Source: Hexactinellida sp. DTS-2022 (taxonomy: Eukaryota; Porifera; Hexactinellida). Taken from it: a DNA stretch of 64,000 bases. This document shows, one piece after another, positions 1-64,000 of this stretch. Below the pieces are notes generated by a model that saw nothing but the letters and a program-made list of their open reading frames with translations, was not told the DNA's origin and searched no databases. Position 1 is the stretch's first letter. Each line of letters starts with the position of its first letter. The translations under genes were made by a program, and so were the position numbers. Location of the stretch: assembly GCA_028753945.1 (NCBI GenBank), contig JAPNXP010000005.1, positions 4,154,001 through 4,218,000 of the forward strand. Reading direction: 5' to 3'.

Positions 1-93
1 GTAAATTATCTGTGGAATCAAGTGAGTTAACATTTATCTACTAATATACTTTATACTAAGTAATTAATTAGTTTCTATTTAGTAAGTCCACCA

Positions 94-122
94 TACACGA
101 TGTAACTTTGTTACATCGTGTA
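94..122. repeat. Short perfect hairpin
   Basis: A 13-bp inverted repeat (TACACGATGTAAC and its complement) surrounds the loop TTT. It lies just left of the first miniature element and no gene is near it. Its function is unknown. Confidence 0.6.
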
Positions 123-132
123 TTATTAAGTA

Positions 133-362
133 CAGTGAACTCCCTATAACGAATTGCGGACATCGATTTCATATTTGTATACACCAAATTTGTTATAAGC
201 TGATTAAAATTAATTACTCAGAAATTTATGGGGTAAGAAATATCTTCGTTAAAAAGAGATTACATATATCAATTTATTTGACTATACTATAGTCAAATAT
301 AAGGATGTCCGGACCATTGAACTTTGTTATAAGCCGATTTATAGCCGACTTGGAGTTCACTG
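133..362. mobile_element. pogo-like miniature element (CAGTGAACTCC ends)
   Basis: The ends CAGTGAACTCC and GGAGTTCACTG are exact inverted repeats and TA lies outside each end, as expected for pogo/Tc1-type transposition. The interior keeps words such as CTATAACGAA near the left end and their partners near the right. There is no coding capacity, so it is a non-autonomous element of about 230 bp. Confidence 0.75.
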
Positions 363-364
363 TA

Positions 365-1021
365 ATAGTGTTTAATTTCATAGTTTGAGTAATTTACTGT
401 AACTTAACCTATTTTCCTTTGAGAGTTTTTTTGTACACTGGGAACCGCAATATCAGGGCGCATCAATGCGATGCCCATTCTGTTTTGTCGTTACACACAT
501 ACGAACGAAGGCTAATTAACTTAAAAATTGGGGCCGATTGAATGGATATAGATATGCGGTTTCCACTGTATGAATGGAGAGGATAGGGCGGCTGTGTGGG
601 GAAAAGGAAGAGGCCCCCACAAATAATAATTGGTTAATACAATCAAAACTGATTGAAAAAATAGTTTACCTTTTACTGATCTTATAAATATATGTATATC
701 TCTTTCTAGACATTCTCCAAGTTTAAGTATGATACATTTAGAAATAAGTTAATCGTTGTGATTATTTCTTTTAGCTATTATATTGGTATGCTAGTAACCA
801 TAAGTCGTCAGAAATCTAGGAATATATTATAGAAATTCAGGAGAAATAAAAAGGTTTAAACATTTTAAAAAAATCGTTTTATTTCGTAACAACAAAGTTT
901 GTTAGAAATATTTTGTTTGTATTATTTTGTTAATCGTAATCAGATAAGGTAAGTGCTGGCAATTGAATTAATTGACACTGTGTATTAGGATTTCGTAGGT
1001 TGGCTATGAAAATTGAATAAC
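365..1021. other. Stretch with no recognised gene
   Basis: This AT-rich sequence shows no coding run, RNA gene or clear repeat structure that I can support. Confidence 0.5.
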
Positions 1022-1023
1022 TA

Positions 1024-1216
1024 CAGTCAGGTTCTTTTATTATGAACATTCAAGGGACCAAAAATTGTGTTCATAATAGAGAGACTTCATAATAAGCGAA
1101 CTCACTAAATACAAACCCTATGTAAGTTGTTAAATTGGGACCATAGGGTTTGTTCATAATAAAAAATCTTCATATTAAGCAGACGAAATCTTGTTCATAA
1201 TAAGCAGACCTGACTG
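1024..1216. mobile_element. pogo-like miniature element, CAGTCAGGT family, copy 1
   Basis: The left end is CAGTCAGGTTCTTTTATTAT and the right end closes with AGACCTGACTG; TA flanks both sides. The interior is built from repeated TTATTATGAACA-type words. The same family recurs at 35437-35630 and 48716-48909, which supports mobility. No ORF is present. Confidence 0.8.
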
Positions 1217-1284
1217 TATAAGTAATAGCTAACAAAGCTACATAATTTAAATGTTACTATTATATTTATTATTGTTTTACTTAA

Positions 1285-1462
1285 GAAAGTGGGAAGGGGA
1301 GAGGAGGGATTGGGAAGGGGAGAGAAGGGGATGGGAAGTTGAAAGGTTTTGGAAAGAGGGGGAAATTTTTACCCTGAGGGGATTGCTGAGGGAGAGAATG
1401 AGTAGGAGGAGGAGGAGAAGGGAGGACAGGAGGAGGAGGCTGTGGAGGAGAAGGGGGGTTTT
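1285..1462 (+). repeat. Long polypurine tract
   Basis: About 175 bases are almost only G and A, built from GGGAAGGGGAGAGG-like units. A 75-residue ORF (1251-1478) crosses it but reads as Arg/Glu/Trp/Gly low complexity and is a by-product of base composition. Such tracts can form triplexes or R-loops; whether this one does is unknown. Confidence 0.7.
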
Positions 1463-1648
1463 GTTGGATGTTTTATAATAATTTATTTAATGTTGTGTTT
1501 TTTTATTTAGTTTATGCATTTATTATTAGGTTTCATTTATATTAATTTAGTATGTTTATTCTGTTTGTTTGTAATAGTTGTTTTTGTTTTACTTAATTAA
1601 AGTTGTGTCTCTGCAATTGTTAGTATAGGCGTAGCACGCGGTCCGGCT

Positions 1649-1720
1649 GGTCCGGCCATGGCCGGACCAGTATTCATTATCCTACTATATTATATAGGAC
1701 GGTCCGGTTTTGACCGGACC
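1649..1720. repeat. GC-rich palindromes in AT-rich DNA
   Basis: Positions 1649-1668 form a perfect 20-bp palindrome, GGTCCGGCCATGGCCGGACC. Positions 1701-1720 form a hairpin with arms GGTCCGGT and ACCGGACC. A related GC-rich stem lies near 27090 and 57990 inside a larger repeat. Confidence 0.65.
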
Positions 1721-1759
1721 ACTTTAACTGTTTGGCCGGAGATTTTTTTTTCTTCCAAA

Positions 1760-2025
1760 AATTACTTTTATAGTAGTGTCTCAAAATATCATTGTATAAT
1801 TTATAATAGCACATCCATGGTTTGGTAATACAATGTCTCAAAATCTCACGCGTCTCAAAATTATATTATTCTTAAATTCATATTGAAAAGTAAAATAAGC
1901 GAAAAATTTCCTTTTATAGCGTCTCAAAATATCACTGTTTAATTTGTAATAGCACATCCATGGTGTATTTAGTGTATCACATAGGCGTCTCAAAATCTCA
2001 CGCGTCTCAAAATATCATGCAACAG
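1760..2025. repeat. Tandem repeat, about 145 bp, two copies
   Basis: Two adjacent diverged copies share the blocks CTTTTATAG, GTCTCAAAATATCA, TAATAGCACATCCATGG and CTCACGCGTCTCAAAAT in the same order. No coding potential was seen. Confidence 0.7.
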
Positions 2026-2058
2026 AACTAAGAACTATGGATTAATATATCTGTTACA

Positions 2059-3134
2059 ATGCCCATAGAAAATGCAATACTTCACTAATCCAAACGAATT
2101 CACCAATCGGAACAGAATTTTCTTTGATTCGGAATACCTCTGTTCGGATTAGCGAGGGTGTACTGTAGAGGGAATTTGTACATAAATCGTATCTTGAAGA
2201 TGTGTAGTATATACAGCTAACAGCTTAATATACTTTATTGATATACAGTAGACTCGTTATTGCGGACACGGGAAGGCGAAATATCGGTTAAGAAGTGCAA
2301 AGTTTAATGTAATTGGATCTTAACTATCTTTACTTGAACTGAGAACATGTATATGCTTTATTTTCATTAATCTATGTTGATTTAAATTTAATATTATTAA
2401 TAGGGTCCTAATTATCGGTCTAACAAATTTAGTTAAAAGTCTAACAAAATTCGTCATAACTCTAACAAAATTTGTGAAATGTCTAGCAGATTTGCCATTA
2501 CCAAAATAACTAGAAAGTTTATCAAAATCAATGAGAAGACTGACAAAATTAGTGAAAGGTCTAACAAAATTAATGAAAAGTCTAACAAAATTAATGAAAA
2601 GTACAAAATTACTGATACAGTTAACTGCTCTAATTAACCTAATCCTTCAATTAATGAAAAGTATTTTCAGTAATTTTGTCATACTTTTCAGTAATTTTGT
2701 TAAACTTTCAATGATTTTGTCAGACTTTTCAGTAATTAAGATCCAATTACAAATACAAAATGGTGCACTTAAGCCTAATGAATATAATTTTATCTGTCTC
2801 CTCGTTAATGGTACTTATTAACGATATATACTATTTATTTAAAGCTTATGAAATTTCAAAGTATTTAACTGTACAGTCAAAGCTCGTAGTTAAAACACCA
2901 GGAGACCGTCAAAATTTGTTCGTATTATTCGAAATTCGTGTTAACCGTAGTTTGCATGCATTTGTATAGGCTAGAGAATTAAACTTTGCATTTCTTAACC
3001 GATACGATTTATGTACAAATTCCCTCTATAGTACACCCTCGCTAATCCGAACAGAGGTGTTCCGATTCAAAGAAAATTCTGTTCCGATTAATGAATTCGT
3101 TCGGATTAGTGAAGTATTGCATTTCTATGGGCAT
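2059..3134. repeat. Foldback element with internal minisatellite
   Basis: The outer 110-130 bases at each side are inverted copies: ATGCCCATAGAA at the left and its complement at 3120-3134. Both arms contain GGATTAGCGAGGGTGTACTG or its complement, then a run matching GAGGGAATTTGTACATAAAT. Further inward, units like GTCTAACAAAATTAATGAAA (about 2410-2610) reappear as their complement (about 2650-2745). Short ORFs here are repeat translations. It looks like a palindromic element assembled around pogo-like ends. Confidence 0.7.
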
Positions 3135-3353
3135 CTATAAATGAGAATCTCGATAATCCGAACCAAACTTGTACAAACCTTGTTAATCCGCATAAACAGC
3201 TAGTGTACTCCTTAAAATACTTGCCTGAGACTTATTTTTTATACTTCCATTGCAATATAACTATATTTACGATATTTTTCAAAAATTATTAGAAAGATAT
3301 TTTGGAATCTCCTGTTCGGAATAGCGAGGGTTCGGATTAGCGAGGGTGTACTG
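3029..3353. mobile_element. pogo-like miniature element (AGTACACCCTCGCTAATCC ends)
   Basis: The left end AGTACACCCTCGCTAATCC is matched in inverted form by GGATTAGCGAGGGTGTACT at the right. It shares its left terminus with the right arm of the adjacent foldback. A relative lies at 12463-12734. It is non-coding. Confidence 0.7.
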
Positions 3354-3460
3354 TGCTAGGATATGGGGATTTATTCATTAACTTCTTTCTTAGCTCAAAT
3401 TTATATTAATTCTAGGACAAATGATTAGAAACTCAGGAAGATTGCATATATGGATATTTC

Positions 3461-3930
3461 TAGGGCATTAGTCGATCGCCAAAAAATTGATCGCGATCTC
3501 GATCCCGATCGCATTTTACAAATGATCGCCGATCCGATCCCGATCATTTTTGCGATCATTTCTTATTTGCCATAGTAACTATTCAGGATGCTCAGCTTTC
3601 AACTTGACCAACTTTTAGAAACAGTGAAGTTGATTTTCAACAACCTGAAAAATATTATATTGTTACGGGCCTGTTTTATGGATAAATTGAATTAAATACA
3701 TAAGTGTTAAATAGATTAGGAATTAGGTAGGTGGTAAATTATTAATAATTTTAATTGGGCAACCTTTTCTAAAAGATCGGAGTATAGGATCGAAAATTTA
3801 TGCAAATAAAATGATCGCGATCTCCATTTCGATGGTTCTGTAAAATACGATCGACGATCCTGCTTCGATCGTCAAAAAATGATCGCGATCATGGTCGCGC
3901 GATTTTTGATCGTTCGATACTAATGCCCTA
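3461..3930. mobile_element. hAT-type miniature element, very rich in GATC
   Basis: The inverted ends TAGGGCATTAG and CTAATGCCCTA are flanked by the 8-bp duplication GATATTTC (3453-3460 and 3931-3938), the hAT size. The interior carries many GATC and GATCGCGATC-like words, far more than its surroundings. There is no ORF. Confidence 0.88.
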
Positions 3931-4205
3931 GATATTTCCAATAAGAGTTACATTCGTATGCAATCAATATATCTGTGAAATCTGACACCCCAGGAGTTAT
4001 TTGCTATAGAAAATAAATGTAAACCGTTTAATTCTAGATCAGATTTTCTTGACTTAAATAGTATTACCCATAGACGGCAGGGGCTTTTGGTCGATGAAGT
4101 TTATAGAGGGTACTACAAATTTTCAGCTTTGTTGGTATGGGCTTTTATAGACCGTCTACAAATAAGGAAACTCTTTCCTAATAATATAACTTAACTAAAT
4201 TAAGA

Positions 4206-4320
4206 CTACGAGCCCTTCGTTCTCGGACGCTTCGCGACGGATCACTCTCTCACAAAAGTCGCTTCGCGACATTTGTTCGTTCGTGTTAGGCACTACGCGA
4301 TACAATTCACGGCCTTCCCC
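4206..4320. repeat. Small-hairpin array, family H, copy 1
   Basis: The run CGAGCCCTTCGTTCTCG is followed by hairpins such as GTCGCTTCGCGAC. Related copies with the same order of small stems are at 7057-7140, 7692-7775, 21493-21580 and 57680-57765. It is GC-rich inside AT-rich DNA and does not encode a protein. Confidence 0.65.
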
Positions 4321-4648
4321 TTCCCCAAAGCTATAATATTATGAATGAGTTCACCTGTGGCTAGTGAATTACACACTTTTACTTAATAAAGCGCCTAATA
4401 TTTATTTTTGGTTGTGATTACTGTAATTTGTTTGGGGAATTATGTTGTGTAATTATTCTCATTGCTCAATTGTTATTAATTATTGGTTAATTAATAGCTC
4501 AATAATTCCTAAGGGTAGCTCGTTCAGCTATAGTAAAAGATTCAGCTTGTTAGCTCAAATAATTTGAGACCTGTGGTTTTTAAATTATACGCAATTATTA
4601 ATTTCAGTAAATTGTATTGCAAAGTAATTTACTAACTCTGGGTGTAAT

Positions 4649-4729
4649 CTCTCCATAATAATGGATTAAAGATGAGAATAAGATCGCTTCACGGTCTTAT
4701 TCTCACCATTAAACCATTATTATGGAGAG
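4649..4729. repeat. Imperfect hairpin, about 80 bp
   Basis: CTCTCCATAATAATGG at the left pairs with CCATTATTATGGAGAG at the right. An inner stem, GAGAATAAGA with TCTTATTCTC, closes on a TTC loop. It is probably a palindromic miniature element. Confidence 0.6.
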
Positions 4730-5580
4730 GTAAATCCAGGGTTGCAAAATATTAGATTTATAAATAGTGTAACGTATAGCGTATTATTAGTCAACCACAG
4801 TCGCCATTAATAATCTTAGTTTATATTTAGTATACTAGAATTAGGCTATGTTAGTATCAACTGAACTTACTTGTATTTCTATTTATTAAACCTTTACAAG
4901 TTCCTTGAGTCCTACGCATCACAAAGGTAATAAAGTTCTACATCTCAATAAACAATTCTTTTTGCAGGAGCTGGGTTAGTGAATTAGTTAATTTAATTGA
5001 TAGCAATAATTAACATAATAAATCTCATCGTTAGGCAGAACCAAAATCCTAGATTACTTAACTTAATTTCATTTCTAGTAGAAATCCTAGGTTATACATT
5101 ACGTAATTCCATTGATAGTCTTATTATAGGAAGCTAATGTTATTAATGAAAAGGTTACCGTGTGATGTCATACTCACAATATATCGCTTAGAAAACCCAC
5201 ACACACACACACCCAGTGATTGTCCTTATATCATGGTTTTTGTCCTTATATCCAAAAAGTGTCCTTATATGCTAAAGTTTTGTCCTCGTATCATATGATA
5301 TAGGAACAGTTTTTACAACTTAGGGACATCGACTGACACACACACACACACACACACATTTATAGATAGATACATAGATAGATATATAAACTAGTAAGAG
5401 GCATAACATAAAATACATTAAGTCAAATAATAATGATGTTCTAAAATCAACAATTGAAATTTGTTCAAACATTTAGATGGATATTCAGTGATGTGTACAA
5501 TAAAACTATTGGGGATGCTACGAATACAAGTATAGGAATTAGACAATTTGAAAAGATTCAATGGTTGCAAAACCAAACAC
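4730..5580. other. Stretch without a gene; microsatellites
   Basis: Two (AC)n runs lie at about 5200-5212 and 5335-5360. Between them TGTCCTTATAT recurs three or four times. The remainder is AT-rich with no coding signal that I can support. Confidence 0.6.
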
Positions 5581-6663
5581 CTATACCGACCAATTTAGTT
5601 CAAAATGGGAATACATTTTAAACGAATGATGAATTGGTCGTGTAAAACACATTGCCAAAGAATTATCTGTATAGTCCACAGGATCCTCAATTAACTGATT
5701 CACCCAGTCATTATCTTGATACCTTTTAGGCATTGTCAACACTATTTTCTTTACGATTTTGGGCCAAGTTATATAGAGATGCTCACCGCCTTTGGGATAT
5801 TCGCTATGCATTGGATTGTAGGCAATAACAGGTCGGAATAGCATAACCTGTCCTCTAAACTTGAGCTCAATTAAAGTTATGAGATGATGCTGGCTATAAT
5901 ACCAATTAACTTTATCATAATCGAGAATATAGGGAAGTATTTCGTCCACAATTTCACGATGGAATGCGTTAAACAATGCATCGAAATGAATAGAGGTAAG
6001 GTATAGTGAATTGATGGCAGTTCTATTTGATAGGTCTGTGTTCGCATTAACATTGCAATTCTTCTGCACTTTTGAAACAATGAAATCTGCACCATGATGA
6101 TTGACATAATCTGTTAGACCAATTCCGGGCTCTTGTTCAATTAAAAACTGCTCGAAGGAACGCAACGGAGATTTTGTCAACATAGCTTTTGGAGCAATTC
6201 TTTCATTATATTTGAAATAAACATCCCCATCAAGGAAAATGTAATAGAGATATGACACATTCCGTTTTCTGGCAATTGAATATAAAAGATTTCTCCCGGT
6301 ATTTAATGTAGAATTAGGTTCATATAAATAAACAATGTGAATATGTCTATTATCCAAACATTTTCCCTCGTAACCGAAAACAATTACATCGCATTGACAT
6401 TCAGTAGAATTTGATAAATATTCAGCCAGCATAAATAATTCAGATAGACATTGTTCAGTCTGGACGAGGTAGGCAAATTTCTTTTGTGCTAAGTGGTCAC
6501 TTGTAAAATATGAAATAACTTGACCTAATTGCACTTTCGGACTTAGACTCTTGAGACATTCCTCAAATAATATGAGGTGGATTGTAATGTAACATATAAA
6601 AACGACCAAAAGTAGCTTCGCTTTCAAAGATGTTTTTATTTCGTAGATAATAGAGTTGATCAT
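5581..6663 (-). CDS. Type II membrane glycosyltransferase-like protein
   Basis: This single 360-residue ORF has no frameshift. A short cytoplasmic tail (1-16) precedes one hydrophobic segment at about 17-33, giving the layout of a Golgi type II enzyme with a lumenal catalytic domain. Residues 141-152 read YIFLDGDVYFKY; the D-G-D at 145-147 sits at the end of a beta strand as a metal-binding DxD motif does in GT-A fold transferases. Asn-X-Ser/Thr sites lie near 85, 117, 135 and 213. A second conserved-looking block, WYYSQHHLITLIE to YNPMHSEYPKG (254-291), could form the acceptor side. I do not recognise the exact family, so the sugar and acceptor are unknown. ATG at 6663 is chosen because it sits just before the membrane segment; CCATTATTTAG just upstream could be a 3' splice site of a 5' UTR intron. 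It is one of only two genes here that look cellular. That it is glycosyltransferase-like is inferred from topology plus DxD. Confidence 0.7.
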   Translation of the reverse strand: MINSIIYEIKTSLKAKLLLVVFICYITIHLILFEECLKSLSPKVQLGQVISYFTSDHLAQKKFAYLVQTEQCLSELFMLAEYLSNSTECQCDVIVFGYEGKCLDNRHIHIVYLYEPNSTLNTGRNLLYSIARKRNVSYLYYIFLDGDVYFKYNERIAPKAMLTKSPLRSFEQFLIEQEPGIGLTDYVNHHGADFIVSKVQKNCNVNANTDLSNRTAINSLYLTSIHFDALFNAFHREIVDEILPYILDYDKVNWYYSQHHLITLIELKFRGQVMLFRPVIAYNPMHSEYPKGGEHLYITWPKIVKKIVLTMPKRYQDNDWVNQLIEDPVDYTDNSLAMCFTRPIHHSFKMYSHFELNWSV

Positions 6664-7056
6664 TGTTATCCTAAATAATGGTGAATTAGAGATAAAAGGA
6701 TTCTAAAAGTTCAAACACAATTGGTTTATAAATAAAATACGAACACAATTACTGGAAAAATTTACCTCACAAATTTAAATACATTGTGTGGATTTACTTT
6801 ACTAGTGCAAATTGTGACGATAGTTAAAATGAAGTAAGACTACGTCTGGAACAGCCAACTGATAGAATAACCGAGAAATCAAATGGTAAGAAATGATATG
6901 AAAGAAAAATAAATAAGTAATGTGGACTTAGTAATAATGATTATAAACACTTTGGTAAACAATGTAGGAGTCGGAGTCGGACTATCACTTGTTATATGAA
7001 GTACTCCTACTCTGTGTGTGGTTTCGGAACGATTTGTAACATCACCACGTATTTAC
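6664..7056. other. Flank of the glycosyltransferase gene
   Basis: This lies upstream of the minus-strand gene. AT-rich sequence includes TTTATAAATAAAATAC near 6727, but no promoter can be assigned with confidence. No other gene was seen. Confidence 0.4.
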
Positions 7057-7140
7057 TACGAGCCCTTCGGTCTCGGTAGCTTTGCGACGGATCGGTGCTA
7101 CGCACCTTACGTTAACGGCCGCTGTGCGGCCTTACTCCTC
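7057..7140. repeat. Small-hairpin array, family H, copy 2
   Basis: Four short GC stems occur in succession: CGAGCCCTTCGGTCTCG, a stem ending TTTGCGAC, GGTGCTACGCACC and GGCCGCTGTGCGGCC, followed by TTACTCCTCACC. The order matches the copies at 21493 and 57680. The overlapping short ORF (7018-7293) is not credible as a gene. Confidence 0.75.
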
Positions 7141-7199
7141 ACCCTTTCAACCATGGAAAATGGCAGAAAGGGGATTATATACATCCCTTTAGAAAATTT

Positions 7200-7610
7200 C
7201 CATAATTTTTACTTGTTTTTCATATTCCAAATTTATAAATGCGAAATTCGTGTTCAGCACACTTGCTTACCTATAATGCCCGTTGAAAGCTAACTTCTAG
7301 GTAGATTTTTAATTTTAATCAATTTGTTTACCTATTTTCTGTAAACAACTACTACAAATATTAATATGAAAAATTTATAAACGCGAAATTCGTGTTCAGC
7401 CCACTTGTTTACCTATAATACCCGTTGGAAGCTAACTTCTAGGTTGATTTTGAATTTTCATTAATTTGTTTACCTATTTTGTGTAAACAACAACAACAAA
7501 TATTAATATGAGAAATTTATAAACGCGAAATTCGTGTTCGGCATACTTGTTTACCTATTACGTGTATAACATTTGTTTACCTATTATAACATTTGAAAGT
7601 TAGTTTATAT
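7200..7610. repeat. Tandem repeat of about 120 bp, diverged copies
   Basis: Units share TTTATAAACGCGAAATTCG, a stretch matching TTCAGCATACTTGTTTACC, then GTTGAAAGCTAACTTCTAGG and TGTGTAAACAACAACAA. About three and a half copies are visible. The same unit recurs at 21650-22020, again next to a family H hairpin array, so the two form one larger repeat. Confidence 0.75.
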
Positions 7611-7691
7611 CCCAATATTAATTGCGGTTTCTATTCCCCCATCACTTTAATATAATCCGGACAAACACACAAACAACAATCGAGATTTAAT

Positions 7692-7860
7692 AATACGAGC
7701 CCTTCGGTCTCGTTCGCTTTGCGACGATTCGGCGCTTCAGGCCTCAATTGACGACCGCTGCGCGGCCTTACTAGTTACTACGCCTTGAAACTAATCATAT
7801 ATAATTACACATCTCTGTGGTGATTAAATATACGAGCCCTTCGGTCTCATGGAGATAGTA
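7692..7860. repeat. Small-hairpin array, family H, copy 3
   Basis: CGAGCCCTTCGGTCTCG is followed by GTTCGCTTTGCGAC, then a decayed GGCGCTTCAGGCC and GACCGCTGCGCGGCC. A solitary CGAGCCCTTCGGTCTC follows near 7830-7850. Confidence 0.65.
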
Positions 7861-8057
7861 GGCGACTATTTCTCAAGGTAGGAATTTTATTCTCTTTTTA
7901 AGCAATATTATTTGTAAATATGTATGATTCAAATTTGTCATTTATCAACTGTGTAATAATCTGTTCACTCTATAATGGTATTTTTTTGGAATTATCTTGA
8001 AAATTCCAACTTTATTTTATTTAACGAACTCTTCGGTCCCGGTCGATAAACTACTAC

Positions 8058-8059
8058 GA

Positions 8060-8108
<49 letters not shown>

Positions 8109-8109
8109 A
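8058..8109. repeat. (AAC)n microsatellite
   Basis: An uninterrupted run of about 17 AAC units. Confidence 0.95.
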
Positions 8110-8574
8110 GTATTAAAATTATGAATTTTTATTTACGAAATACGTGTTCAGCATTCTCAGAAAACTACTATATTTCAGTAGATTGTGCAAATTATTCTCA
8201 ATTTCTAATAAATTAATTTCACAAATAAACAAACAAACAAACAACACTGAAAAAAGAGAGAGTAGACCATGATCATCTGACCCATTTGGATTTCATTTTT
8301 TTGTTCGTTTGTTTGTTTATCCGGGTAGTATTGGAGTGATAGGGGAACACTAAGTGCATTTAAATTTTAATTGAGATAGAGAATAACTTTCAAATGTTAT
8401 TATAGGTCAACAAGCATGCTGATCACGAATTTCACACTTTTTACTTTTCGATTGTGAATAATAAGCAACAAATTATTGAAAATTCAAAATGAATTGTACA
8501 AATGCATAGTAAGTTGGTTAGCAAATATTTTGAAATTGGATAATAATTCCACCTGTTTAATCGACAACTTAGTT

Positions 8575-8770
8575 GTTTAATACGTATTTTATTGGATACG
8601 TATTACGTAATACGTATAATGCAATACATATTATACGTTTACTTATAATATCACGCTCATGGAAATTGCTTTGAACAACTTTCGGATTAATCGTTACTAG
8701 CGCGCTTCGCTTGCTAGGTCGCTTCGCAGCAGAACACAACCACACCCAATCCGCTTCGCGGTTGGTTTGA
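8575..8770. repeat. TACGTA-type palindromes and GC hairpins
   Basis: ATACGTATT-like words alternate over about 65 bases (8577-8640). From 8700 there are small stems such as GTCGCTTCGCAGC and CCGCTTCGCGG that resemble parts of family H. Confidence 0.5.
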
Positions 8771-8773
8771 GGT

Positions 8774-8995
8774 TTATATATGTTATGTCGATTTTGTCAA
8801 ATAGTCGATTTTACAAAATAAACATCCAAAATGTCGATTTTGTAAAATCAATATACAAACTTAAGTTAAATTTGCAAAATAGTTGATTTGTAAAATCGAC
8901 ATTTCAGAATGTCGATTTTACAAAATCAACATATAAAAAATGTCGATTTTATAAAATAGACATATTTTATTCTTTGATTTTGCAAAATCATCCTG
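8774..8995. repeat. Palindromic satellite, TCGATTTTGTAAAATC type, copy 1
   Basis: The near-palindromic unit TGTCGATTTTGTAAAATCAA recurs with small variations, each unit able to fold on itself. It starts with TATATGTTATGTCGATTTTG, as does the copy at 29937-30240; a short third piece lies at 14302-14350. Confidence 0.75.
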
Positions 8996-9321
8996 AAATA
9001 TTTTTTCATTTATAACATTTCATTGTGTTATTTGATTTCAAATTATTATCAATCAATACAATAACTTCTCCACATCCCAAAGTTAGGGGTCCACTGGTAC
9101 AGTTTCTTAGTGATATTTAATTTTATATTTGGATTTGGCATATTATTATACACGGACAAGCTTATATATCTAGAAAATTATCTGTTCAAATTTGCATAAA
9201 TATCTAAATTATTTAATCTGTCCTTATAGAAACCTGTAGCTAGGATGAACGGATATAAATAGACGGCTAGCGGCCAACCCTCAACAACGACATTTAATTT
9301 GAAAAGCAAATGCTTTAAATA

Positions 9322-9380
9322 CAAGCGAGGGCCGTAGGCCCGAGTACAAGTTGTAAGGACGCGCGTAGAGCAGACGATCA
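9322..9380. repeat. GC hairpins GAGGGCCGTAGGCCCGAG type
   Basis: AAGCGAGGGCCGTAGGCCC, CGAGTACAAGTTGTAAGGAC and GCGCGTAGAGC occur in that order. The same series appears in inverse orientation at about 49780-49850, so it is a dispersed repeat related in style to family H. Confidence 0.6.
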
Positions 9381-9419
9381 GATTGTACTAATAAATATTT
9401 TTTGTGGTTGGGAATCTTG

Positions 9420-9666
9420 GGATCTCCATACTAGTTTCAATAATCCAATAAAACTTGAGTATATTTGGAATAATCCAATAAAACTTGAGTATATTTGGAA
9501 TAATCCAATAAAACTTGAGTATATTTGGAATAATCCAGTAAAACTTGAGTATATTTGGAATAATCCGGTAAAACTTGAGTATATTTGGAAAAACTTGAGT
9601 ATATTTACAAATTAGTTGAGTAATGTTGAGTATATTTGGAAATTTTTGAAAAACTTGAGTATTTTT
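9420..9666. repeat. Tandem repeat AAACTTGAGTATATTTGG
   Basis: About five 30-bp units contain AATAATCCAATAAAACTTG and then GAGTATATTTGG, decaying into shorter ones. The same AACTTGAGTA words recur in the same direction at 14361-14575, on the other side of the 9690-14205 element. Confidence 0.8.
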
Positions 9667-10178
9667 GGAATTTTCCCATACTTATGTATATGTCGCAGGC
9701 GAAATTGAGTACCAGGCGAGATTGAGTCTCAATCTCGCCTGAAACTCATTCTCGACTAGTCGAGATTGAGTACCAGGCGAGATTGAGTAATTCTTATATA
9801 GAAAATGTTTGAATAAATATTATGGGTTGTTAAAAATTAATTATATCCAGATCTAATCCCGCTATTTATTCACTTCCAAATGATAATACTAGATAAACAA
9901 GTATGCTGAATACGAATTTGACACTCACAAATTTATATTATGTCTATTTATTGTTGTTATTTACAATATAGTAAAGACTTACAACTGGAATTTGAAAACG
10001 ATTGACCCATTTACAAATTTATATTACCTACAAATATTTATTCTTGTTATTGTTCTTGTTGTTGTTATTGACAATATAGGTAACAAGTTTGTAGAATATT
10101 ATAATTGAACTAGAGACTAGCTTAAGACGGTTATTTTAAGTAAATTGCATATGCTAAATACGAATTTAGAATTAACTA

Positions 10179-10279
10179 CAGTAGAGCCTCTGAACAACGG
10201 ACACCTTGGGACCGGAACCGTTGTCCGTTATTTAGAAGTTGTCCGCTATTTGGAGTATCCGTTATGGGAGGCTCCACTG
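10179..10279. mobile_element. pogo-like miniature element (CAGTAGAGCCTC ends)
   Basis: The ends CAGTAGAGCCTC and GAGGCTCCACTG are inverted and TA lies on both sides. Three GTTGTCCG-like words occur inside. The matching position of the opposite arm (near 13815) reads straight through, giving an uninserted comparison. A relative is at 48361-48438. Confidence 0.8.
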
Positions 10280-10329
10280 TACTTGCAAATAAGGGCTGTT
10301 TGTTGTTTAAAGTTGGGGAATTAATTACT

Positions 10330-12015
10330 AAGAATAAGAGTGAGATTTTAAAATATAACTAAGTAAGCAAACTAGTATCATATAGTTACGTATATAGATT
10401 AATATTGAAGACTTGACAAAATGAATACGAGTCCTTTTGTAAGTTAATTATATTGCGTGGTAAAGTGTAAATTATACATGATAATGAATTAAGTGGAATA
10501 GTTAAGTATTCCTTAGCAAAAGCGAACGAGATTATAGGCTCGTAATAAATATTTTTCCTAATCTACTCGCGAATTCAAACCATTTCACTCAAGCCACCAG
10601 TTTAATCTCCAATACATCTAGTTTTCAATACATTCACTACATAAACAGAACATAATTAATCGCGACACATTCTCAAATTAATGTTGAGTTTATTGATAGT
10701 TGGTTGTGTTGTTAGTTGGTTTAATTAATAGCTGGTCTTGCTGTTAAATCAGCTAATCAATATCACTAAGTTGAGAATGTATAGCGAGTAAATGAGTAAT
10801 TACTAATTACGTTCTAATTATGTAGTAAATGTGTTTAAAACTTTAAATGTGCATCTATAAATTAACAATTACAAAGGCGTAGGCTCTGGTATAGTTGGTA
10901 GGGCCATGGCCATACAAATTTTTGCCAACTGAATCACTAATGTGCAATGGCCTCCCAATGTCACCGTAATGGACTAACCTATGGGCCCTACTAATCCCAT
11001 TCCGAGACTACGTCAAACTCCGTATCTGGGAATTCTCCGAATCTAAGATGTTGACATTTTTCAGACTACTTTCTCAATATTGGAAAAATAGTGTAAAAAT
11101 AACAATTGTTATAATATGCAACCAGAGATGGGGCCAAATCCCTAGGGAATTAGAGTATTAAAGATTTTAAGATTAATCCCAGTCCATTCAGAAGGGATTG
11201 GGAATTAATCAGAAAATCTCAAACTCAAGGTCAGTGTGTGGGAATTAAGGAACTTCTAAATGATATTATTTCGAAACTGCTCTGAATTGGTGAATGACAA
11301 ATAGGACATGTTAATCCAAGTTATTTTATTTAATGCTGCAATCTACACAAATTTGCATGTCTACAGGGTCTGAAAGTAATTTCGTTTCTCGTACCTTCAA
11401 GCAAACATACAAATGTGTATTGTAATTATATGTAATATAAATTATATTATTGACAATAAATAATTATTTAAAAGCTTCATTATACTTTACTTTCACTAAG
11501 TAATATAATCTTTGGACAGGTGCGAAGTCAGCCCTAACTATAGTGGGTGTCAAGTGCGTAGGAGTAAGTTATAGCCAGCAACCCTAATGGGGGCTCAGCA
11601 GAAAACCTCTTACACACTAAGAGGCCTTGTTAAATGTAAATTCAGGAGCACTTTCTATAAAAAAGGTGCTATGTAACAACTGAAAAAGAAATAGCACAGT
11701 ACATATATTGACTGTGAAAGCTAACTAATATGATTACATTCTTGAGCTTAGCTGTGGACGCAATTGCAATTGCATCTCTTACGAAAAAGAGCACAACCCT
11801 TAGTATATTGATTATCTTTCTTTTGGATACAAACAACTTGTGACCTTCAGATCTTCTATATTTTGAACAGCGATTTTATTTATATTGAGTCAAAGTAAAA
11901 TCCATGTTAATTAAATATCTATTACTAAATAGCATTAATAATATTTCTAATACGTATTCTATTATTAGCTAATACATCATCATGTTTAAATAAAACACAA
12001 GATCTGAAAAGTACA
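10330..12015. other. Stretch without a recognised gene
   Basis: This AT-rich interior of the long-inverted-end element has no long ORF on either strand. The block at 11517-11640 is less AT-rich and has a gene-like texture, but no known RNA fold or protein could be assigned. Confidence 0.5.
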
Positions 12016-12017
12016 TA

Positions 12018-12119
12018 CAGTCAACTCAGCTTAATAGAGCCACCTCGGGACCAGTTTGTTTTGACCCGATTAAGCGGAGAAACCGATTAACCGGTGGCTC
12101 TATTAAGCGGAGTTGACTG
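12018..12119. mobile_element. pogo-like miniature element (CAGTCAACTC ends)
   Basis: The ends CAGTCAACTCAGCTTAATAG and CTATTAAGCGGAGTTGACTG are inverted, flanked by TA at 12016 and 12120. At 102 bp it is almost entirely terminal repeat. Confidence 0.85.
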
Positions 12120-12462
12120 TATATCAACAAATATTGTGTTGAGTGAAAACATAAATATATTACAACTGTTATTGAATACTCACATTAGACACTACGATAA
12201 TTTGTGTGAGTATGTGTCACACATACTCACAAAGAACTATTGTGCTTTTAATATAGAGATTATTGTACAGAGATTATACTACAGTGTAGGACTCAGTATT
12301 ATAAAGTATTACTCCATAAGTAGTCATTAACTAATACATTTCGCAATTTGGGCAAGTAGAAACAGTGTAGTTACAGAAAATATATAATGTGATCATTGTG
12401 GTGATGAGAAATGGATTTATGATAATCTTTTCCAACAAATTCAGATATTTTTAATTAGCTTA

Positions 12463-12734
12463 CAGTACTTCCTCGCTAATCCCAACAAGAGGTGTTCCGA
12501 TTCAAAAAATTCTGTTCCGATTAGTGAATTCGTTCGGATTAGTGAAGTGTAAATACATTTTCTATTGGCCTCTATAGCATGAGATTCCAATAATTTGGAT
12601 CAAACTTGTGCAAACCTTTTTAATCCAAACTAAACATGTAGTATACTACCTAAATAATTGTCTGAGACTTATTAATTTATAATTCCATTGTAATAATCGT
12701 TGGATCTCCTGTTCGGACTAGCGAGGATGTACTG
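12463..12734. mobile_element. pogo-like miniature element (CAGTACTTCCTCGCTAATC ends)
   Basis: The left end CAGTACTTCCTCGCTAATC and right end GACTAGCGAGGATGTACTG are inverted and flanked by TA. The subterminal words GTTCCGATTCAAA and TTCTGTTCCGATTAGTGAA match the element at 3029-3353. Confidence 0.8.
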
Positions 12735-12744
12735 TAAGATAATT

Positions 12745-13470
12745 TCCAAATAATACTGCTGATTATCAACAGACCGGCTAACTGGTTACGAAATCTGGAA
12801 CCGCTTAACTAAACTTAACTGTTGCTATTAAATATCGATTTAATAGCAACAGTTAAGCGGTTAGCCAGCCGGTTAACAAATCCAGCCTTGTATAAACAAT
12901 AGTTAAGGGTGAGGTTGGTTACCCGTTTGGGTCCACGGTTACGATTATCTTCACACTACGGTTAACCGGTTAACCGCCACTGAAAGTTATAACAAATTAT
13001 AAGACATTTCTCAGAAAATATCTAAATTGTAGTAACGGAAAAGACATTCTTTTAGCCAAGTACTCTATAAGTACAATTAACATACGTACAAGTTTATCAC
13101 TTCAGATTACTTAACACTGTGTTGTCACCAAAATATATCATGTGACTATGGGTAATAAGTTACTAATAACTTAATAAGATAAACAATTATTATATTCTGA
13201 ACAAAATGCGTGCAAATTCACACTGTTATCCAAAAATTTGTACTTCTAATTGTAATATTAACATATCGGTTAACTGATCACTAAAATCCGTAACAGTTAA
13301 CTGGATTAGCGGCTGTTAACCGAATCCAGCCTTGATTTAATATTTTCTGAAGGACGAAATGTAGGTAAGGAATAAAAACAAGCTGAACCTTACTAATTAT
13401 GTAGTATAAATAAATGTTCTACTGTATTGATCAGCATGGACGGTTAACCGTGGCGATAAATTGAATCGTA
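12745..13470. repeat. GGTTAACCGG-rich palindromic repeats
   Basis: Words such as GGTTAACCGGTTAACCG, CTAACTGGTTACG and CAACAGTTAAGCGGTTAGCC recur in both orientations. A stem with arms TGTTGCTATTAAAT and TTTAATAGCAACA closes on CGA near 12820-12852. It looks like one or two decayed palindromic elements. Confidence 0.5.
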
Positions 13471-13588
13471 ACCTTAGCCCCAGAATTTACCATTGAATAA
13501 AATATTGGGAACAACAAGATACTCTCCCCTGACTTGAGGGTGGGGTCGACACCTCCCTCCTGACGCTATACTGCCTATACAGTAAGTG

Positions 13589-13724
13589 CATAGGCGTCGT
13601 AAATGCAAAGTCAACCCTTCGGGCAGCCAGGAAATTCCTGGTAATGTCCGGGTAAACTCCGGGTATAGTATTAGTGCATAGGGGCAACCCTTCCGGGCCG
13701 CCCGGAAGGGTTACGACGCCTATG
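13589..13724. mobile_element. hAT-type miniature element (CATAGGCGTCGTAAA ends), copy 1
   Basis: The ends CATAGGCGTCGTAAA and TTACGACGCCTATG are inverted and flanked by the exact 8-bp duplication AGTAAGTG. The interior is GC-rich with CCGGGTAAACTCCGGG-like stems. A second copy at 56357-56512 has a different exact 8-bp duplication. Confidence 0.92.
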
Positions 13725-14301
13725 AGTAAGTGGCTTAGAAATTAGTATGTATCTCAAATATAAGTGTCACTAAGTGTCTCTTTAACAACAAACAGCCCTT
13801 ATTTGCAAGTACATATGTAGTTAATTCTAAATTCGTATTCAGCATATGCAATTAATTAAAATAACCATCTAAAGCTAGTCTCTAGGCCGGTAAATTCTAA
13901 TATTTTACAAACTTGTTTACCTATATTGTCAATAACAACAACAAATAGACATAATATAAATTTGTGAGTGTCAAATTCGTATTCAGCATACTTGTTTACC
14001 TAGTATTATCATTTGGAAGTGAACAAATAGCGGGATTAGATCTGGATATAATTAATTTTTAACAACCCATAATATTTATTCAAACATTTTCTATATAAGA
14101 ATAATCAATCTCGCCTGGTACTCAATCTCGACTAGGCGAGAATGAGTTTCAGGCGAGATTGAGACTCAATCTCGCCTGGTACTCAATTTCGCCTACAACA
14201 TATATACTTGGATAAAGCGAATTCTGAACAAAATGCAATAAAACTAAGGCCTATCCGAGTAATTTAGCCAAAGTCGAATACATGTTTTTGTTGCTTTGAT
14301 T

Positions 14302-14575
14302 CATGTTGATTTTGTAAAATCAACATTTGACAAAATCGACATAACATATAAGAAAGACCAAATAATCAAATATAGCCTTTCTAAACTTGAGTAGATATGT
14401 TAATTTATTGAAAAGTTGAGTAGATTTGGAATTTATTAACAAAACTTGAGCAGAATTGGAATTATTTTGAAAAACTTGAGTAGAATCGGAAGGATCTAGT
14501 TTTATATTTGGGTGTCAGTAAAAGTTGAGTATATTTGGAAATTTTGAAAAACTTGAGTATTTTTGCAATTTTCCC
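14302..14575. repeat. Flanking tandem repeats (ACTTGAGTA type)
   Basis: A piece of the TCGATTTTGTAAAATC satellite (14302-14350) is followed by AACTTGAGTAGATTTGGAAT-like units. It corresponds in sequence and direction to 9420-9666. Confidence 0.6.
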
Positions 14576-14905
14576 GATTTTTATATCAATGAGAGCTAAT
14601 TTTTGTATATTTTCTATACATAATTTATTTGTAAATCATTGCTTTCCTCACATGAGCTTTTCAGAAATTTATAAATTTTGTGATGATTATTATTTTTATG
14701 AAAAGTGTACAGTCAACTCCCGTTATTAACAAGTCGGATATAACAAAGTACCTAGTCATAGGCGCCGAAAGTGGGGGGGTCAGGGAGGGTGTCACCCCCC
14801 CTGGCCGAGGAGAAGTCAGGGAAGAAAAATGGAAAATTACTGATTCCATAATGAGTTTGTATAAATTTCAGTTGATGATGTATATATCCATACAATTATC
14901 CCCAT

Positions 14906-15000
14906 TGTGACGATTGTATAAGTTTAATCAGATAATAAGAAAAACAATTTAAGTGAAGTGCATAACAAACTAACTACTACTTGTGTGGTATACTACTTTA
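14906..15000 (-). repeat. 3' LTR of the Ty3/gypsy element
   Basis: This 95-bp block is repeated at 19398-19492 with about one difference (TATAAG versus TTTAAG after CGATTG). Two near-identical copies bracket the gag-pol relics, so they are read as LTRs. They are unusually short and do not show the usual TG...CA termini on the coding strand. Confidence 0.75.
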
Positions 15001-15020
15001 CCTCCCTCATCACCTCCCTT
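15001..15020 (-). other. Polypurine tract beside the 3' LTR
   Basis: On the coding strand this reads AAGGGAGGTGATGAGGGAGG and abuts the LTR, the position and composition of a plus-strand primer. Confidence 0.6.
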
Positions 15021-15343
15021 TAGAAGAAGTCTTGCATTTGATAATCCCTACTTTCCTGGACCCTTGTAATGTACTCTTTGTACTCTTTAGGTTTTATATC
15101 CCTTAGTGGGTACCTCCGTGTAACTTCAGTGCAAGGAGTGTCATCCATTTCTTGGAAGTGTTCCTCTGACGGATTCTCAACATCTTTTCCACTCCCCTCT
15201 GACATGTTTGTTTCATCTCTGGATGGATTTGTGAACTCCAGGGTTTCATCTATCTCGTCATTTGTCTCACTTAACCTTTCTAAACTAGTGTTAGCCGTAT
15301 CCCTGTTGTTCATTTCTCCTGAGATTTGAGAGTTGGGTAACAT
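15020..15343 (-). pseudogene. C-terminal tail of the gypsy Pol
   Basis: This 107-residue acidic, Ser/Thr/Glu-rich stretch ends in RRYPLRDIKPKEYKEYI, like the basic RYPLR-type endings of many gypsy integrases. It is separated from the integrase ORF by stops at about 15344-15493, so it is treated as a displaced part of the same polyprotein. It ends directly at the polypurine tract. Confidence 0.55.
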
Positions 15344-15493
15344 AAAGTCGCTAACTCTACTTCCTTTGTATAGTTTACACCGGCTCAGGTGGATCTACTT
15401 TGGGCCCCTACCGCGATCAATCTTGACGTCCGCCCCTCTCCGTCTGATTACCCTATAAGGTCAATTGAACCTTGGATCGAGAGAATCTGTACG

Positions 15494-16276
15494 TCACTCA
15501 TTTCGTTCGAATACATAATCGCCTGGGCAAGTTTCCGTCCTCCGTGTACCTCTGTCATATTTTTGTTGCATATTTCGCTTACTGATCCGATCATTCTCTG
15601 CTGCCTGCTCCAGGAGCTCGGCCTTTAGCTTCACCAATCGCTCGACGTGTTGTTGGTGTGTCTCGTCAGGACCCTCCTTGTGAGTAGCAATCCAGGCATC
15701 AATAGGAGATGTAGGCTGTCTACCCGTGCTGAGTACATGGGCAGAGAATTTGGTTGATGAATTCTCGATGTTATTACAATAAAATGTAACTTCAGTCAAA
15801 ATACTGGGCCATGCGTCCTTGTCTAGATTTCTTTCGATAGTTAAGCACCTTGCAACTTGCTTTACGAGTCCGATACTCCGTTCTGCAAGTCCGTCTGCTT
15901 GAGGGTGGTACGGGGATGTATGCCGCTTTTCAATACCAAATTTATCGCACATTTCTCTAACCTCAGTACCGTCGACATTGTGAGCCTGATCAGTAAGTAT
16001 ACCTTTAGGCACCCCGTGACCCCGGAAAACCCAGCCGTTCTCGAACTCCTTAACGATTGAGGAGGCCTTTTGATCCTTTAACGGAATAGCCTCTATATAG
16101 CGCGTGAAGACATCCACAATACACAAAAAGTATCTATAGTTCTCATCAGACCATGGAAGTGTAGCTATATCCATAGCAATCAGGTCACCAGGTCCAATTC
16201 CACAAAATATCAAACTCTTCCATCGGTTGCCTAGGACTATTGGAGGGCTTAGCTCGTTGACAAGTAATACAATCAT
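15494..16276 (-). pseudogene. Integrase catalytic core (gypsy)
   Basis: This 260-residue frame carries the DDE core of a retroviral-type integrase. The first Asp is in MDIATLPW, the second in GILTDQAHNVDG, and the Glu in ADGLAERSIG after the usual HTSPYHPQ. It overlaps the RNase H/zinc-finger frame at 16185-16276 in a different phase, so a frameshift divides the integrase. The distal part (GDYVFERNE) precedes a stop. Confidence 0.85.
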
Positions 16277-17105
16277 TACAGAATACCTTCACGCTTCGAG
16301 CCATCCCCTTCCAAAAGAAATTCCGCTTCAGTAATTGTAAGGTTCTAGCCTTCCCAAAGTGCCGAGCTGCGTGAACCTCTGAAATTACTCTTGTTTGGGT
16401 ATTCTTTGGAATAACCAGACGCTCATCAAAATATAATAATCCGTTCCTAAGTTCAAGGTGCGTCGTCATATACTTAAGCAGTCCTGTCCTTACGCAACCT
16501 TCCCTAATAAGCTGCTCAGTTGCGCTAGACACCACCGGGTCCTCCTCCTGATCCTTCTTTATGTCTACCATTCTTTGGCAAATCTGCTCAGCAACAAATA
16601 TTTTCTCTTTAAACTTAGTTTCGTCTTGCACCAAAGCGTCGATCGGTTTGCCTGGAACCCGACTGAGGTAGTCGGGTAACAAATTCTGGGCCCCTGGTCT
16701 ATAGATGATTTCATAATCATACTCTTCCAGTTCTAATATCCAGCGCGCAAATGTACGGCGCGGGTCACGCTGGTTGCGGAGCCACAGTAAGGGATTATGA
16801 TCTGTTATTAGCTCGATCTTCTCCGACCCACGTAAATAAACGTTCCATTTCCTACAGGCCGCCACTAGCGCCCAGGTCTCCAGTTGTCCGGCAGAGTAGT
16901 TTCTCTGCGCTGGACTGAGAGATGAGGAGAAGTAATCAATCGGTCTGAGTTGACCCGTACGTTCATCTTTCTGAGATAATACCCCTGCAATACCATTAAC
17001 GCTTGCGTCTGTTTCCACTGTAAAGTTTCTCTCCCAGTTTGGAAATGCCAACATCACCGGGTTCCTTGACCAATTTGTCTCGTAACTTGCGAAATGTCCC
17101 TTCAC
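16185..17105 (-). pseudogene. RNase H and integrase zinc-binding domain (gypsy)
   Basis: Residues FTVETDASVNGIAGVLSQ give the first RNase H acidic residue, then LETWALVAA and ELITDHNPLLWL follow in order. Downstream, VHAARHFGKARTLQLL and FCNDCITCQRAK supply the H-H-C-C zinc site that starts integrase. The frame overlaps the RT ORF at 16996-17105 in another phase, marking a frameshift. Confidence 0.88.
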
Positions 17106-18315
17106 TATCTACTGACCATTCCCAGGTAGCCCCCTTTTCTGTCAATCGGTACAGGGGTCCAGCCAACTCTGCCAAATTCGGGATATAGGATCTGTAAAAG
17201 TTCAGGCTCCCGAGGAATCGCTGTAGTTCTTTCACACTAGTAGGTCTGGGAAAGTTTGACAATTTCTCTGCCGCGCTCGTCAAGGGTCTCCTACCGTCTT
17301 CAGATACTGAGTGCCCAAGGAACTCAACCTTATCATAACCCAGTTGGCATTTTCTAAATTTAATATGAATATTCGCTTGCTTCATTCTTTCCAGGACTTC
17401 TTGCAAGTCCACCAGATGCTGTTCAAATGTCTGCGAAAAAATGATGCAGTCATCTATATAAGACTCCGTATGTTTCAAGCCTTTCAAGGTGCTATCCATC
17501 ATTCGTTGGAATGTAGCTTGGGAGTTGACTAGACCAAAGGGCATCACTGTCATCTCATAAAGCCCTCTCGGGGTGTTGAACGCGGTCTTTTCCATGTCGT
17601 TATCTCTAACTGGTACGCACCAATATGCAGAGGAGATATCTATAACGGAGAAGTATTTGTAACCATGTAGCTTATCGAGGATAGACTGGATTTGCGGTAT
17701 ACTGTATGCATCCTTTTTTGTTACCTCATTGAGTTTTCTGTAGTCAATTGCAAAACGTTGCTTCCCATCCTTTTTGGAGACCAAAACTACATTACTAGAC
17801 CATGGTGAGTTTGACGGTCTACATAGTCCTTGTTCTAATAACTCGTCCAGTTGCCGGTTTATTTCTTCCTCCCATCTGGGCGGGAGTCTACGTGGTCGAT
17901 TCTTCACCGGCTGGGATTCCCCAGTATCAATCGCATGTTGACACACATTTGTCCGTCCTGGTCTCTCGTCGAAAATCGAATAATATTCTTCAACTAACCA
18001 AGTAAGTTTTCCCCATTGATTGGGCGTGAGTTTTGGATCAATGACTGGTTTACTTGTGCTTGTCGCTCGCTCTATGCTCAATACCTGTTTTGCTGTCTTT
18101 GCCCTTTCTAGGGGATCACCTCCGGTAGCTTTGGCAAAGATTGGTATTTTCGCATTCCCAAGGCCGACTGTACCCCTAGACCAGTCAAACGTTACACCAA
18201 CCAAAAAGCTGCATAAACTGCCGTCCCAGCAACAGTGCTTGTCCATCCCCTTCCAGTACTTGAATCCTTGACACCTTTGAACTCTCGTTAGTAATCTTGA
18301 TTGGGGCGTCCACAT
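16996..18315 (-). pseudogene. Reverse transcriptase (gypsy)
   Basis: This 439-residue ORF covers the full palm and fingers. FAIDYRKLNEVTKKDAYSIP lies at about 188-207, VIDISSAYW at 224-232 with catalytic Asp 226, the MPFGLVNSQATFQR block at 258-271, and YIDDCIIFS at 286-294 with the Asp pair 288-289. FLGHSVSEDG and VKELQRFLGSLNFYRSYIP follow as in other Ty3/gypsy members. The catalytic residues are intact; the lesion is at each end, where frames shift into the protease and RNase H ORFs. Confidence 0.92.
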
Positions 18316-18649
18316 ACCCTATTACTCGTACAGGCATATTGCACACTCCGAACACCTGACCCCTTGACGGCATTAACTTGTGTCCCAATTTTAGTTCTCG
18401 CATGGTACCGACGTCCATTACGTTCACTTTAGCTCCTGTATCGAGAAGAGCTCGAGTTGTTATTCCATTAACCTTAACAGAAACTGTTGCAGATCGTTCG
18501 TCCCAATTTTCTTCGCCCTCCACACAGAATACCTGTTTCGAACCTTGATATTCCCCCTTTTCATTTAATCTGCATTGATAGGTGTTGTGACCTCGACGGC
18601 CGCATTTGCTACAGGTTCTATCAGGACAAAATCTCCACAGATGACCCAT
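18185..18649 (-). pseudogene. Zinc knuckle and aspartic protease (gypsy)
   Basis: CSKCGRRGHNTYQC is a CCHC zinc knuckle. A second knuckle is split: CYTCGK lies in the upstream frame (18565-18858) and GHLWRFC in this one, placing a frameshift near 18645. RALLDTGAKVNVM holds the D-T-G of a retropepsin, with VIGYVDAPI and LLLGRQFM downstream as flap-side and C-terminal strands. Confidence 0.85.
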
Positions 18650-19368
18650 TTACCACAGGTATAACACTTGCTAGCTTGTTTAGAGCTGGCTCTTTGAAAG
18701 GTTGTTCCCGATCGTTGTCTACCTTGTGACCTTACTTGATAGACCTCTTCTTCGATTCCTTTCCGATCTTCGTCCTTGACTTGCGCAGAAGGACTATAAT
18801 CCTCAACTGTCCGTATATCGGCAACAATATTAAGACGGGTTCCGTGTTCTAAACTCATGCCCTTTTTTTAGAAGAGTAGCTTGAACTAGTGTAACAAATT
18901 CTCTAACTTCCTTTTCTGTACACTCCTCCTTCGTTTTGATCCAGGCTTTGATCACTGACTGTGTTTCTTGTGGGAGTTCACCTATTAGAGCGGCACATGC
19001 TGCCCGTTTGCTCAACCCTGCCCGCATCGCTTGCTTTAACAATTGATCGAAAAATACTTCTATCCGAACGCCTCTCGCCCATTGGGTTTTCCTAAATAGC
19101 GACAAAGCTTCAAATTCATCAATAGGTTGATCAAGACTGTCGGACATCAGTTCGATGCTCCTTTGAGCGTGTTCTCTCTAATAGCATGTAGTGCAATTGA
19201 TCTCTCATAATCGTTGCGACACACAAAAGAGGGTAGCATTTGGATAGCTACCTTTTCAGTAGAGTTTGAAACTAGCGCGCTAGTCGCCGCCAGAAATAAC
19301 GGCATCCAATCTTCTATCCTTTGACCATCAACTAAGGGCGGTATGGAAATGTTCAAGGGTGATGCCAT
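18565..19368 (-). pseudogene. Gag-like region (gypsy)
   Basis: Three frames (19147-19368, 18830-19147, 18565-18858) together give a Gag-like chain. It starts MASPLNISIPPLVDGQRIED just inside the 5' LTR; the middle has FFDQLLKQAMRAGLSKRAA and a LIGELPQETQ segment, as in small gypsy capsids. The reading phase changes near 19147 and 18840. Confidence 0.75.
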
Positions 19369-19397
19369 TCTGATTAAGTGACACTAAATTGTTTTTA

Positions 19398-19492
19398 TGT
19401 GACGATTGTTTAAGTTTAATCAGATAATAAGAAAAACAATTTAAGTGAAGTGCATAACAAACTAACTACTACTTGTGTGGTATACTACTTTA
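19398..19492 (-). repeat. 5' LTR of the Ty3/gypsy element
   Basis: Partner of 14906-15000, identical except for about one base. The first Gag ATG follows about 30 bases downstream on the minus strand. A primer-binding site matching a known tRNA could not be assigned by eye. Confidence 0.75.
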
Positions 19493-19662
19493 TATACTAT
19501 GAGTATATGATGTTATAGAACTAAGAACTATGGATTAACATATCTGTTACACCATCCAACATTGATTTTATCCCCATACGCATTGTTTTTTAAACTTTGA
19601 CATTTGAATATTACGTCACACCCCTCCTAGCGTTTGAGAGTTTCGGCGCCCATGTACCTAGT

Positions 19663-19880
19663 ACCTGCTTATAACGAAGTCTTTCAATGGTCCGAAATCC
19701 TTCTATCTTATTATATTACTAAAATTTCGTTTACAACGAAATGGATATAACATATAACATGTATAATTCCGAATAGCATATAACATTTATAATCCCAAAT
19801 AACCTCTAAGCTATTGATTTTACTTCGGTTATAACGAACTCCGGTTACAATAAAATCCGTTTATAATGAACTCCGGTGTC
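19663..19880. repeat. Right part of an older pogo-like sequence
   Basis: Words such as TTATAACGAAGTC, TTTACAACGAAATGG, GGTTATAACGAACTCCGG and TTTATAATGAACTCCGG resemble pogo-type subterminal repeats. With 14710-14756 it forms the site into which the 4.9-kb hAT-type element landed. Confidence 0.5.
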
Positions 19881-20400
19881 GGAGTGGAGCGGTTCTCCCG
19901 TGTCAGATGTCCCCCGGACCTGTAGCCCTAGGATCATATGTCCCCATTAGAGTCAGATGCCCCCCCCTCGGACTCCACACCCTAGGATCAGATGTCCCCC
20001 CGGACCAGTGGCCCTAGGGTCATATTTCGCCCGGACATGTGGCCCTAGGGTCAGATGTCTTCCCTCAGAAACCTCACACTAGGGTCCCAGAGCACTAAAT
20101 TTCATAATGCACATCACTATAGTTTTATATTCTATATTTAAGTGTCGCATATCTTCCCAATATCGATTTATATCACATTAGTTTAGCAACTATGTTTCCT
20201 CCATAAAAAAAGCCACGGCAAATGGGCTTAAAGAGATGGCATATAATGATGTTAGTAATACATGTAGTAGCAATTCATAAGTTTTCAACATGTATCTGTG
20301 TCAGGATATGGGTTATATAATTGCTGACGGAAGGACAGCTGGCCCTAGTGCAATGGCCCGGAAGGACCGCTGGCACTATGACACCACTACTTTATTGCAA
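19881..20400. repeat. GGCCCTAGGGTCAGATGTCC minisatellite, copy 1
   Basis: About five GC-rich units (19890-20060) of the form GGACATGTGGCCCTAGGGTC are followed by the unique-looking tail CACACTAGGGTCCCAGAGCA. Copies are at 29459-29702 (repeat part) and 50695-51200 (tail part, with GCCATGGCAAATGGGC), showing a dispersed element of at least 500 bp. Confidence 0.7.
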
Positions 20401-21490
20401 AATATGAGATTGCATTTAAAATTGGATTTTAATTTGTATGTATTGCAAAATTTAAACTCACTTGATGGGATTTTCTGGAATGTTGATGTAGAAGTTAGTT
20501 CCACTTGGTTTGTCAATAAATCCATAGAATATATTTTATAAAATATTCTCAGTAGACAACACAAATAATAATCATTTTATAATTCTGACAAACAAGTCAT
20601 ATTCATATGGGCCAATAGTTCCTAACTGGATTCAGACTAATTAAATTACAGCCAATATGTGACAGACCATATTTTCCAATAAAATGATTCGATAAACGTG
20701 ATATAAGGAGGAGATGGGTGCATAATTTCGGAATTTTGCGTTTACATGATTGAACGGGCCCTAATTATTTCAGGATATTTTCGTGTTATATATCAAGATA
20801 CTTTAATGTACATAAAGATTGAAATGATAACTCACTTGTTGTGTTAACTAGCTACGTAGTGTGTCAATAGTTATGTCGTTATTTATAACACTTCAGATGT
20901 CTCTTTTCTTTTGAGATTATTTCTTTAGTATCAAATCAATAAATTAACAGTAACTATCTATCCTATTCACTATATATAAATACACACATCTGCCTATTAA
21001 GAAAGATCTGGCCAGTTGACCAATGGGCGATTAGTTACAGAACGTACTTTGTATAATGACTCCATAAGCGGATTCCTATATAATCTGTGTTAGTTGGAAT
21101 CGGATTGAATTGAGAAATTTTGCTGTTGTTTATTAAATACGTAGGTAACTTTAAACATATCTCAGAAGCTGATCCAGGATTTGCGAAGGGGTGGTAATCG
21201 CTTAGCTGGGGGTCTGGGGATGCACTGCAAGCATCCCAATGCATCAATTGAGAAAATATTTATTTTTTCATGTTTCTTAAAGTTTTCTATACTCGGATAT
21301 TGTTAATGGAGAGCTAAGGGGGTGGCTAGCCACCCCATCCACCCTCCCTGGATCAGGGCCTGTATCAATGGGATGGGCGCTGCATTAGTTCGAATTCTGA
21401 TGTTGTCATTTATTCGAATTTGTTGAACTGTCATTAGTTTAGGCATATTATTCAATAAATAAAGAATAATCTCAGGACTTAATTAATATA
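20401..21490. other. Stretch without a recognised gene
   Basis: AT-rich sequence in which short ORFs of 60-80 residues show no recognisable motif. A GC-richer patch at 21175-21370 with stems around GGGGTGGCTAGCCACCCC probably marks a miniature element end. Confidence 0.45.
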
Positions 21491-21492
21491 GT

Positions 21493-22060
21493 ACGAGCAC
21501 TTAGGTCTCGGTCGCTTTGCGACAGATCGGTACTACACACCTCAAGTTAACGGCTGCTGTGCGGCCTTACTCCTCACCATTTCTGCCATGGAAAATGGTA
21601 GAAAGGGACGTTATAAACATCTCTTTCTAATATTTCCATAGTTTGAACTTGTTTTTAATGTTAAAAATTTTTAAATGCAAATTCGTGTTTAGCATATGTA
21701 CTTCTCTACCTATAATGCCCGTTGAAAGCAAACTTCTAGGTTCATTTTGAATTTTCATTAAATTGTTTACCTTTTTTTGTGTAAACAACAACAATAAATA
21801 TTCATATTCTAAATTTATAATGCGAAATTCGTGTTCAGCATACTTGTTTACCTATAATACCTGTAGAAAGCTAACTTCTAGGTTCATTTTGAATTTTCAT
21901 TAAATTGTTTAATTTTGTGTAAACAACAACAATAAATATTCATATTAGAAATTTATAAATGCGAAATTCGAAAAACAGCATACTTATTTACCTATAATGC
22001 CCGTTGAAAGTTTGTTTTATCTCATGTGTATATAAATGCGGTTTCTATTCCCCCATCACT
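21493..22060. repeat. Family H hairpins plus 120-bp tandem repeat, copy 2
   Basis: Hairpins CGAGCACTTAGGTCTCG, GTCGCTTTGCGAC and GGCTGCTGTGCGGCC (21493-21570) are followed by the same CTAACTTCTAGG/GTGTAAACAACAAC tandem units as at 7200-7610. Both copies run into GCGGTTTCTATTCCCCCATC. This shows a composite repeat of about 560 bp. Confidence 0.75.
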
Positions 22061-22100
22061 TTAATACAATCCGGACAAACACACAAACAAACACATAAAC

Positions 22101-22428
22101 CATGGGTTTATCTAGGATTTTCGTGACTGACACTTTATTATGAAGGTAGAAATTTTCCGGTACCCTAGAGGTTTTAGCCTTATATAATACATATTCAGTA
22201 TATTCAATGATGCGGTATTATTTTAGGAGGTAAAACTGCTACGGTGCACAAACAGTTGTTTATCCAAACATTTCTGGAATCTGGACCATAAAATCTGGCC
22301 ATACACCTAGCACTTAATTAAGTGCCAACCTAGCACTTAAACCGAATCGAAAATCACGCACTTTTTGACAACAACTGATGCCTGGCTGGCTCCTTAAAGT
22401 GCCGGCCAGACACCTAGATAAACCCCTG
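22101..22428. mobile_element. Miniature element (CAGGGGTTTATCTAGG ends)
   Basis: The left end reads CATGGGTTTATCTAGG and the right end CCTAGATAAACCCCTG, inverted apart from point changes. Related ends are at 23086-23379 and 47857-48038, whose duplications point to hAT. No target duplication is readable here. Confidence 0.55.
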
Positions 22429-22496
22429 TAACTGCCTCCATCTGTCGGCGCACACCTAACTCTGCTCTCTCTCGTGGTAGGTGACCCAGGCACGTA

Positions 22497-22692
22497 GCTA
22501 CGGGGGGGCGAGGGGGGGGGCGACTGCCCCCCCAAAAGTACTTCTCGCTCCCCCCTCCCAAGAGAATTTAGGAAGTGTTCGTTATAGTAAATAGAGTGAT
22601 TCGTCCCCCATTGCCCCCCCCGACTCCCTGCACTTGCCCCCCACCAACATAAAACTTGCCCCTCTGAATTACATACTCTAGCTACGTGCCTG
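22497..22692. mobile_element. hAT-type miniature element (CAGGCACGTAGCTA ends)
   Basis: The ends CAGGCACGTAGCTA and TAGCTACGTGCCTG are inverted and flanked by the exact 8-bp duplication AGGTGACC (22489-22496 and 22693-22700). The interior is full of G and C homopolymers. Confidence 0.9.
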
Positions 22693-22849
22693 AGGTGACC
22701 ACCTACACCTTGTCACGTTAGGGTATAGTCCTGTGAACCGGAGGTAAATACTATCAATTCTAGCATCATTTCGTATGTATACTTGCTTTCGACAACAGGG
22801 GTATGTTTCCTTCTTTTGTTCACTGAGCAAGATATTAATTGCTGGGTCT

Positions 22850-23740
22850 TCCTAGAATGTTACGTTTGTTTCAGTAACCGAATGTGTTAGCTCCTCGCAC
22901 CAACGGATCTTATCTACAACCCATGTATGATCTGAATATTTGAGTCGAAGAATGGGGTTCTCAACGTACATAAATTTGAGGGCATTGTATTCAGCGAGTA
23001 GGCAAATAGAACACCAGAATTCTTTCTCTGACTTTATCTTGGATAACATGCATCGGAATATTTGTTTAGTGGTTTGTATTTCACGCAGGGGTATATCTAG
23101 GTGCCTGGCCGCACCTTTAAGTACCAGCCAGGTATCGGTTGAAGTTCCAAGTTGATTGCAGTGTGATTCTATTTAGGTGGTTCGAATTTCTGGTGGCACT
23201 TAATTTGGTGTTGAGCGTCTAGCCAGAATTCCTGAATTAACCCCTGTTTGGGTTCCGTAATTCCGCATCAGTCAATTTTAATGATCATAGTATATAATTT
23301 ACGACTAATACCTTTAGGATGCCTTAAAATTTACCTCCATTATAAAGTGCCGGCGAAGAAAATCCTAGAAAAACCCCTGATTCCACTTTAGGACTGTCCA
23401 TCACCTTGTGGGTTGTATGGAGACGATCTGTTATAAATTCCCACTCTCGAAAAGCGTACCTTATCTCCGTGCCATCAACGTTAGGTCCTTCGTCACTAAG
23501 AAAGATCTCAATGCCCGTGTCTTAGTATTCAGGAAGATTCCCGACCTTCAACGATTTATGGGATGTTTGGTCTACATGGGGGCAGTTAAACTTAAATCCA
23601 TTTCGAAAACACGTCAGTAATCTGGAGGAAATGTCGCTATCCTTTACCCAGGTTGTCATGAGCTGAGGATCTAGGCGTCTCATGGGGGTGGTTTCGTCCC
23701 ATCTCAGGGATACATCTGGAGGGAATTCTTCGTCTACCAT
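22850..23740 (-). pseudogene. Unrecognised coding relic split by a miniature element
   Basis: The minus strand reads coherently at 23740-23390 (with DPQLMTTWVKDSDISSRLLT and FLSDEGPNVDGTEIRYAF, one in-frame stop between) and again at 23049-22852 (with YVENPILRLKYSDHTWVVD). Amino-acid composition is protein-like. The insertion at 23086-23379 lies between the two parts. I do not recognise the family; the SDEGPNVDG string recalls an integrase block but the flanks do not fit. Confidence 0.35.
23086..23379. mobile_element. hAT-type miniature element (CAGGGGTATATCTAGG ends)
   Basis: Left end CAGGGGTATATCTAGG and right end CCTAGAAAAACCCCTG are inverted with a few mismatches. Flanks ATTTCACG and ATTCCACT match at 6 of 8 positions, consistent with a decayed 8-bp duplication. 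Confidence 0.65.
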
Positions 23741-24620
23741 GCGTACTGCAGTAGAGCCAGTGTTACCTCTACCGTACTGGCCAAGTGTCCTTCATGTCTA
23801 CCAGTTCCTACTGCAGGGCTCATCTACAGCTACTACCTTGTAGTGCCCCGTACTGTCAACCTACTTCCTTTCCCAAGGAAAGTGCTACCGTGGACTAGAT
23901 AACTATGACAAAGGTGTTATACAGTACTGGAATTGAATATTCCCAACTGTCACTAGAATATGAATTTTGTACTCCTAAAATATTTGTTTTGTATTACTCT
24001 ACGGGGATTTTCGGAAGTTTTCGCGCTCCTCAACGCAAACCTATCCCATTTTTTACGCCGCAATGGTCATTGGGGTGATGGTTCTCTCGATCCAGTAAAT
24101 TGTGTTTGTTCTTCGCACTTGTGGCAACACTGTAGAGCGAAAACTAATAGACCATCCCATGTGATGTTTCCTTCACGATAAACGTTGTAAGTTTAGTTCC
24201 ATGGTGTGCTTGTTGTGCATTATGGTAAGTTTCTCATAACTTCTGATAGCAAAATCTTCCTATCACGTATAAATACCATCAGAGATTGTTAAGTGTTGGC
24301 AGTTGTAGCATCTTCTGCTTTCATATCCGACTTCCAACACCTGATAGTGTAGGAATTTTATCGCCTGATCCTTTAATTATTATTTTTTGAATTCTCTCAT
24401 TGGATTGTGTTGCTTTCGTAGACAAAGTACCAAATATATTTTGTGTGCTGCTTTTTTATTTTTTATAGTCGTTGAATTCCGTAACATGGAGTTCCGAGCC
24501 AATTAGTCGATGTCACAGGCCGCATAGCGTCTATGCAATGGATTAGGCCCGAAGAAAAGTAAAATAAGTTTTAGGCGACCTTGAGAATCCTTGTGGGATA
24601 GGACGCCCCAGTGTTGCTTT

Positions 24621-24927
24621 CAGGGGCGGCGCCAGGAATCGAAGAACGGGTGGGCTGGGAATGCCGAAACTCTTAACGAGGGGGCCAGCGTACGCTTCAA
24701 ATTAACTTTTAATTATTTCGAGTAATAAGAATGACGTACAATTGCCAGAAAGACAAATAAACTTTAAAATATAAGCTATCGTACTCAAATTACAACTTTT
24801 TTGTCCAATTCAAAAGAATGCGCGAAGGCTTACCCAAATTACGAGGGGGCTCACCCAAAATTACGGGGGTCTCTCTATAATTACGGGGGGGCTTGAGCCC
24901 CCCGAATTTGGGCTGACGCCGCTACTG
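24621..24927. mobile_element. hAT-type miniature element (CAGGGGCGGCGCCAG ends)
   Basis: The ends CAGGGGCGGCGCCAG and CTGACGCCGCTACTG are inverted with two mismatches. The exact 8-bp duplication GTTGCTTT lies at 24613-24620 and 24928-24935. Internal units (TTACGGGGG-type) repeat. Confidence 0.9.
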
Positions 24928-24935
24928 GTTGCTTT

Positions 24936-25317
24936 AGATGTGTCGGTTTGAAGATAGAAACATTCCACCCAGTTTGGATATGCGAATATTAGTTGGGGTT
25001 CTGTCAGGTATCGTTTGAGAAGGGAGAAAGCTTAAGAACTGACTTGTCCCAATACCATTTGGTGTCCTGGCGTGTGATGCGTTTGATGAAAGTTAGTAAA
25101 ATAAGATTATAATGAAATAAAGTGCTAATATAATATCATGGAATTGTCTGGGAAGTCTAATATTTCAAAAATCAATTCTGTATTGACTCCAGAATCCATT
25201 TTACTGAAGTTAATCTTGATTATTTAGCTAATTAAGTGAACATTCCTCACTTTTAAATTCCTCTATTTGATTTGTATTAGTTAATATATATATATATTAG
25301 ATTATGTATCATCAATG
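24936..25317. other. Stretch without a gene
   Basis: AT-rich, with a short (TA)n run near 25282. No supported feature. Confidence 0.45.
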
Positions 25318-25392
25318 TGTATTGACAGCGCAGTTGGCAGTATACGGAGACTGCAAGCTACAGATAATGGGTTCGATATCCCGGTGTGACCA
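25318..25392 (+). repeat. tRNA-like block with pol III A/B boxes
   Basis: GCGCAGTTGGCAG (25328-25340) resembles an A box and GGTTCGATATCC (25370-25381) fits the B-box consensus at normal spacing. The T arm GGG-TTCGATA-CCC folds, and CTGCA lies where an anticodon loop would be. The D arm and acceptor stem do not pair, so this is a tRNA-derived SINE head or tRNA relic, not a working tRNA. Confidence 0.5.
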
Positions 25393-25394
25393 TG

Positions 25395-26734
25395 TTTTTA
25401 CTGTCCCGACTATACTATACTATAGTGGCACAGTTCTAATCTTACTGCTTTGGTACCGATTTTTGGACCGCATCCTCTCCACAGAACAGAGTTTTATTAA
25501 CTAAGAGCCCAAATTTCAGAGCAGGTGTCTAATGAGTTACAAATGTGCACGGTAAAAAAATCTATTAAAAATCGTGACCCCAGGTACACAGTGCAACTGG
25601 GGTCACGATTTTTGATAGAATCTTTTGGACACATTTTTGAACCTATTTAATAAGTTATAACTATTAATTGCCAATTGAAAGTGAAAGTGAAAATAAATTT
25701 AATTTAATTGAAAGTGAAAATGAAAGTGAGTTTTTCTATTTATACCTTGGACCCAAGGGCATCTATGTCATATGATATAATTAATTAAGTTAATGTTAAA
25801 AAAGGAACAATAAATAGTGCCCGAATATTCATTTATATGCATTCGATAGAGAATTGAATTCTACACCTTGTCACAGTACACGAATTTTCAAATTGCGCTT
25901 CGTTTGTGCCACTATTGAGTTGTAAATTTCGTTTGTTTACTAACACTTCAGTTCAATTGAAAGTGTTATATCTAATTCTATTGTTTTGACTCGTGATTAT
26001 TATATTGATCCAACTTGTGAGATCGAGTAGGCTTCTATTTTCTAATTGAAAACTAAGAATTTACATTCCATAACAACGACAGATTACGTATGTGATTATA
26101 TTTACTTCTGCGAGAATATTATTGTACTGTTAATATACTGACGTAATTAATTATAATTAATTCAGTCAGTATATGACTTATATAGATGCTTCCAATTTGT
26201 TTATTAGGGGTTATCGAGTGTGCGGAATTGAAATTTGATAGCCACATTAGTTTATTTAGTATTTATGACAAAATAATTTAACTTAATAATTGTGAGTTGA
26301 CATTGAAATTGGTGTTATATTATAAATAATATTAATAATTATTTATACTAATTAATTAAATATCATAAATCTCAGAGATTATAGAAGATAGAAACAAATT
26401 TCAAATTTATCAATTGATCCTTATGTCACATAACACCTCTACAAATGGGTCTTGACACCTTGAGCCTTGAGGTGATGATGACATCGTCAAAAAATGTGTT
26501 TTTACAATTTTATGAATTCTATTTTGCGAATGGGTTGGTTGGTGTTGGGTGATCACCCAACACGCACATAAAAAAGGCTGACTCATCACTTATTATATTC
26601 TACTGAAACTTGAATATCTTTGAAATGAAGTGAGCTAAAACGGAACTTCCAACTCACTAAGGGTCGTTGCCTTTTGAAACACCTTTCTGAAATAATTTAA
26701 CACCTTCATAGTGATGATGACATGCCGAAAAATA
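25395..26734. repeat. Repeat unit B, copy 1
   Basis: It begins near the palindrome CTATACTATAG and includes CCTCTCCACAGAACAGAG, AAAGGAACAATAAATAGTGC and TCTACACCTTGTCACAGTAC. The copy at 30690-31470 keeps these blocks in order; 34493-35172 is an inverted, more decayed copy. An insertion rich in GAAAGTGAAAG lies at 25660-25735. There is no coding sequence. Confidence 0.75.
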
Positions 26735-26858
26735 AGATCCCAAATTGCAGCTGTGCCGACAGCATGTTTCTTTGGAGGCACTATCAATAAACCACCATCA
26801 AAATATAGTGCCACCAAGGGAACATGCGTCGGCACAGCTGCAATTTTGGGTTTTTTAA
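26735..26858. mobile_element. Palindromic miniature element P, copy 1
   Basis: AATTGCAGCTGTGCCGACAG pairs with its complement near the other end, with TTTGGAGGCACTATCAATAA and CATCAAAATATAGTGCC in the middle. Copies lie at 31471-31580 and 34366-34492, each adjoining repeat unit B, plus a decayed one at 30503-30580. Confidence 0.8.
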
Positions 26859-29340
26859 ATATAAATCTGCGTGGTAATATTAAACCATCTTCCTCTCAAA
26901 GTCCAATTTGTAGCGAAAATTCATTTGTATCTGCGGACCACAAATTAGAGGCAATTTTATTGCGTTTCTTTCCTCAATTTAATATTTATAACTAATCCAT
27001 TCTGAGTTCTGATTTGTTTATGTATGTATCACAATGCAATTTTATTGAGAATTATGGTATATAAGTTATTCTCAAGGCCATTGGTAGCGGTCAGGCTGGC
27101 CAGACCATGGCCTGACCGCCTTTCAGATAAGTGACCCCATCCAATTCTCCCGAACCCGTTCCCCTGACCCCAAACACTGGATGAAGCCTTACGGCCTGAC
27201 CACAGTCGAAAGGTTTCCTACGGCCCTGATTCTCATAACTTATAGCTATTAGTTAATTAATAGCACAATAGATTATTGAAGGGTAGCTCGTTTCAACTAC
27301 ATCAAAAGATTAGCTCGTCAGCACAAATAAACACTCATACTATATTAAAATTGTAATTTAAACGTGTGGCTAGTAATTCATAAGTGATTCATTCATTCAG
27401 TTAACAAAATATAAATAAAATAATTACGAAGTAGGTATTTTTAGTTCTCATAATGGAAAAATACTCATTGCATAGCTTGGAAAGGAGTTAAATTGTATAT
27501 TAAATCCAGATGATTAACCTCGATTGCTGTGTGTTTGTGTGTTTGTAAGTCCGGATAGTATTAAATTGGTAGGGGAATAGAAGCCGCATTTATAATTGCT
27601 ATATAAACTATTAGTTTCTATAGAAATTATAAATTCGGTTTCTATACTTAGATAAGTATGCTAAACAAAAATAGCTAAACAATTATTGAAAATTAAATAA
27701 ATCAAGAGAATAGCTTCGAACAAGATCATAAGTCAGCAAGATGTGATTCCGAATTTTGCTTTCATAACTTTCATTATGAATATACTTTAGTATGATGTCT
27801 TTGTGACAAAATAGGTAACCAAGCTGTGATTATTGTCGGTATATAATTATACAGAAAATTAAATGACAAAATTAGTACAATAGATATAAAATGATTCAAT
27901 AAGTAGATTTCGAATATTGAATGGATAATTTTCGAATATATATATGTATTGTAGTTATTTAAAAGAATTCGTTTATATGAATGATCTGTAAGAAGCAACC
28001 AGAATACACATTTGTTATGTAACCTAAGAATGTCAGAGTACGTAATAGTTTACATGGTAATAACTGGAAATCTAGGGAATTTTTCTTGGTTAATTATGTC
28101 AGCAAACAGAAATGGGGATATCCAAATAGTTTGAATAGTATTTAATTACAGTTAACAATAATTTTGACTATTATCAAATACAAATACGTTATATGAAATG
28201 GAGATGAGTTCGACAGCTTAGAGAGGGAGATATTTACCTTACGATTGTAATATAGCACCTCAGAGATGGTCAATTTGAGTTTCAAGGCCAAATATCTAAC
28301 GTCAAAATAATCACCCACCAAGCAAGCAGTGTAGAAATGAATAATTATAGATGAGTTTAATTTATTTATAAATGCGTGAAAATCCCGGGCCAACTTTGAC
28401 CAATGTGTCACTAGTTTAGTTGCCGCTAGTTCATTGGGGAAAGGGTGTCATAATATTAAGGAATTCCGAATTTCTTCATAATATGACTAGTCGAATTATG
28501 TAGGTTCTACTGTATGTTAAATTAGTTAATAAAGGTACAAATGCATATGGGCCAGAGATTTACCCTTTCTAAATATGTTGAAATAAATTGTATTTGCAAA
28601 TAGATTTGGAAATTTCCAATAGTTTTTTTTAAAGAATTGAATACTAATTCTAATATTTTAATTTTGATGTGATTCAAATGTATAATGCATACATCCACGT
28701 ACGCTAAAAAAGTACTCAAGACATACAATACTTGTATTTATCAAATGTATCTGACCATAGACATCGCTCATGGAGGGTCAGAGGCCACTCCTGCTAGATC
28801 TCTGTGCCAAAATGAATTTATGGCCCATTTTTGTCATTAGGTTAGTGCGAATGTACGTATGTTCTATTTCCCTGCTACTTATGTACAAGGAGAATAGAGA
28901 TATTCTTAGTCAATTTGTCCATAAGGCCCGAAATTTGATTTTCATAAATGGATGATGCGAAAAAATTCGCATTCACGAGTATAATAATTTTGGATAAATG
29001 TTCACGCTATGCCCTTCCGATCAAGGTAAATGTATTCGTCGTATTGAAGTGACCTTTGCGTAGAATTGTAATCACTCAAACCTCTGAGATACGGGCACCT
29101 CCCTCAACCGGGCAGCCCTATAGGTGTGAAGCCAAGCAAAATATGTATTCATTTTACCATTAATGGAGTTTAATGACAAAATTATATAATATATCAAATA
29201 CATATCTATTATTATCCATAACCCGTTAAAAACATCAGTTTTTATTTTTGAATGAATCTAGAAAATATGGATTAGACACTTTGGGGTTGTACATGCACTA
29301 GCCAATGTATTTCTGAGATCCGGGCACCCTCCGGACGACA
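26853..29340. repeat. Repeat unit C, copy 1 (2.5 kb)
   Basis: This block recurs in the same orientation at 57762-60681 with high similarity throughout, from ATATAAATCTG to the CCGGGCACCCTCCGGACGAC end. It carries stems such as GGTCAGG...CCTGACC near 27090 and short ORFs that are not conserved in frame. No protein was recognised. The other copy differs by two clean insertions, so this copy is the uninserted reference. Confidence 0.85.
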
Positions 29341-29366
29341 GTGTCCGGATAAGGGAGGTTTGAGTG
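29073..29366. mobile_element. Miniature element (CACTCAAACCTC ends)
   Basis: The left end CACTCAAACCTCTGAGATAC and right end AAGGGAGGTTTGAGTG are inverted; a TA lies just beyond the right end. CGGGCACC words occur near both sides. It sits at the right edge of repeat unit C, whose other copy retains only its left part. Confidence 0.7.
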
Positions 29367-29458
29367 TACTATAAATAGAATACAAAAGCAATTTACTGAA
29401 CAGGAATAAAAATCTCCTTGTTAGTTTATTTACTATCTAGTACAAGAAAAACCCATAA

Positions 29459-29702
29459 TGGTGTCGGAGCCAGCAGTTTTCCCCGTGTCAGATGTACTCC
29501 CGGACTTGTGGCCCTAGAATCAGATGTCCCCCCAGACATGTGGCCCTAGGGTCAGATGTCCCCCTTAGGATCAGATGTCTTCCCTCAGAAACCTCACACT
29601 AGGGTCCCAGAACACTAAATTTTACAATGCACATCACTATAGTTTCATATTCTACATTTAAGTGCTGCATATCTTCCAATATCGATTTCTATCACTTTAG
29701 TT
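29459..29702. repeat. GGCCCTAGGGTCAGATGTCC minisatellite, copy 2
   Basis: Same GC-rich units and same CACACTAGGGTCCCAGAACA tail as at 19881-20190, ending near TTTAGTTTAGTAAC. Confidence 0.75.
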
Positions 29703-29936
29703 TAGTAACACTGATCCGGGGGGACACCCTAGGGTGAGTAGTCTTGTGGGGGATATCTGACCCTGAGGGAGATGGATCCCATCTTGAAATGGAAAATAGA
29801 GATTCACGTTGCGAATAGGTAAAATGAAACCTAGCATTCTTCAGTTCACCATATCAAATTTTATAAAAGTAGACTGTTAAATTCATTTCACTACCGAAAT
29901 CTCTACGATATCCAAATCAAATCCCAATACATGTAT

Positions 29937-30240
29937 ATGTATATGTTATGTCGATTTTGTCAAATAGTCGATTTTACAAAATCAACATCCAAAATGTCGA
30001 TTTTGTAAAATCAACATACTAACTTAAGTTAAATTTGAAAAATAGTTGATTTTATACAATCTACATTTTTAATTAGTTGATTTTGTAAAATCGACATTTC
30101 AGAATGTCGATTTTACAAAATCAACTAATTAGAAATATCGATTTTACAAAATCAACATTTCAGATTGTCGATTTTACATAATCAACTAATAAAATATATT
30201 GATTTTACAAAATTGACATTTGGATGTTGATGCTTTTGTC
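29937..30240. repeat. Palindromic satellite, TCGATTTTGTAAAATC type, copy 2
   Basis: Roughly ten near-palindromic units built on GTCGATTTTACAAAATCAAC alternate orientation. It starts with the same TATATGTTATGTCGATTTTG as the copy at 8774. Confidence 0.8.
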
Positions 30241-30502
30241 GAAATCGGAAAAATTTAAGAGGATAATCAACATTACCTAATCCTTACTTATATTAGTTTT
30301 TATTTCAAGTCCTTCTCCACTGTATTCCTGATACTCTATCTAATATTATTCACTACCTTACCTTTAGTAGTTGTACTCATTACTAATCTATTTCATTAGA
30401 AATACGAATAATTTCTCTTTATATTAATAAATAAATAACTATTTCCTTCAAATTTGTTGTAGTGCAAATACAGTACATGACCTGATTTAAATGATGCAAA
30501 AA

Positions 30503-30580
30503 ATCTAAAATTACAGCTGTGCCGACTGTATTGTATTTGGAGAATAAACAACTGCTACACAAGCACAATTTTAGATTTTT
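30503..30580. mobile_element. Palindromic miniature element P, decayed copy
   Basis: AAATCTAAAATTACAGCTGT faces an inverted partner ending AATTTTAGATTTTTT. It is shorter and more diverged than the other P copies. Confidence 0.5.
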
Positions 30581-30689
30581 TATGATTTAGTTTCCATTAA
30601 TCCATTGTGTGCAAATTTAAAGTTAAACAAAATCAGTGTCCAGAAGCCCATAGGGAATTATTGGTCGGCCAAACCCGAATTATGCTATT

Positions 30690-31470
30690 CATATGGTCTA
30701 TTTACTGTGCCGACTATACTATAGTATAGTGGCCCAGTTCTAATCTTACTGCCTTGGTTATTATTGGTCCGTATCCTCTCCACAGAACAGAGTTATATTT
30801 ACTAAGAACTGAAATTTTCAGGACAGGTGTCTCATGGGTTACAGATGTGTATCTGGGGTCACGATTTTTATTACATTTTTTTTACACATTTTTAAACCTG
30901 TTTAATGTTAGAAAAGGAACAATAAATGGTGCCCGAATATTTAATTTATTTGCATTCGATAGAGAATTAAATTCTACACCTTTTCACAGTGCACGAATTT
31001 TCAAATTGGGCTTCGTTTGTGCCACAATTGAGTTGCAAATTTCCTTTGTTTCTTAACACTTCAGTCTATTAAAAGTGTTAATACTAATTCCATTGTTTCA
31101 ACTTGTAATAATTATATTGATTTAACTTGTTAAATCTTACTCTATTGTTTCGACTTGCGATAAATATATTGATTTAACTTATAAATTCCAGCTCGTTTCT
31201 ATTTAATTGTAGTATTACTATACAATGGATTAAATAAAATAATATAATATAAGGAATTTGTTGACTCAACTCAACCAACCGTGGATAACATTGCTAAAAT
31301 AAATAACTAATAATATACTTTATTATCAGTACATAATGAATGAATGGCATTAAACTCTAGATGGTTTATGATAGAAACAAACTTCAAATTTATCTACATT
31401 TCCTTGTGACTCGGACCAATTAACAAATGGTTCTTGACACCCTGAGGCGTTGATGACTTGGCGAAAAAAT
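30690..31470. repeat. Repeat unit B, copy 2
   Basis: It starts at the palindrome CTATACTATAGTATAG and keeps the order of blocks seen in copy 1. Short ORFs (for example 30754-31056) are not shared in frame with copy 1. It ends at a copy of element P. Confidence 0.75.
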
Positions 31471-31580
31471 CCAAAATTGCAGCCTGTGTCGACAGCATGT
31501 TCCATGAGGCACTATCAATAAACACCAACGAAATATAGTGCCACCAAAGGAACATGCGTCGGCACAGGCTGCAATTTTTT
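31471..31580. mobile_element. Palindromic miniature element P, copy 2
   Basis: AAATTGCAGCCTGTGTCGAC at the left and GTCGGCACAGGCTGCAATTT at the right are inverted. It ends about 24 bases before the first ATG of the fucosyltransferase ORF, so it would lie in that gene's promoter or 5' UTR. Confidence 0.8.
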
Positions 31581-31603
31581 GCAACTAAATTAAACACTTA
31601 CTC

Positions 31604-32820
31604 TTGCACGTTATAGAGATGGTTCATGCTGTGTTTGTGTATATTTCCCTAATTTTCTTTTTCACACATGTGTATTCTATCAGAATACAAGTCAAACCGG
31701 AAATATTTCCACGCTATTGGCCGTACAAGGGGGATCTAAATTTCTCAAAAGATTGGTCCAAAGAGTGTGATGTTCCGTGTATGTGGACCGGCAATCCTGA
31801 TAATGTGGATGGAGTGTTCTATATCATTAAAAATAATCAAGATGCAAGCAGAGCGTTTAACAACAAGAAAATTGTTATCTCTATAGGGGGCTCTACCGAA
31901 GGGGGGCACTACTATGACCTACTTACCATTCGAGATTTCAAAAAACATTTCAATGCCAGTGCATTTCTGGATACAAGGTCAGATATACCCTGGCTAATGA
32001 AAGTTTCCAGCTATGAGGAGATGCAGAATGTTCCACGAATTCAGAATCCAATAATGAAGGCAGTTGCAGCAATATTCAATTGTGATTCTAGGAACAACCG
32101 AGAGACTATCATTTCGGAAATGAGTGAAATAGTCCCGAATGATATAATCGGAAACTGCATTAGGAATTCACCCTGGCCAATGTGTATGGACTTGCCATGT
32201 GAAAAGGAGGACGTTTTGAAGAGATACATTTTCTGTCTTGCATTTGAAAATGGTAATACGCCGGGTTATGTGACTGAGAAAATCCACCAATGTTTCCGGG
32301 CAGGGTCTTTGCCTGTGTACTACGGTACAACACATGTCTCCCGACTGGTGCCAACAGGGTCTTACATCGACATGAGAGATTTCGAGTCACACACTGCATT
32401 GGCAGAGTACATGGTATGATGGTCAGATTAATGGAGTTTGAAGCTCTCTACGATAGCTACTTTGAATGGAAGAAACGTCCTCTTGATCCAGGCTTCATCA
32501 GAAGGAACAAACCATTCTGGGACTATAGAGTTCAATGCAGAGTGTGTCGGTATGTTTGGGTGAAGCAAAGAGGTCTCTCTTGGGACAGGGTATTACAGAA
32601 TGCTACGGTCTACCGAAATACATCTCTTGACTTAGAGCGAGATCCATTATATACTGAAGAAACGAAAATTCCTACTTACAATGAAGCAAAAGAAGGAGGC
32701 GAACTGCAAAAATATTCTAAAATTTTACTGTTCTCTTGTTTAGCTCTGATTATCTTCTTCACCTTTGTTATTAGAGTGAAGCGCTCATTCCCATTTCGTA
32801 CCATGTGCAATTTCAGATGA
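31604..32820 (+). pseudogene. GT10 alpha-fucosyltransferase with one frameshift
   Basis: The first frame (31604-32419, 271 residues) opens with a hydrophobic signal-anchor at about 8-25 and carries the GT10 signature FENGNTPGYVTEK (214-226), followed by RAGSLPVYYGTTHVSRLVP and SYIDMRDFESHTALAEYM. In this family that block binds GDP-fucose and the enzyme adds alpha-1,3-type fucose in the Golgi. The frame then stops, and the expected continuation (FEALYDSYFEWKKRP) is read in a second frame to 32820. Near 32412 the word ATGGT occurs twice 8 bases apart, so an 8-base duplication can explain the break. The second frame ends in a hydrophobic segment (KILLFSCLALIIFFTFVIRV), an unusual C-terminal anchor. 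No introns are needed. It is either a recent pseudogene or a sequencing-error victim of a working gene. Confidence 0.8.
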
Positions 32821-33116
32821 ACTAATTTGTTTATATACTAACTTTCAGATGAACTAATTTGTTTATATACTAACTTTTTTAATTCATTAATATTATCTTC
32901 TAAACATTCGAATTGTTTGATCAAATTTATTAATTTCTAATAAATTTCATATTTTATCTCGTAGTTGTGAATTATGAGCGATCAAATGAATTTTCAGGCT
33001 TCTCAAAAAAAATGTGAGAATGAAGTCACAACTTTGCGAGTAGTTGGAAATTTCAGGTTGAGTCCTCAACTTGCATTAATATTGTCGGAGGCCAAAGGAT
33101 ACGCTTGTATGCCAAA
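32821..33116. other. 3' flank of the fucosyltransferase
   Basis: A 31-base segment containing CAGATGAACTAATTTGTTTA is duplicated in tandem at 32815-32876, just after the stop codon. AT-rich with no other feature. Confidence 0.5.
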
Positions 33117-33260
33117 ATCAGATCTGGAAACCGTGTAGGGGTTTATTTTTTGGAGCACCCTCAGATTTTGGGGAGCCCCCCCCCCCCAAATCTGTAAATT
33201 TAGAAATATGTTTGCCCCCCCCCACCCAAATTTGGGGAGACCCCCTCCAAATTAGAACTT
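33117..33260. repeat. C-tract-rich miniature element remnant
   Basis: CCCAAATCTG and CCAAATTTGGGGA words surround C runs of 9-14 bases. GGGGAGCCCC and GGGGAGACCCC words suggest inverted halves. The overlapping short minus ORF is repeat translation. Confidence 0.45.
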
Positions 33261-33655
33261 TCTTGTAAAATAATTTGTCATGCTTTAAAATTCCATGCAC
33301 AATTACTGCATCTTCTCAGACATGGATTTACTTAATTAAATAATTGAAATAGCTAACAAATCATACTTTAAAATTATTTTATACATGTCTAACATGTCTC
33401 AGGGTTGCCAACTCTCCTGATTTGGCGGGAGTCTCGCGCTTTTTTGCCTTTTTTCTCCCATCCTCCCGACCTCCCGCCAAACTTTTCAAACTCCCGCTTT
33501 TTTTGAAATTGTTTCAATACTTATATTTAATGATAAATAAGTAAATAACTGGATTTTTTGCTAAAATTAGTCAAGATACAAGTACCAAGTTTTGTTCTAC
33601 TCGTATACTTGTAAGTTAGTTAAGAATATTTAGCCCCTTATTAATACACTGTACC

Positions 33656-33760
33656 AGGGACGTCGCCAGGATTTTTCATCTAGGGGGGGCGGCAAAATTA
33701 CCAGGGGGGGCATGCCCCCCCTCCCCCCCCCCCCCCTCACAAAATTCGTATCAACGAGAG
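33656..33760. repeat. CAGGGACGTCGCCAGG element end with C/G runs
   Basis: The terminus CAGGGACGTCGCCAGG, then TTTTTCATCTAGGGGGG, matches in inverted form the piece at 48286-48357. The matching other end was not found nearby. Confidence 0.55.
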
Positions 33761-34365
33761 TCGATTATAATATGAAATTATCAAGTTTTTATCTTATATA
33801 TTAAATCTAAATGGTTTGTTTTTTTGTTCGGAATTGATTGAGAAACTGGTTAAGAGAGACTGGTTCGGAATTGATTGAGAAACTGGTCAATCTCAAAAGG
33901 TAACAAAACCTTTAGCCAATTAAATTCGAGCGTGGCACAGTATGGATTAGCAGCTAGCATTCAATTAGTATAAATTGATTTAGTGTCTCTAACATTTGTT
34001 AAGCGGAATTATAGAATGCCAATCTGAAACTGCAATTTAATTGTGCGAGAGAAAAATAATAAATCCAATCAATTATTTGTAATTTACATGTTTTGAAGGG
34101 TCGTGGCCGCTTACTTCCAACGACTATATATGGAGTAATTATGTAAGCTGATTCCAAATATGATGTTGTTAACAACCCATGTGTATATATTTGTTGTTTA
34201 GATGTAGACGTTATAAGGAATTTACAAACGTTTACTTCTGTTATTTGTTGGTTGGGATATATGAGGCACCAGAAGGGTGCTTTCTGCAGCCGCGCAGCGA
34301 AAGCAAGCGAAGCGCGCTTGTATACATAATAATATACCTAATAATAATAATAATAATAATATTAA

Positions 34366-34492
34366 AAAATCCAAAATTGCAGCCTGTGCCGACAGCATGT
34401 TCCTTTGGTGGCCCTATATTTTGGTGGTGGTTTATTGATAGTGCCTCCAAAGGAACTTGCTGTCGGGACAGGCTGCAATTTTGGATTTTTTT
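34366..34492. mobile_element. Palindromic miniature element P, copy 3
   Basis: CCAAAATTGCAGCCTGTGCC at the left faces its inverted partner ending TGCAATTTTGGATTTTTT. It follows a short (AAT)n run and precedes the inverted repeat unit B. Confidence 0.85.
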
Positions 34493-35172
34493 TTCGCCAA
34501 GTCATCAACGCCCAAGGTGTGAAGAACCATTTGTTAATTGGTCCTTGTCACAAGGAACGGCAGATAAATTTGAAGTTTGTTCTATCATAAACCATCTTGA
34601 GTTTAATGCCATTCATTCATTATGTATTGATAATAAATTATATTATCAGTTATTTATTTTAGCAATGTTATCCACGGTGAGTTGAGTAGAGTCAACAAAT
34701 TCCATATATTATATTATTTTATTTATTCCTTGTATAGTATTACTACAATTAAATAGAAGCCAGCTGGAATTTATAAGTTAAATCAATATAATTATCGCAA
34801 GTTGAATCAATAGAGTAAGATTTAACAAGTTAAATAAATATAATTATCACAAGTTGAAAGAATAGAGTAGGATTTAACATGTTAAATCAATATAATTATT
34901 ACAAGTTGAAAGAATAGAATTAGATTTAACAGTTTTACTGAATCTCAAGTGTGAGGAAACACAGGGGATTGGCACCCCAAATATGGCACAAACCTAGGCT
35001 AATTTGAACATTTGTGAATGGCCAAAAGGTGTAGAATTTAATTCTCTATCCGTACATGTAAATTTTATCAAGCTCAATATTAATTATTTCATGTTATGAG
35101 CCATAATTATTTAAATAGGTGTTAAAATTATTTGATAAAAAATCGTAACCCCAGGTGCAAATTAGACGGTCA
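34493..35172. repeat. Repeat unit B, copy 3 (inverted)
   Basis: The reverse complement matches 30800-31470: it contains the complements of AATGAATGAATGGCATTAAA, of the TTAACTTGTTAAATC blocks and of GTGTAGAATTTAATTCTC. Units TCAATATAATTATCACAAG repeat three or four times here. Confidence 0.7.
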
Positions 35173-35436
35173 CTCCGAAGCTACATGCCAAGTTTCAGCC
35201 CTCAATGTATACAAGTGTTATACAGGGTAAAAACCCTAACCATCTAAGGAAGTGCCTAACCAAACTTTTTAAGGTTTTAATTGATACTTTAGGTCACTAG
35301 GAATAGTTTAAGCCCAGACAATATTTTTGAAAATTGTTGGTTTTCACACAAACGGTGACGTCATCACACGACTAATTTTTCACACTATCGGTAATAACTA
35401 TTGATCTATATGTCGCCATGACATGAAATTTATATA

Positions 35437-35630
35437 CAGTCAGGTCTGCTTATTATGAACAAGATTTCGTCTGCTTAATATGAAGATTTTTTATTATGAA
35501 CAAACCCTACGGTCCCAATTTAACTACTTACATAGGGTTTGTATTAAGTTGAGTTCGCTTATTATGAAGTCTCTCTATTATGAACACAATTTTTGGTCCT
35601 TTGAATGTCCATAATAAAAGAACCTGACTG
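35437..35630. mobile_element. pogo-like miniature element, CAGTCAGGT family, copy 2
   Basis: The ends CAGTCAGGTCTGCTTATTAT and AAAGAACCTGACTG lie between TA dinucleotides. The right arm of the palindrome lacks it near 38833, so it inserted after the palindrome formed. Confidence 0.9.
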
Positions 35631-36839
35631 TATTTGAATAGGGCGTAAGAAAACCTATCGATTGATGTATAAATTATTTTAATCAGACGTCATCTGTATT
35701 TTTGTTTATGACGTCATCATAAATTTACTTTCGAGGGATTCAGCTGTTTATCACGACAAACGTCACTTTACTCGATTTGAATTATTATGTTGACCTTATG
35801 CATGTTATAAATAACTTCCGCAAAGGACGTACACACGTTTTCGCAATTTTCGGAACTATAATATAGACTAATACTTAGTAAATATACGACAATAATCCAC
35901 CGATACATATATTCCAATATGTCTGGTGAAAAGATTGTGCATTTTTTGAGATAAAAGCACCCAATTATGTACAGTTGTTGCATTTTAGCTACTGATCACC
36001 TTTAGCTATTGCGCATAGCCCAATTTATGGAAAAATGAAATATTCAGGGGGTCAAAGATTAGTGCCCAATGGAATTCTCCGGCAGTATGAACCAAGGATA
36101 GACCATTCAAATGCATTCATTTCGACTGTATATTGTCAGATTCGTCCTCAGCACTAAATTTCCAGCATTTGAGGGCAATATTTACTATATTTGGGGAAAT
36201 TATTCTTCGTTATTCCAGTGCAACAGTAGGAATGTTGTAACATTCCGATCTCAAAATTGCTACTAGCCATATCGAGTGATACCTTGTTTTCTCGGCTCTG
36301 CGTACTGGGTGCGACTTTTGCTATTAGAAACACTCTAAATCAGGGTTTTTTTAAGGTTGAGACCTTGGTGCAACTCAGCGCGGCCTTGGTGTAACTCAAC
36401 ACTGCAGAGGCTGCTGCCGACCCGAATCGTGGTGTAACTCCAAAAAATCTTAGTGCAAATTTTACACCAAGATCGGCCTTAAAAAAAACCCTGCTCTAAA
36501 TATTAAAAAGTATGCAGGATTTTATACAGAAAAGTTTCCTATGATTACTCATTAGCATCCTAGAAACAATCACATCGCCAACTGGGGGTCAGGGGGGCGC
36601 TGTTAGCCCTCCAGTGGGGTCCAGAGGCAAAGCCCCTGGAAGCCAGTAACAATACTAGAGTACTAGTACTAGATCCAGCAGTAGAGTGCTATTGCTATTC
36701 GCCAAGGAAAATAGGGGCGACGCCAGGATGCCCCATCCTCTGTATAAAACCCTGGTATGTATTGTTCCATATTCCTGCACAAGGCATAATGACCCAGAAA
36801 TTTTGATTCGGCATTTTCAACACCTATAATGCTTCAATA

Positions 36840-37014
36840 CAGTAGATGTCGGATATGCACACCGGTTATAAGAACATATCGGATATAAGCACATTATGTT
36901 GGAAAACGTTTGCCATGTATAATTTATGTCGGTTATAACCACATGCCGGTTATAAGCACCATAAGTGCAGTTCCCGACGATGTGCTTATAACCGGCATCC
37001 ACTGTATTTTCAAA
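36840..37014. mobile_element. pogo-like miniature element (CAGTAGATGTCGG ends)
   Basis: The ends CAGTAGATGTCGG and CCGGCATCCACTG are inverted with two mismatches, and TA lies outside. GGTTATAA-type words repeat inside. It is absent from the matching place on the right arm, confirming a later insertion. Confidence 0.88.
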
Positions 37015-39076
37015 TAAAAGGGATTGTTTCAATAATATCATTTATGCAAGGTCCTTGTGTCTAATTAGCATCCATTGCTGAATTCTTTATCCAAAGTATC
37101 TATTTGCATGGCCGTAAATCCGTAAATAGTGGGAGGATGAAGTACCACACTTTATATTACTTATTAATAAAGATAAAATTCAAAAATAATATCAAAAGTA
37201 GACTGAAATTTCCATAGATCTTTCTAAGTATTTCAGATCTACTAGCAAATTCCCTTGCTAAATAATCAACGTATAGCTTTCAAATGCTATAATAATAGAA
37301 AGTTACAAATGCTATAATAATAGAAATACATTTGGCATTTTAATGCTGAAGATTTGTTTAGAAAGTAGTCGGAAGATACTCCATTAAGGCATCCTCTAAA
37401 CACAAAATGGGGGGTATGATTGTATGGAGCATCACATCCACTCCAAAGGATGGGGATATATCCCCCACCAATCCCCCCTGGATATACGCCCACGTCTATT
37501 TGGCATAATAGGCATTATTCTAGTTCAAATAATAATAAATTCTAACTACTTTCAGCAATTTATCGCTAATTAGACCAAGAACCTTGCATTAATAACATCA
37601 TTGAAAACAATCCCTTTTTTTGGAATATATTGAAGCATTATAGGTGTTGAAAATGCCGAATCAAAATTTCTGGGTCATTATGCCTTGTGCAGGAATATGG
37701 AACAATACATACCAGGGTTTTATACAGAGGATGGGGCATCCTGGCGTCGCCCCTATTTTCCTTGGCGAATAGCAATAGCACTCTACTGCTGGATCTAGTA
37801 CTAGTACTCTAGTATTGTTACTGGCTTCCAGGGGCTTTGCCTCTGGACCCCACTGGAGGGCTAACAGCGCCCCCCTGACCCCCAGTTGGCGATGTGATTG
37901 TTTCTAGGATGCTAATGAGTAATCATAGGAAACTTTTCTGTATAAAATCCTGCATACTTTTTAATATTTAGAGCAGGGTTTTTTTTAAGGCCGATCTTGG
38001 TGTAAAATTTGCACTAAGATTTTTTGGAGTTACACCACGATTCGGGTCGGCAGCAGCCTCTGCAGTGTTGAGTTACACCAAGGCCGCGCTGAGTTGCACC
38101 AAGGTCTCAACCTTAAAAAAACCCTGATTTAGAGTGTTTCTAATAGCAAAAGTCGCACCCAGTACGCAGAGCCGAGAAAACAAGGTATCACTCGATATGG
38201 CTAGTAGCAATTTTGAGATCGGAATGTTACAACATTCCTACTGTTGCACTGGAATAACGAAGAATAATTTCCCCAAATATAGTAAATATTGCCCTCAAAT
38301 GCTGGAAATTTAGTGCTGAGGACGAATCTGACAATATACAGTCGAAATGAATGCATTTGAATGGTCTATCCTTGGTTCATACTGCCGGAGAATTCCATTG
38401 GGCACTAATCTTTGACCCCCTGAATATTTCATTTTTCCATAAATTGGGCTATGCGCAATAGCTAAAGGTGATCAGTAGCTAAAATGCAACAACTGTACAT
38501 AATTGGGTGCTTTTATCTCAAAAAATGCACAATCTTTTCACCAGACATATTGGAATATATGTATCGGTGGATTATTGTCGTATATTTACTAAGTATTAGT
38601 CTATATTATAGTTCCGAAAATTGCGAAAACGTGTGTACGTCCTTTGCGGAAGTTATTTATAACATGCATAAGGTCAACATAATAATTCAAATCGAGTAAA
38701 GTGACGTTTGTCGTGATAAACAGCTGAATCCCTCGAAAGTAAATTTATGATGACGTCATAAACAAAAATACAGATGACGTCTGATTAAAATAATTTATAC
38801 ATCAATCGATAGGTTTTCTTACGCCCTATTCAAATATACAACTTTCATGTCATGGCGACATATAGATCAATAGTTATTACCGATAGTGTGAAAAATTAGT
38901 CGTGTGATGACGTCACCGTTTGTGTGAAAACCAACAAATTTCAAAATGTTGTCTGGACTTAAACTATTCCTAGTGACCTAAAGTATCAATTAAAACCTTA
39001 AAAAGTTTGGTTAGGCACTTCCTTAGATGGTTAGGGTTTTACCCTGTATATGTGGCCAGGGCACCTGCTACTGAGA

Positions 39077-39218
39077 AAAAATAAAAAAAATAAAGGCAGT
39101 GATTCCAATACTGGGCCACTATACTATAGTATAGTCGGCACAGTAAAAATAAAAAATAATAAATAAAGGCAGTGATTCCAATACTGGGCCACTATACTAT
39201 AGTATAGTCGGCACAGTA
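39077..39218. repeat. 74-bp tandem duplication with CTATACTATAGTATAG
   Basis: Two nearly identical units contain AAAGGCAGTGATTCCAATAC, then the perfect 16-bp palindrome CTATACTATAGTATAG. The same palindrome marks the start of repeat unit B at 30690 and, one step changed, at 25405. Confidence 0.85.
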
Positions 39219-39221
39219 ATA

Positions 39222-39650
39222 TCCTGGGGGACCAAAGTTTTCATGGAAATTTGGTCCTTCTGTGCAAAATTGGTCCCTCTGAGGTTTGTGTTTATTTTGT
39301 TACCGTATTTACTAGAATAGTAGCCTAGGCGATTTTTCGCCATATTGGGAGTAAAAATTATTATGAATAACCCTGTCACGCGAAAATTGGGCCCCGAAAA
39401 ATTGATCCGGGACCAAAATTCCATGGAAAACTGGTCCTAGGACCATTTTTCCATGGAATATTGGTCCAATGTGGGACCAAAAATTTCAGGCTAGGACCAT
39501 ATTTCCACGGAATATTGGTCCCCCGGACCAATTTTTTCGGGTAAAATTGGGCGGGGAACCAATATTCCATGGAAATATGGTCCTAGGACAGTTTTCCATG
39601 GAATTTCGGTCCCCCGGACCAATTTTTTCGGGACCAATTTTCCAGTGACA
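39222..39650. repeat. GGACCAATTTTTCCATGG minisatellite
   Basis: Units of about 30-40 bases built on GGACCAA, TTCCATGGAA and TTGGTCC alternate so that many can pair. Minus-strand ORFs rich in VPKKLVRGTEIPWK-like repeats are direct translations of it. Confidence 0.75.
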
Positions 39651-39813
39651 GTTCTATTCATGATAGATTCCAAGAAATAGCATATATTTTGAGTCTCCCG
39701 CTTTTCTCCCGCTTTTTCATTTTCGACCTCCCGCTTTTTTGGTAAAACTCCCGCCAAAATGGCAAAAAATCTCCCGCTTTTTGGTTTCCAGAGGTTGGCA
39801 ACCCTGCATGTCT

Positions 39814-40180
39814 TATTAGTATATTAATAGATTCGGTTTTCAACGTATACTGGTTTGGAGATATTTCTATTTCAGATCAACGAATCTCTTGCACTGAATA
39901 CCCTTGGCAAGGTAGTGCTAATAGCTATCATAGTATTTTTTTCTTTGATCAGATTATAGTATCCAGTTATAAAGTTTAAAGTTTAATAAAATAGTTCATA
40001 TAAAATTATGTGAAAAGAGAATTAGTATTACACGACATTAATAATATAGAATCGATTCGTTGGAATAATCATTTATTAAACTAGTATATTAATTAAATTA
40101 ATTAATGATACAATCCAGCAATAAGCATAAATATACGCAGAGTGAATAAGAATAGCTGTACGTACACTCCTCAATAGGGA
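39814..40180. other. Stretch without a gene
   Basis: AT-rich sequence to the right of the hAT-type insertion. Nothing supported. Confidence 0.4.
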
Positions 40181-40184
40181 CATA

Positions 40185-40410
40185 CCTAATTTCCGGAACG
40201 GAACGGTATGGAACGATACCATTCCGGAAAATCAAAGTACCTAGTACGGGAATTGCGCGGAACGGTTCGGTAAAATATGAATGCCTAATTTCCGGCAAGA
40301 AATTATTCCGGAAAATCAAATGCCTAATGTCCGGAATATTCCATACATGATATTATAAATGCCTAATATCCGGAATACACGATTCCTTTAATTTTGATCC
40401 CTAATTCCGG
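40185..40410. repeat. CCTAATTTCCGGAA-type repeat
   Basis: CCTAATNTCCGGAA units recur about five times and GGAACGGTATGGAACG pairs with ATACCATTCCGG. The minus ORF with TEPFRAIPVLGTLIF reflects the repeat. Confidence 0.6.
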
Positions 40411-40924
40411 AACTAAGATACCTCCTTTCAGCTAACCCTCGATCGAAAGATATGTGCAATCCCGTGAATGGATACACTCCCGAGACGGGGGGAACCAAAA
40501 TAGTGATTTCAATCTCGAATCTTCCTTTCCCGCCTAAAATTCCTATATTTTTTGTTTTACCCCCGGCCTTAACCTGTTGCTGTCCAAGCTATAAGCTTGA
40601 TAATTTCCCCACCTCATTATAGCAACTTTTAGGGGAAGATGAGTCATTTTCAATTTACATACTTCTTCCAAATAGGGATTTCCAAGGCTGATAAATCTAT
40701 TATCTAGCACAGAAGAAATTGTTCGAAAAGAGAATCAGTACCGCGTAACGGGTAACAAAGCGATATCAAAATTTCTGAAGGTGTTTCCAACAATAGTGAC
40801 AACCATCTATCAGATGGCAATCTGAAGTGCTACGTGTTCAAGTGGAATCCATTTTAGCTGAATATATATTTGCCAAGGAATCGACAAACACTCTATATTA
40901 TTTCGGAAATTTAGGTCAGGGTTG

Positions 40925-41460
40925 GGGTAAATTACATTTGTTCAATTACAATTACGAATCAATTACAAGACATCTAAAATTTTCAATTGCAATTAATTAC
41001 AATTATGGATGTACGAAAATGTTCCAATTACAATTACATTTCTATTTTTCCCCCCCAATTACAATTAATTACAATTACATTGTATGGTTATTAACTTTTA
41101 CTATCAAAAGAAATGACAATCTACTATTTATGAAATATGATAGTTATAACTAGTTATCAGCATGAATCAGCCTGTAGTGGGATTTGTAGGAGGATCAAAG
41201 TGATCAAATATAGGAGGAGACATTGTAAATGAATATTGAATATACTACTTATTATAACAATCGAAAGTTCTAATTTATATAATTATTTGACTAGTATACT
41301 AGTATGTTTGGCTTCCTTGTTAACGAGGAATTAATTGTTTCATTTGTTATTTCACAGTTACATGCATTTTTAGTATTCACACCATGAAAAACTAAAACGT
41401 AATTGAAACGTAATTGAAACGTAATTGAACAATTACACCAAATGGAAAACTCAATTACGA
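40925..41460. repeat. TTACAATTAATTACAATTAC repeat block
   Basis: CAATTACAATTA words are dense at 40940-41075 and as AACGTAATTGAAACGTAATT at 41395-41450, in opposite sense. They bracket sequence next to the aldo-keto reductase relic and may be the two ends of one element. Confidence 0.5.
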
Positions 41461-41870
41461 TTAATTTGCGGTTTTAAGCAGAGACTCTAACTCCTTAATT
41501 GTAAAGTTAGATACGCCGATGCTACGGACGAGACCTTCTGCTACCAACTGTTCCAGCTCGATCCACACCTTTCCCATCTTATCGGGGTTATACCCGATGC
41601 AGTGCTCTAGTTTGAAGTCAGCGAGAGACTTCACATCCGGATTCATTTCGAATGGCAAGTAGATTAGGTAGAAATCTAAGTAGCCCAGCTTGAGCTTCTT
41701 CCTGCTGTCTTCCAAGGCTCATCTTATGGCATTGTAGTGGGTTCCACTCAGTTTGGTGGTTATGAAGAGATCTCGCTTGCAGATTCCTTCCTTCAGAGCC
41801 CACTGTATTCCGTCCCGACCTCTTCTTCGTTTTGGTACATCCAGGCACAGTCAATGTGGCGATACCCTAC
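41461..41870 (-). pseudogene. Aldo-keto reductase exon relic
   Basis: The minus strand reads GYRHIDCAWMYQNEEEVG, then, after a one-base frame change, IQWALKEGICKRDLFITTKL, an in-frame TGA, and ALEDSRKKLKLGYLDFYLI to EGLVRSIGVSNFTIKELESL. These are standard AKR blocks: the tyrosine of the catalytic tetrad lies in AWMYQ, and GVSNF is the C-terminal-side barrel strand. The usual lysine-containing TTKL strand is present. A 3' splice site CCGTGTAG precedes GGTATCG. The sequence stops at LLKTAN, before the NQVE strand, where the AATTAC repeat begins. This is one exon of a cellular NADPH-dependent oxidoreductase gene, broken and isolated among repeats. Confidence 0.85.
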
Positions 41871-41875
41871 ACGGG

Positions 41876-42665
41876 GTAGACGGAAATTTCGTCTCAGGAA
41901 TTTCGTATCCCGAAATTTGGTCTCGGAAATTTGGTCTCTTGGAATTTTCGTAACCGGAATTTTCGTATCCAGAATTTTTGTATCCAGAATATACTTTTCA
42001 CGGATATTCGTTTACATACAAATAATTTCGTTATGTTTACCAATTATATTCTCACGGGCTACTTATTTCGCAAGATAACAATCATATAGGTAATGCATCA
42101 AAATATTTATTGATGTTTAAAATGATTATGGCAGCTTCACAATCTTGATAAAAATACACAAACTGAAACACCACCTATAGTGTATGTAATACAAAACCAT
42201 TAACATCTTAAGTATAAAAATGTTTCATTTTAAATTCGAAAGTTACAATTACTGTAGTGTGGCTGAAGTTATTTCAATGTAATTGGTGAAGACTGAAGAG
42301 TACTCGATGCAAAGATAAAGCTGCTATCCAATGATTTGTCTATACTTTGGTTAGGTCAGTGGATGATGTTATGCAGTGGACATGTGAAAAACGAGGAGTT
42401 TGCAAAGCACGGATCCATAAAAGAGACAACCAAGTAATAATTCCAATACATAATACATGAAATTGAAGATGGTCACAACAAAATAGACCTTTGTGGAGCT
42501 TGGTTTCAATATATTGAACTGTTTGCCGATAAACAAATAAGTCCAAAATGTATTTAATAAGTACATGCTTAACTGGTATGGTAATCGGACACTTCGTCTA
42601 CGGACATTTCGTATAGTGAATATCTCGTATAGTCGACATCTCGTATAGTGGACATTTCGTCTAAA
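41876..42665. repeat. GGAATTTTCGTA / GACATTTCGTATAG repeats with AT-rich filler
   Basis: Short units GGAATTTCGTATCC, GGAATTTTCGTAACC and similar occur at 41880-42005, and GGACATTTCGTATAGTG-type units at 42590-42660. Between them no gene is apparent. Confidence 0.5.
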
Positions 42666-43102
42666 TATTATGTAACTGTAAATCCCTTCGTTTATACGGA
42701 TCTAACGAAGGAATTGCCAGTTCCTAAGCACTTCGTTATAACGAGAGTTCACTTTATATTCATGTTTACTTCTTGTATTTACATATTATCTATAGTATTT
42801 CAGATCAATAATTATATTTGTAATTCCCGAGCCAACATCTTCCAACACGGGATATGTTGGCGTTTACAAAATTTTATTTGTGGAAGCCTTATTACTGCAA
42901 ATGTTACCGGAAGCCTTATCAATGCTACATAACTGGAAACCTGTTCAGTGCTGTGGTTAACTGAAAACTTCATTAGTGCTGAAGAAAAGCCATACAAATT
43001 AACCGAGCCAACATCTTCCAATCTCCAACATCTTCCGTAACATAAATACAATCCCTCCTGCAAGGAAATCATCAATTTTGAAGTTACAAATGGCCATGTC
43101 AC

Positions 43103-43960
43103 TTGATACTGAACACAATCCACTTAATATTGAACTTATTAAGTCAACAAAAGGATAGAATAAAGGATTTGTATACTCTCACTGGTGTAAGTTTAGTAGG
43201 CAAACAATACTGGCTGTGTGAGAAGCGTGGAACGTGTAAGACTCGAATAACTACATCCCCAGAAGGAGCAGTATTAATACCATTACTACTTACCGAAATA
43301 ATTAGTAGTCATACTCATGCACCTGATCCAGCTCGTTCCCAAATGTTGCAGGGATATCAATTGATGAAAGACCGTGCGTTGGTTTCTGGAGAGAAAACTC
43401 GAACTATTTTAACACAAGGTCCAGTAGGATTAAATGAATCAAGCATACTAGTAGCATTACCCACTTTGAGTTCAGTTAAACGTACTATACGCCGTCATAA
43501 GAGTTTAGTTGAAGAAAATGGTATTAACCATTATTCTGCTGCTGAATTGCAAGTACCTGATAGATACAAACTCATCTTAAAAGAAGAAACATTTTTAATC
43601 TATGACTCTGGATTCGGAGATTCAAATCGAGAACTTATATTTTGTGCTCCCAGAATGTTATCACTACTGGAAGAATCTCAGAGTTGGTATGCGAACTGTA
43701 CCTTCAAAGTTGTCCCAGAACAATTTTTCCAACTGTATACTTTTCACGCGGAAAAGGACAGTATGATAATTCCATGTGTCTACGCATTGTTGACAAACAA
43801 AAGTGAGTTAACATACAAAAAACTATTTACAAAGTTACTTGATATACGTCGGGAGTTAAATCCATTCTAAGTTATGGTTGATTTCGAGAAAGCAGCTATT
43901 AATGCATTATAATCTACATTCTTGAGTGTTGCATCCGGATGTCATTTTCTTACGGGGCTT
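43103..43960 (+). pseudogene. FLYWCH-MULE transposase relic
   Basis: The 255-residue ORF begins with a FLYWCH-type zinc finger: YWLCEKRGTCKTR gives W, C and C, and SSHTHAPD gives the H-x-H (about 36-73). From about 165 it matches a MULE DDE domain: FLIYDSG, then WYANCTFKVVPEQFFQLYTF and MIIPCVYALLTNKSE. The usual catalytic Asp of the W-x-A-D-G-T-F block is Asn here (residue 198). After an in-frame TAA at 43868 the same frame continues VMVDFEKAAINAL, with the second catalytic Asp, then another stop and TFLSVASGCHF. Homology ends at about 43950 where unrelated repeat starts. It is a dead Mutator-like transposase; no terminal repeats were identified. Confidence 0.85.
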
Positions 43961-44366
43961 GCATAATAAAATGACCCCCTAAACGGTATCCATGGTTCAT
44001 ATGAAGGGGGGATCATTTTCTCATGGGGGTCAATTTCTCATGCAACAGCACTATCCCCATTTCGTTGGGCAGTTCTTCATCAATCTATGTTAAATATTCT
44101 ATTTCAAGTACGTAATCTTCAGAATTTGGACCTATTGCACTCTCAAGTTTCTCGACATATTGTTCAATCTCAAAATATCTTACCCGTGATAGGCATAGCA
44201 TGCATAAGGAAGTAAATATTTGATCCATTTCATTAAGAGATGTACAACTTACGAGACGAGCCATCACACACATTATAAATTGTTTAGTCTCTCTCTTAAG
44301 TCTCTTATTTAATTTTTGATCTATCTTGTAGCTAAAGCAGTGCATAATATGTGCAGAACATATATG

Positions 44367-45415
44367 CATAGGCAGGGGCGGATTGGGCTACTTAGGCGGC
44401 CCTGGCAAATTCGCGAAACTGGCCAACTGCCCAAATCCACCGGCCCACCGATCTACCGCCCATCGATCCACAGCCCATCGATCCACCGGCCCACCGGGCA
44501 TTATCCCGGTGTCCCGGCGGCCCAATCCGTCCCTGTGCATAGGCGCCGAACCCGGGGGGGCAGGGGGGCCCGAGCCCCCCCTCGTGTCAAACCCGGGGGA
44601 GCGAGGGGGGGCTCGCGAGGGGGGGCCAGGGGGCTCTTGAGGGTGGGCCAGGGGGGTGGAGGGTTTTGGCCAAAGGACCTGACGAGCAGGGTGACCAAAT
44701 GTCCTATTTTTAGAAGGACAGTCCTTCTCAGGCAGTCATGCTAACTGCTTTCTTACACTGTGTCCTTTTGTATCTTTAAAAAAATTGTTTACAGTCTGTT
44801 CAGTCTGATAATCCACTCCTCTACCTGTCTAAATAACTTTGTTGTTCAACCATACTCAGAATTATTAAAGTATACTAGCCCATGTCCTTGTACAAAAGCT
44901 TTTATTCTCAAATGTTCTACTATACTGAGGTTCTCAACCTGCGATCTCTTTAATTTTAAACGTGTCCTTCTTTTAAACTAGTCATCTGGTTACCCTGCTG
45001 GAGGAGCACCTAACTTTGACAATTAACCCAAAACTCCTTGGAAAATTTTAAGGAATTTTAAATAAACTAATTGGCAAATTAGTTGAAATTACCCATTTTG
45101 TGAACTTTTTTAATCCAAAACTTGCGTATGCTGATTTGTTAATATGTATTAATATGTAGTATATCATTTATTATTCTATGAATTTTTCAGCGTTTATATC
45201 TCACAGTATTTAGCATTTATAGCTGTACCCTATGAATGATCAATACCCTCGGAAAATCAATGATGTTCCCGGTTATTATTTGAAGAAAAATACAGTCCAT
45301 AATTTTAGTCTTAGCATCGATTATGCATTGTTGTTGTTAAAACTTTTATAAAGTTTTATTAAAGGTTTCGAGCCCCCCCTCAGTTTTGGACTTTTTAAAA
45401 AGTTCGGCGCCCCTG
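44367..45415. mobile_element. hAT-type element (CATAGGCGCCGAAC ends)
   Basis: Left end CATAGG (interrupted by the inner element) continuing CGCCGAAC, right end GTTCGGCGCCCCTG, flanked by the exact 8-bp duplication CATATATG (44359-44366 and 45416-45423). It cuts the transposase relic in two. The interior is G/C-run-rich at the left and AT-rich elsewhere and is non-coding. Same terminal family as 14757-19654. Confidence 0.85.
44373..44535. mobile_element. hAT-type miniature element (CAGGGGCGGATTGGGC ends)
   Basis: The ends CAGGGGCGGATTGGGC and GCCCAATCCGTCCCTG are inverted with one mismatch and flanked by the exact 8-bp duplication TGCATAGG. It landed six bases inside the terminus of the larger hAT-type element, so it is the younger of the two. 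CGATCCACCGGCCCA units repeat inside. Confidence 0.93.
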
Positions 45416-47033
45416 CATATATGTAGCACAGTTTTAATACGATAAGTAGAAATCGCATCTGGATATAATCTCTCCCAACAAGCGTTTAAATACATATCTA
45501 GAGTTTGTGCATTAAAGCAATTACAGACGCTGTGTAACATGACCCAACTAAAACCAACTTCAACATGGGTGAAGGTAGTTTCATTATTTAGAATCCTTTT
45601 CACATTATAATACAATTTGTTGAGGAAATGATTAATTTAAACGTTAGTATTTTCACTACTTAGCATCTCTGCAAGTGGTAATGGACTAATTTGGGCTTCT
45701 GGATGTCTTACTACTAAGGCATAATACAGAATCTTTTTATGGAATTTGTCAATCTTTCTTATAACGGAGCCAGTAGCATCTAAATGCATCATCAAATTAT
45801 TAGCTTGTAGTTTTCTAATGAGAAGTATCTGTCCTCGCTGTGCATATGAACTACAACAGGGCATTGAGAAACACTTTGAATATGACCATCTATAACATTA
45901 CCTTTAATATTGCTTTCATAAGTCTTTTTAGTAATGATAATATCTTGCCACATGTCGTCGCTAAATCTGCACTTTGATTCATTTTCAGATTTTACTTTTC
46001 TAAGAAGCTCTTGAGATTTAAAAAAGTTAAGATTCCCATGCTTAGCGACTTCTAAACTTTTAGAACAAGCAAATTGGTCATAATAAATGCTGAATTTTGG
46101 GCCAATTTCTCAGCAACCTTTTACCTATCCAGTCCAAATAATTTGCTAGAATGCGAGATTTTATTATTAAAATGTTGTTCAGAAATAGTTCCCGTAACAT
46201 TGACTTCAACAGAGATATTTATGACATCCAGATGAGGAATATCGCGTATCAAAATGTTAAGCCTGATACAATTCTTAAACTTACAAATTGCTTCCACTAC
46301 AATATAAGGAAAGTTTCGAGTTGCAATACTCTTGTTAATACGGTATAGAGATATTGAATGACACAATATGGATGCACAACTGATATATTTTTACTGAAAA
46401 AATTTCTCCATCCTTACTTAATCTATTTTTACTGTAATGTGGAGATATAAGGCTCCATTCATCTTGAGTTAATGAAAATTCAAGAGATCTTAGATTCCGT
46501 ATTGGACGCGTTTTGGACTGTAGCATAGTTCTTTTAGGAGACACTATCAATAGAGTTATAACCGTATAATCCTCAAGTGGGTTAAAATAATGGGTGAAAT
46601 TGGGTATTAACTATAAAGTTAAGACATTGTTGGTTACGAGGAAGTATGGAGATAGGATCAATTGAATTAGTATAATTAATATATTTGACATCATTGAAAT
46701 GATTATCTTGTTTGACTGTTTGAATAATTTTCCTGGATAGGCTAAGAAAAATGAAGGAGGAAAATTGTTGAAATGTATACTAATTGGTAAGGTAAGTACA
46801 GATTCACAATGAGAACAGGAAACTGGGTAATTTTGCTGGATTTTTTAAATTTTTGATTGATTACTTCGCCACATATTCATTATCTTGGCTCTATAGGCTG
46901 CACGATTGATACCAAATATAGATTTTGATAATTTCCCCCAAAGTGAATGAGAGAGACGCCAATTAAAATTGTATAGCCGATTTGTTCCAATATCAGACAA
47001 GTTTACTCCTAATAAAAATAAGGCATCTAACAT

Positions 47034-47410
47034 CCTAGAAACCAGATCTTTTTGAGAAATCCTTTCATCAACTAAAATAGATAAATTGGATAATATTGAT
47101 ACACTACAATTAAATTATACACTCACTTGATGTAATAGGTCCTGGATTTAGCTCAATATCACCACATTGAATGATCAAAAGGAAGTAAAAAGTAGATTTG
47201 GAAGAGAAATGATATCAAATTTGGCTTTTGAAAGGTAACAGATCCAATTTTCAAAATAATCCATCCTCCTTGCCAAGTTTTTCAAGAGAAGGTTATAAAA
47301 CGATTGAAATTAAAGATAATTATCAAAATAAAAATAGATTACCACTCGAATACAAAGTCGTTTGAAAAGTATATGTAGCTATATAATTACTATACAGTTA
47401 TATAGCTATA
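47034..47410. other. Stretch without a gene
   Basis: AT-rich sequence upstream of the transposase relic. No supported feature. Confidence 0.4.
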
Positions 47411-47602
47411 TAGCCAGGGTTGCCGTGGGTATGGGAATCCTGTGGGAATTCCCACAGAATTCCCATATGGGATGGGAATGGGAAATTTTTTTAGCCTATG
47501 GGAATTCCCACATGTGGGAATCCTGTGGGAAACCTATGGGAATCCTATGGAAATTCCCACATGTGGGAATCCTGTGGGAATCCTATGGGAATTCCCATAG
47601 GA
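47411..47602. repeat. GGGAATTCCCA / GTGGGAATCC minisatellite
   Basis: Units such as TGTGGGAATCCTATGGG and GGGAATTCCCACATG recur about ten times and are mutually palindromic. It begins with CAGGGTTGCCGTGGG, like a hAT-type terminus, but no right end or duplication could be fixed. Confidence 0.7.
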
Positions 47603-47856
47603 TTATCAATAGAATTTCCACACATTCATATAGATCATATTACCAATAAAGCATAGATAAATTTGGATTCCCCTTACCCAGGGTGTGTAGTTGGTGGGGA
47701 TCAGTTTCATATAGTAACAAGTGTTTCTCAAACTGGATGTCATGAAAAAAATTCTAGGGCGTCGTGAGATACAATAAATTTCTGAAAGAACACCTTGATC
47801 TAACTTAAGTGTATTCTTCATATTCTATATCCAAAAAGCGAAAAAAGTCTATTAAC

Positions 47857-48038
47857 CAGGGTTCATCTAGGCGTGCGCGAAGCGCCTCTAGGCGCGTTAT
47901 TTTGGAAGGCTGTTTATCTAGGCGCGCGAAAATCGAGAGATTCTCTCATAGACGTATGCAAACTGATTATTTTAGGCGCGTGTGAACGAACTCAAACTTA
48001 CTCTAGGCGCGCAGAAAGTTTACCTAGATAAAAGCCTG
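47857..48038. mobile_element. hAT-type miniature element (CAGGGTTCATCTAGGCG ends)
   Basis: Left end CAGGGTTCATCTAGG and right end CCTAGATAAAAGCCTG are inverted with mismatches. Flanks CTATTAAC and CTATTAGC match at 7 of 8 positions. Internal TCTAGGCGCG words recur four times. Confidence 0.8.
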
Positions 48039-48285
48039 CTATTAGCTCATGTCAAAGGTAATATCTTGAGTTTATTCTTCTCAACTAGGTTGTAAATACT
48101 CGACTTCTTAAACAGGATATAAGGGCACAAGAATTGTCCACAATATAAACTCCCATATACTATTAGCTTCCCATCGTTCCAGTTAAGTGGTACATAAGCT
48201 GCTTACAAAAACGGATTTGGGGTAGGTCTTTGTGGTAGGGAAAGTTCCTAACATCAAATGTGAAAACGTCCCCCCCCACTTTGTA

Positions 48286-48438
48286 GCATGGATTTACGCC
48301 CTTGCCCCCTGCTAATTTTGTCGCCCCCCTAGATGAAAAATCCTGGCGACGTCCCTGAGCAGTCTCCGAGAAGCGGACAACTCTAAACAACGGACAGAAG
48401 CCATTTTCCCAACGTGTCCGTTATTCGGAGACTCTACT
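48286..48438. repeat. Two element ends: GACGTCCCTG piece and a pogo-like miniature
   Basis: GATGAAAAATCCTGGCGACG, then TCCCTG (ending 48357), is the inverse of the end at 33656. It abuts CAGTCTCCGAGAAGCGGAC...GTCCGTTATTCGGAGACTCTACTG (48361-48437), a pogo-like miniature element related to 10179-10279. Confidence 0.6.
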
Positions 48439-48715
48439 GTAGTTTTATTTTTATTTTTTTATTTTTTAATAAATAAAAAAATTAATTTAAATTTTTTTTG
48501 ATTTTTTTTTGATTTTTTTAATTTTAACTTTTTTTTAAATTACGATAGGCATTCATCAAAAAGAAGCGTTTAACCACAAAATTCGATATTCCAAATAATC
48601 TTGCAATATTTTAAGTTTCCCATAGATTTTGGCTTATAACACAAAATTTGGCCTAACTAAGTCAATTTTTATCCGATTTCTCCATGTTTCGACCAATACT
48701 CATTATAGTCAGGTC
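48439..48715. other. T-rich stretch
   Basis: ATTTTTTT runs dominate 48440-48540. No gene was seen. Confidence 0.5.
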
Positions 48716-48909
48716 TGCTTATTTATCCTTATTATGAACAAGATTTAGTCTGCTTAATATGAGGATTTTTTATTATGAACAAGCCCTATGGTCCCAATTT
48801 AACAACTTGCATAGGGTTTGTATTAAGTTGAGTTCGCTTATTATGAAGTCTCTCTATTATGAACCTAATTTTTGGTCCCTTGAATGTTCATAATAAAAGA
48901 ACCTGACTG
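48716..48909. mobile_element. pogo-like miniature element, CAGTCAGGT family, copy 3
   Basis: Left end TAGTCAGGTCTGCTTATT has lost the first C; right end AAAGAACCTGACTG is followed by TA. A partial duplication of CTTATTATGAAC lies near the left end. The overlapping minus ORF is not a gene. Confidence 0.8.
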
Positions 48910-50117
48910 TATTTTCAAAGTTCTAGCCAATAAAAAAATAACCTCTAACAAAACACAAAAATATCTAGGTGAGGTAAGATAGTGAAATTGTACCCAAAAG
49001 TTACCCCTATATGCCAAAAATATCATTTGGAAACCGTCCACTTTCTTCAATCAACTCGGAACATACAAACAAATATATATAATATAATATACACACACCC
49101 ACCCAGGCTTGTGTTTTAAATAGTATAGATATGTTAATTATTTATCGTAATTAATAACCATGCTTAATGGAGTTATACCACCTTAAGTCTGATTGTATAT
49201 ATATATATATAATATATTCATTAAAATTATAAGGATTATTTGAGTAATCATCAGCAGGAATTTTTATAATATTTTTTTTCTGCTGATTATAATATAAAAA
49301 AGGTATTTAATTAATGAATTCGTAAATTTAATTGAATACACATACATATGTGTTTGCATTAAAATTTTCACTTTCTGAAAAAGTATTAAATAATTTTTAT
49401 TTATAAACTTTTAAAATATTTGAGAACTCAAATTATTATATTAAATATTTTTGAATATTTCAGAAAACTTAACGGACACAAAGCAAATCTTAAGTTTTTC
49501 TTAGGATTTGCTTAAGTTTTAATTAATTTTTAGTTAAGTAAACTTAAGTATCGTTAGTGAATAAGGCCCCTGGTTTCATTCAGGAGGCATTGTCAATCAA
49601 ATTTCAGTAAATAATTTATTCGAATCAAATTCATCTAGGTAGAAACAGAATAAAAATAGTCTAGTTTAGTTGAACTAAGAATTTATATGAACACTTATGC
49701 ATATCCTAACTAAGAGTATTACCGACATTAGAATTGAATGGAAGGTGGTGGATGCTCAAAATCCAACAGAACTAGCTGCTCGTATGCGCTACGCGCTTCC
49801 TTACAACTTACACTCGGGCCTGCGGCCCTTGCTTGTATTTCAAGAATGTTCCTTTTCAAATTATTTGTCGTTCTTAAGGACTCTGACAGCGAAGCATGCA
49901 GCAAGAAGTCGGGGGATTTACGGGGGGATATAAAAGAATGTGATTACTCTATCAAACCACTCATATTACCATCGACTCAGGATAAACATAAATTGAAAGC
50001 TAGTGAAGGGACATTGGTCAGTAAAGGCATTAAATGCTGTTTACTTTGAATATCGAATGCAATACAATATTCAAATGAGATTTCTGATATTAGCAAAGTA
50101 CATTATTCCATTAACTA
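48910..50117. other. Mostly non-coding stretch
   Basis: It contains AT-rich filler, a (TA)n run near 49198-49214, and at 49780-49850 an inverse copy of the GGGCCGTAGGCCC hairpin series seen at 9322-9380. The 49697-50049 ORFs cross that repeat. No supported gene. Confidence 0.5.
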
Positions 50118-50680
50118 TTGGTTTTACCAACCAAAAAACAAGACGTCTTTTATTTAGTAATCTATATGCTGGACAATTTCATCGAGTCCTCCTCACCTTC
50201 TCCATTCCGGGTCCATAGTCTGGAACTAAGTGATGAGGTGGAATTGCTCAACTGTTTTTGGCTGACAGATAAGCATATTGTTGCAGCTCAAAAACTGCTT
50301 AAAATTCAGCACTCAAATATAAATGGTCGAGGATCCCCTCTTTATAGTAGACAGGTTCAGTATAAGTCACTGAAAACTCGTTTACACACTGGATTTGTGC
50401 TTCAAGCCTAAATTGTCCATCTGGAGTAGTTGATACTTATGATAGTATCCCAGCATGTTCTTTCGGATATTCATCTCTCGAGAGACAAGTTGCAGCGATA
50501 TTAAAAACAAGTGAGCTTTAGCTTTGAATTACAGTTTGTTTACACCAAAAGTCTATCAGGCGGGTAGGTATGTGGACTATTTTCAATTGCATTTGCTACA
50601 GCACTGTGCCAAGGTATAGATCCACATAACTGTTCATTTGATTAGACCCAAATTAGGGTGCCTCTTCACACTGTTTTAAA
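50118..50680 (+). pseudogene. Ulp1-like cysteine protease relic
   Basis: The first frame gives ELSDEVELLNCFWLTDKHIV, then AAQKLLKIQHSNINGRGSPL, matching block for block the exon sequence FLTDITINAF|CDILKNNYPQFQGLQ of the gene at 61902-62742. A second frame then reads HWICASSLNCPSGVVDTYDS (from 50389), giving the His and Asp of the triad, and after two stops VCGLFSIAFATALCQGID with the Cys (about 50562-50616). The triad order His-Asp-Cys and its spacing fit a C48/Ulp1-like fold. It is clearly dead: at least one frameshift and three stops. Confidence 0.75.
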
Positions 50681-50694
50681 CAAAGAATTATCAC

Positions 50695-51200
50695 TATTTT
50701 CCGCCATCAAAAAAGCCATGGCAAATGGGCATAAAGTGATGGCATAGAATGATGCTAGTGTTATATATATTTGTTAGTAATTAATGTCAGGAGCGGAACT
50801 TCCTTTAGAAAAGTGGTACAGCTGAGAATTTACAGTATTCAAATGTGGTCTGGCGACGCCACACCAGGTATTCGTATGTGGTCCGGCGGTTATTAATCAT
50901 TAATTGACTAAATTATCAATGAATTGTGAATTTCGAACAAATAAAGGTAGTACAGCAAAGCTTCTCATCCTGAAAAGTGGTACGGCTCTCGCCGCACCAG
51001 TCGTACTGGGTATGCCGCCCCTGCATGTAGTAGCGATTCATTAGTTTACAACATGTATATGTGTCAGGATATGGGATAATTGCTGTCGGGAGAACATATG
51101 GCTCTAGGATGAGTAGTCCGAGTAGAGGACAGCTGGCCCTAGTGCAATAGATCCGTGGGGATATTATTTGGGGGGACCGCTGGCACTATGACAACGGAAA
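50695..51200. repeat. Tail part of the GGCCCTAGGG minisatellite element, copy 3
   Basis: AAAAGCCATGGCAAATGGGC, TGTGTCAGGATATGGG and GGACAGCTGGCCCTAGTGCA match 20200-20400 in the same order. A palindrome-ended piece around GTACAGCTGAGAATTTACAG interrupts it at about 50790-51030, built from GTGGTACGGC-like ends. Confidence 0.6.
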
Positions 51201-51681
51201 CTTTGGCAAATGATACCCATATCATGCCAAGAGTGGTTCGATAATATGCATTTTATTTACAGCCCGAAGCTTTGCCTCCTACATTCCTGCTTTCCCAGCA
51301 TATTGTGAGACGATTCACTCATCCCAGTGTTACTTCATTAATTGAGCTACTAAAAAGTGCAGAAAGAAATATCTATATTGTTTTATGCCTCCCGAGATTG
51401 CTGATCAAAATAGCGCTCATGTGTAGGTTCGGAAAAATGTAAACAACATGTCCCAAGTATGTCCATTCTATTTATAGAATAACTCTGAGGGCACGAACTT
51501 AATTTGAATGCATAGAATACAGCCTACTCTCAACAGACCATCAACTCCATTAACAATTTTATTTATATATAATTCTTTATTAATACTGAATTAGATGGAT
51601 TTAGATCTAAATCTCGAGCAATTTTGGGATTGACGAAGAGCCGAACCCAAGGAGCGAAGGGGGGTGAAGCGCGATAGAAGG
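51201..51681. other. Stretch without a gene
   Basis: Short unassigned sequence between repeats. No supported feature. Confidence 0.4.
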
Positions 51682-51689
51682 GCACAGGC

Positions 51690-51868
51690 CAGGGCCGGAT
51701 TTACCATTAGGCTAAGTAGGCTATAGCCTTCGGGCCACTACAGGACTAATGTACAGGACACTACAGGACCAATGGGCCACTACAGGACCACTACCGACCA
51801 ATGTCGATCATGTTCGGGCCACTTGTGTGGTTCAGCCTTCAGGCCACTCAAGGGTAAATCCTGCCCTG
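51690..51868. mobile_element. hAT-type miniature element (CAGGGCCGGATTTACC ends)
   Basis: The ends CAGGGCCGGATTTACC and GGTAAATCCTGCCCTG are inverted with one mismatch, flanked by the exact 8-bp duplication GCACAGGC (51682-51689 and 51869-51876). CACTACAGGAC units repeat inside. Confidence 0.93.
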
Positions 51869-51876
51869 GCACAGGC

Positions 51877-52717
51877 GGTAATCGCGTATTTTGAATTAGG
51901 TGGTACTACTACTCTTAGTTTAAGATATTCAAAAGAGTTCATATACATTCTTAGTTGAACTAAACTATACTTTTCTCTATTTTGTGTTCCACCTCACTAA
52001 TTTGATTCTAATATTTGTATTGTGAAATTTGATTGACTTTGAATTTACTTATTATATGCATTTTATCTGCATTATAATACACTTCATGTGCATTTGCATC
52101 CCATCTGTAATTAAATACTCTTCAAAGTAAATTTACTAGATTATGTAGACAATGATAAAATAATAAGATTATTCTAATTATATTAGATGTAGACACAATT
52201 ACCAAGAAAAATTCCCTAGGTTTCCATTGACATAAAACCCATTTACGTATACACTAACCGGCCAAAAGTATTTGAACAGCAATATAATAATTTGCATTTA
52301 GACATTTGAGGTTATACCAGCATAATAACATTAGTAGATGCTACAAAATGGCTATTTACATGAAATGATATGCAAAGTATAATAAAACAGCAAAATTTCT
52401 AATTTACATTTTTATGGAGGCGTTAAACTCATTAAATATTAAATTAGCTAATTAAATAATTAATTTGTGATCATTAAGATGCAATGTTAATATATTTATT
52501 CTGATAGCAGATTTGTATTCAACATGGTTAAATTACTCTAAGTGCATAATTTCAAATCAATCCGAATATTTCCACTGTGATACAGCCACATTTCAATTTG
52601 TGCCACTTATGCCACAAGTGGCACGTAGCAGAAACACTTATGCCACTTCGTGGATATTTTCTAAATTGAATTGAAATCACAATATTTTGTAATATATATC
52701 TATAATATGAAATTTAT
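51877..52717. other. Stretch without a gene
   Basis: AT-rich. CAGCCACATTTCAATTTGTG and GTGCCACTTATGCCACAAGT words form small repeats at 52580-52650. Nothing else supported. Confidence 0.4.
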
Positions 52718-53665
52718 GTTGCAGTGTATTAGAGAACTTAGTGAGTACGCGTACATGTTGCAGTGTATTAGAGAACTTAGTGGGTACGCGTACACACCAT
52801 TTAAGTTTGGCGTGTACGCGTACTCACCAAACTGTGTAGTGAGTACGCGTACATCCTAAATGTAACTTGTGTGTTAGAGTATTTTCATGTAATGAGTTGT
52901 TTCACGCTTGATTTATGTAAAACCTCTGAATATAGTTAATTAAGAAGCTGGAAATCATGAAGTGAGATATTAAGGGATTCTAAACAGAATTTTAATCAGT
53001 AACTTCAACTTTCATTTGAAATGTATTACGGCTTTTTAATTAACTATATTCAGAGGTTTTACCTAAATTAAGTTATTGATTGAGACAATAATTATTACTA
53101 ATATAAATGAGCTTAGAATCGGAGAAAACAACTCATTACATAAAAAATTCTCTAACACACAAATTACATTTAGGGTGTACGCGTACTCACTACACAGTTT
53201 GGTGTGTACGCGTACCCACTAAGTTCTCTAATACACTGCAACATACACACTAAATGTAATTTGTGTGTAAGAGTATTTTTCATGTAATGAGTTGTTTCAC
53301 GCTTGATTTATGTAAAACCTCTGAATATAGTTAATTAAGAAGCTGGAAATCATGAAGTGAGATATTAAGGGATTCTAAACAGAATCCTAATCAGTAACTT
53401 CAACTTTCATTTGAATGTTTACGGCTTTTTAATTAACTATATTCAGAGGTTTTACCTAAATTAAGTTATTGATTGAGACAATAATTATTACTAATATAAA
53501 TGAGCTTAGAATCGGAGAAAACAACTCATTACATGAAAAGTACTCTAACACACAAATTACATTTAGTGTGTACGCGTACTCACTACACAGTTTGGTGAGT
53601 ACACGTACACACCAAACTTAAATGGTGTGTACGCGTACTCACTAAGTTCTCTAATACACTGCAAC
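52718..53665. mobile_element. Palindromic element with GTACGCGTAC array
   Basis: Both outer ends are inverted copies of GTTGCAGTGTATTAGAGAAC and continue through CTTAGTGAGTACGCGTAC, more than 35 perfect bases. ATTTAT lies directly outside each end (a 6-bp duplication). Inside, a block of about 370 bp (TTGTGTGTTAGAGTATTTTC to its distal inverted counterpart) is present twice in tandem. The perfect palindrome GTACGCGTAC occurs eight times and GTACACGTAC once, always in the terminal-type segments. The superfamily is unknown and no ORF fits. Confidence 0.85.
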
Positions 53666-54571
53666 ATTTATAGTCATTTAAGAGTTGTTTAGATAGCCGT
53701 TAATAAGTTACCAGACGAGTATTGTGTGTGCATTAAAATCCCCATTGTTCAAATACTTTTTTCCGATTAGTGTACATTGCAGAGTTGCACGCGGGCCGGG
53801 CCGGCCGGCTAGTCCGCCCCCAGTCCGCGCCCAGCCCGCGTGCTGCGGGCCGACTTTTCACTTCGGCCCGCGGGCCGTGCGGGCCGAAAAACTATTTTTG
53901 CGGGCCGCGAGGGCCGACCGGGAATTACTCCCATTATAATCCGCATTATTATTTTGAATTGTCACGAGTTGCAAATTGGGAATACATAGAAGTAAGAAAC
54001 TAATCTTTCCCTTATTCATCAGTTTTCACAAACTCGGTTTCACTCAAGGATTCCCTAATTATCCTCTTCACCTGAAATTAATATCAAACAAATTGAAATT
54101 TATATACAAGCTGCGGGCCTCTTGCGGGCCAAAAATATCCATGCGGACTTTTTTCGGGCCGAATAATTCAGTCGCGGGCCGCGGGCCGGGCTTCGGACCA
54201 GGCTGCGGGCCGGATTTAATTAATATTGTGGGCCGAGGGAGGTGTAACAGGTGTAGCAGCCCAGATTAACCCCCACCCAGTTTAATCCCTGGGATAAATT
54301 AGGCTAGCCCAGATTAACCCCCGGGGTTAAACTGGGCTAGCCTAATTTATACCCCAGAGGTTAAACGAAAGCTAGCCAAGATTATACCCCCAGAGCCTAT
54401 TTTAACCCCCGGGGGTTAAAATAAGCTAGCCTATTTTAACGGCCCTAGTTTATCCCCTGTGTAAATAATTACCAATGAAATTATAGTGATTAATATTTCT
54501 TCTAAATCAGCTGCTAATACAATAATGAATCTAAGGTACTAATGAACAGATAGGAAAAATTGTCTATGCTT

Positions 54572-55888
54572 CTAGAATAATTGTATATTGATGACTACGT
54601 TGAAGTGTTCAGCTAAATTTTCCAGATACAATGCAGTTTCTGTATTTTTTGTCAATGTAAAAGATGCGGGATATGTAAGCCATTCCATAGAATCCCCACT
54701 CTTTGCATAAACAACGATATCATGTTGAATAAGATTAGCTGTGGCCAGTATTTCTGCTTCGGTTGCCCAAACACCACTGGAGTCAATGGCACTTTCGCTG
54801 ACATAATTGGAAACCGTTTGAGAAAGATACTTTCTTAGTGTTTCACTCAAACTACCACTCATGTGATGGACGACTTTATTACGAGTTATAATATGGCTAT
54901 CTTCTGAACCTGTTAGGATGTAGCTTATTGATCGGAAATAGCAATTACCATCACCTTTAGTTCTGTATATCCGTGCGGGTTTAGATAGGTAGCCAGATTT
55001 TCCAAAGTATTGGGTCTTGCATATATTCAAGTTGAAAACTTTGGCAACTTTTTTTCTAGATTCAGCGGAAATTGGAGAAAACAGTCTGTTTGGGTTGAAT
55101 TGTTTAACTTCAATTAAAACTAGCTCATCCGTACACTCAAGTTTCTTAATCTTAGAATGTGATATTGAAGTTCTTCTCTTTTTCTTTGATTTACCATCTT
55201 CAGCTATATTATTTGAATCATAAACCTTCAAATTTGCAATATTATATATATTTTTTAGTTTCTTTCCTGTGTTGATATTCTCTAGGATTGCACGACCTTT
55301 ATCTAGCAACTCAATGATTTTATAAGGACCTATCCAGCGTGGTTCCATTTTCGATCCAATTCGATGTATTCGCTTCCTGTTTTTTATGTACACAGTCGCG
55401 CCAGGTGATAACACTTTACTATTAGAATGACGGTTATCAAAGTTGCGTTTTTGGTGTTTCTGTGCGTTTGTAATATTAAGATCAATTTTGGCGTTGATAG
55501 ATTCACGCATCACGTCAAGCACCTGTAAAACTTTTGAATTCACCTGCTCAATTGATTTTGGAGGTTTAATGGACAAATCAATTGGTAGCTTCGCACTACG
55601 ACAATACATCGCTTGAAATGGAGTACATTTCGTAGAAGCATGAATGCTTGTGTGATAAGCAAATAGTTTTCCTGGGATATAAATATCCCAATCATCACCT
55701 CTTTCATTTACCAATTTCGCCAATGCAGATTTCAGGGTACGGTTATCTCTTTCCCGTTGTCCATTTGTTTCAGGATGATAAGCAGAAGAAATTCGATGCT
55801 CAGTCTGCAGAATGTCAAGAAGATAATCAATAACTCCGTTCACAAATTCTCTTCCTTGATCACTTATCAGTGTGTCCATACATCCCAA
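54572..55888 (-). CDS. Integrase C-terminal half fused to an OTU protease domain
   Basis: This uninterrupted 438-residue ORF belongs to a Ty3/gypsy element. Residues 1-60 hold the second half of the integrase core: ISDQGREFVNG with Asp 10, then AYHPETNGQRERDNRTLK with Glu 46. EPRWIGPYKIIELLDKGRA (about 182-200) is the GPY/F module. After a basic linker (KSKKKRR), residues 307-430 read as an OTU cysteine protease: YRTKGDGNCYFRSISYILTG with Asp 313 and Cys 316, WATEAEILATA, and LAEHFNVVI with His 428. OTU domains cut ubiquitin chains; fused to an integrase one could process the polyprotein or protect it from host turnover, which is inference. The start is not real: integrase continues upstream in another frame (55900-56184). 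Confidence 0.85.
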   Translation of the reverse strand: MGCMDTLISDQGREFVNGVIDYLLDILQTEHRISSAYHPETNGQRERDNRTLKSALAKLVNERGDDWDIYIPGKLFAYHTSIHASTKCTPFQAMYCRSAKLPIDLSIKPPKSIEQVNSKVLQVLDVMRESINAKIDLNITNAQKHQKRNFDNRHSNSKVLSPGATVYIKNRKRIHRIGSKMEPRWIGPYKIIELLDKGRAILENINTGKKLKNIYNIANLKVYDSNNIAEDGKSKKKRRTSISHSKIKKLECTDELVLIEVKQFNPNRLFSPISAESRKKVAKVFNLNICKTQYFGKSGYLSKPARIYRTKGDGNCYFRSISYILTGSEDSHIITRNKVVHHMSGSLSETLRKYLSQTVSNYVSESAIDSSGVWATEAEILATANLIQHDIVVYAKSGDSMEWLTYPASFTLTKNTETALYLENLAEHFNVVINIQLF

Positions 55889-55899
55889 TCTGCAAACTA

Positions 55900-56184
55900 T
55901 TATGTTAGAAAATCAGCTACAGATTTAGAAGTTTTGTCAGGAATGGCAGTAGCTTCTGACCACTTGGAAAAGTGGTCTGAAATAGCTACAATATATTTGT
56001 TGCCACGTATAGTCTCCTGTAAGGGCCCAATGAGATCAATTCCTACAAGACTCCATACTTGAGATGGTACGCGTATCGAAGACAGCGGAGGTCGGTCCAT
56101 TTTAAGTTTTGGGTTGACTTCAAAACACTTGATGCATTGTTTACAATATATTTCAATTTCTTGCTTCATACCTAAAAAATACAT
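55900..56184 (-). pseudogene. Integrase zinc site end and first core half (gypsy 2)
   Basis: CKQCIKCFEVNPKLK supplies the C-C part of the integrase zinc finger and WSLVGIDLIGPLQETIRGNK the first catalytic Asp of the core. ISDHFSKWSEATAIPDKTSK follows as expected. The frame ends at 55900; the sequence continues in another phase at 55888, marking a frameshift within about 20 bases. Confidence 0.82.
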
Positions 56185-56356
56185 TTGGGAATCACATGAA
56201 ACTTTGTCTGTTACAAATTACAATTCCGAATCTTGAGAAATTTGACAACACCTATTGCAAAATAAACCCAGCTGTATTAACAACGGTCTAACAATTGATT
56301 GTAGGTAAGTTAGCATCGCCTAATAAACGAATTTACGTAAGCTTTAATATGCCAAC

Positions 56357-56512
56357 CATAGGCGTCGTAAATTCAAAGGTCAATCCATCGGGCCGCCCGG
56401 AAATTCCGGGTAATGTCCGGGTAAACTCGGAGTATAGTGTTAGTAGCATGGGGACAATCCCTTCGGCCCGCCCGGACATTTCCGGGCACCCGGGCGGTTT
56501 ACGACGCCTATG
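56357..56512. mobile_element. hAT-type miniature element (CATAGGCGTCGTAAA ends), copy 2
   Basis: Ends CATAGGCGTCGTAAA and TTTACGACGCCTATG, exact 8-bp duplication ATGCCAAC on both sides. It lies inside gypsy 2, between the two halves of the integrase zinc-binding region. Same family as 13589-13724. Confidence 0.95.
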
Positions 56513-56539
56513 ATGCCAACAGTTGTATTGCGCTACCCA

Positions 56540-56850
56540 TTAGGTGCGAAAGTTTGCTCCCGGATTGAATGTTAAATTAAGTATTAGTAAATATTTACCT
56601 TTCCAGTAGAATCTTGATGCGATCTTCTGGTAGGTTTTGTCACGACCAAAATGACCACCGGTTACAGGGTTATCATGACACATTTTGAGTACTGCATCCA
56701 CTCCACTTTTTCGTAACACTTGCTTTTCAGCATGCATCAGAATCCCATCCTTCAAAGTATATGGCTTAACAGTTTGTCGGAATGATTTTTTCGCATTGAC
56801 TCGTTTTTCAGGTGGAAGTTTATAGATCTCTTCTGGATATTTGTTTTCGT
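56540..56850 (-). pseudogene. Integrase N-terminal region (gypsy 2)
   Basis: The minus strand reads EEIYKLPPEKRVNAKKSFRQ, TVKPYTLKDGILMHAEKQVL and VTGGHFGRDKTYQKIASRFY, giving the His side of the zinc site and the basic linker that normally precede integrase. Upstream of 56851 the hammerhead element interrupts it, and no RT or RNase H was found beyond, so the retrotransposon is truncated. Confidence 0.75.
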
Positions 56851-56857
56851 TAGATAT

Positions 56858-57093
56858 GTGATGACGGGCTGACAGGAGTGCACTAGAGGGATCCTAGTGT
56901 AGGTGGGTTATGCTTAGTACCTGTGGTAGGAGAACGGCATGGCTCACTGGTAACTAGAACTGGAGTAGACCAGTTGCAGTGTGGTCGAGGGTTACCCTCC
57001 TGATGAGTCCTTGTGATAGGACGAAACCACTACCCATCACACGTTGCTCTCGGTGAGTGTGGGATACATATTACGGTGTCTCATGCTCATCAC
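56858..57093 (+). mobile_element. Hammerhead-ribozyme element 1 (236 bp)
   Basis: The element runs from GTGATGACGGGC to GCTCATCAC and is flanked by AGATAT on both sides (56852-56857 and 57094-57099). Its ends are short inverted repeats (GTGATGA). It carries a hammerhead ribozyme in its middle, a hairpin with arms CACTAG and CTAGTG near the left end, and no ORF. It inserted into the gypsy 2 integrase region. Length, ribozyme and lack of coding suggest a non-autonomous element that moves through RNA, as proposed for retrozymes; terminal inverted repeats are not typical of those. Confidence 0.75.
56981..57030 (+). ncRNA. Hammerhead ribozyme 1
   Basis: Parts in order: GTGG (stem III), T, cleavage base C (GTC triplet), hairpin GAGGG-TTA-CCCTC (stem I), core CTGATGA, hairpin GTCCT-TGTGAT-AGGAC (stem II), core GAAA, CCAC (stem III). 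All invariant core bases of the family are present. Stems I and II are closed and stem III is open, the type III arrangement. Stem III has only four pairs plus the core A-U, so cleavage may need a dimer. Confidence 0.9.
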
Positions 57094-57099
57094 AGATAT

Positions 57100-57289
57100 A
57101 AAAAAAATGCAATATTTGATTGTAGAGTTGATCATCCATCAAAACAATGTAGTAAATATATTTGGTAGATCAAACAAGTAATTATGCTCTTCTATATTTA
57201 TAGTAGTTGAAACAGCAATATAGACATCGTAAGAGTCGCCGCCACACGCATTGCTAGTATTCTATAAACAAATAACATCATAATTTGCT
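57100..57289. other. Stretch without a gene
   Basis: AT-rich sequence between the hammerhead element and the GCTAGCC repeats. It may be the decayed left part of gypsy 2 but no domain is legible. Confidence 0.4.
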
Positions 57290-57679
57290 GACCATTAACT
57301 CCGGGGTATAATCTGGGCTAGCCCAGACTATACCTGGGGTTAATTTAGGCTAGTCCAGATTAACCCCCAAAAGGGGGTTAATCTGGGCTAAAGGGTATAA
57401 TCTGGGCTAGCCTAAATTAACCCCAGGGCTTAATATGGGCTAGCCTAGTTTATATGTGGGGGTTAATCTAGGCTAGCCCAGATTATCCCTGGGGTTGAAC
57501 TGGGTGGGGAGGTTAATCTAGGCTGTTACACCGGGCCGCGGTTAGAAATTTTGGCCCGCGTGCAACTCTGATACATTGGCATTATCAAGTGAGATAAGAC
57601 TGGTTGATCCTTAACAGATCAGTCTAATTCATGTATTATTGAATATATCCTGCTAATTATTGGCTAATAATATTAGTTA

Positions 57680-57765
57680 TTACCAGCCCTTCGGTCTCGA
57701 TAGCGTCGCGAGGATTCGGCGCTTCGCCTCTTATCTAACGGCCGATACGCTGCCGTTCCTCATTA
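57680..57765. repeat. Small-hairpin array, family H, copy 5
   Basis: CAGCCCTTCGGTCTCG is followed by ATAGCGTCGCGAGGATTCGG, CGCTTCGCC and CGGCCGATACGCTGCCG. The order matches the other family H copies, with compensating-looking changes in some stems. It adjoins the start of repeat unit C. Confidence 0.6.
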
Positions 57766-59421
57766 TTTTTTAATATAAATCTGGGTGGTAATATTAATAC
57801 ATCTTGCTCTCAAATTCCAATTGTAGCCAAAATTTATTTGTATCTGCGGACCACAAATTAGAGGCAATTTTATTGCGTTTCTTTCCTCAATTTACTATTG
57901 ATAACTAATCCATTCTGAGTTCTGATTTGTTTATGTATGTATCACAATGTAATTTTATTGAGAATTATGGTATATAATTTATTCTCAAGGCCATTGGAAG
58001 CGGTCAGGCTGGCCAGGCAATGGCCTGACCGCCTTTCAGAAAAGTGACCCCATCCAATTCTCCCGAACCCGTTCCCCGGACCACCAACACTCGATGAAGC
58101 CTTACGGCCTGACCACAGTCGAAAAGTTTCCTACGGCCCTGATTCTCAAAACTTTTATCTATTAGTTAATTAATAGCACAATAGATTCTTGAAGGGTAGC
58201 TCGTTTCAGCTACATCAAAAGATTAGCTCTTCAGCACAAATAAACACTCATATATTAAAATTGTAATTTAAACGTGTGGCTAGTAAATTATAAGTAATTC
58301 ATTCATTCAGTTAACAAAATATAAATAAAATAATTACGAAGTAGGTATTTTTAGATCTCATAATGGAAAATACTCATTGCATAGCTTGTAAAGGAGTTAA
58401 ATTGAATATTAAATCCAGATGATTAAAACTCGATTGCTGTGTGTTTGTGCGTTTGTAAGTCCGGATAGTATTAAATTGGTAAGGGAATAGAAACCGCATT
58501 TATAATTAAATTGAATATTAAATCCAGATGATTAAAACTCGATTGCTGTGTGTTTGTGGTTTCTATACTTAGATAAGTAACAAAAATAGCTAAACAATTA
58601 TTGAAAATTAAAATGAACCAAGAGAATAGCTTCGAACAAGATCATAGGTCAGCAAGATGTGATTCCGAATTTCGCTTTTATAACTTTCATTATGAAAATA
58701 CTTTAGCATGTTGTCTTTGTGACAAAATAGGTAACCAAGCTGTGATTATTGTCGGTATATAATGATATAGAAAATTAATTGACAAAATTAGTACAATAGA
58801 TAAATGAATAAAATGATTCAATAAGTAGCGTAGATTTCGAATGTTGAATGGATAATTTTCGAATATATATATGTATGTATTGTAGTTATTTACAAGAATA
58901 AGTTTATATGAATGATCTGTAAGAAGCAACCAGAATACACATTTGTTATGTAACCTAAGAATGTCAGAGTACTTAATAGTTTATATGGTAATAACTGTGA
59001 ATCTAGGGAATTTTTCTTGGTTTATTATGTCAGCAAACAGAAATGGGATATCCAAATAGTTTGAATAGTATTTAATTAGAGTTAAAACAATAATTTTGAC
59101 TATTATCAAATACAAATACGTTATATGAAATGGAGATAAATTCGACAGCTTAGAGAGGGAGATATTTTCCTGCGATTGTAATATAGCACCTCAGGGATGG
59201 TCAATTTGAGTTTCAAGGCCAAATCTCTAACGTAAAATATTCACCCGGACCAAGCAAGCAGAGTAGAAATGAATAATTATAGACGAGTCAAATTTATTTA
59301 TAAATGCGTGAAAATCCCGGGCCAACTTTGACCAATGTGTCACTAGTTTAGTAGCCGCTAGTTCATTGGGGAAAGGGTGTCATAATATTAAGGAATTCCT
59401 AATTCCTTCATAATATGACTA

Positions 59422-59580
59422 CAGTTGAAACCGGATATTTTTAACACCGGATATTTTTAACACATTTTCTTGTAAATAATTAATTATTGTTGTTGTTATA
59501 AAATCGGATATTTTTAACAATCGGATATTTTTAACAAATTTTCGTGTAAAGAATGTGTTAAAAATATCCGGTTTCAACTG
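59422..59580. mobile_element. pogo-like miniature element (CAGTTGAAACCGG ends)
   Basis: The ends CAGTTGAAACCGGATATTTT and its inverse are flanked by TA. The empty site at about 28485 reads GACTAGTCGAATTATG without it. TCGGATATTTTTAACA-type units repeat inside. Confidence 0.95.
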
Positions 59581-60280
59581 TAATCGAATTATGTAGGTTC
59601 TACTGTATGTTAAATTAGTGGATAAAGGTACAAATGCATATGGCCCAGAGATTTACCCTTTCTAAATATGTTGAAATAAATTGTATTTGCAAATAGATTT
59701 GGAAATTTCCAATAGTTTTTTTTTAAGGAATTGAATACTAATTCTAATATTTTAATTTTGATGTGATTCAAATGTATACATACATCCACGTACGCGAAAA
59801 AAGTACTCAAGACATACAAATACTTGTATTTATCAAATGTATCTGACCATAGACATCGCTCATGGATGGTCTGAGTGCACTCCTGCTAGATCTCTGTGCC
59901 TAAATGAATTTATGGTCCATTTTTGTCATTTAGGTTAATTCGAAATTATATAATGTATGTTCTATTTCCCTGCTACTTATGTACAAGGAGAATAGAGATA
60001 TTCTCAGTCAATTTGTCCATAATGGCCCCGAAATATGATTTTTATATTTGGATGATGCGAAAAAATCCGCCATCACGAGTTAATAATTTTGGAGAAATGT
60101 TCACAACTTCGAACGCCGGGCCCTTCTGATGAAGGTAAATGTATTCATCCGATTGAAGTGACCTTTGCGTAGAATTGTAATACACTCAAACCTCTGAGAT
60201 ACAGACACCTCCCTCAACCGGGCAGCCCTATAGGTGTGAAGCCAAGCAAAATATGTATTCATTTACCATTAATGGAGTTT

Positions 60281-60504
60281 GTAATAACGTTGTTATCAAC
60301 TATGATCTGTAGCCTAGCCAACAAGGTTGACTAGTGGGGTTTCGTTCCATTACAGGAACTCATCAGGAGGGTGACCCTCGACCCCATGACTCCATTACAT
60401 CTAGTGGGTAGTCACGCTTATCGCCACGGTGTCTCCATTACGACCACTCGTGCCTCCTGCCGGTATAGTAGTCCCTGACTACTACCGGCCCCGATACTAC
60501 AGAT
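60281..60504 (-). mobile_element. Hammerhead-ribozyme element 2 (224 bp)
   Basis: Compared with the uninserted copy near 29167-29175 (GGAGTTTAATGAC), the extra block runs from GTAATAAC to CTACAGAT, with TTT on both sides. ATCTGTAG and CTACAGAT form inverted repeats at 60305 and 60497. On the minus strand it carries a full hammerhead motif. Read in ribozyme direction both elements start near ATnTGTnnTnnCGGG and end ACAGAT, so they are probably one family although the bodies differ. No ORF. Confidence 0.8.
60335..60386 (-). ncRNA. Hammerhead ribozyme 2
   Basis: On the minus strand: TGGGG, T, C, hairpin GAGGG-TCA-CCCTC, CTGATGA, hairpin GTTCC-TGTAAT-GGAAC, GAAA, CCCCA. Relative to ribozyme 1, pairs in stems II and III change on both strands (GTCCT/AGGAC to GTTCC/GGAAC; GTGG/CCAC to GGGG/CCCC), so the fold is kept by compensating changes. 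This is strong evidence of selection on structure. Confidence 0.92.
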
Positions 60505-60733
60505 TTTAATGACAAAATTATATAATATATCAAATACATATCTATTATTATCCATAACGGCATAACCCGTTAAAAACATCAGTTTTTATTTTTGAATGAA
60601 TCTAGAAAATATGGATTAGACACTTTGGGGTTGTACATGCACTAGCCAATGTATTTCTGAGATCCGGGCACCCTCCGGACGACCAGGGGCGGCGCCAAGG
60701 GGGTGCTAGGGGGTGCTACGGCACCTCCTGAAA

Positions 60734-60768
60734 CTCTGTCAGCACCCCCAGTGGGGGTGCTGACAGAG
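60734..60768. repeat. Perfect 16-bp hairpin near the left terminus
   Basis: CTCTGTCAGCACCCCC and GGGGGTGCTGACAGAG surround AGT. Its place about 50 bases inside the terminus suggests a transposase-binding or hairpin-forming subterminal site. Confidence 0.8.
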
Positions 60769-60776
60769 AATTCAAT

Positions 60777-61796
60777 GTGTATTTAGAATTTATTGTATTC
60801 AAGTTGAATAGCATAACTGAGGTATTAAAAAGTCGAGAGAGCATGCTCCTACAGTCGAGAGAGCATGCTCCTAACTTTCTAAGAATAGCTTCCAGTCAGC
60901 ACACGAATAGCGCGAGCCGAGGAGCTTATATAAATGAAGTACTTTGTGAACTTATAATTATTTCACTCCTTCAATACAATTATCTAGTCTTATTTTGCTC
61001 TCTTATGGCAGAAAAATTGTCAATCTCTGAGCTAGTTATCTCTCAATCCAAAAAGCGAAAGATTAACAATAATGAAGTGCTGGATACTCTTACACTTAAT
61101 TAATATTGAAAGTGAAGCACGTCCATTCAATACACAACTAAGTGAAGTTGACTCAACGTTAGTTTTGCCAATCACATCGAAACAGAATTCACATCTAAAC
61201 GGTAATTTGCATAATTTGAAACTTTATCTAATTTATGTCTATTATTAATTCAGTAATTTGATCATTCTGATATTTACGTACATAGATGTTGAGCAAGATA
61301 CTGATCTGGACTTACTAACGCTCGATACCCCAACGGTTGATCAGTATGTACAAATGCTAACCGAATACTCCAACATATGGCAACTTCAATATACAACTAT
61401 TTTTTTGCTAACAGAATATGAAAATGATCAGGGTGAGTCAAACTTTTTATTTTCATTGACTCTCATGTGCCAAAAATCTTTCTATAAAATATAGGTACAA
61501 TACATAACAAATTGTACTATATATATATTTATAGGGATCCCAAACTATTCCGAAGGACAACTTTCCTAATAGATCGATTTCATTCAAGAAATCATCGATG
61601 TAACCCTTCTTATTCAATGAACTCTGTAAAAACATACTATATCAAACAAATAAACTCTCAAGTCTGTGAACAGCTGTTCTCTACACTAAGGAGGATCTCA
61701 ACTCAAGTTGCTTACATGCGAACCGAAAACTTATTTTTTAATGTTAGGTACTTTCTCGCATGTTTAAATCGCGAAGAATTCTCTAAGTTAATTTAA
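60777..61796 (+). pseudogene. KDZ-like transposase, C-terminal part legible
   Basis: The last frame (61512-61796) reads FLIDRFHSRNHRCNPSY, then INSQVCEQLFSTLRRISTQV, then ENLFFNVRYFLACLNREEF. The order DRFH-x-x-NH, Cys, N-S-Q-x-C-E-Q and a long helical tail is the C-terminal signature of Kyakuja-Dileera-Zisupton transposases, where the Glu of CEQ is the last catalytic acid. Upstream frames (60777-61103 and 61258-61494) are protein-like but I cannot place them; GATCAG followed by GGTGAGT near 61428 and TTTATAG before 61535 look like splice signals, though the phases do not join cleanly. The upstream catalytic Asp region is missing, so the transposase is dead or strongly split. Confidence 0.6.
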
Positions 61797-61901
61797 CCTT
61801 TAGCTATCCAATTGATGCATACTTTACATTTATTCGATTTTTCATTAATGTACTCCAGCATAAATATTGTTTAAAAGGGATAAGCATAGTAATAAGAATA
61901 A

Positions 61902-62742
61902 TTAGGATGTAATTCTAACGTGATCACAAAGTCTGCAATTAAAAACATCTACTACACTTTCTGTATCTGGGATTCCTACACATGGTTTGTGAAACCACTT
62001 TTTGCACTTTTCGCACTCTACCATATTATTAAATGAGTAGGAAGGAAGACGACATATGCACCATAGTTGTATGGTAAAGTTAGTTTTCGTCACTGCTACC
62101 TTTGAAGAGTATTCCTTTTTCCTCTCGATATTTGGAAATGGCTTTAGTATCTCTGTTCTAATACATTCACTTAAATGAGATCTCATTCTCGCCTGGCGCC
62201 ACTTACATTGTGTAGGATCCTGGCCAGCTGCCAATGCAGTACACACCGCCGCAGAAAATAAGCCACAATCTGCCCCGCCCCGTTGTTGTTGTATCTGGCC
62301 GATTTCTATTTTCAGGTCTTCAGATTCTCGCCGATATAAGAGGGCCAGTTGAGTATCTAATTCTTTGCTGCTGCTTCCTGAGTACATCGAATCAAATAAG
62401 AAGACTTCTCCACTTTCATCGACACTTGAACAAACCCAATGTAATTGCCCATCGTGGTGGATTTGAGCGCTCGGAACTGGGGCTTTGATGAATTGACGTT
62501 TCTAAAAATACAGTAGGAATTAATGTGCAAATCATTTACATTTTGAATGGTTGGTATTTGTATGTTACTTACTTGGGAGAGGATAGTATCTTGTAAACCC
62601 TGAAACTGAGGGTAGTTATTCTTCAATATATCCTTTGGAAAAAGAAATTAATTAATTAAAGTTCATTAGAAAATCAACGAAATTAAAATAAACTTACGCA
62701 AAATGCATTGATAGTTATATCCGTTAGGAATGTTTTATTCAT
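61902..62742 (-). CDS. Ulp1-like cysteine protease with C-terminal PHD finger (spliced)
   Basis: Exons 62742-62698, 62632-62573 and 62501-61902 join in frame through GT-AG introns of 65 and 71 bp (donors GTAAGTTT and GTAAGTAA, acceptors CCAAAG and TTTTAG). The joined chain reads FLTDITINAFC, DILKNNYPQFQGLQDTILSQ, then QIHHDGQLHWVCSSVDESG and EVFLFDSMYSG: the His of HWV and the Asp of FDS. QIQQQRGGADCGLFSAAVCT gives the oxyanion Gln and catalytic Cys. The fold is that of C48/Ulp1-type proteases, which process SUMO-like tags, but substrate use here is unknown. A PHD finger follows (WCICRLPS, CEKCKKWFHKPC, FNCRLC: C4HC3 complete) and may read histone tails. All catalytic and zinc residues are intact. 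The true N-terminus may lie further upstream. Confidence 0.82.
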
Positions 62743-63247
62743 TTGATAATTCGTGTAGCGAGCGTGATCTTGTTACTTCATCAAGAATACGAATAGTTGT
62801 TGTGAGAGGGCTTAACTTTCTTGCACCAGCTAGTACAGCCAATGAAGATGTTGGTTGTAATTCTACAAGCGTAGAAGTGGATTCGGGTTGCTGAAGAGAA
62901 AATCCAGGGAATAACGAGGTACTTGATTCGCTCACCTCAACTAAGGAATTGATTTCTGGCAAGTCATTTGTTATCTGCTCATCTTGGAGAAGAATGGGAG
63001 AATGCGCGGTAGAAACTGGGAGATTGAGATCGTCTTCTTCCAACACATTGGAGGTGTTAATCCTGTTAGTGAACGATCTCTGATTAAATTTTAGGGATAG
63101 TTCCTACCTGCTGCGAGTCTAAATAAGCCTTAATGATTTTCTGTAGGATAGATTTGGTAGACTTCCTCGAAATATTATCGAAAGGGACATCTTCTGGCCA
63201 CCAAATAGGCTGCAATTCTGGTTTACCCCAGAAGTTACGCGTTCTTC
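62735..63247 (-). CDS. Upstream exons of unknown protein
   Basis: Two protein-like segments lie upstream of the protease. At 63247-63108, after an acceptor TTATTAG, the strand reads NFWGKPELQPIWWPEDVPFD and ends at a donor CAG-GTAGGA. At 63062-62735, after ACTAACAG, it reads an acidic Ser/Thr-rich chain ending RSRSLHELSNE and a stop whose codon overlaps the ATG used for the next exon. The phases of the two segments do not match a simple join. They may be the N-terminal half of the protease gene with a frameshift, or a separate gene. Function not recognised. Confidence 0.4.
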
Positions 63248-63519
63248 CTAATAAATTTAAGCATATAAGAGTACTATAGTATACGCGTTACAATATTAAT
63301 GATACGTACTATTATAGTATCAATTTAGGAAATTTTATTGTAATTGTGCGCATTGAATATAGATAGGTAATTTTATGTAGTTACTAACTTCAAAATTACA
63401 TATTCTAATCTTAATTGTACTAGTTTTATACCGATAGTTAAAATAAAATCAGTTTACATATAAGATACAAAATTGGTCTTGTGGCCTGCAAATTCTGAGT
63501 CCCACTAAAAATGCACTAC

Positions 63520-63577
<58 letters not shown>

Positions 63578-64000
63578 AATCATTTACAGTATGAGGAATT
63601 GTACCGAAGTCAATGAAGTGACAGGTATAAAAAGTAACTTCTAATTATAGAAATCAACACTTTCAGTTGCTATTGCTTCAATTGTGTAATCGTTACTTTA
63701 TTAACAATCACTGTAACTAATAATATTTACGTAAACAAAAATTGAACACAAGTTCGAGATAAAATGTAGTTATATTCATTCACATTGACAAGTATTGCGT
63801 GTTTCAAATGAAACACAAATTTGCATTTCTGTGAATGGTGCCTTTATTTAATTATACAAATTGTTTCTTTATTATAATAAAGGTAACGAACACTTCTCCA
63901 TACATGAATGCAGAAAGTTGATGATTCGCTGTGAGAATACCAAGAGCAGGCACAGATCTACCGGGGGTGTCCATCCCCAAGTATTTCATGGGAATAACAT
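63248..64000. repeat. Non-coding end with (ATT)n microsatellite
   Basis: An uninterrupted (ATT)n run of about 18 units lies at 63521-63575. The rest is AT-rich, with GTTACTTTATTAACAATCAC and similar filler. No gene was seen. Confidence 0.7.

What the first reader, a model, noticed from the sequence alone, without database searches (positions are those of the whole stretch)
56981..60386. Two hammerhead ribozymes in one short-element family, with compensating stem changes
Complete hammerhead cores (CTGATGA, GAAA, GTC cleavage triplet) occur at 56981-57030 (plus) and 60335-60386 (minus). Stem I is nearly constant (GAGGG/CCCTC) while stems II and III differ by paired changes that keep the fold. 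Both are type III in layout with 4-5 bp stem III. They lie in short non-coding elements of 236 and 224 bp with short inverted ends. Known animal hammerheads sit mainly in tandem satellites, retrozymes and Penelope-like elements, mostly type I; single-copy elements with inverted ends do not obviously match those. This is the best candidate here for an undescribed system.
Basis: partly seen in the sequence, partly recalled or inferred. Interest (0 to 1): 0.88.

Follow-up and report, generated by a model that had tools for sequence, protein, structure and literature searches.

The report
Plant-style retrozymes in an animal genome
Two self-cutting RNA motifs in this window sit in the end repeats of small parasitic DNA elements of a design so far described from plants, here spread through the genome of an animal that is probably a glass sponge.

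Summary
Both type III hammerheads are real (RF00008, 57.1 and 57.7 bits); 253 intact cores occur genome-wide, control 0. They do not belong to one family: element 1 (56857-57094 +, 238 bp, 4-bp duplication GATA) and element 2 (60280-60501 -, 222 bp) read as solo LTRs of two families alike only in the ribozyme (81%; bodies 49%, shuffled 44-46%). A paralogue in the window is the empty site of element 2. Complete relatives L069, L070 and L071 show LTR-PBS-149 bp-PPT-LTR with exact 5-bp duplications. Their PBS fits the host's own tRNA-Ser(GCT) over 18 nt; others fit tRNA-Gly(GCC). A gypsy-like element shares LTR termini, PBS and PPT. Element 2's family thus has the build of plant LTR retrozymes; in element 1's family no tRNA site was recognised. 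Predicted RNA units are 371-380 nt. The host is an animal, probably a glass sponge. The papers I saw describe animal retrozymes as non-LTR, type I, without PBS or PPT. Cleavage, circles and mobility are inferred, not measured.

The parts
56857..57094 (+). Element 1: solo LTR of family A, 238 bp, ends TGTGATGA...TCATCACA
   Evidence: family matches. Two further loci (L040, L041) share its flanks.
56853..56856 (.). Target-site duplication GATA, left copy of element 1
57095..57098 (.). Target-site duplication GATA, right copy of element 1
56979..57032 (+). Type III hammerhead of element 1; predicted cleavage after 56986 (GTC)
   Evidence: RF00008, 57.1 bits; cleavage site from the known hammerhead chemistry, not measured
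60280..60501 (-). Element 2: solo LTR of family B, 222 bp, ends TGTAGTATC...CGTTATTACA
60334..60387 (-). Type III hammerhead of element 2; predicted cleavage between 60380 and 60379
   Evidence: RF00008, 57.7 bits; cleavage not measured
60275..60279 (.). Target-site duplication GAGTT of element 2 (plus-strand left copy)
   Evidence: empty-site comparison
60502..60506 (.). Other copy of the duplication, GATTT (4 of 5 bases)
28488..29339 (+). Paralogue of the flanks of element 2 without the element: empty site, single target GAGTT at 29166-29170
   Evidence: (91.5% and 95.1% identity of the two flanks)

Best explanation
The two elements are solo LTRs of short non-coding LTR retrotransposons that carry a type III hammerhead in each LTR, that is, LTR retrozymes. 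SHOWN from sequence: LTRs with TG...CA ends; in complete family B copies a site complementary to a host tRNA after the 5' LTR, a short internal region and a polypurine tract before the 3' LTR; target-site duplications (4 bp in families A and C and in one D copy, 5 bp in B); one empty site; a gypsy-like element with the same LTR termini, primer site and a like polypurine tract. INFERRED: the element is transcribed; [quoted passage not shown] a host ligase closes it; the circle, primed by tRNA-Ser(GCT) or tRNA-Gly(GCC), is reverse transcribed for more than one round by the enzyme of a gypsy-like element; its integrase inserts the LTR-flanked cDNA; recombination between LTRs leaves solo LTRs such as those in the window. 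For element 1's family the primer step is unknown. I put the LTR-retrozyme build at about 0.93 for element 2 and 0.85 for element 1, the circular-RNA route at about 0.7.
For: Direct LTR pairs with outer duplications: L069 GTTAC, L070 ACATG, L071 ACATG (5 bp), L100 CTAT, L065 AAAC (4 bp). LTR pairs nearly identical: L069 217 matches, 4 mismatches, 2 gap columns; L070 220, 2, 1; L100 300, 2, 0. Family A: 15 of 31 delimited instances have an exact 4-bp duplication, shuffled mean 0.98, maximum 5 of 2000 shuffles; 30 of 31 keep the hammerhead pattern (L039-L041 share flanks and L058/L059 list one dimer twice, so 27 insertions, 13 with duplication). Empty site of element 2. tRNA-Ser PBS: 10 places, control 0; one fitting tRNA 3' end in the genome, called tRNA-Ser(GCT). 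tRNA-Gly PBS: 12 places, control 0, 10 of them in retrozymes; one fitting tRNA-Gly(GCC). Partner: L092 and L106 carry 169-bp LTRs identical to each other, beginning TGTAGTA and ending ACGTTATTACA as family B does, with the same PBS, a GGAGGGAGGAG tract and a reverse-transcriptase domain. Ribozyme kept between families whose bodies are at the shuffled level; double changes in stems II and III.
Against: No RNA evidence of cleavage, circles or expression. In families A and C I recognised no tRNA site. The two LTRs of L071 differ (190 matches, 29 mismatches, 22 gap columns) although its duplication is exact, which neither the linear nor the circular model predicts simply. The inverted copy L078 has no matching outer duplication. 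Only 3 of 8 delimited family B solo LTRs have an exact 5-bp duplication and one shuffle extreme also reached 3. Pfam did not recognise the presumed gag frames. The gypsy-like partner was read only at its ends. Family D hammerheads score below Rfam's gathering score (35.0-39.8 against 48.5).
Confidence: 0.78

Rival explanations
1. An ordinary miniature LTR retrotransposon (TRIM) in which the hammerhead is a passenger or a brake: mobility uses uncut linear RNA with the usual strand transfers, and self-cleavage only trims or limits transcripts.
For: All other parts are those of a TRIM; nothing here shows a circle. In family A private changes fall on the ribozyme about as often as elsewhere (5 over 52 sites, 17 over 184).
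Against: The ribozyme is the only long stretch kept between families A, B and C and shows compensating changes; a brake would be lost easily. Minority states in family A are fewer in it overall (7 over 52 sites against 109 over 184; linked sites, no test made).
Confidence: 0.17
2. Miniature inverted-repeat DNA transposons moved by an integrase-type transposase such as the integrase-OTU gene beside element 1.
For: TGT...ACA ends, short imperfect inverted ends, 4-bp duplications in family A, an OTU-domain gene that reads like an integrase gene at 54572-55888 (OTU by Pfam; integrase by eye), and inverted composites with exact outer duplications (L026, L066, L072, L073).
Against: Direct LTR-PBS-internal-PPT-LTR copies with outer duplications, tRNA complementarity, and gypsy-like shared termini. 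A DNA-only element has no evident need of a conserved ribozyme.
Confidence: 0.03
3. Contamination or a very recent transfer of plant retrozymes.
For: The anatomy is the plant one; transfer of type III elements between distant organisms has been suggested in print (PMC7761336, passages).
Against: Copies lie on many of the large contigs and are diverged into families; primer tRNAs and gypsy-like partners are in the same genome. Plant PBS are for tRNA-Met (PMC7761336, passages), these are not. An old transfer is not excluded.
Confidence: 0.02

Closest known systems
Plant LTR retrozymes (Cervera et al. 2016, PMC4918200: abstract and passages, section 10)
   Same: Type III hammerhead in each of two LTRs, TSDs, PBS, PPT, no coding capacity, termini like Ty3/gypsy elements, almost no similarity between families outside ribozyme and terminal boxes.
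   Different: Animal host; PBS for tRNA-Ser or tRNA-Gly instead of tRNA-Met; predicted unit 371-380 nt instead of 600-800; LTRs of 222-325 bp and internal regions of 73-149 bp, both shorter; 5-bp TSDs in family B; families A and C without a recognised tRNA site.
Metazoan non-LTR retrozymes (Cervera and de la Pena 2020, PMC7229834: abstract, passages)
   Same: Non-coding animal elements with hammerheads; predicted small RNA units (170-400 nt there, 371-380 here).
   Different: Those have type I hammerheads in tandem repeats and lack LTR, PBS and PPT; these have type III hammerheads and all three (family B).
TRIMs of animals, Helenus and Ajax (PMC10886601, passages)
   Same: Miniature LTR retrotransposons of animals with PBS, PPT and 4- or 5-bp TSDs, moved in trans.
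   Different: Their LTRs carry tRNA- or 5S-rRNA-like sequence; the passages seen mention no hammerhead in them.
Penelope-like elements and Terminons with hammerheads (PMC7761336, passages)
   Same: Hammerheads in repeats of animal retroelements.
   Different: Those carry minimal type I motifs in autonomous elements; here type III motifs in non-coding elements.

Membership tests
LTR retrozyme (plant kind) | Type III hammerhead inside each of two direct LTRs | tested here: met
   L069, L070, L071 (family B) carry two RF00008 matches over the cut-off, inside LTRs. L100 (D) has two below the cut-off. The window copies are single LTRs.
LTR retrozyme (plant kind) | PBS complementary to a host tRNA just after the 5' LTR | tested here: met
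   Family B: 18 nt to tRNA-Ser(GCT) or tRNA-Gly(GCC) of the same genome. Applies to element 2's family. The published plant tRNA is tRNA-Met: that detail is not met.
LTR retrozyme (plant kind) | PBS, for element 1's family (A) and for C | tested here: inconclusive
   No tRNA site seen by eye; a palindrome begins in the LTR end instead. L065 is the only direct-pair family A copy that I delimited with outer duplication, and its 5' LTR end is altered.
LTR retrozyme (plant kind) | Polypurine tract before the 3' LTR | tested here: met
   AAGGTGAGAGGAG in L069-L071, GTAGGGAAGAGTGA in L100, GGAAGGGAACCTGA in family A copies L065, L073, L074; by reading.
LTR retrozyme (plant kind) | Short TSD of LTR-retrotransposon size (4 bp in plants) | tested here: met
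   4 bp: A 15 of 31 rows, C 4 of 16 rows, D L100. Family B has 5 bp (L069-L071; 3 of 8 solo rows; empty site).
LTR retrozyme (plant kind) | Termini shared with a Ty3/gypsy element | tested here: met
   Family B only: L092/L106. No partner was found for A, C, D; none was searched for beyond the PBS and PPT patterns.
LTR retrozyme (plant kind) | Self-cleavage and accumulation of circular RNA | not testable with these tools
   Needs RNA.
Metazoan non-LTR retrozyme | Type I hammerhead in tandem repeats without LTR, PBS, PPT | tested here: not met
   Type III, dispersed copies with LTRs. RF00163 had no match, but no control rang either.
Terminal-inverted-repeat DNA transposon (MITE) | Mobile unit bounded by inverted repeats, no direct LTRs, PBS or PPT | tested here: not met
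   Direct LTR pairs with PBS, PPT and outer duplications.
Host: animal, glass sponge (Hexactinellida) | Nearest relatives of host genes | tested here: inconclusive
   Animal: RPL17 groups in Metazoa, 91/93. Glass sponge: the 3 named of 24 fucosyltransferase relatives are Oopsacas minuta, 61, 62 and 51%. No Oopsacas name among the 120 RPL17 rows listed; no Wnt candidate, which alone says nothing.

The most novel reading that the evidence does not exclude
LTR retrozymes are not a plant speciality but an older or repeatedly arising kind of eukaryotic element that also lives in an early-branching animal. In this sponge it has split into branches moved by at least two integrases (4- and 5-bp duplications), two tRNA primers, and a tRNA-free branch (families A and C) that primes from a hairpin formed at the LTR end, making viroid-sized (371-380 nt) self-cleaving RNA circles.
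Probability: 0.3. Interest if true: 0.85.

Novelty: new variant of a known kind. Interest (0 to 1): 0.72.

Why it matters
The papers that I saw in part divide hammerhead retroelements neatly: plants have LTR retrozymes with type III ribozymes, animals have non-LTR repeats with type I (PMC7229834, PMC7761336), and a 2024 review says complete LTR retrozymes were identified only in dicots (PMC11722881, passages). Type III LTR retrozymes in an animal, with the host's own tRNA primer sites and a gypsy-like partner, break that division. They give a second system in which to test the circular-RNA model of mobility, and bear on where LTR retrozymes and viroid-like circles came from. One paper raised that spread of repeats might need a type I layout (PMC3088659, passages); these dispersed type III repeats speak against that as a general rule.

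Tried and rejected
One-family reading: rejected by the comparison between families. MITE or integrase-transposon reading, suggested by the TGT...ACA ends and the gene beside element 1: rejected once direct pairs with PBS, PPT and outer duplications were read. Type I or Penelope reading: RF00163 gave no match, but nothing rang in the controls, so I rest on the type III layout. Host by karyotype papers: none of the 10 sponge genomes listed fits 112.4 Mb in 18 contigs. Wnt search: 0 candidates, uninformative alone; a paper on glass sponges without Wnt signalling (PMC5684314) was seen only as a listing. A scan of viral contigs for the ribozyme found 0. The broad pattern (2890 matches against 1112 in its control) is too noisy for counts.

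Limits: one search scored 68 of 12319 first-look candidates, 64 of them over the cut-off; searches scored 40 of 319 and 40 of 262; these are lower bounds. 30 of the 50 matches were fetched; L063 was not delimited. In one search the hammerhead was cut too long for L043 and L067 and not found for B_L077; the figures that I quote are for the two window elements. In one search my patterns did not delimit 5 of 13 loci in the B scan and 18 of 30 in the C scan (several of those 30 belong to other families); 3 of the 16 C rows have no hammerhead and some rows overlap. The mature end of tRNA-Ser was set by its acceptor stem; ARAGORN's end runs two bases further. Gag-like reading of L090 and L093-L096 is by eye.
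Full report
Observation. cmscan of the whole window finds exactly two matches over a gathering score, both Hammerhead_3: 56979-57032 (+) and 60334-60387 (-). The genome that holds the window (112.4 Mb, 18 contigs) has 253 exact matches, 128 forward and 125 reverse, to an intact core with stem II, and 0 to the same pattern read backwards. A covariance-model search scored 68 candidates, 64 over the cut-off; 12319 first-look candidates existed, so this is a lower bound. On 45 distinct hammerheads 91.2% of cells pair (0 of 500 shuffles reach it), 59 cells are doubly changed (shuffled mean 29.1) and 7 pairs have double changes, against at most 12 doubly changed cells in slid versions.

What the elements are. 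Element 1 is 56857-57094, 238 bp, with ends TGTGATGA and TCATCACA and a 4-bp duplication GATA. From 30 loci, fetched of 50 genome matches, 31 instances of this LTR were delimited: 30 of 31 keep the hammerhead pattern and 15 of 31 have an exact 4-bp duplication, against a mean of 0.98 and a maximum of 5 when flanks are shuffled 2000 times. L039 (the window copy), L040 and L041 share flanks, and the dimer of L058 is listed again as L059, so these are 27 insertions, 13 with the duplication. Element 2 is 60280-60501 (-), 222 bp. Another stretch of the window, 28488-29339, is the same flanking sequence without it: the empty paralogue reads TTAATGGAGTTTAATGAC, the filled one TTAATGGAGTT, element, GATTTTAATGAC. 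That is a 5-bp duplication of GAGTT with one later change. Outside the ribozyme the two elements are 49% identical, near shuffled sequence (44-46%), while the ribozymes are 81% identical. So there are two families, called A and B here.

Complete copies. L069, L070 and L071 carry two direct family B LTRs round a 149-bp internal region, with exact 5-bp duplications outside: GTTAC, ACATG, ACATG. One base after the 5' LTR comes TGGCGACGAAGGTGGGAT; just before the 3' LTR AAGGTGAGAGGAG. Family D (L098, L100, L104) has, in L100, LTRs of 302 bp, an internal region of 73 bp, a 4-bp duplication CTAT and a hammerhead with a GTA triplet (by reading); D hammerheads score 35.0 to 39.8 bits, below the gathering score of 48.5. 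Family C (for example L011, L036, L079) has LTRs of 272-325 bp and 4-bp duplications in 4 of 16 scanned rows. Among family B solo LTRs 3 of 8 delimited rows have exact 5-bp duplications; the shuffled mean is 0.38 but one extreme also reached 3. In family A, L065 is a direct pair with outer duplication AAAC, its 5' LTR altered at the 3' end and in the ribozyme core.

Primers. The family B primer site is found at 10 places with up to 2 mismatches, 0 in the control. The 3' end of a tRNA that would fit occurs once in the genome with up to one mismatch, and ARAGORN calls it tRNA-Ser(GCT). With CCA added at the end given by the acceptor stem (ARAGORN's end is two bases longer) it is complementary to the site over 18 nt. 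Other B copies (L077, L078, L099, L105) and L098 of family D have TGGTGCATTGGCCGGGAA, complementary over 18 nt to tRNA-Gly(GCC), again a single match; L100 and L104 differ from it by one and two bases. Of 12 places with this site 10 lie in retrozymes and 2 (L101, L102, two mismatches each) in another repeat.

Partner. Of the 10 tRNA-Ser sites, 4 are in retrozymes (L069, L070, L071, L091). After the other 6 I read gag-like or pol sequence (L090, L092, L093, L095, L096) or a decayed remnant (L094), by eye. L092 has a reverse-transcriptase domain (RVT_1, E 1.5e-10); Pfam did not recognise the presumed gag frames. About 3 kb away on the same strand L106 holds an LTR identical to that of L092 (169 of 169 bases) behind GGAGGGAGGAG; it begins TGTAGTA and ends ACGTTATTACA, as family B does. 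The stretch between was not read.

Host. RPL17 in L007 groups inside Metazoa (91/93, unresolved within) in a tree of 28 rows. A fucosyltransferase gene of the window has 24 relatives in the protein database; the three with names are from the glass sponge Oopsacas minuta, at 61, 62 and 51% identity. Against a quick verdict: no Oopsacas name is among the 120 RPL17 rows listed. I take an animal as well supported and a glass sponge as likely.

Mechanism. Shown: the anatomy, duplications, empty site, tRNA complementarity, shared termini, and a ribozyme kept between families whose bodies have diverged. Inferred: transcription, cleavage in both LTRs, release of a unit of 371, 372, 380 or 375 nt (L069, L070, L071, L100), closure, tRNA-primed reverse transcription in trans, integration. 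The L070 unit folds more stably than its shuffles (z -5.2); the L100 unit, given rotated by a few bases, likewise (z -3.0). In family A private changes hit the ribozyme about as often as the rest (5 over 52 sites, 17 over 184), whereas all minority states are fewer in it (7 over 52, 109 over 184). That fits selection on source copies and not on dead ones, but sites are linked and I made no test.

Comparison. Plant LTR retrozymes have the same plan: type III hammerheads in LTRs, 4-bp duplications, PBS, PPT, Ty3/gypsy-like termini, and almost no other similarity between species (PMC4918200, abstract and passages; section 10). Animal retrozymes are described as non-LTR, type I, without LTR, PBS or PPT (PMC7229834, passages; PMC7761336, passages; PMC11722881, passages). 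I saw no report of LTR retrozymes in animals in five searches of the library (which listed 20 of 24, 20 of 56, 20 of 119, 20 of 33 and 30 of 904 papers); most were seen as listings only, and the library holds open-licence papers. PMC7761336 mentions type III hammerhead elements in insects without describing them in the passages seen, so an earlier report may exist. Element 2's family meets the tested features of an LTR retrozyme except the detail that the plant primer is tRNA-Met. Element 1's family is filed with it by ribozyme, LTR ends, duplication and polypurine tract; its primer is open.

Results that do not fit. The two LTRs of L071 are of different subfamilies although its duplication is exact. 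In families A and C a palindrome begins in the last bases of the LTR and folds as a strong hairpin (L079, L066, L026: z -6.4, -7.8, -7.2). Inverted LTR composites have exact outer 4-bp duplications (L026 CGTA, L066 ATAT, L072 CATG, L073 CTAG), as has a head-to-tail LTR dimer (L058 CTCC); the inverted B copy L078 has none. Priming from the hairpin would explain the inverted composites; this is a guess.

Verdict. The ribozymes are real and the elements identified: LTR retrozymes, a known kind, in an animal, for which the papers seen describe another kind. The catalytic and mobile steps remain to be shown.

Noticed in passing
L026 1385-1878; L066 1226-1744; L072 67-505; L073 56-505: Inverted LTR composites with exact outer 4-bp duplications; where the LTR end is followed by a palindrome it folds as a strong hairpin. 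Possible self-priming.
   Followed up: partly
L058 (reverse strand 1501-1975): Head-to-tail dimer of two family A LTRs with two bases between and one outer duplication CTCC, no internal region.
   Followed up: partly
L071 62-670: Complete family B element whose two LTRs belong to different subfamilies, yet with an exact 5-bp duplication.
   Followed up: partly
L098, L100, L104: A fourth family with a longer stem I and a GTA triplet (by reading) that scores below the Rfam gathering score, so family searches with that cut-off miss it.
   Followed up: partly
L079: Five family C hammerheads in 2.2 kb in both orientations: nested direct and inverted copies.
   Followed up: no
window 35631-36839 and 37628-38836: A 1209-bp inverted repeat, 100% identical; looks like a DNA transposon with long terminal inverted repeats.
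   Followed up: no
window 54572-56893 (-): Gene with an OTU domain whose other parts read like an integrase, beside element 1; L040 and L041 carry the same flanks with the same inserted LTR, so that repeat was copied after the insertion.
   Followed up: partly
window 15494-18649 (-): Gypsy-type reading frames: protease, reverse transcriptase, RNase H, integrase zinc-binding and core domains. The tRNA-Ser and tRNA-Gly PBS cores were not found in the window.
   Followed up: partly
LTRs of families A and C, upstream of the hammerhead: ACTGGTAAC recurs in both families (by eye); perhaps a promoter piece.
   Followed up: no
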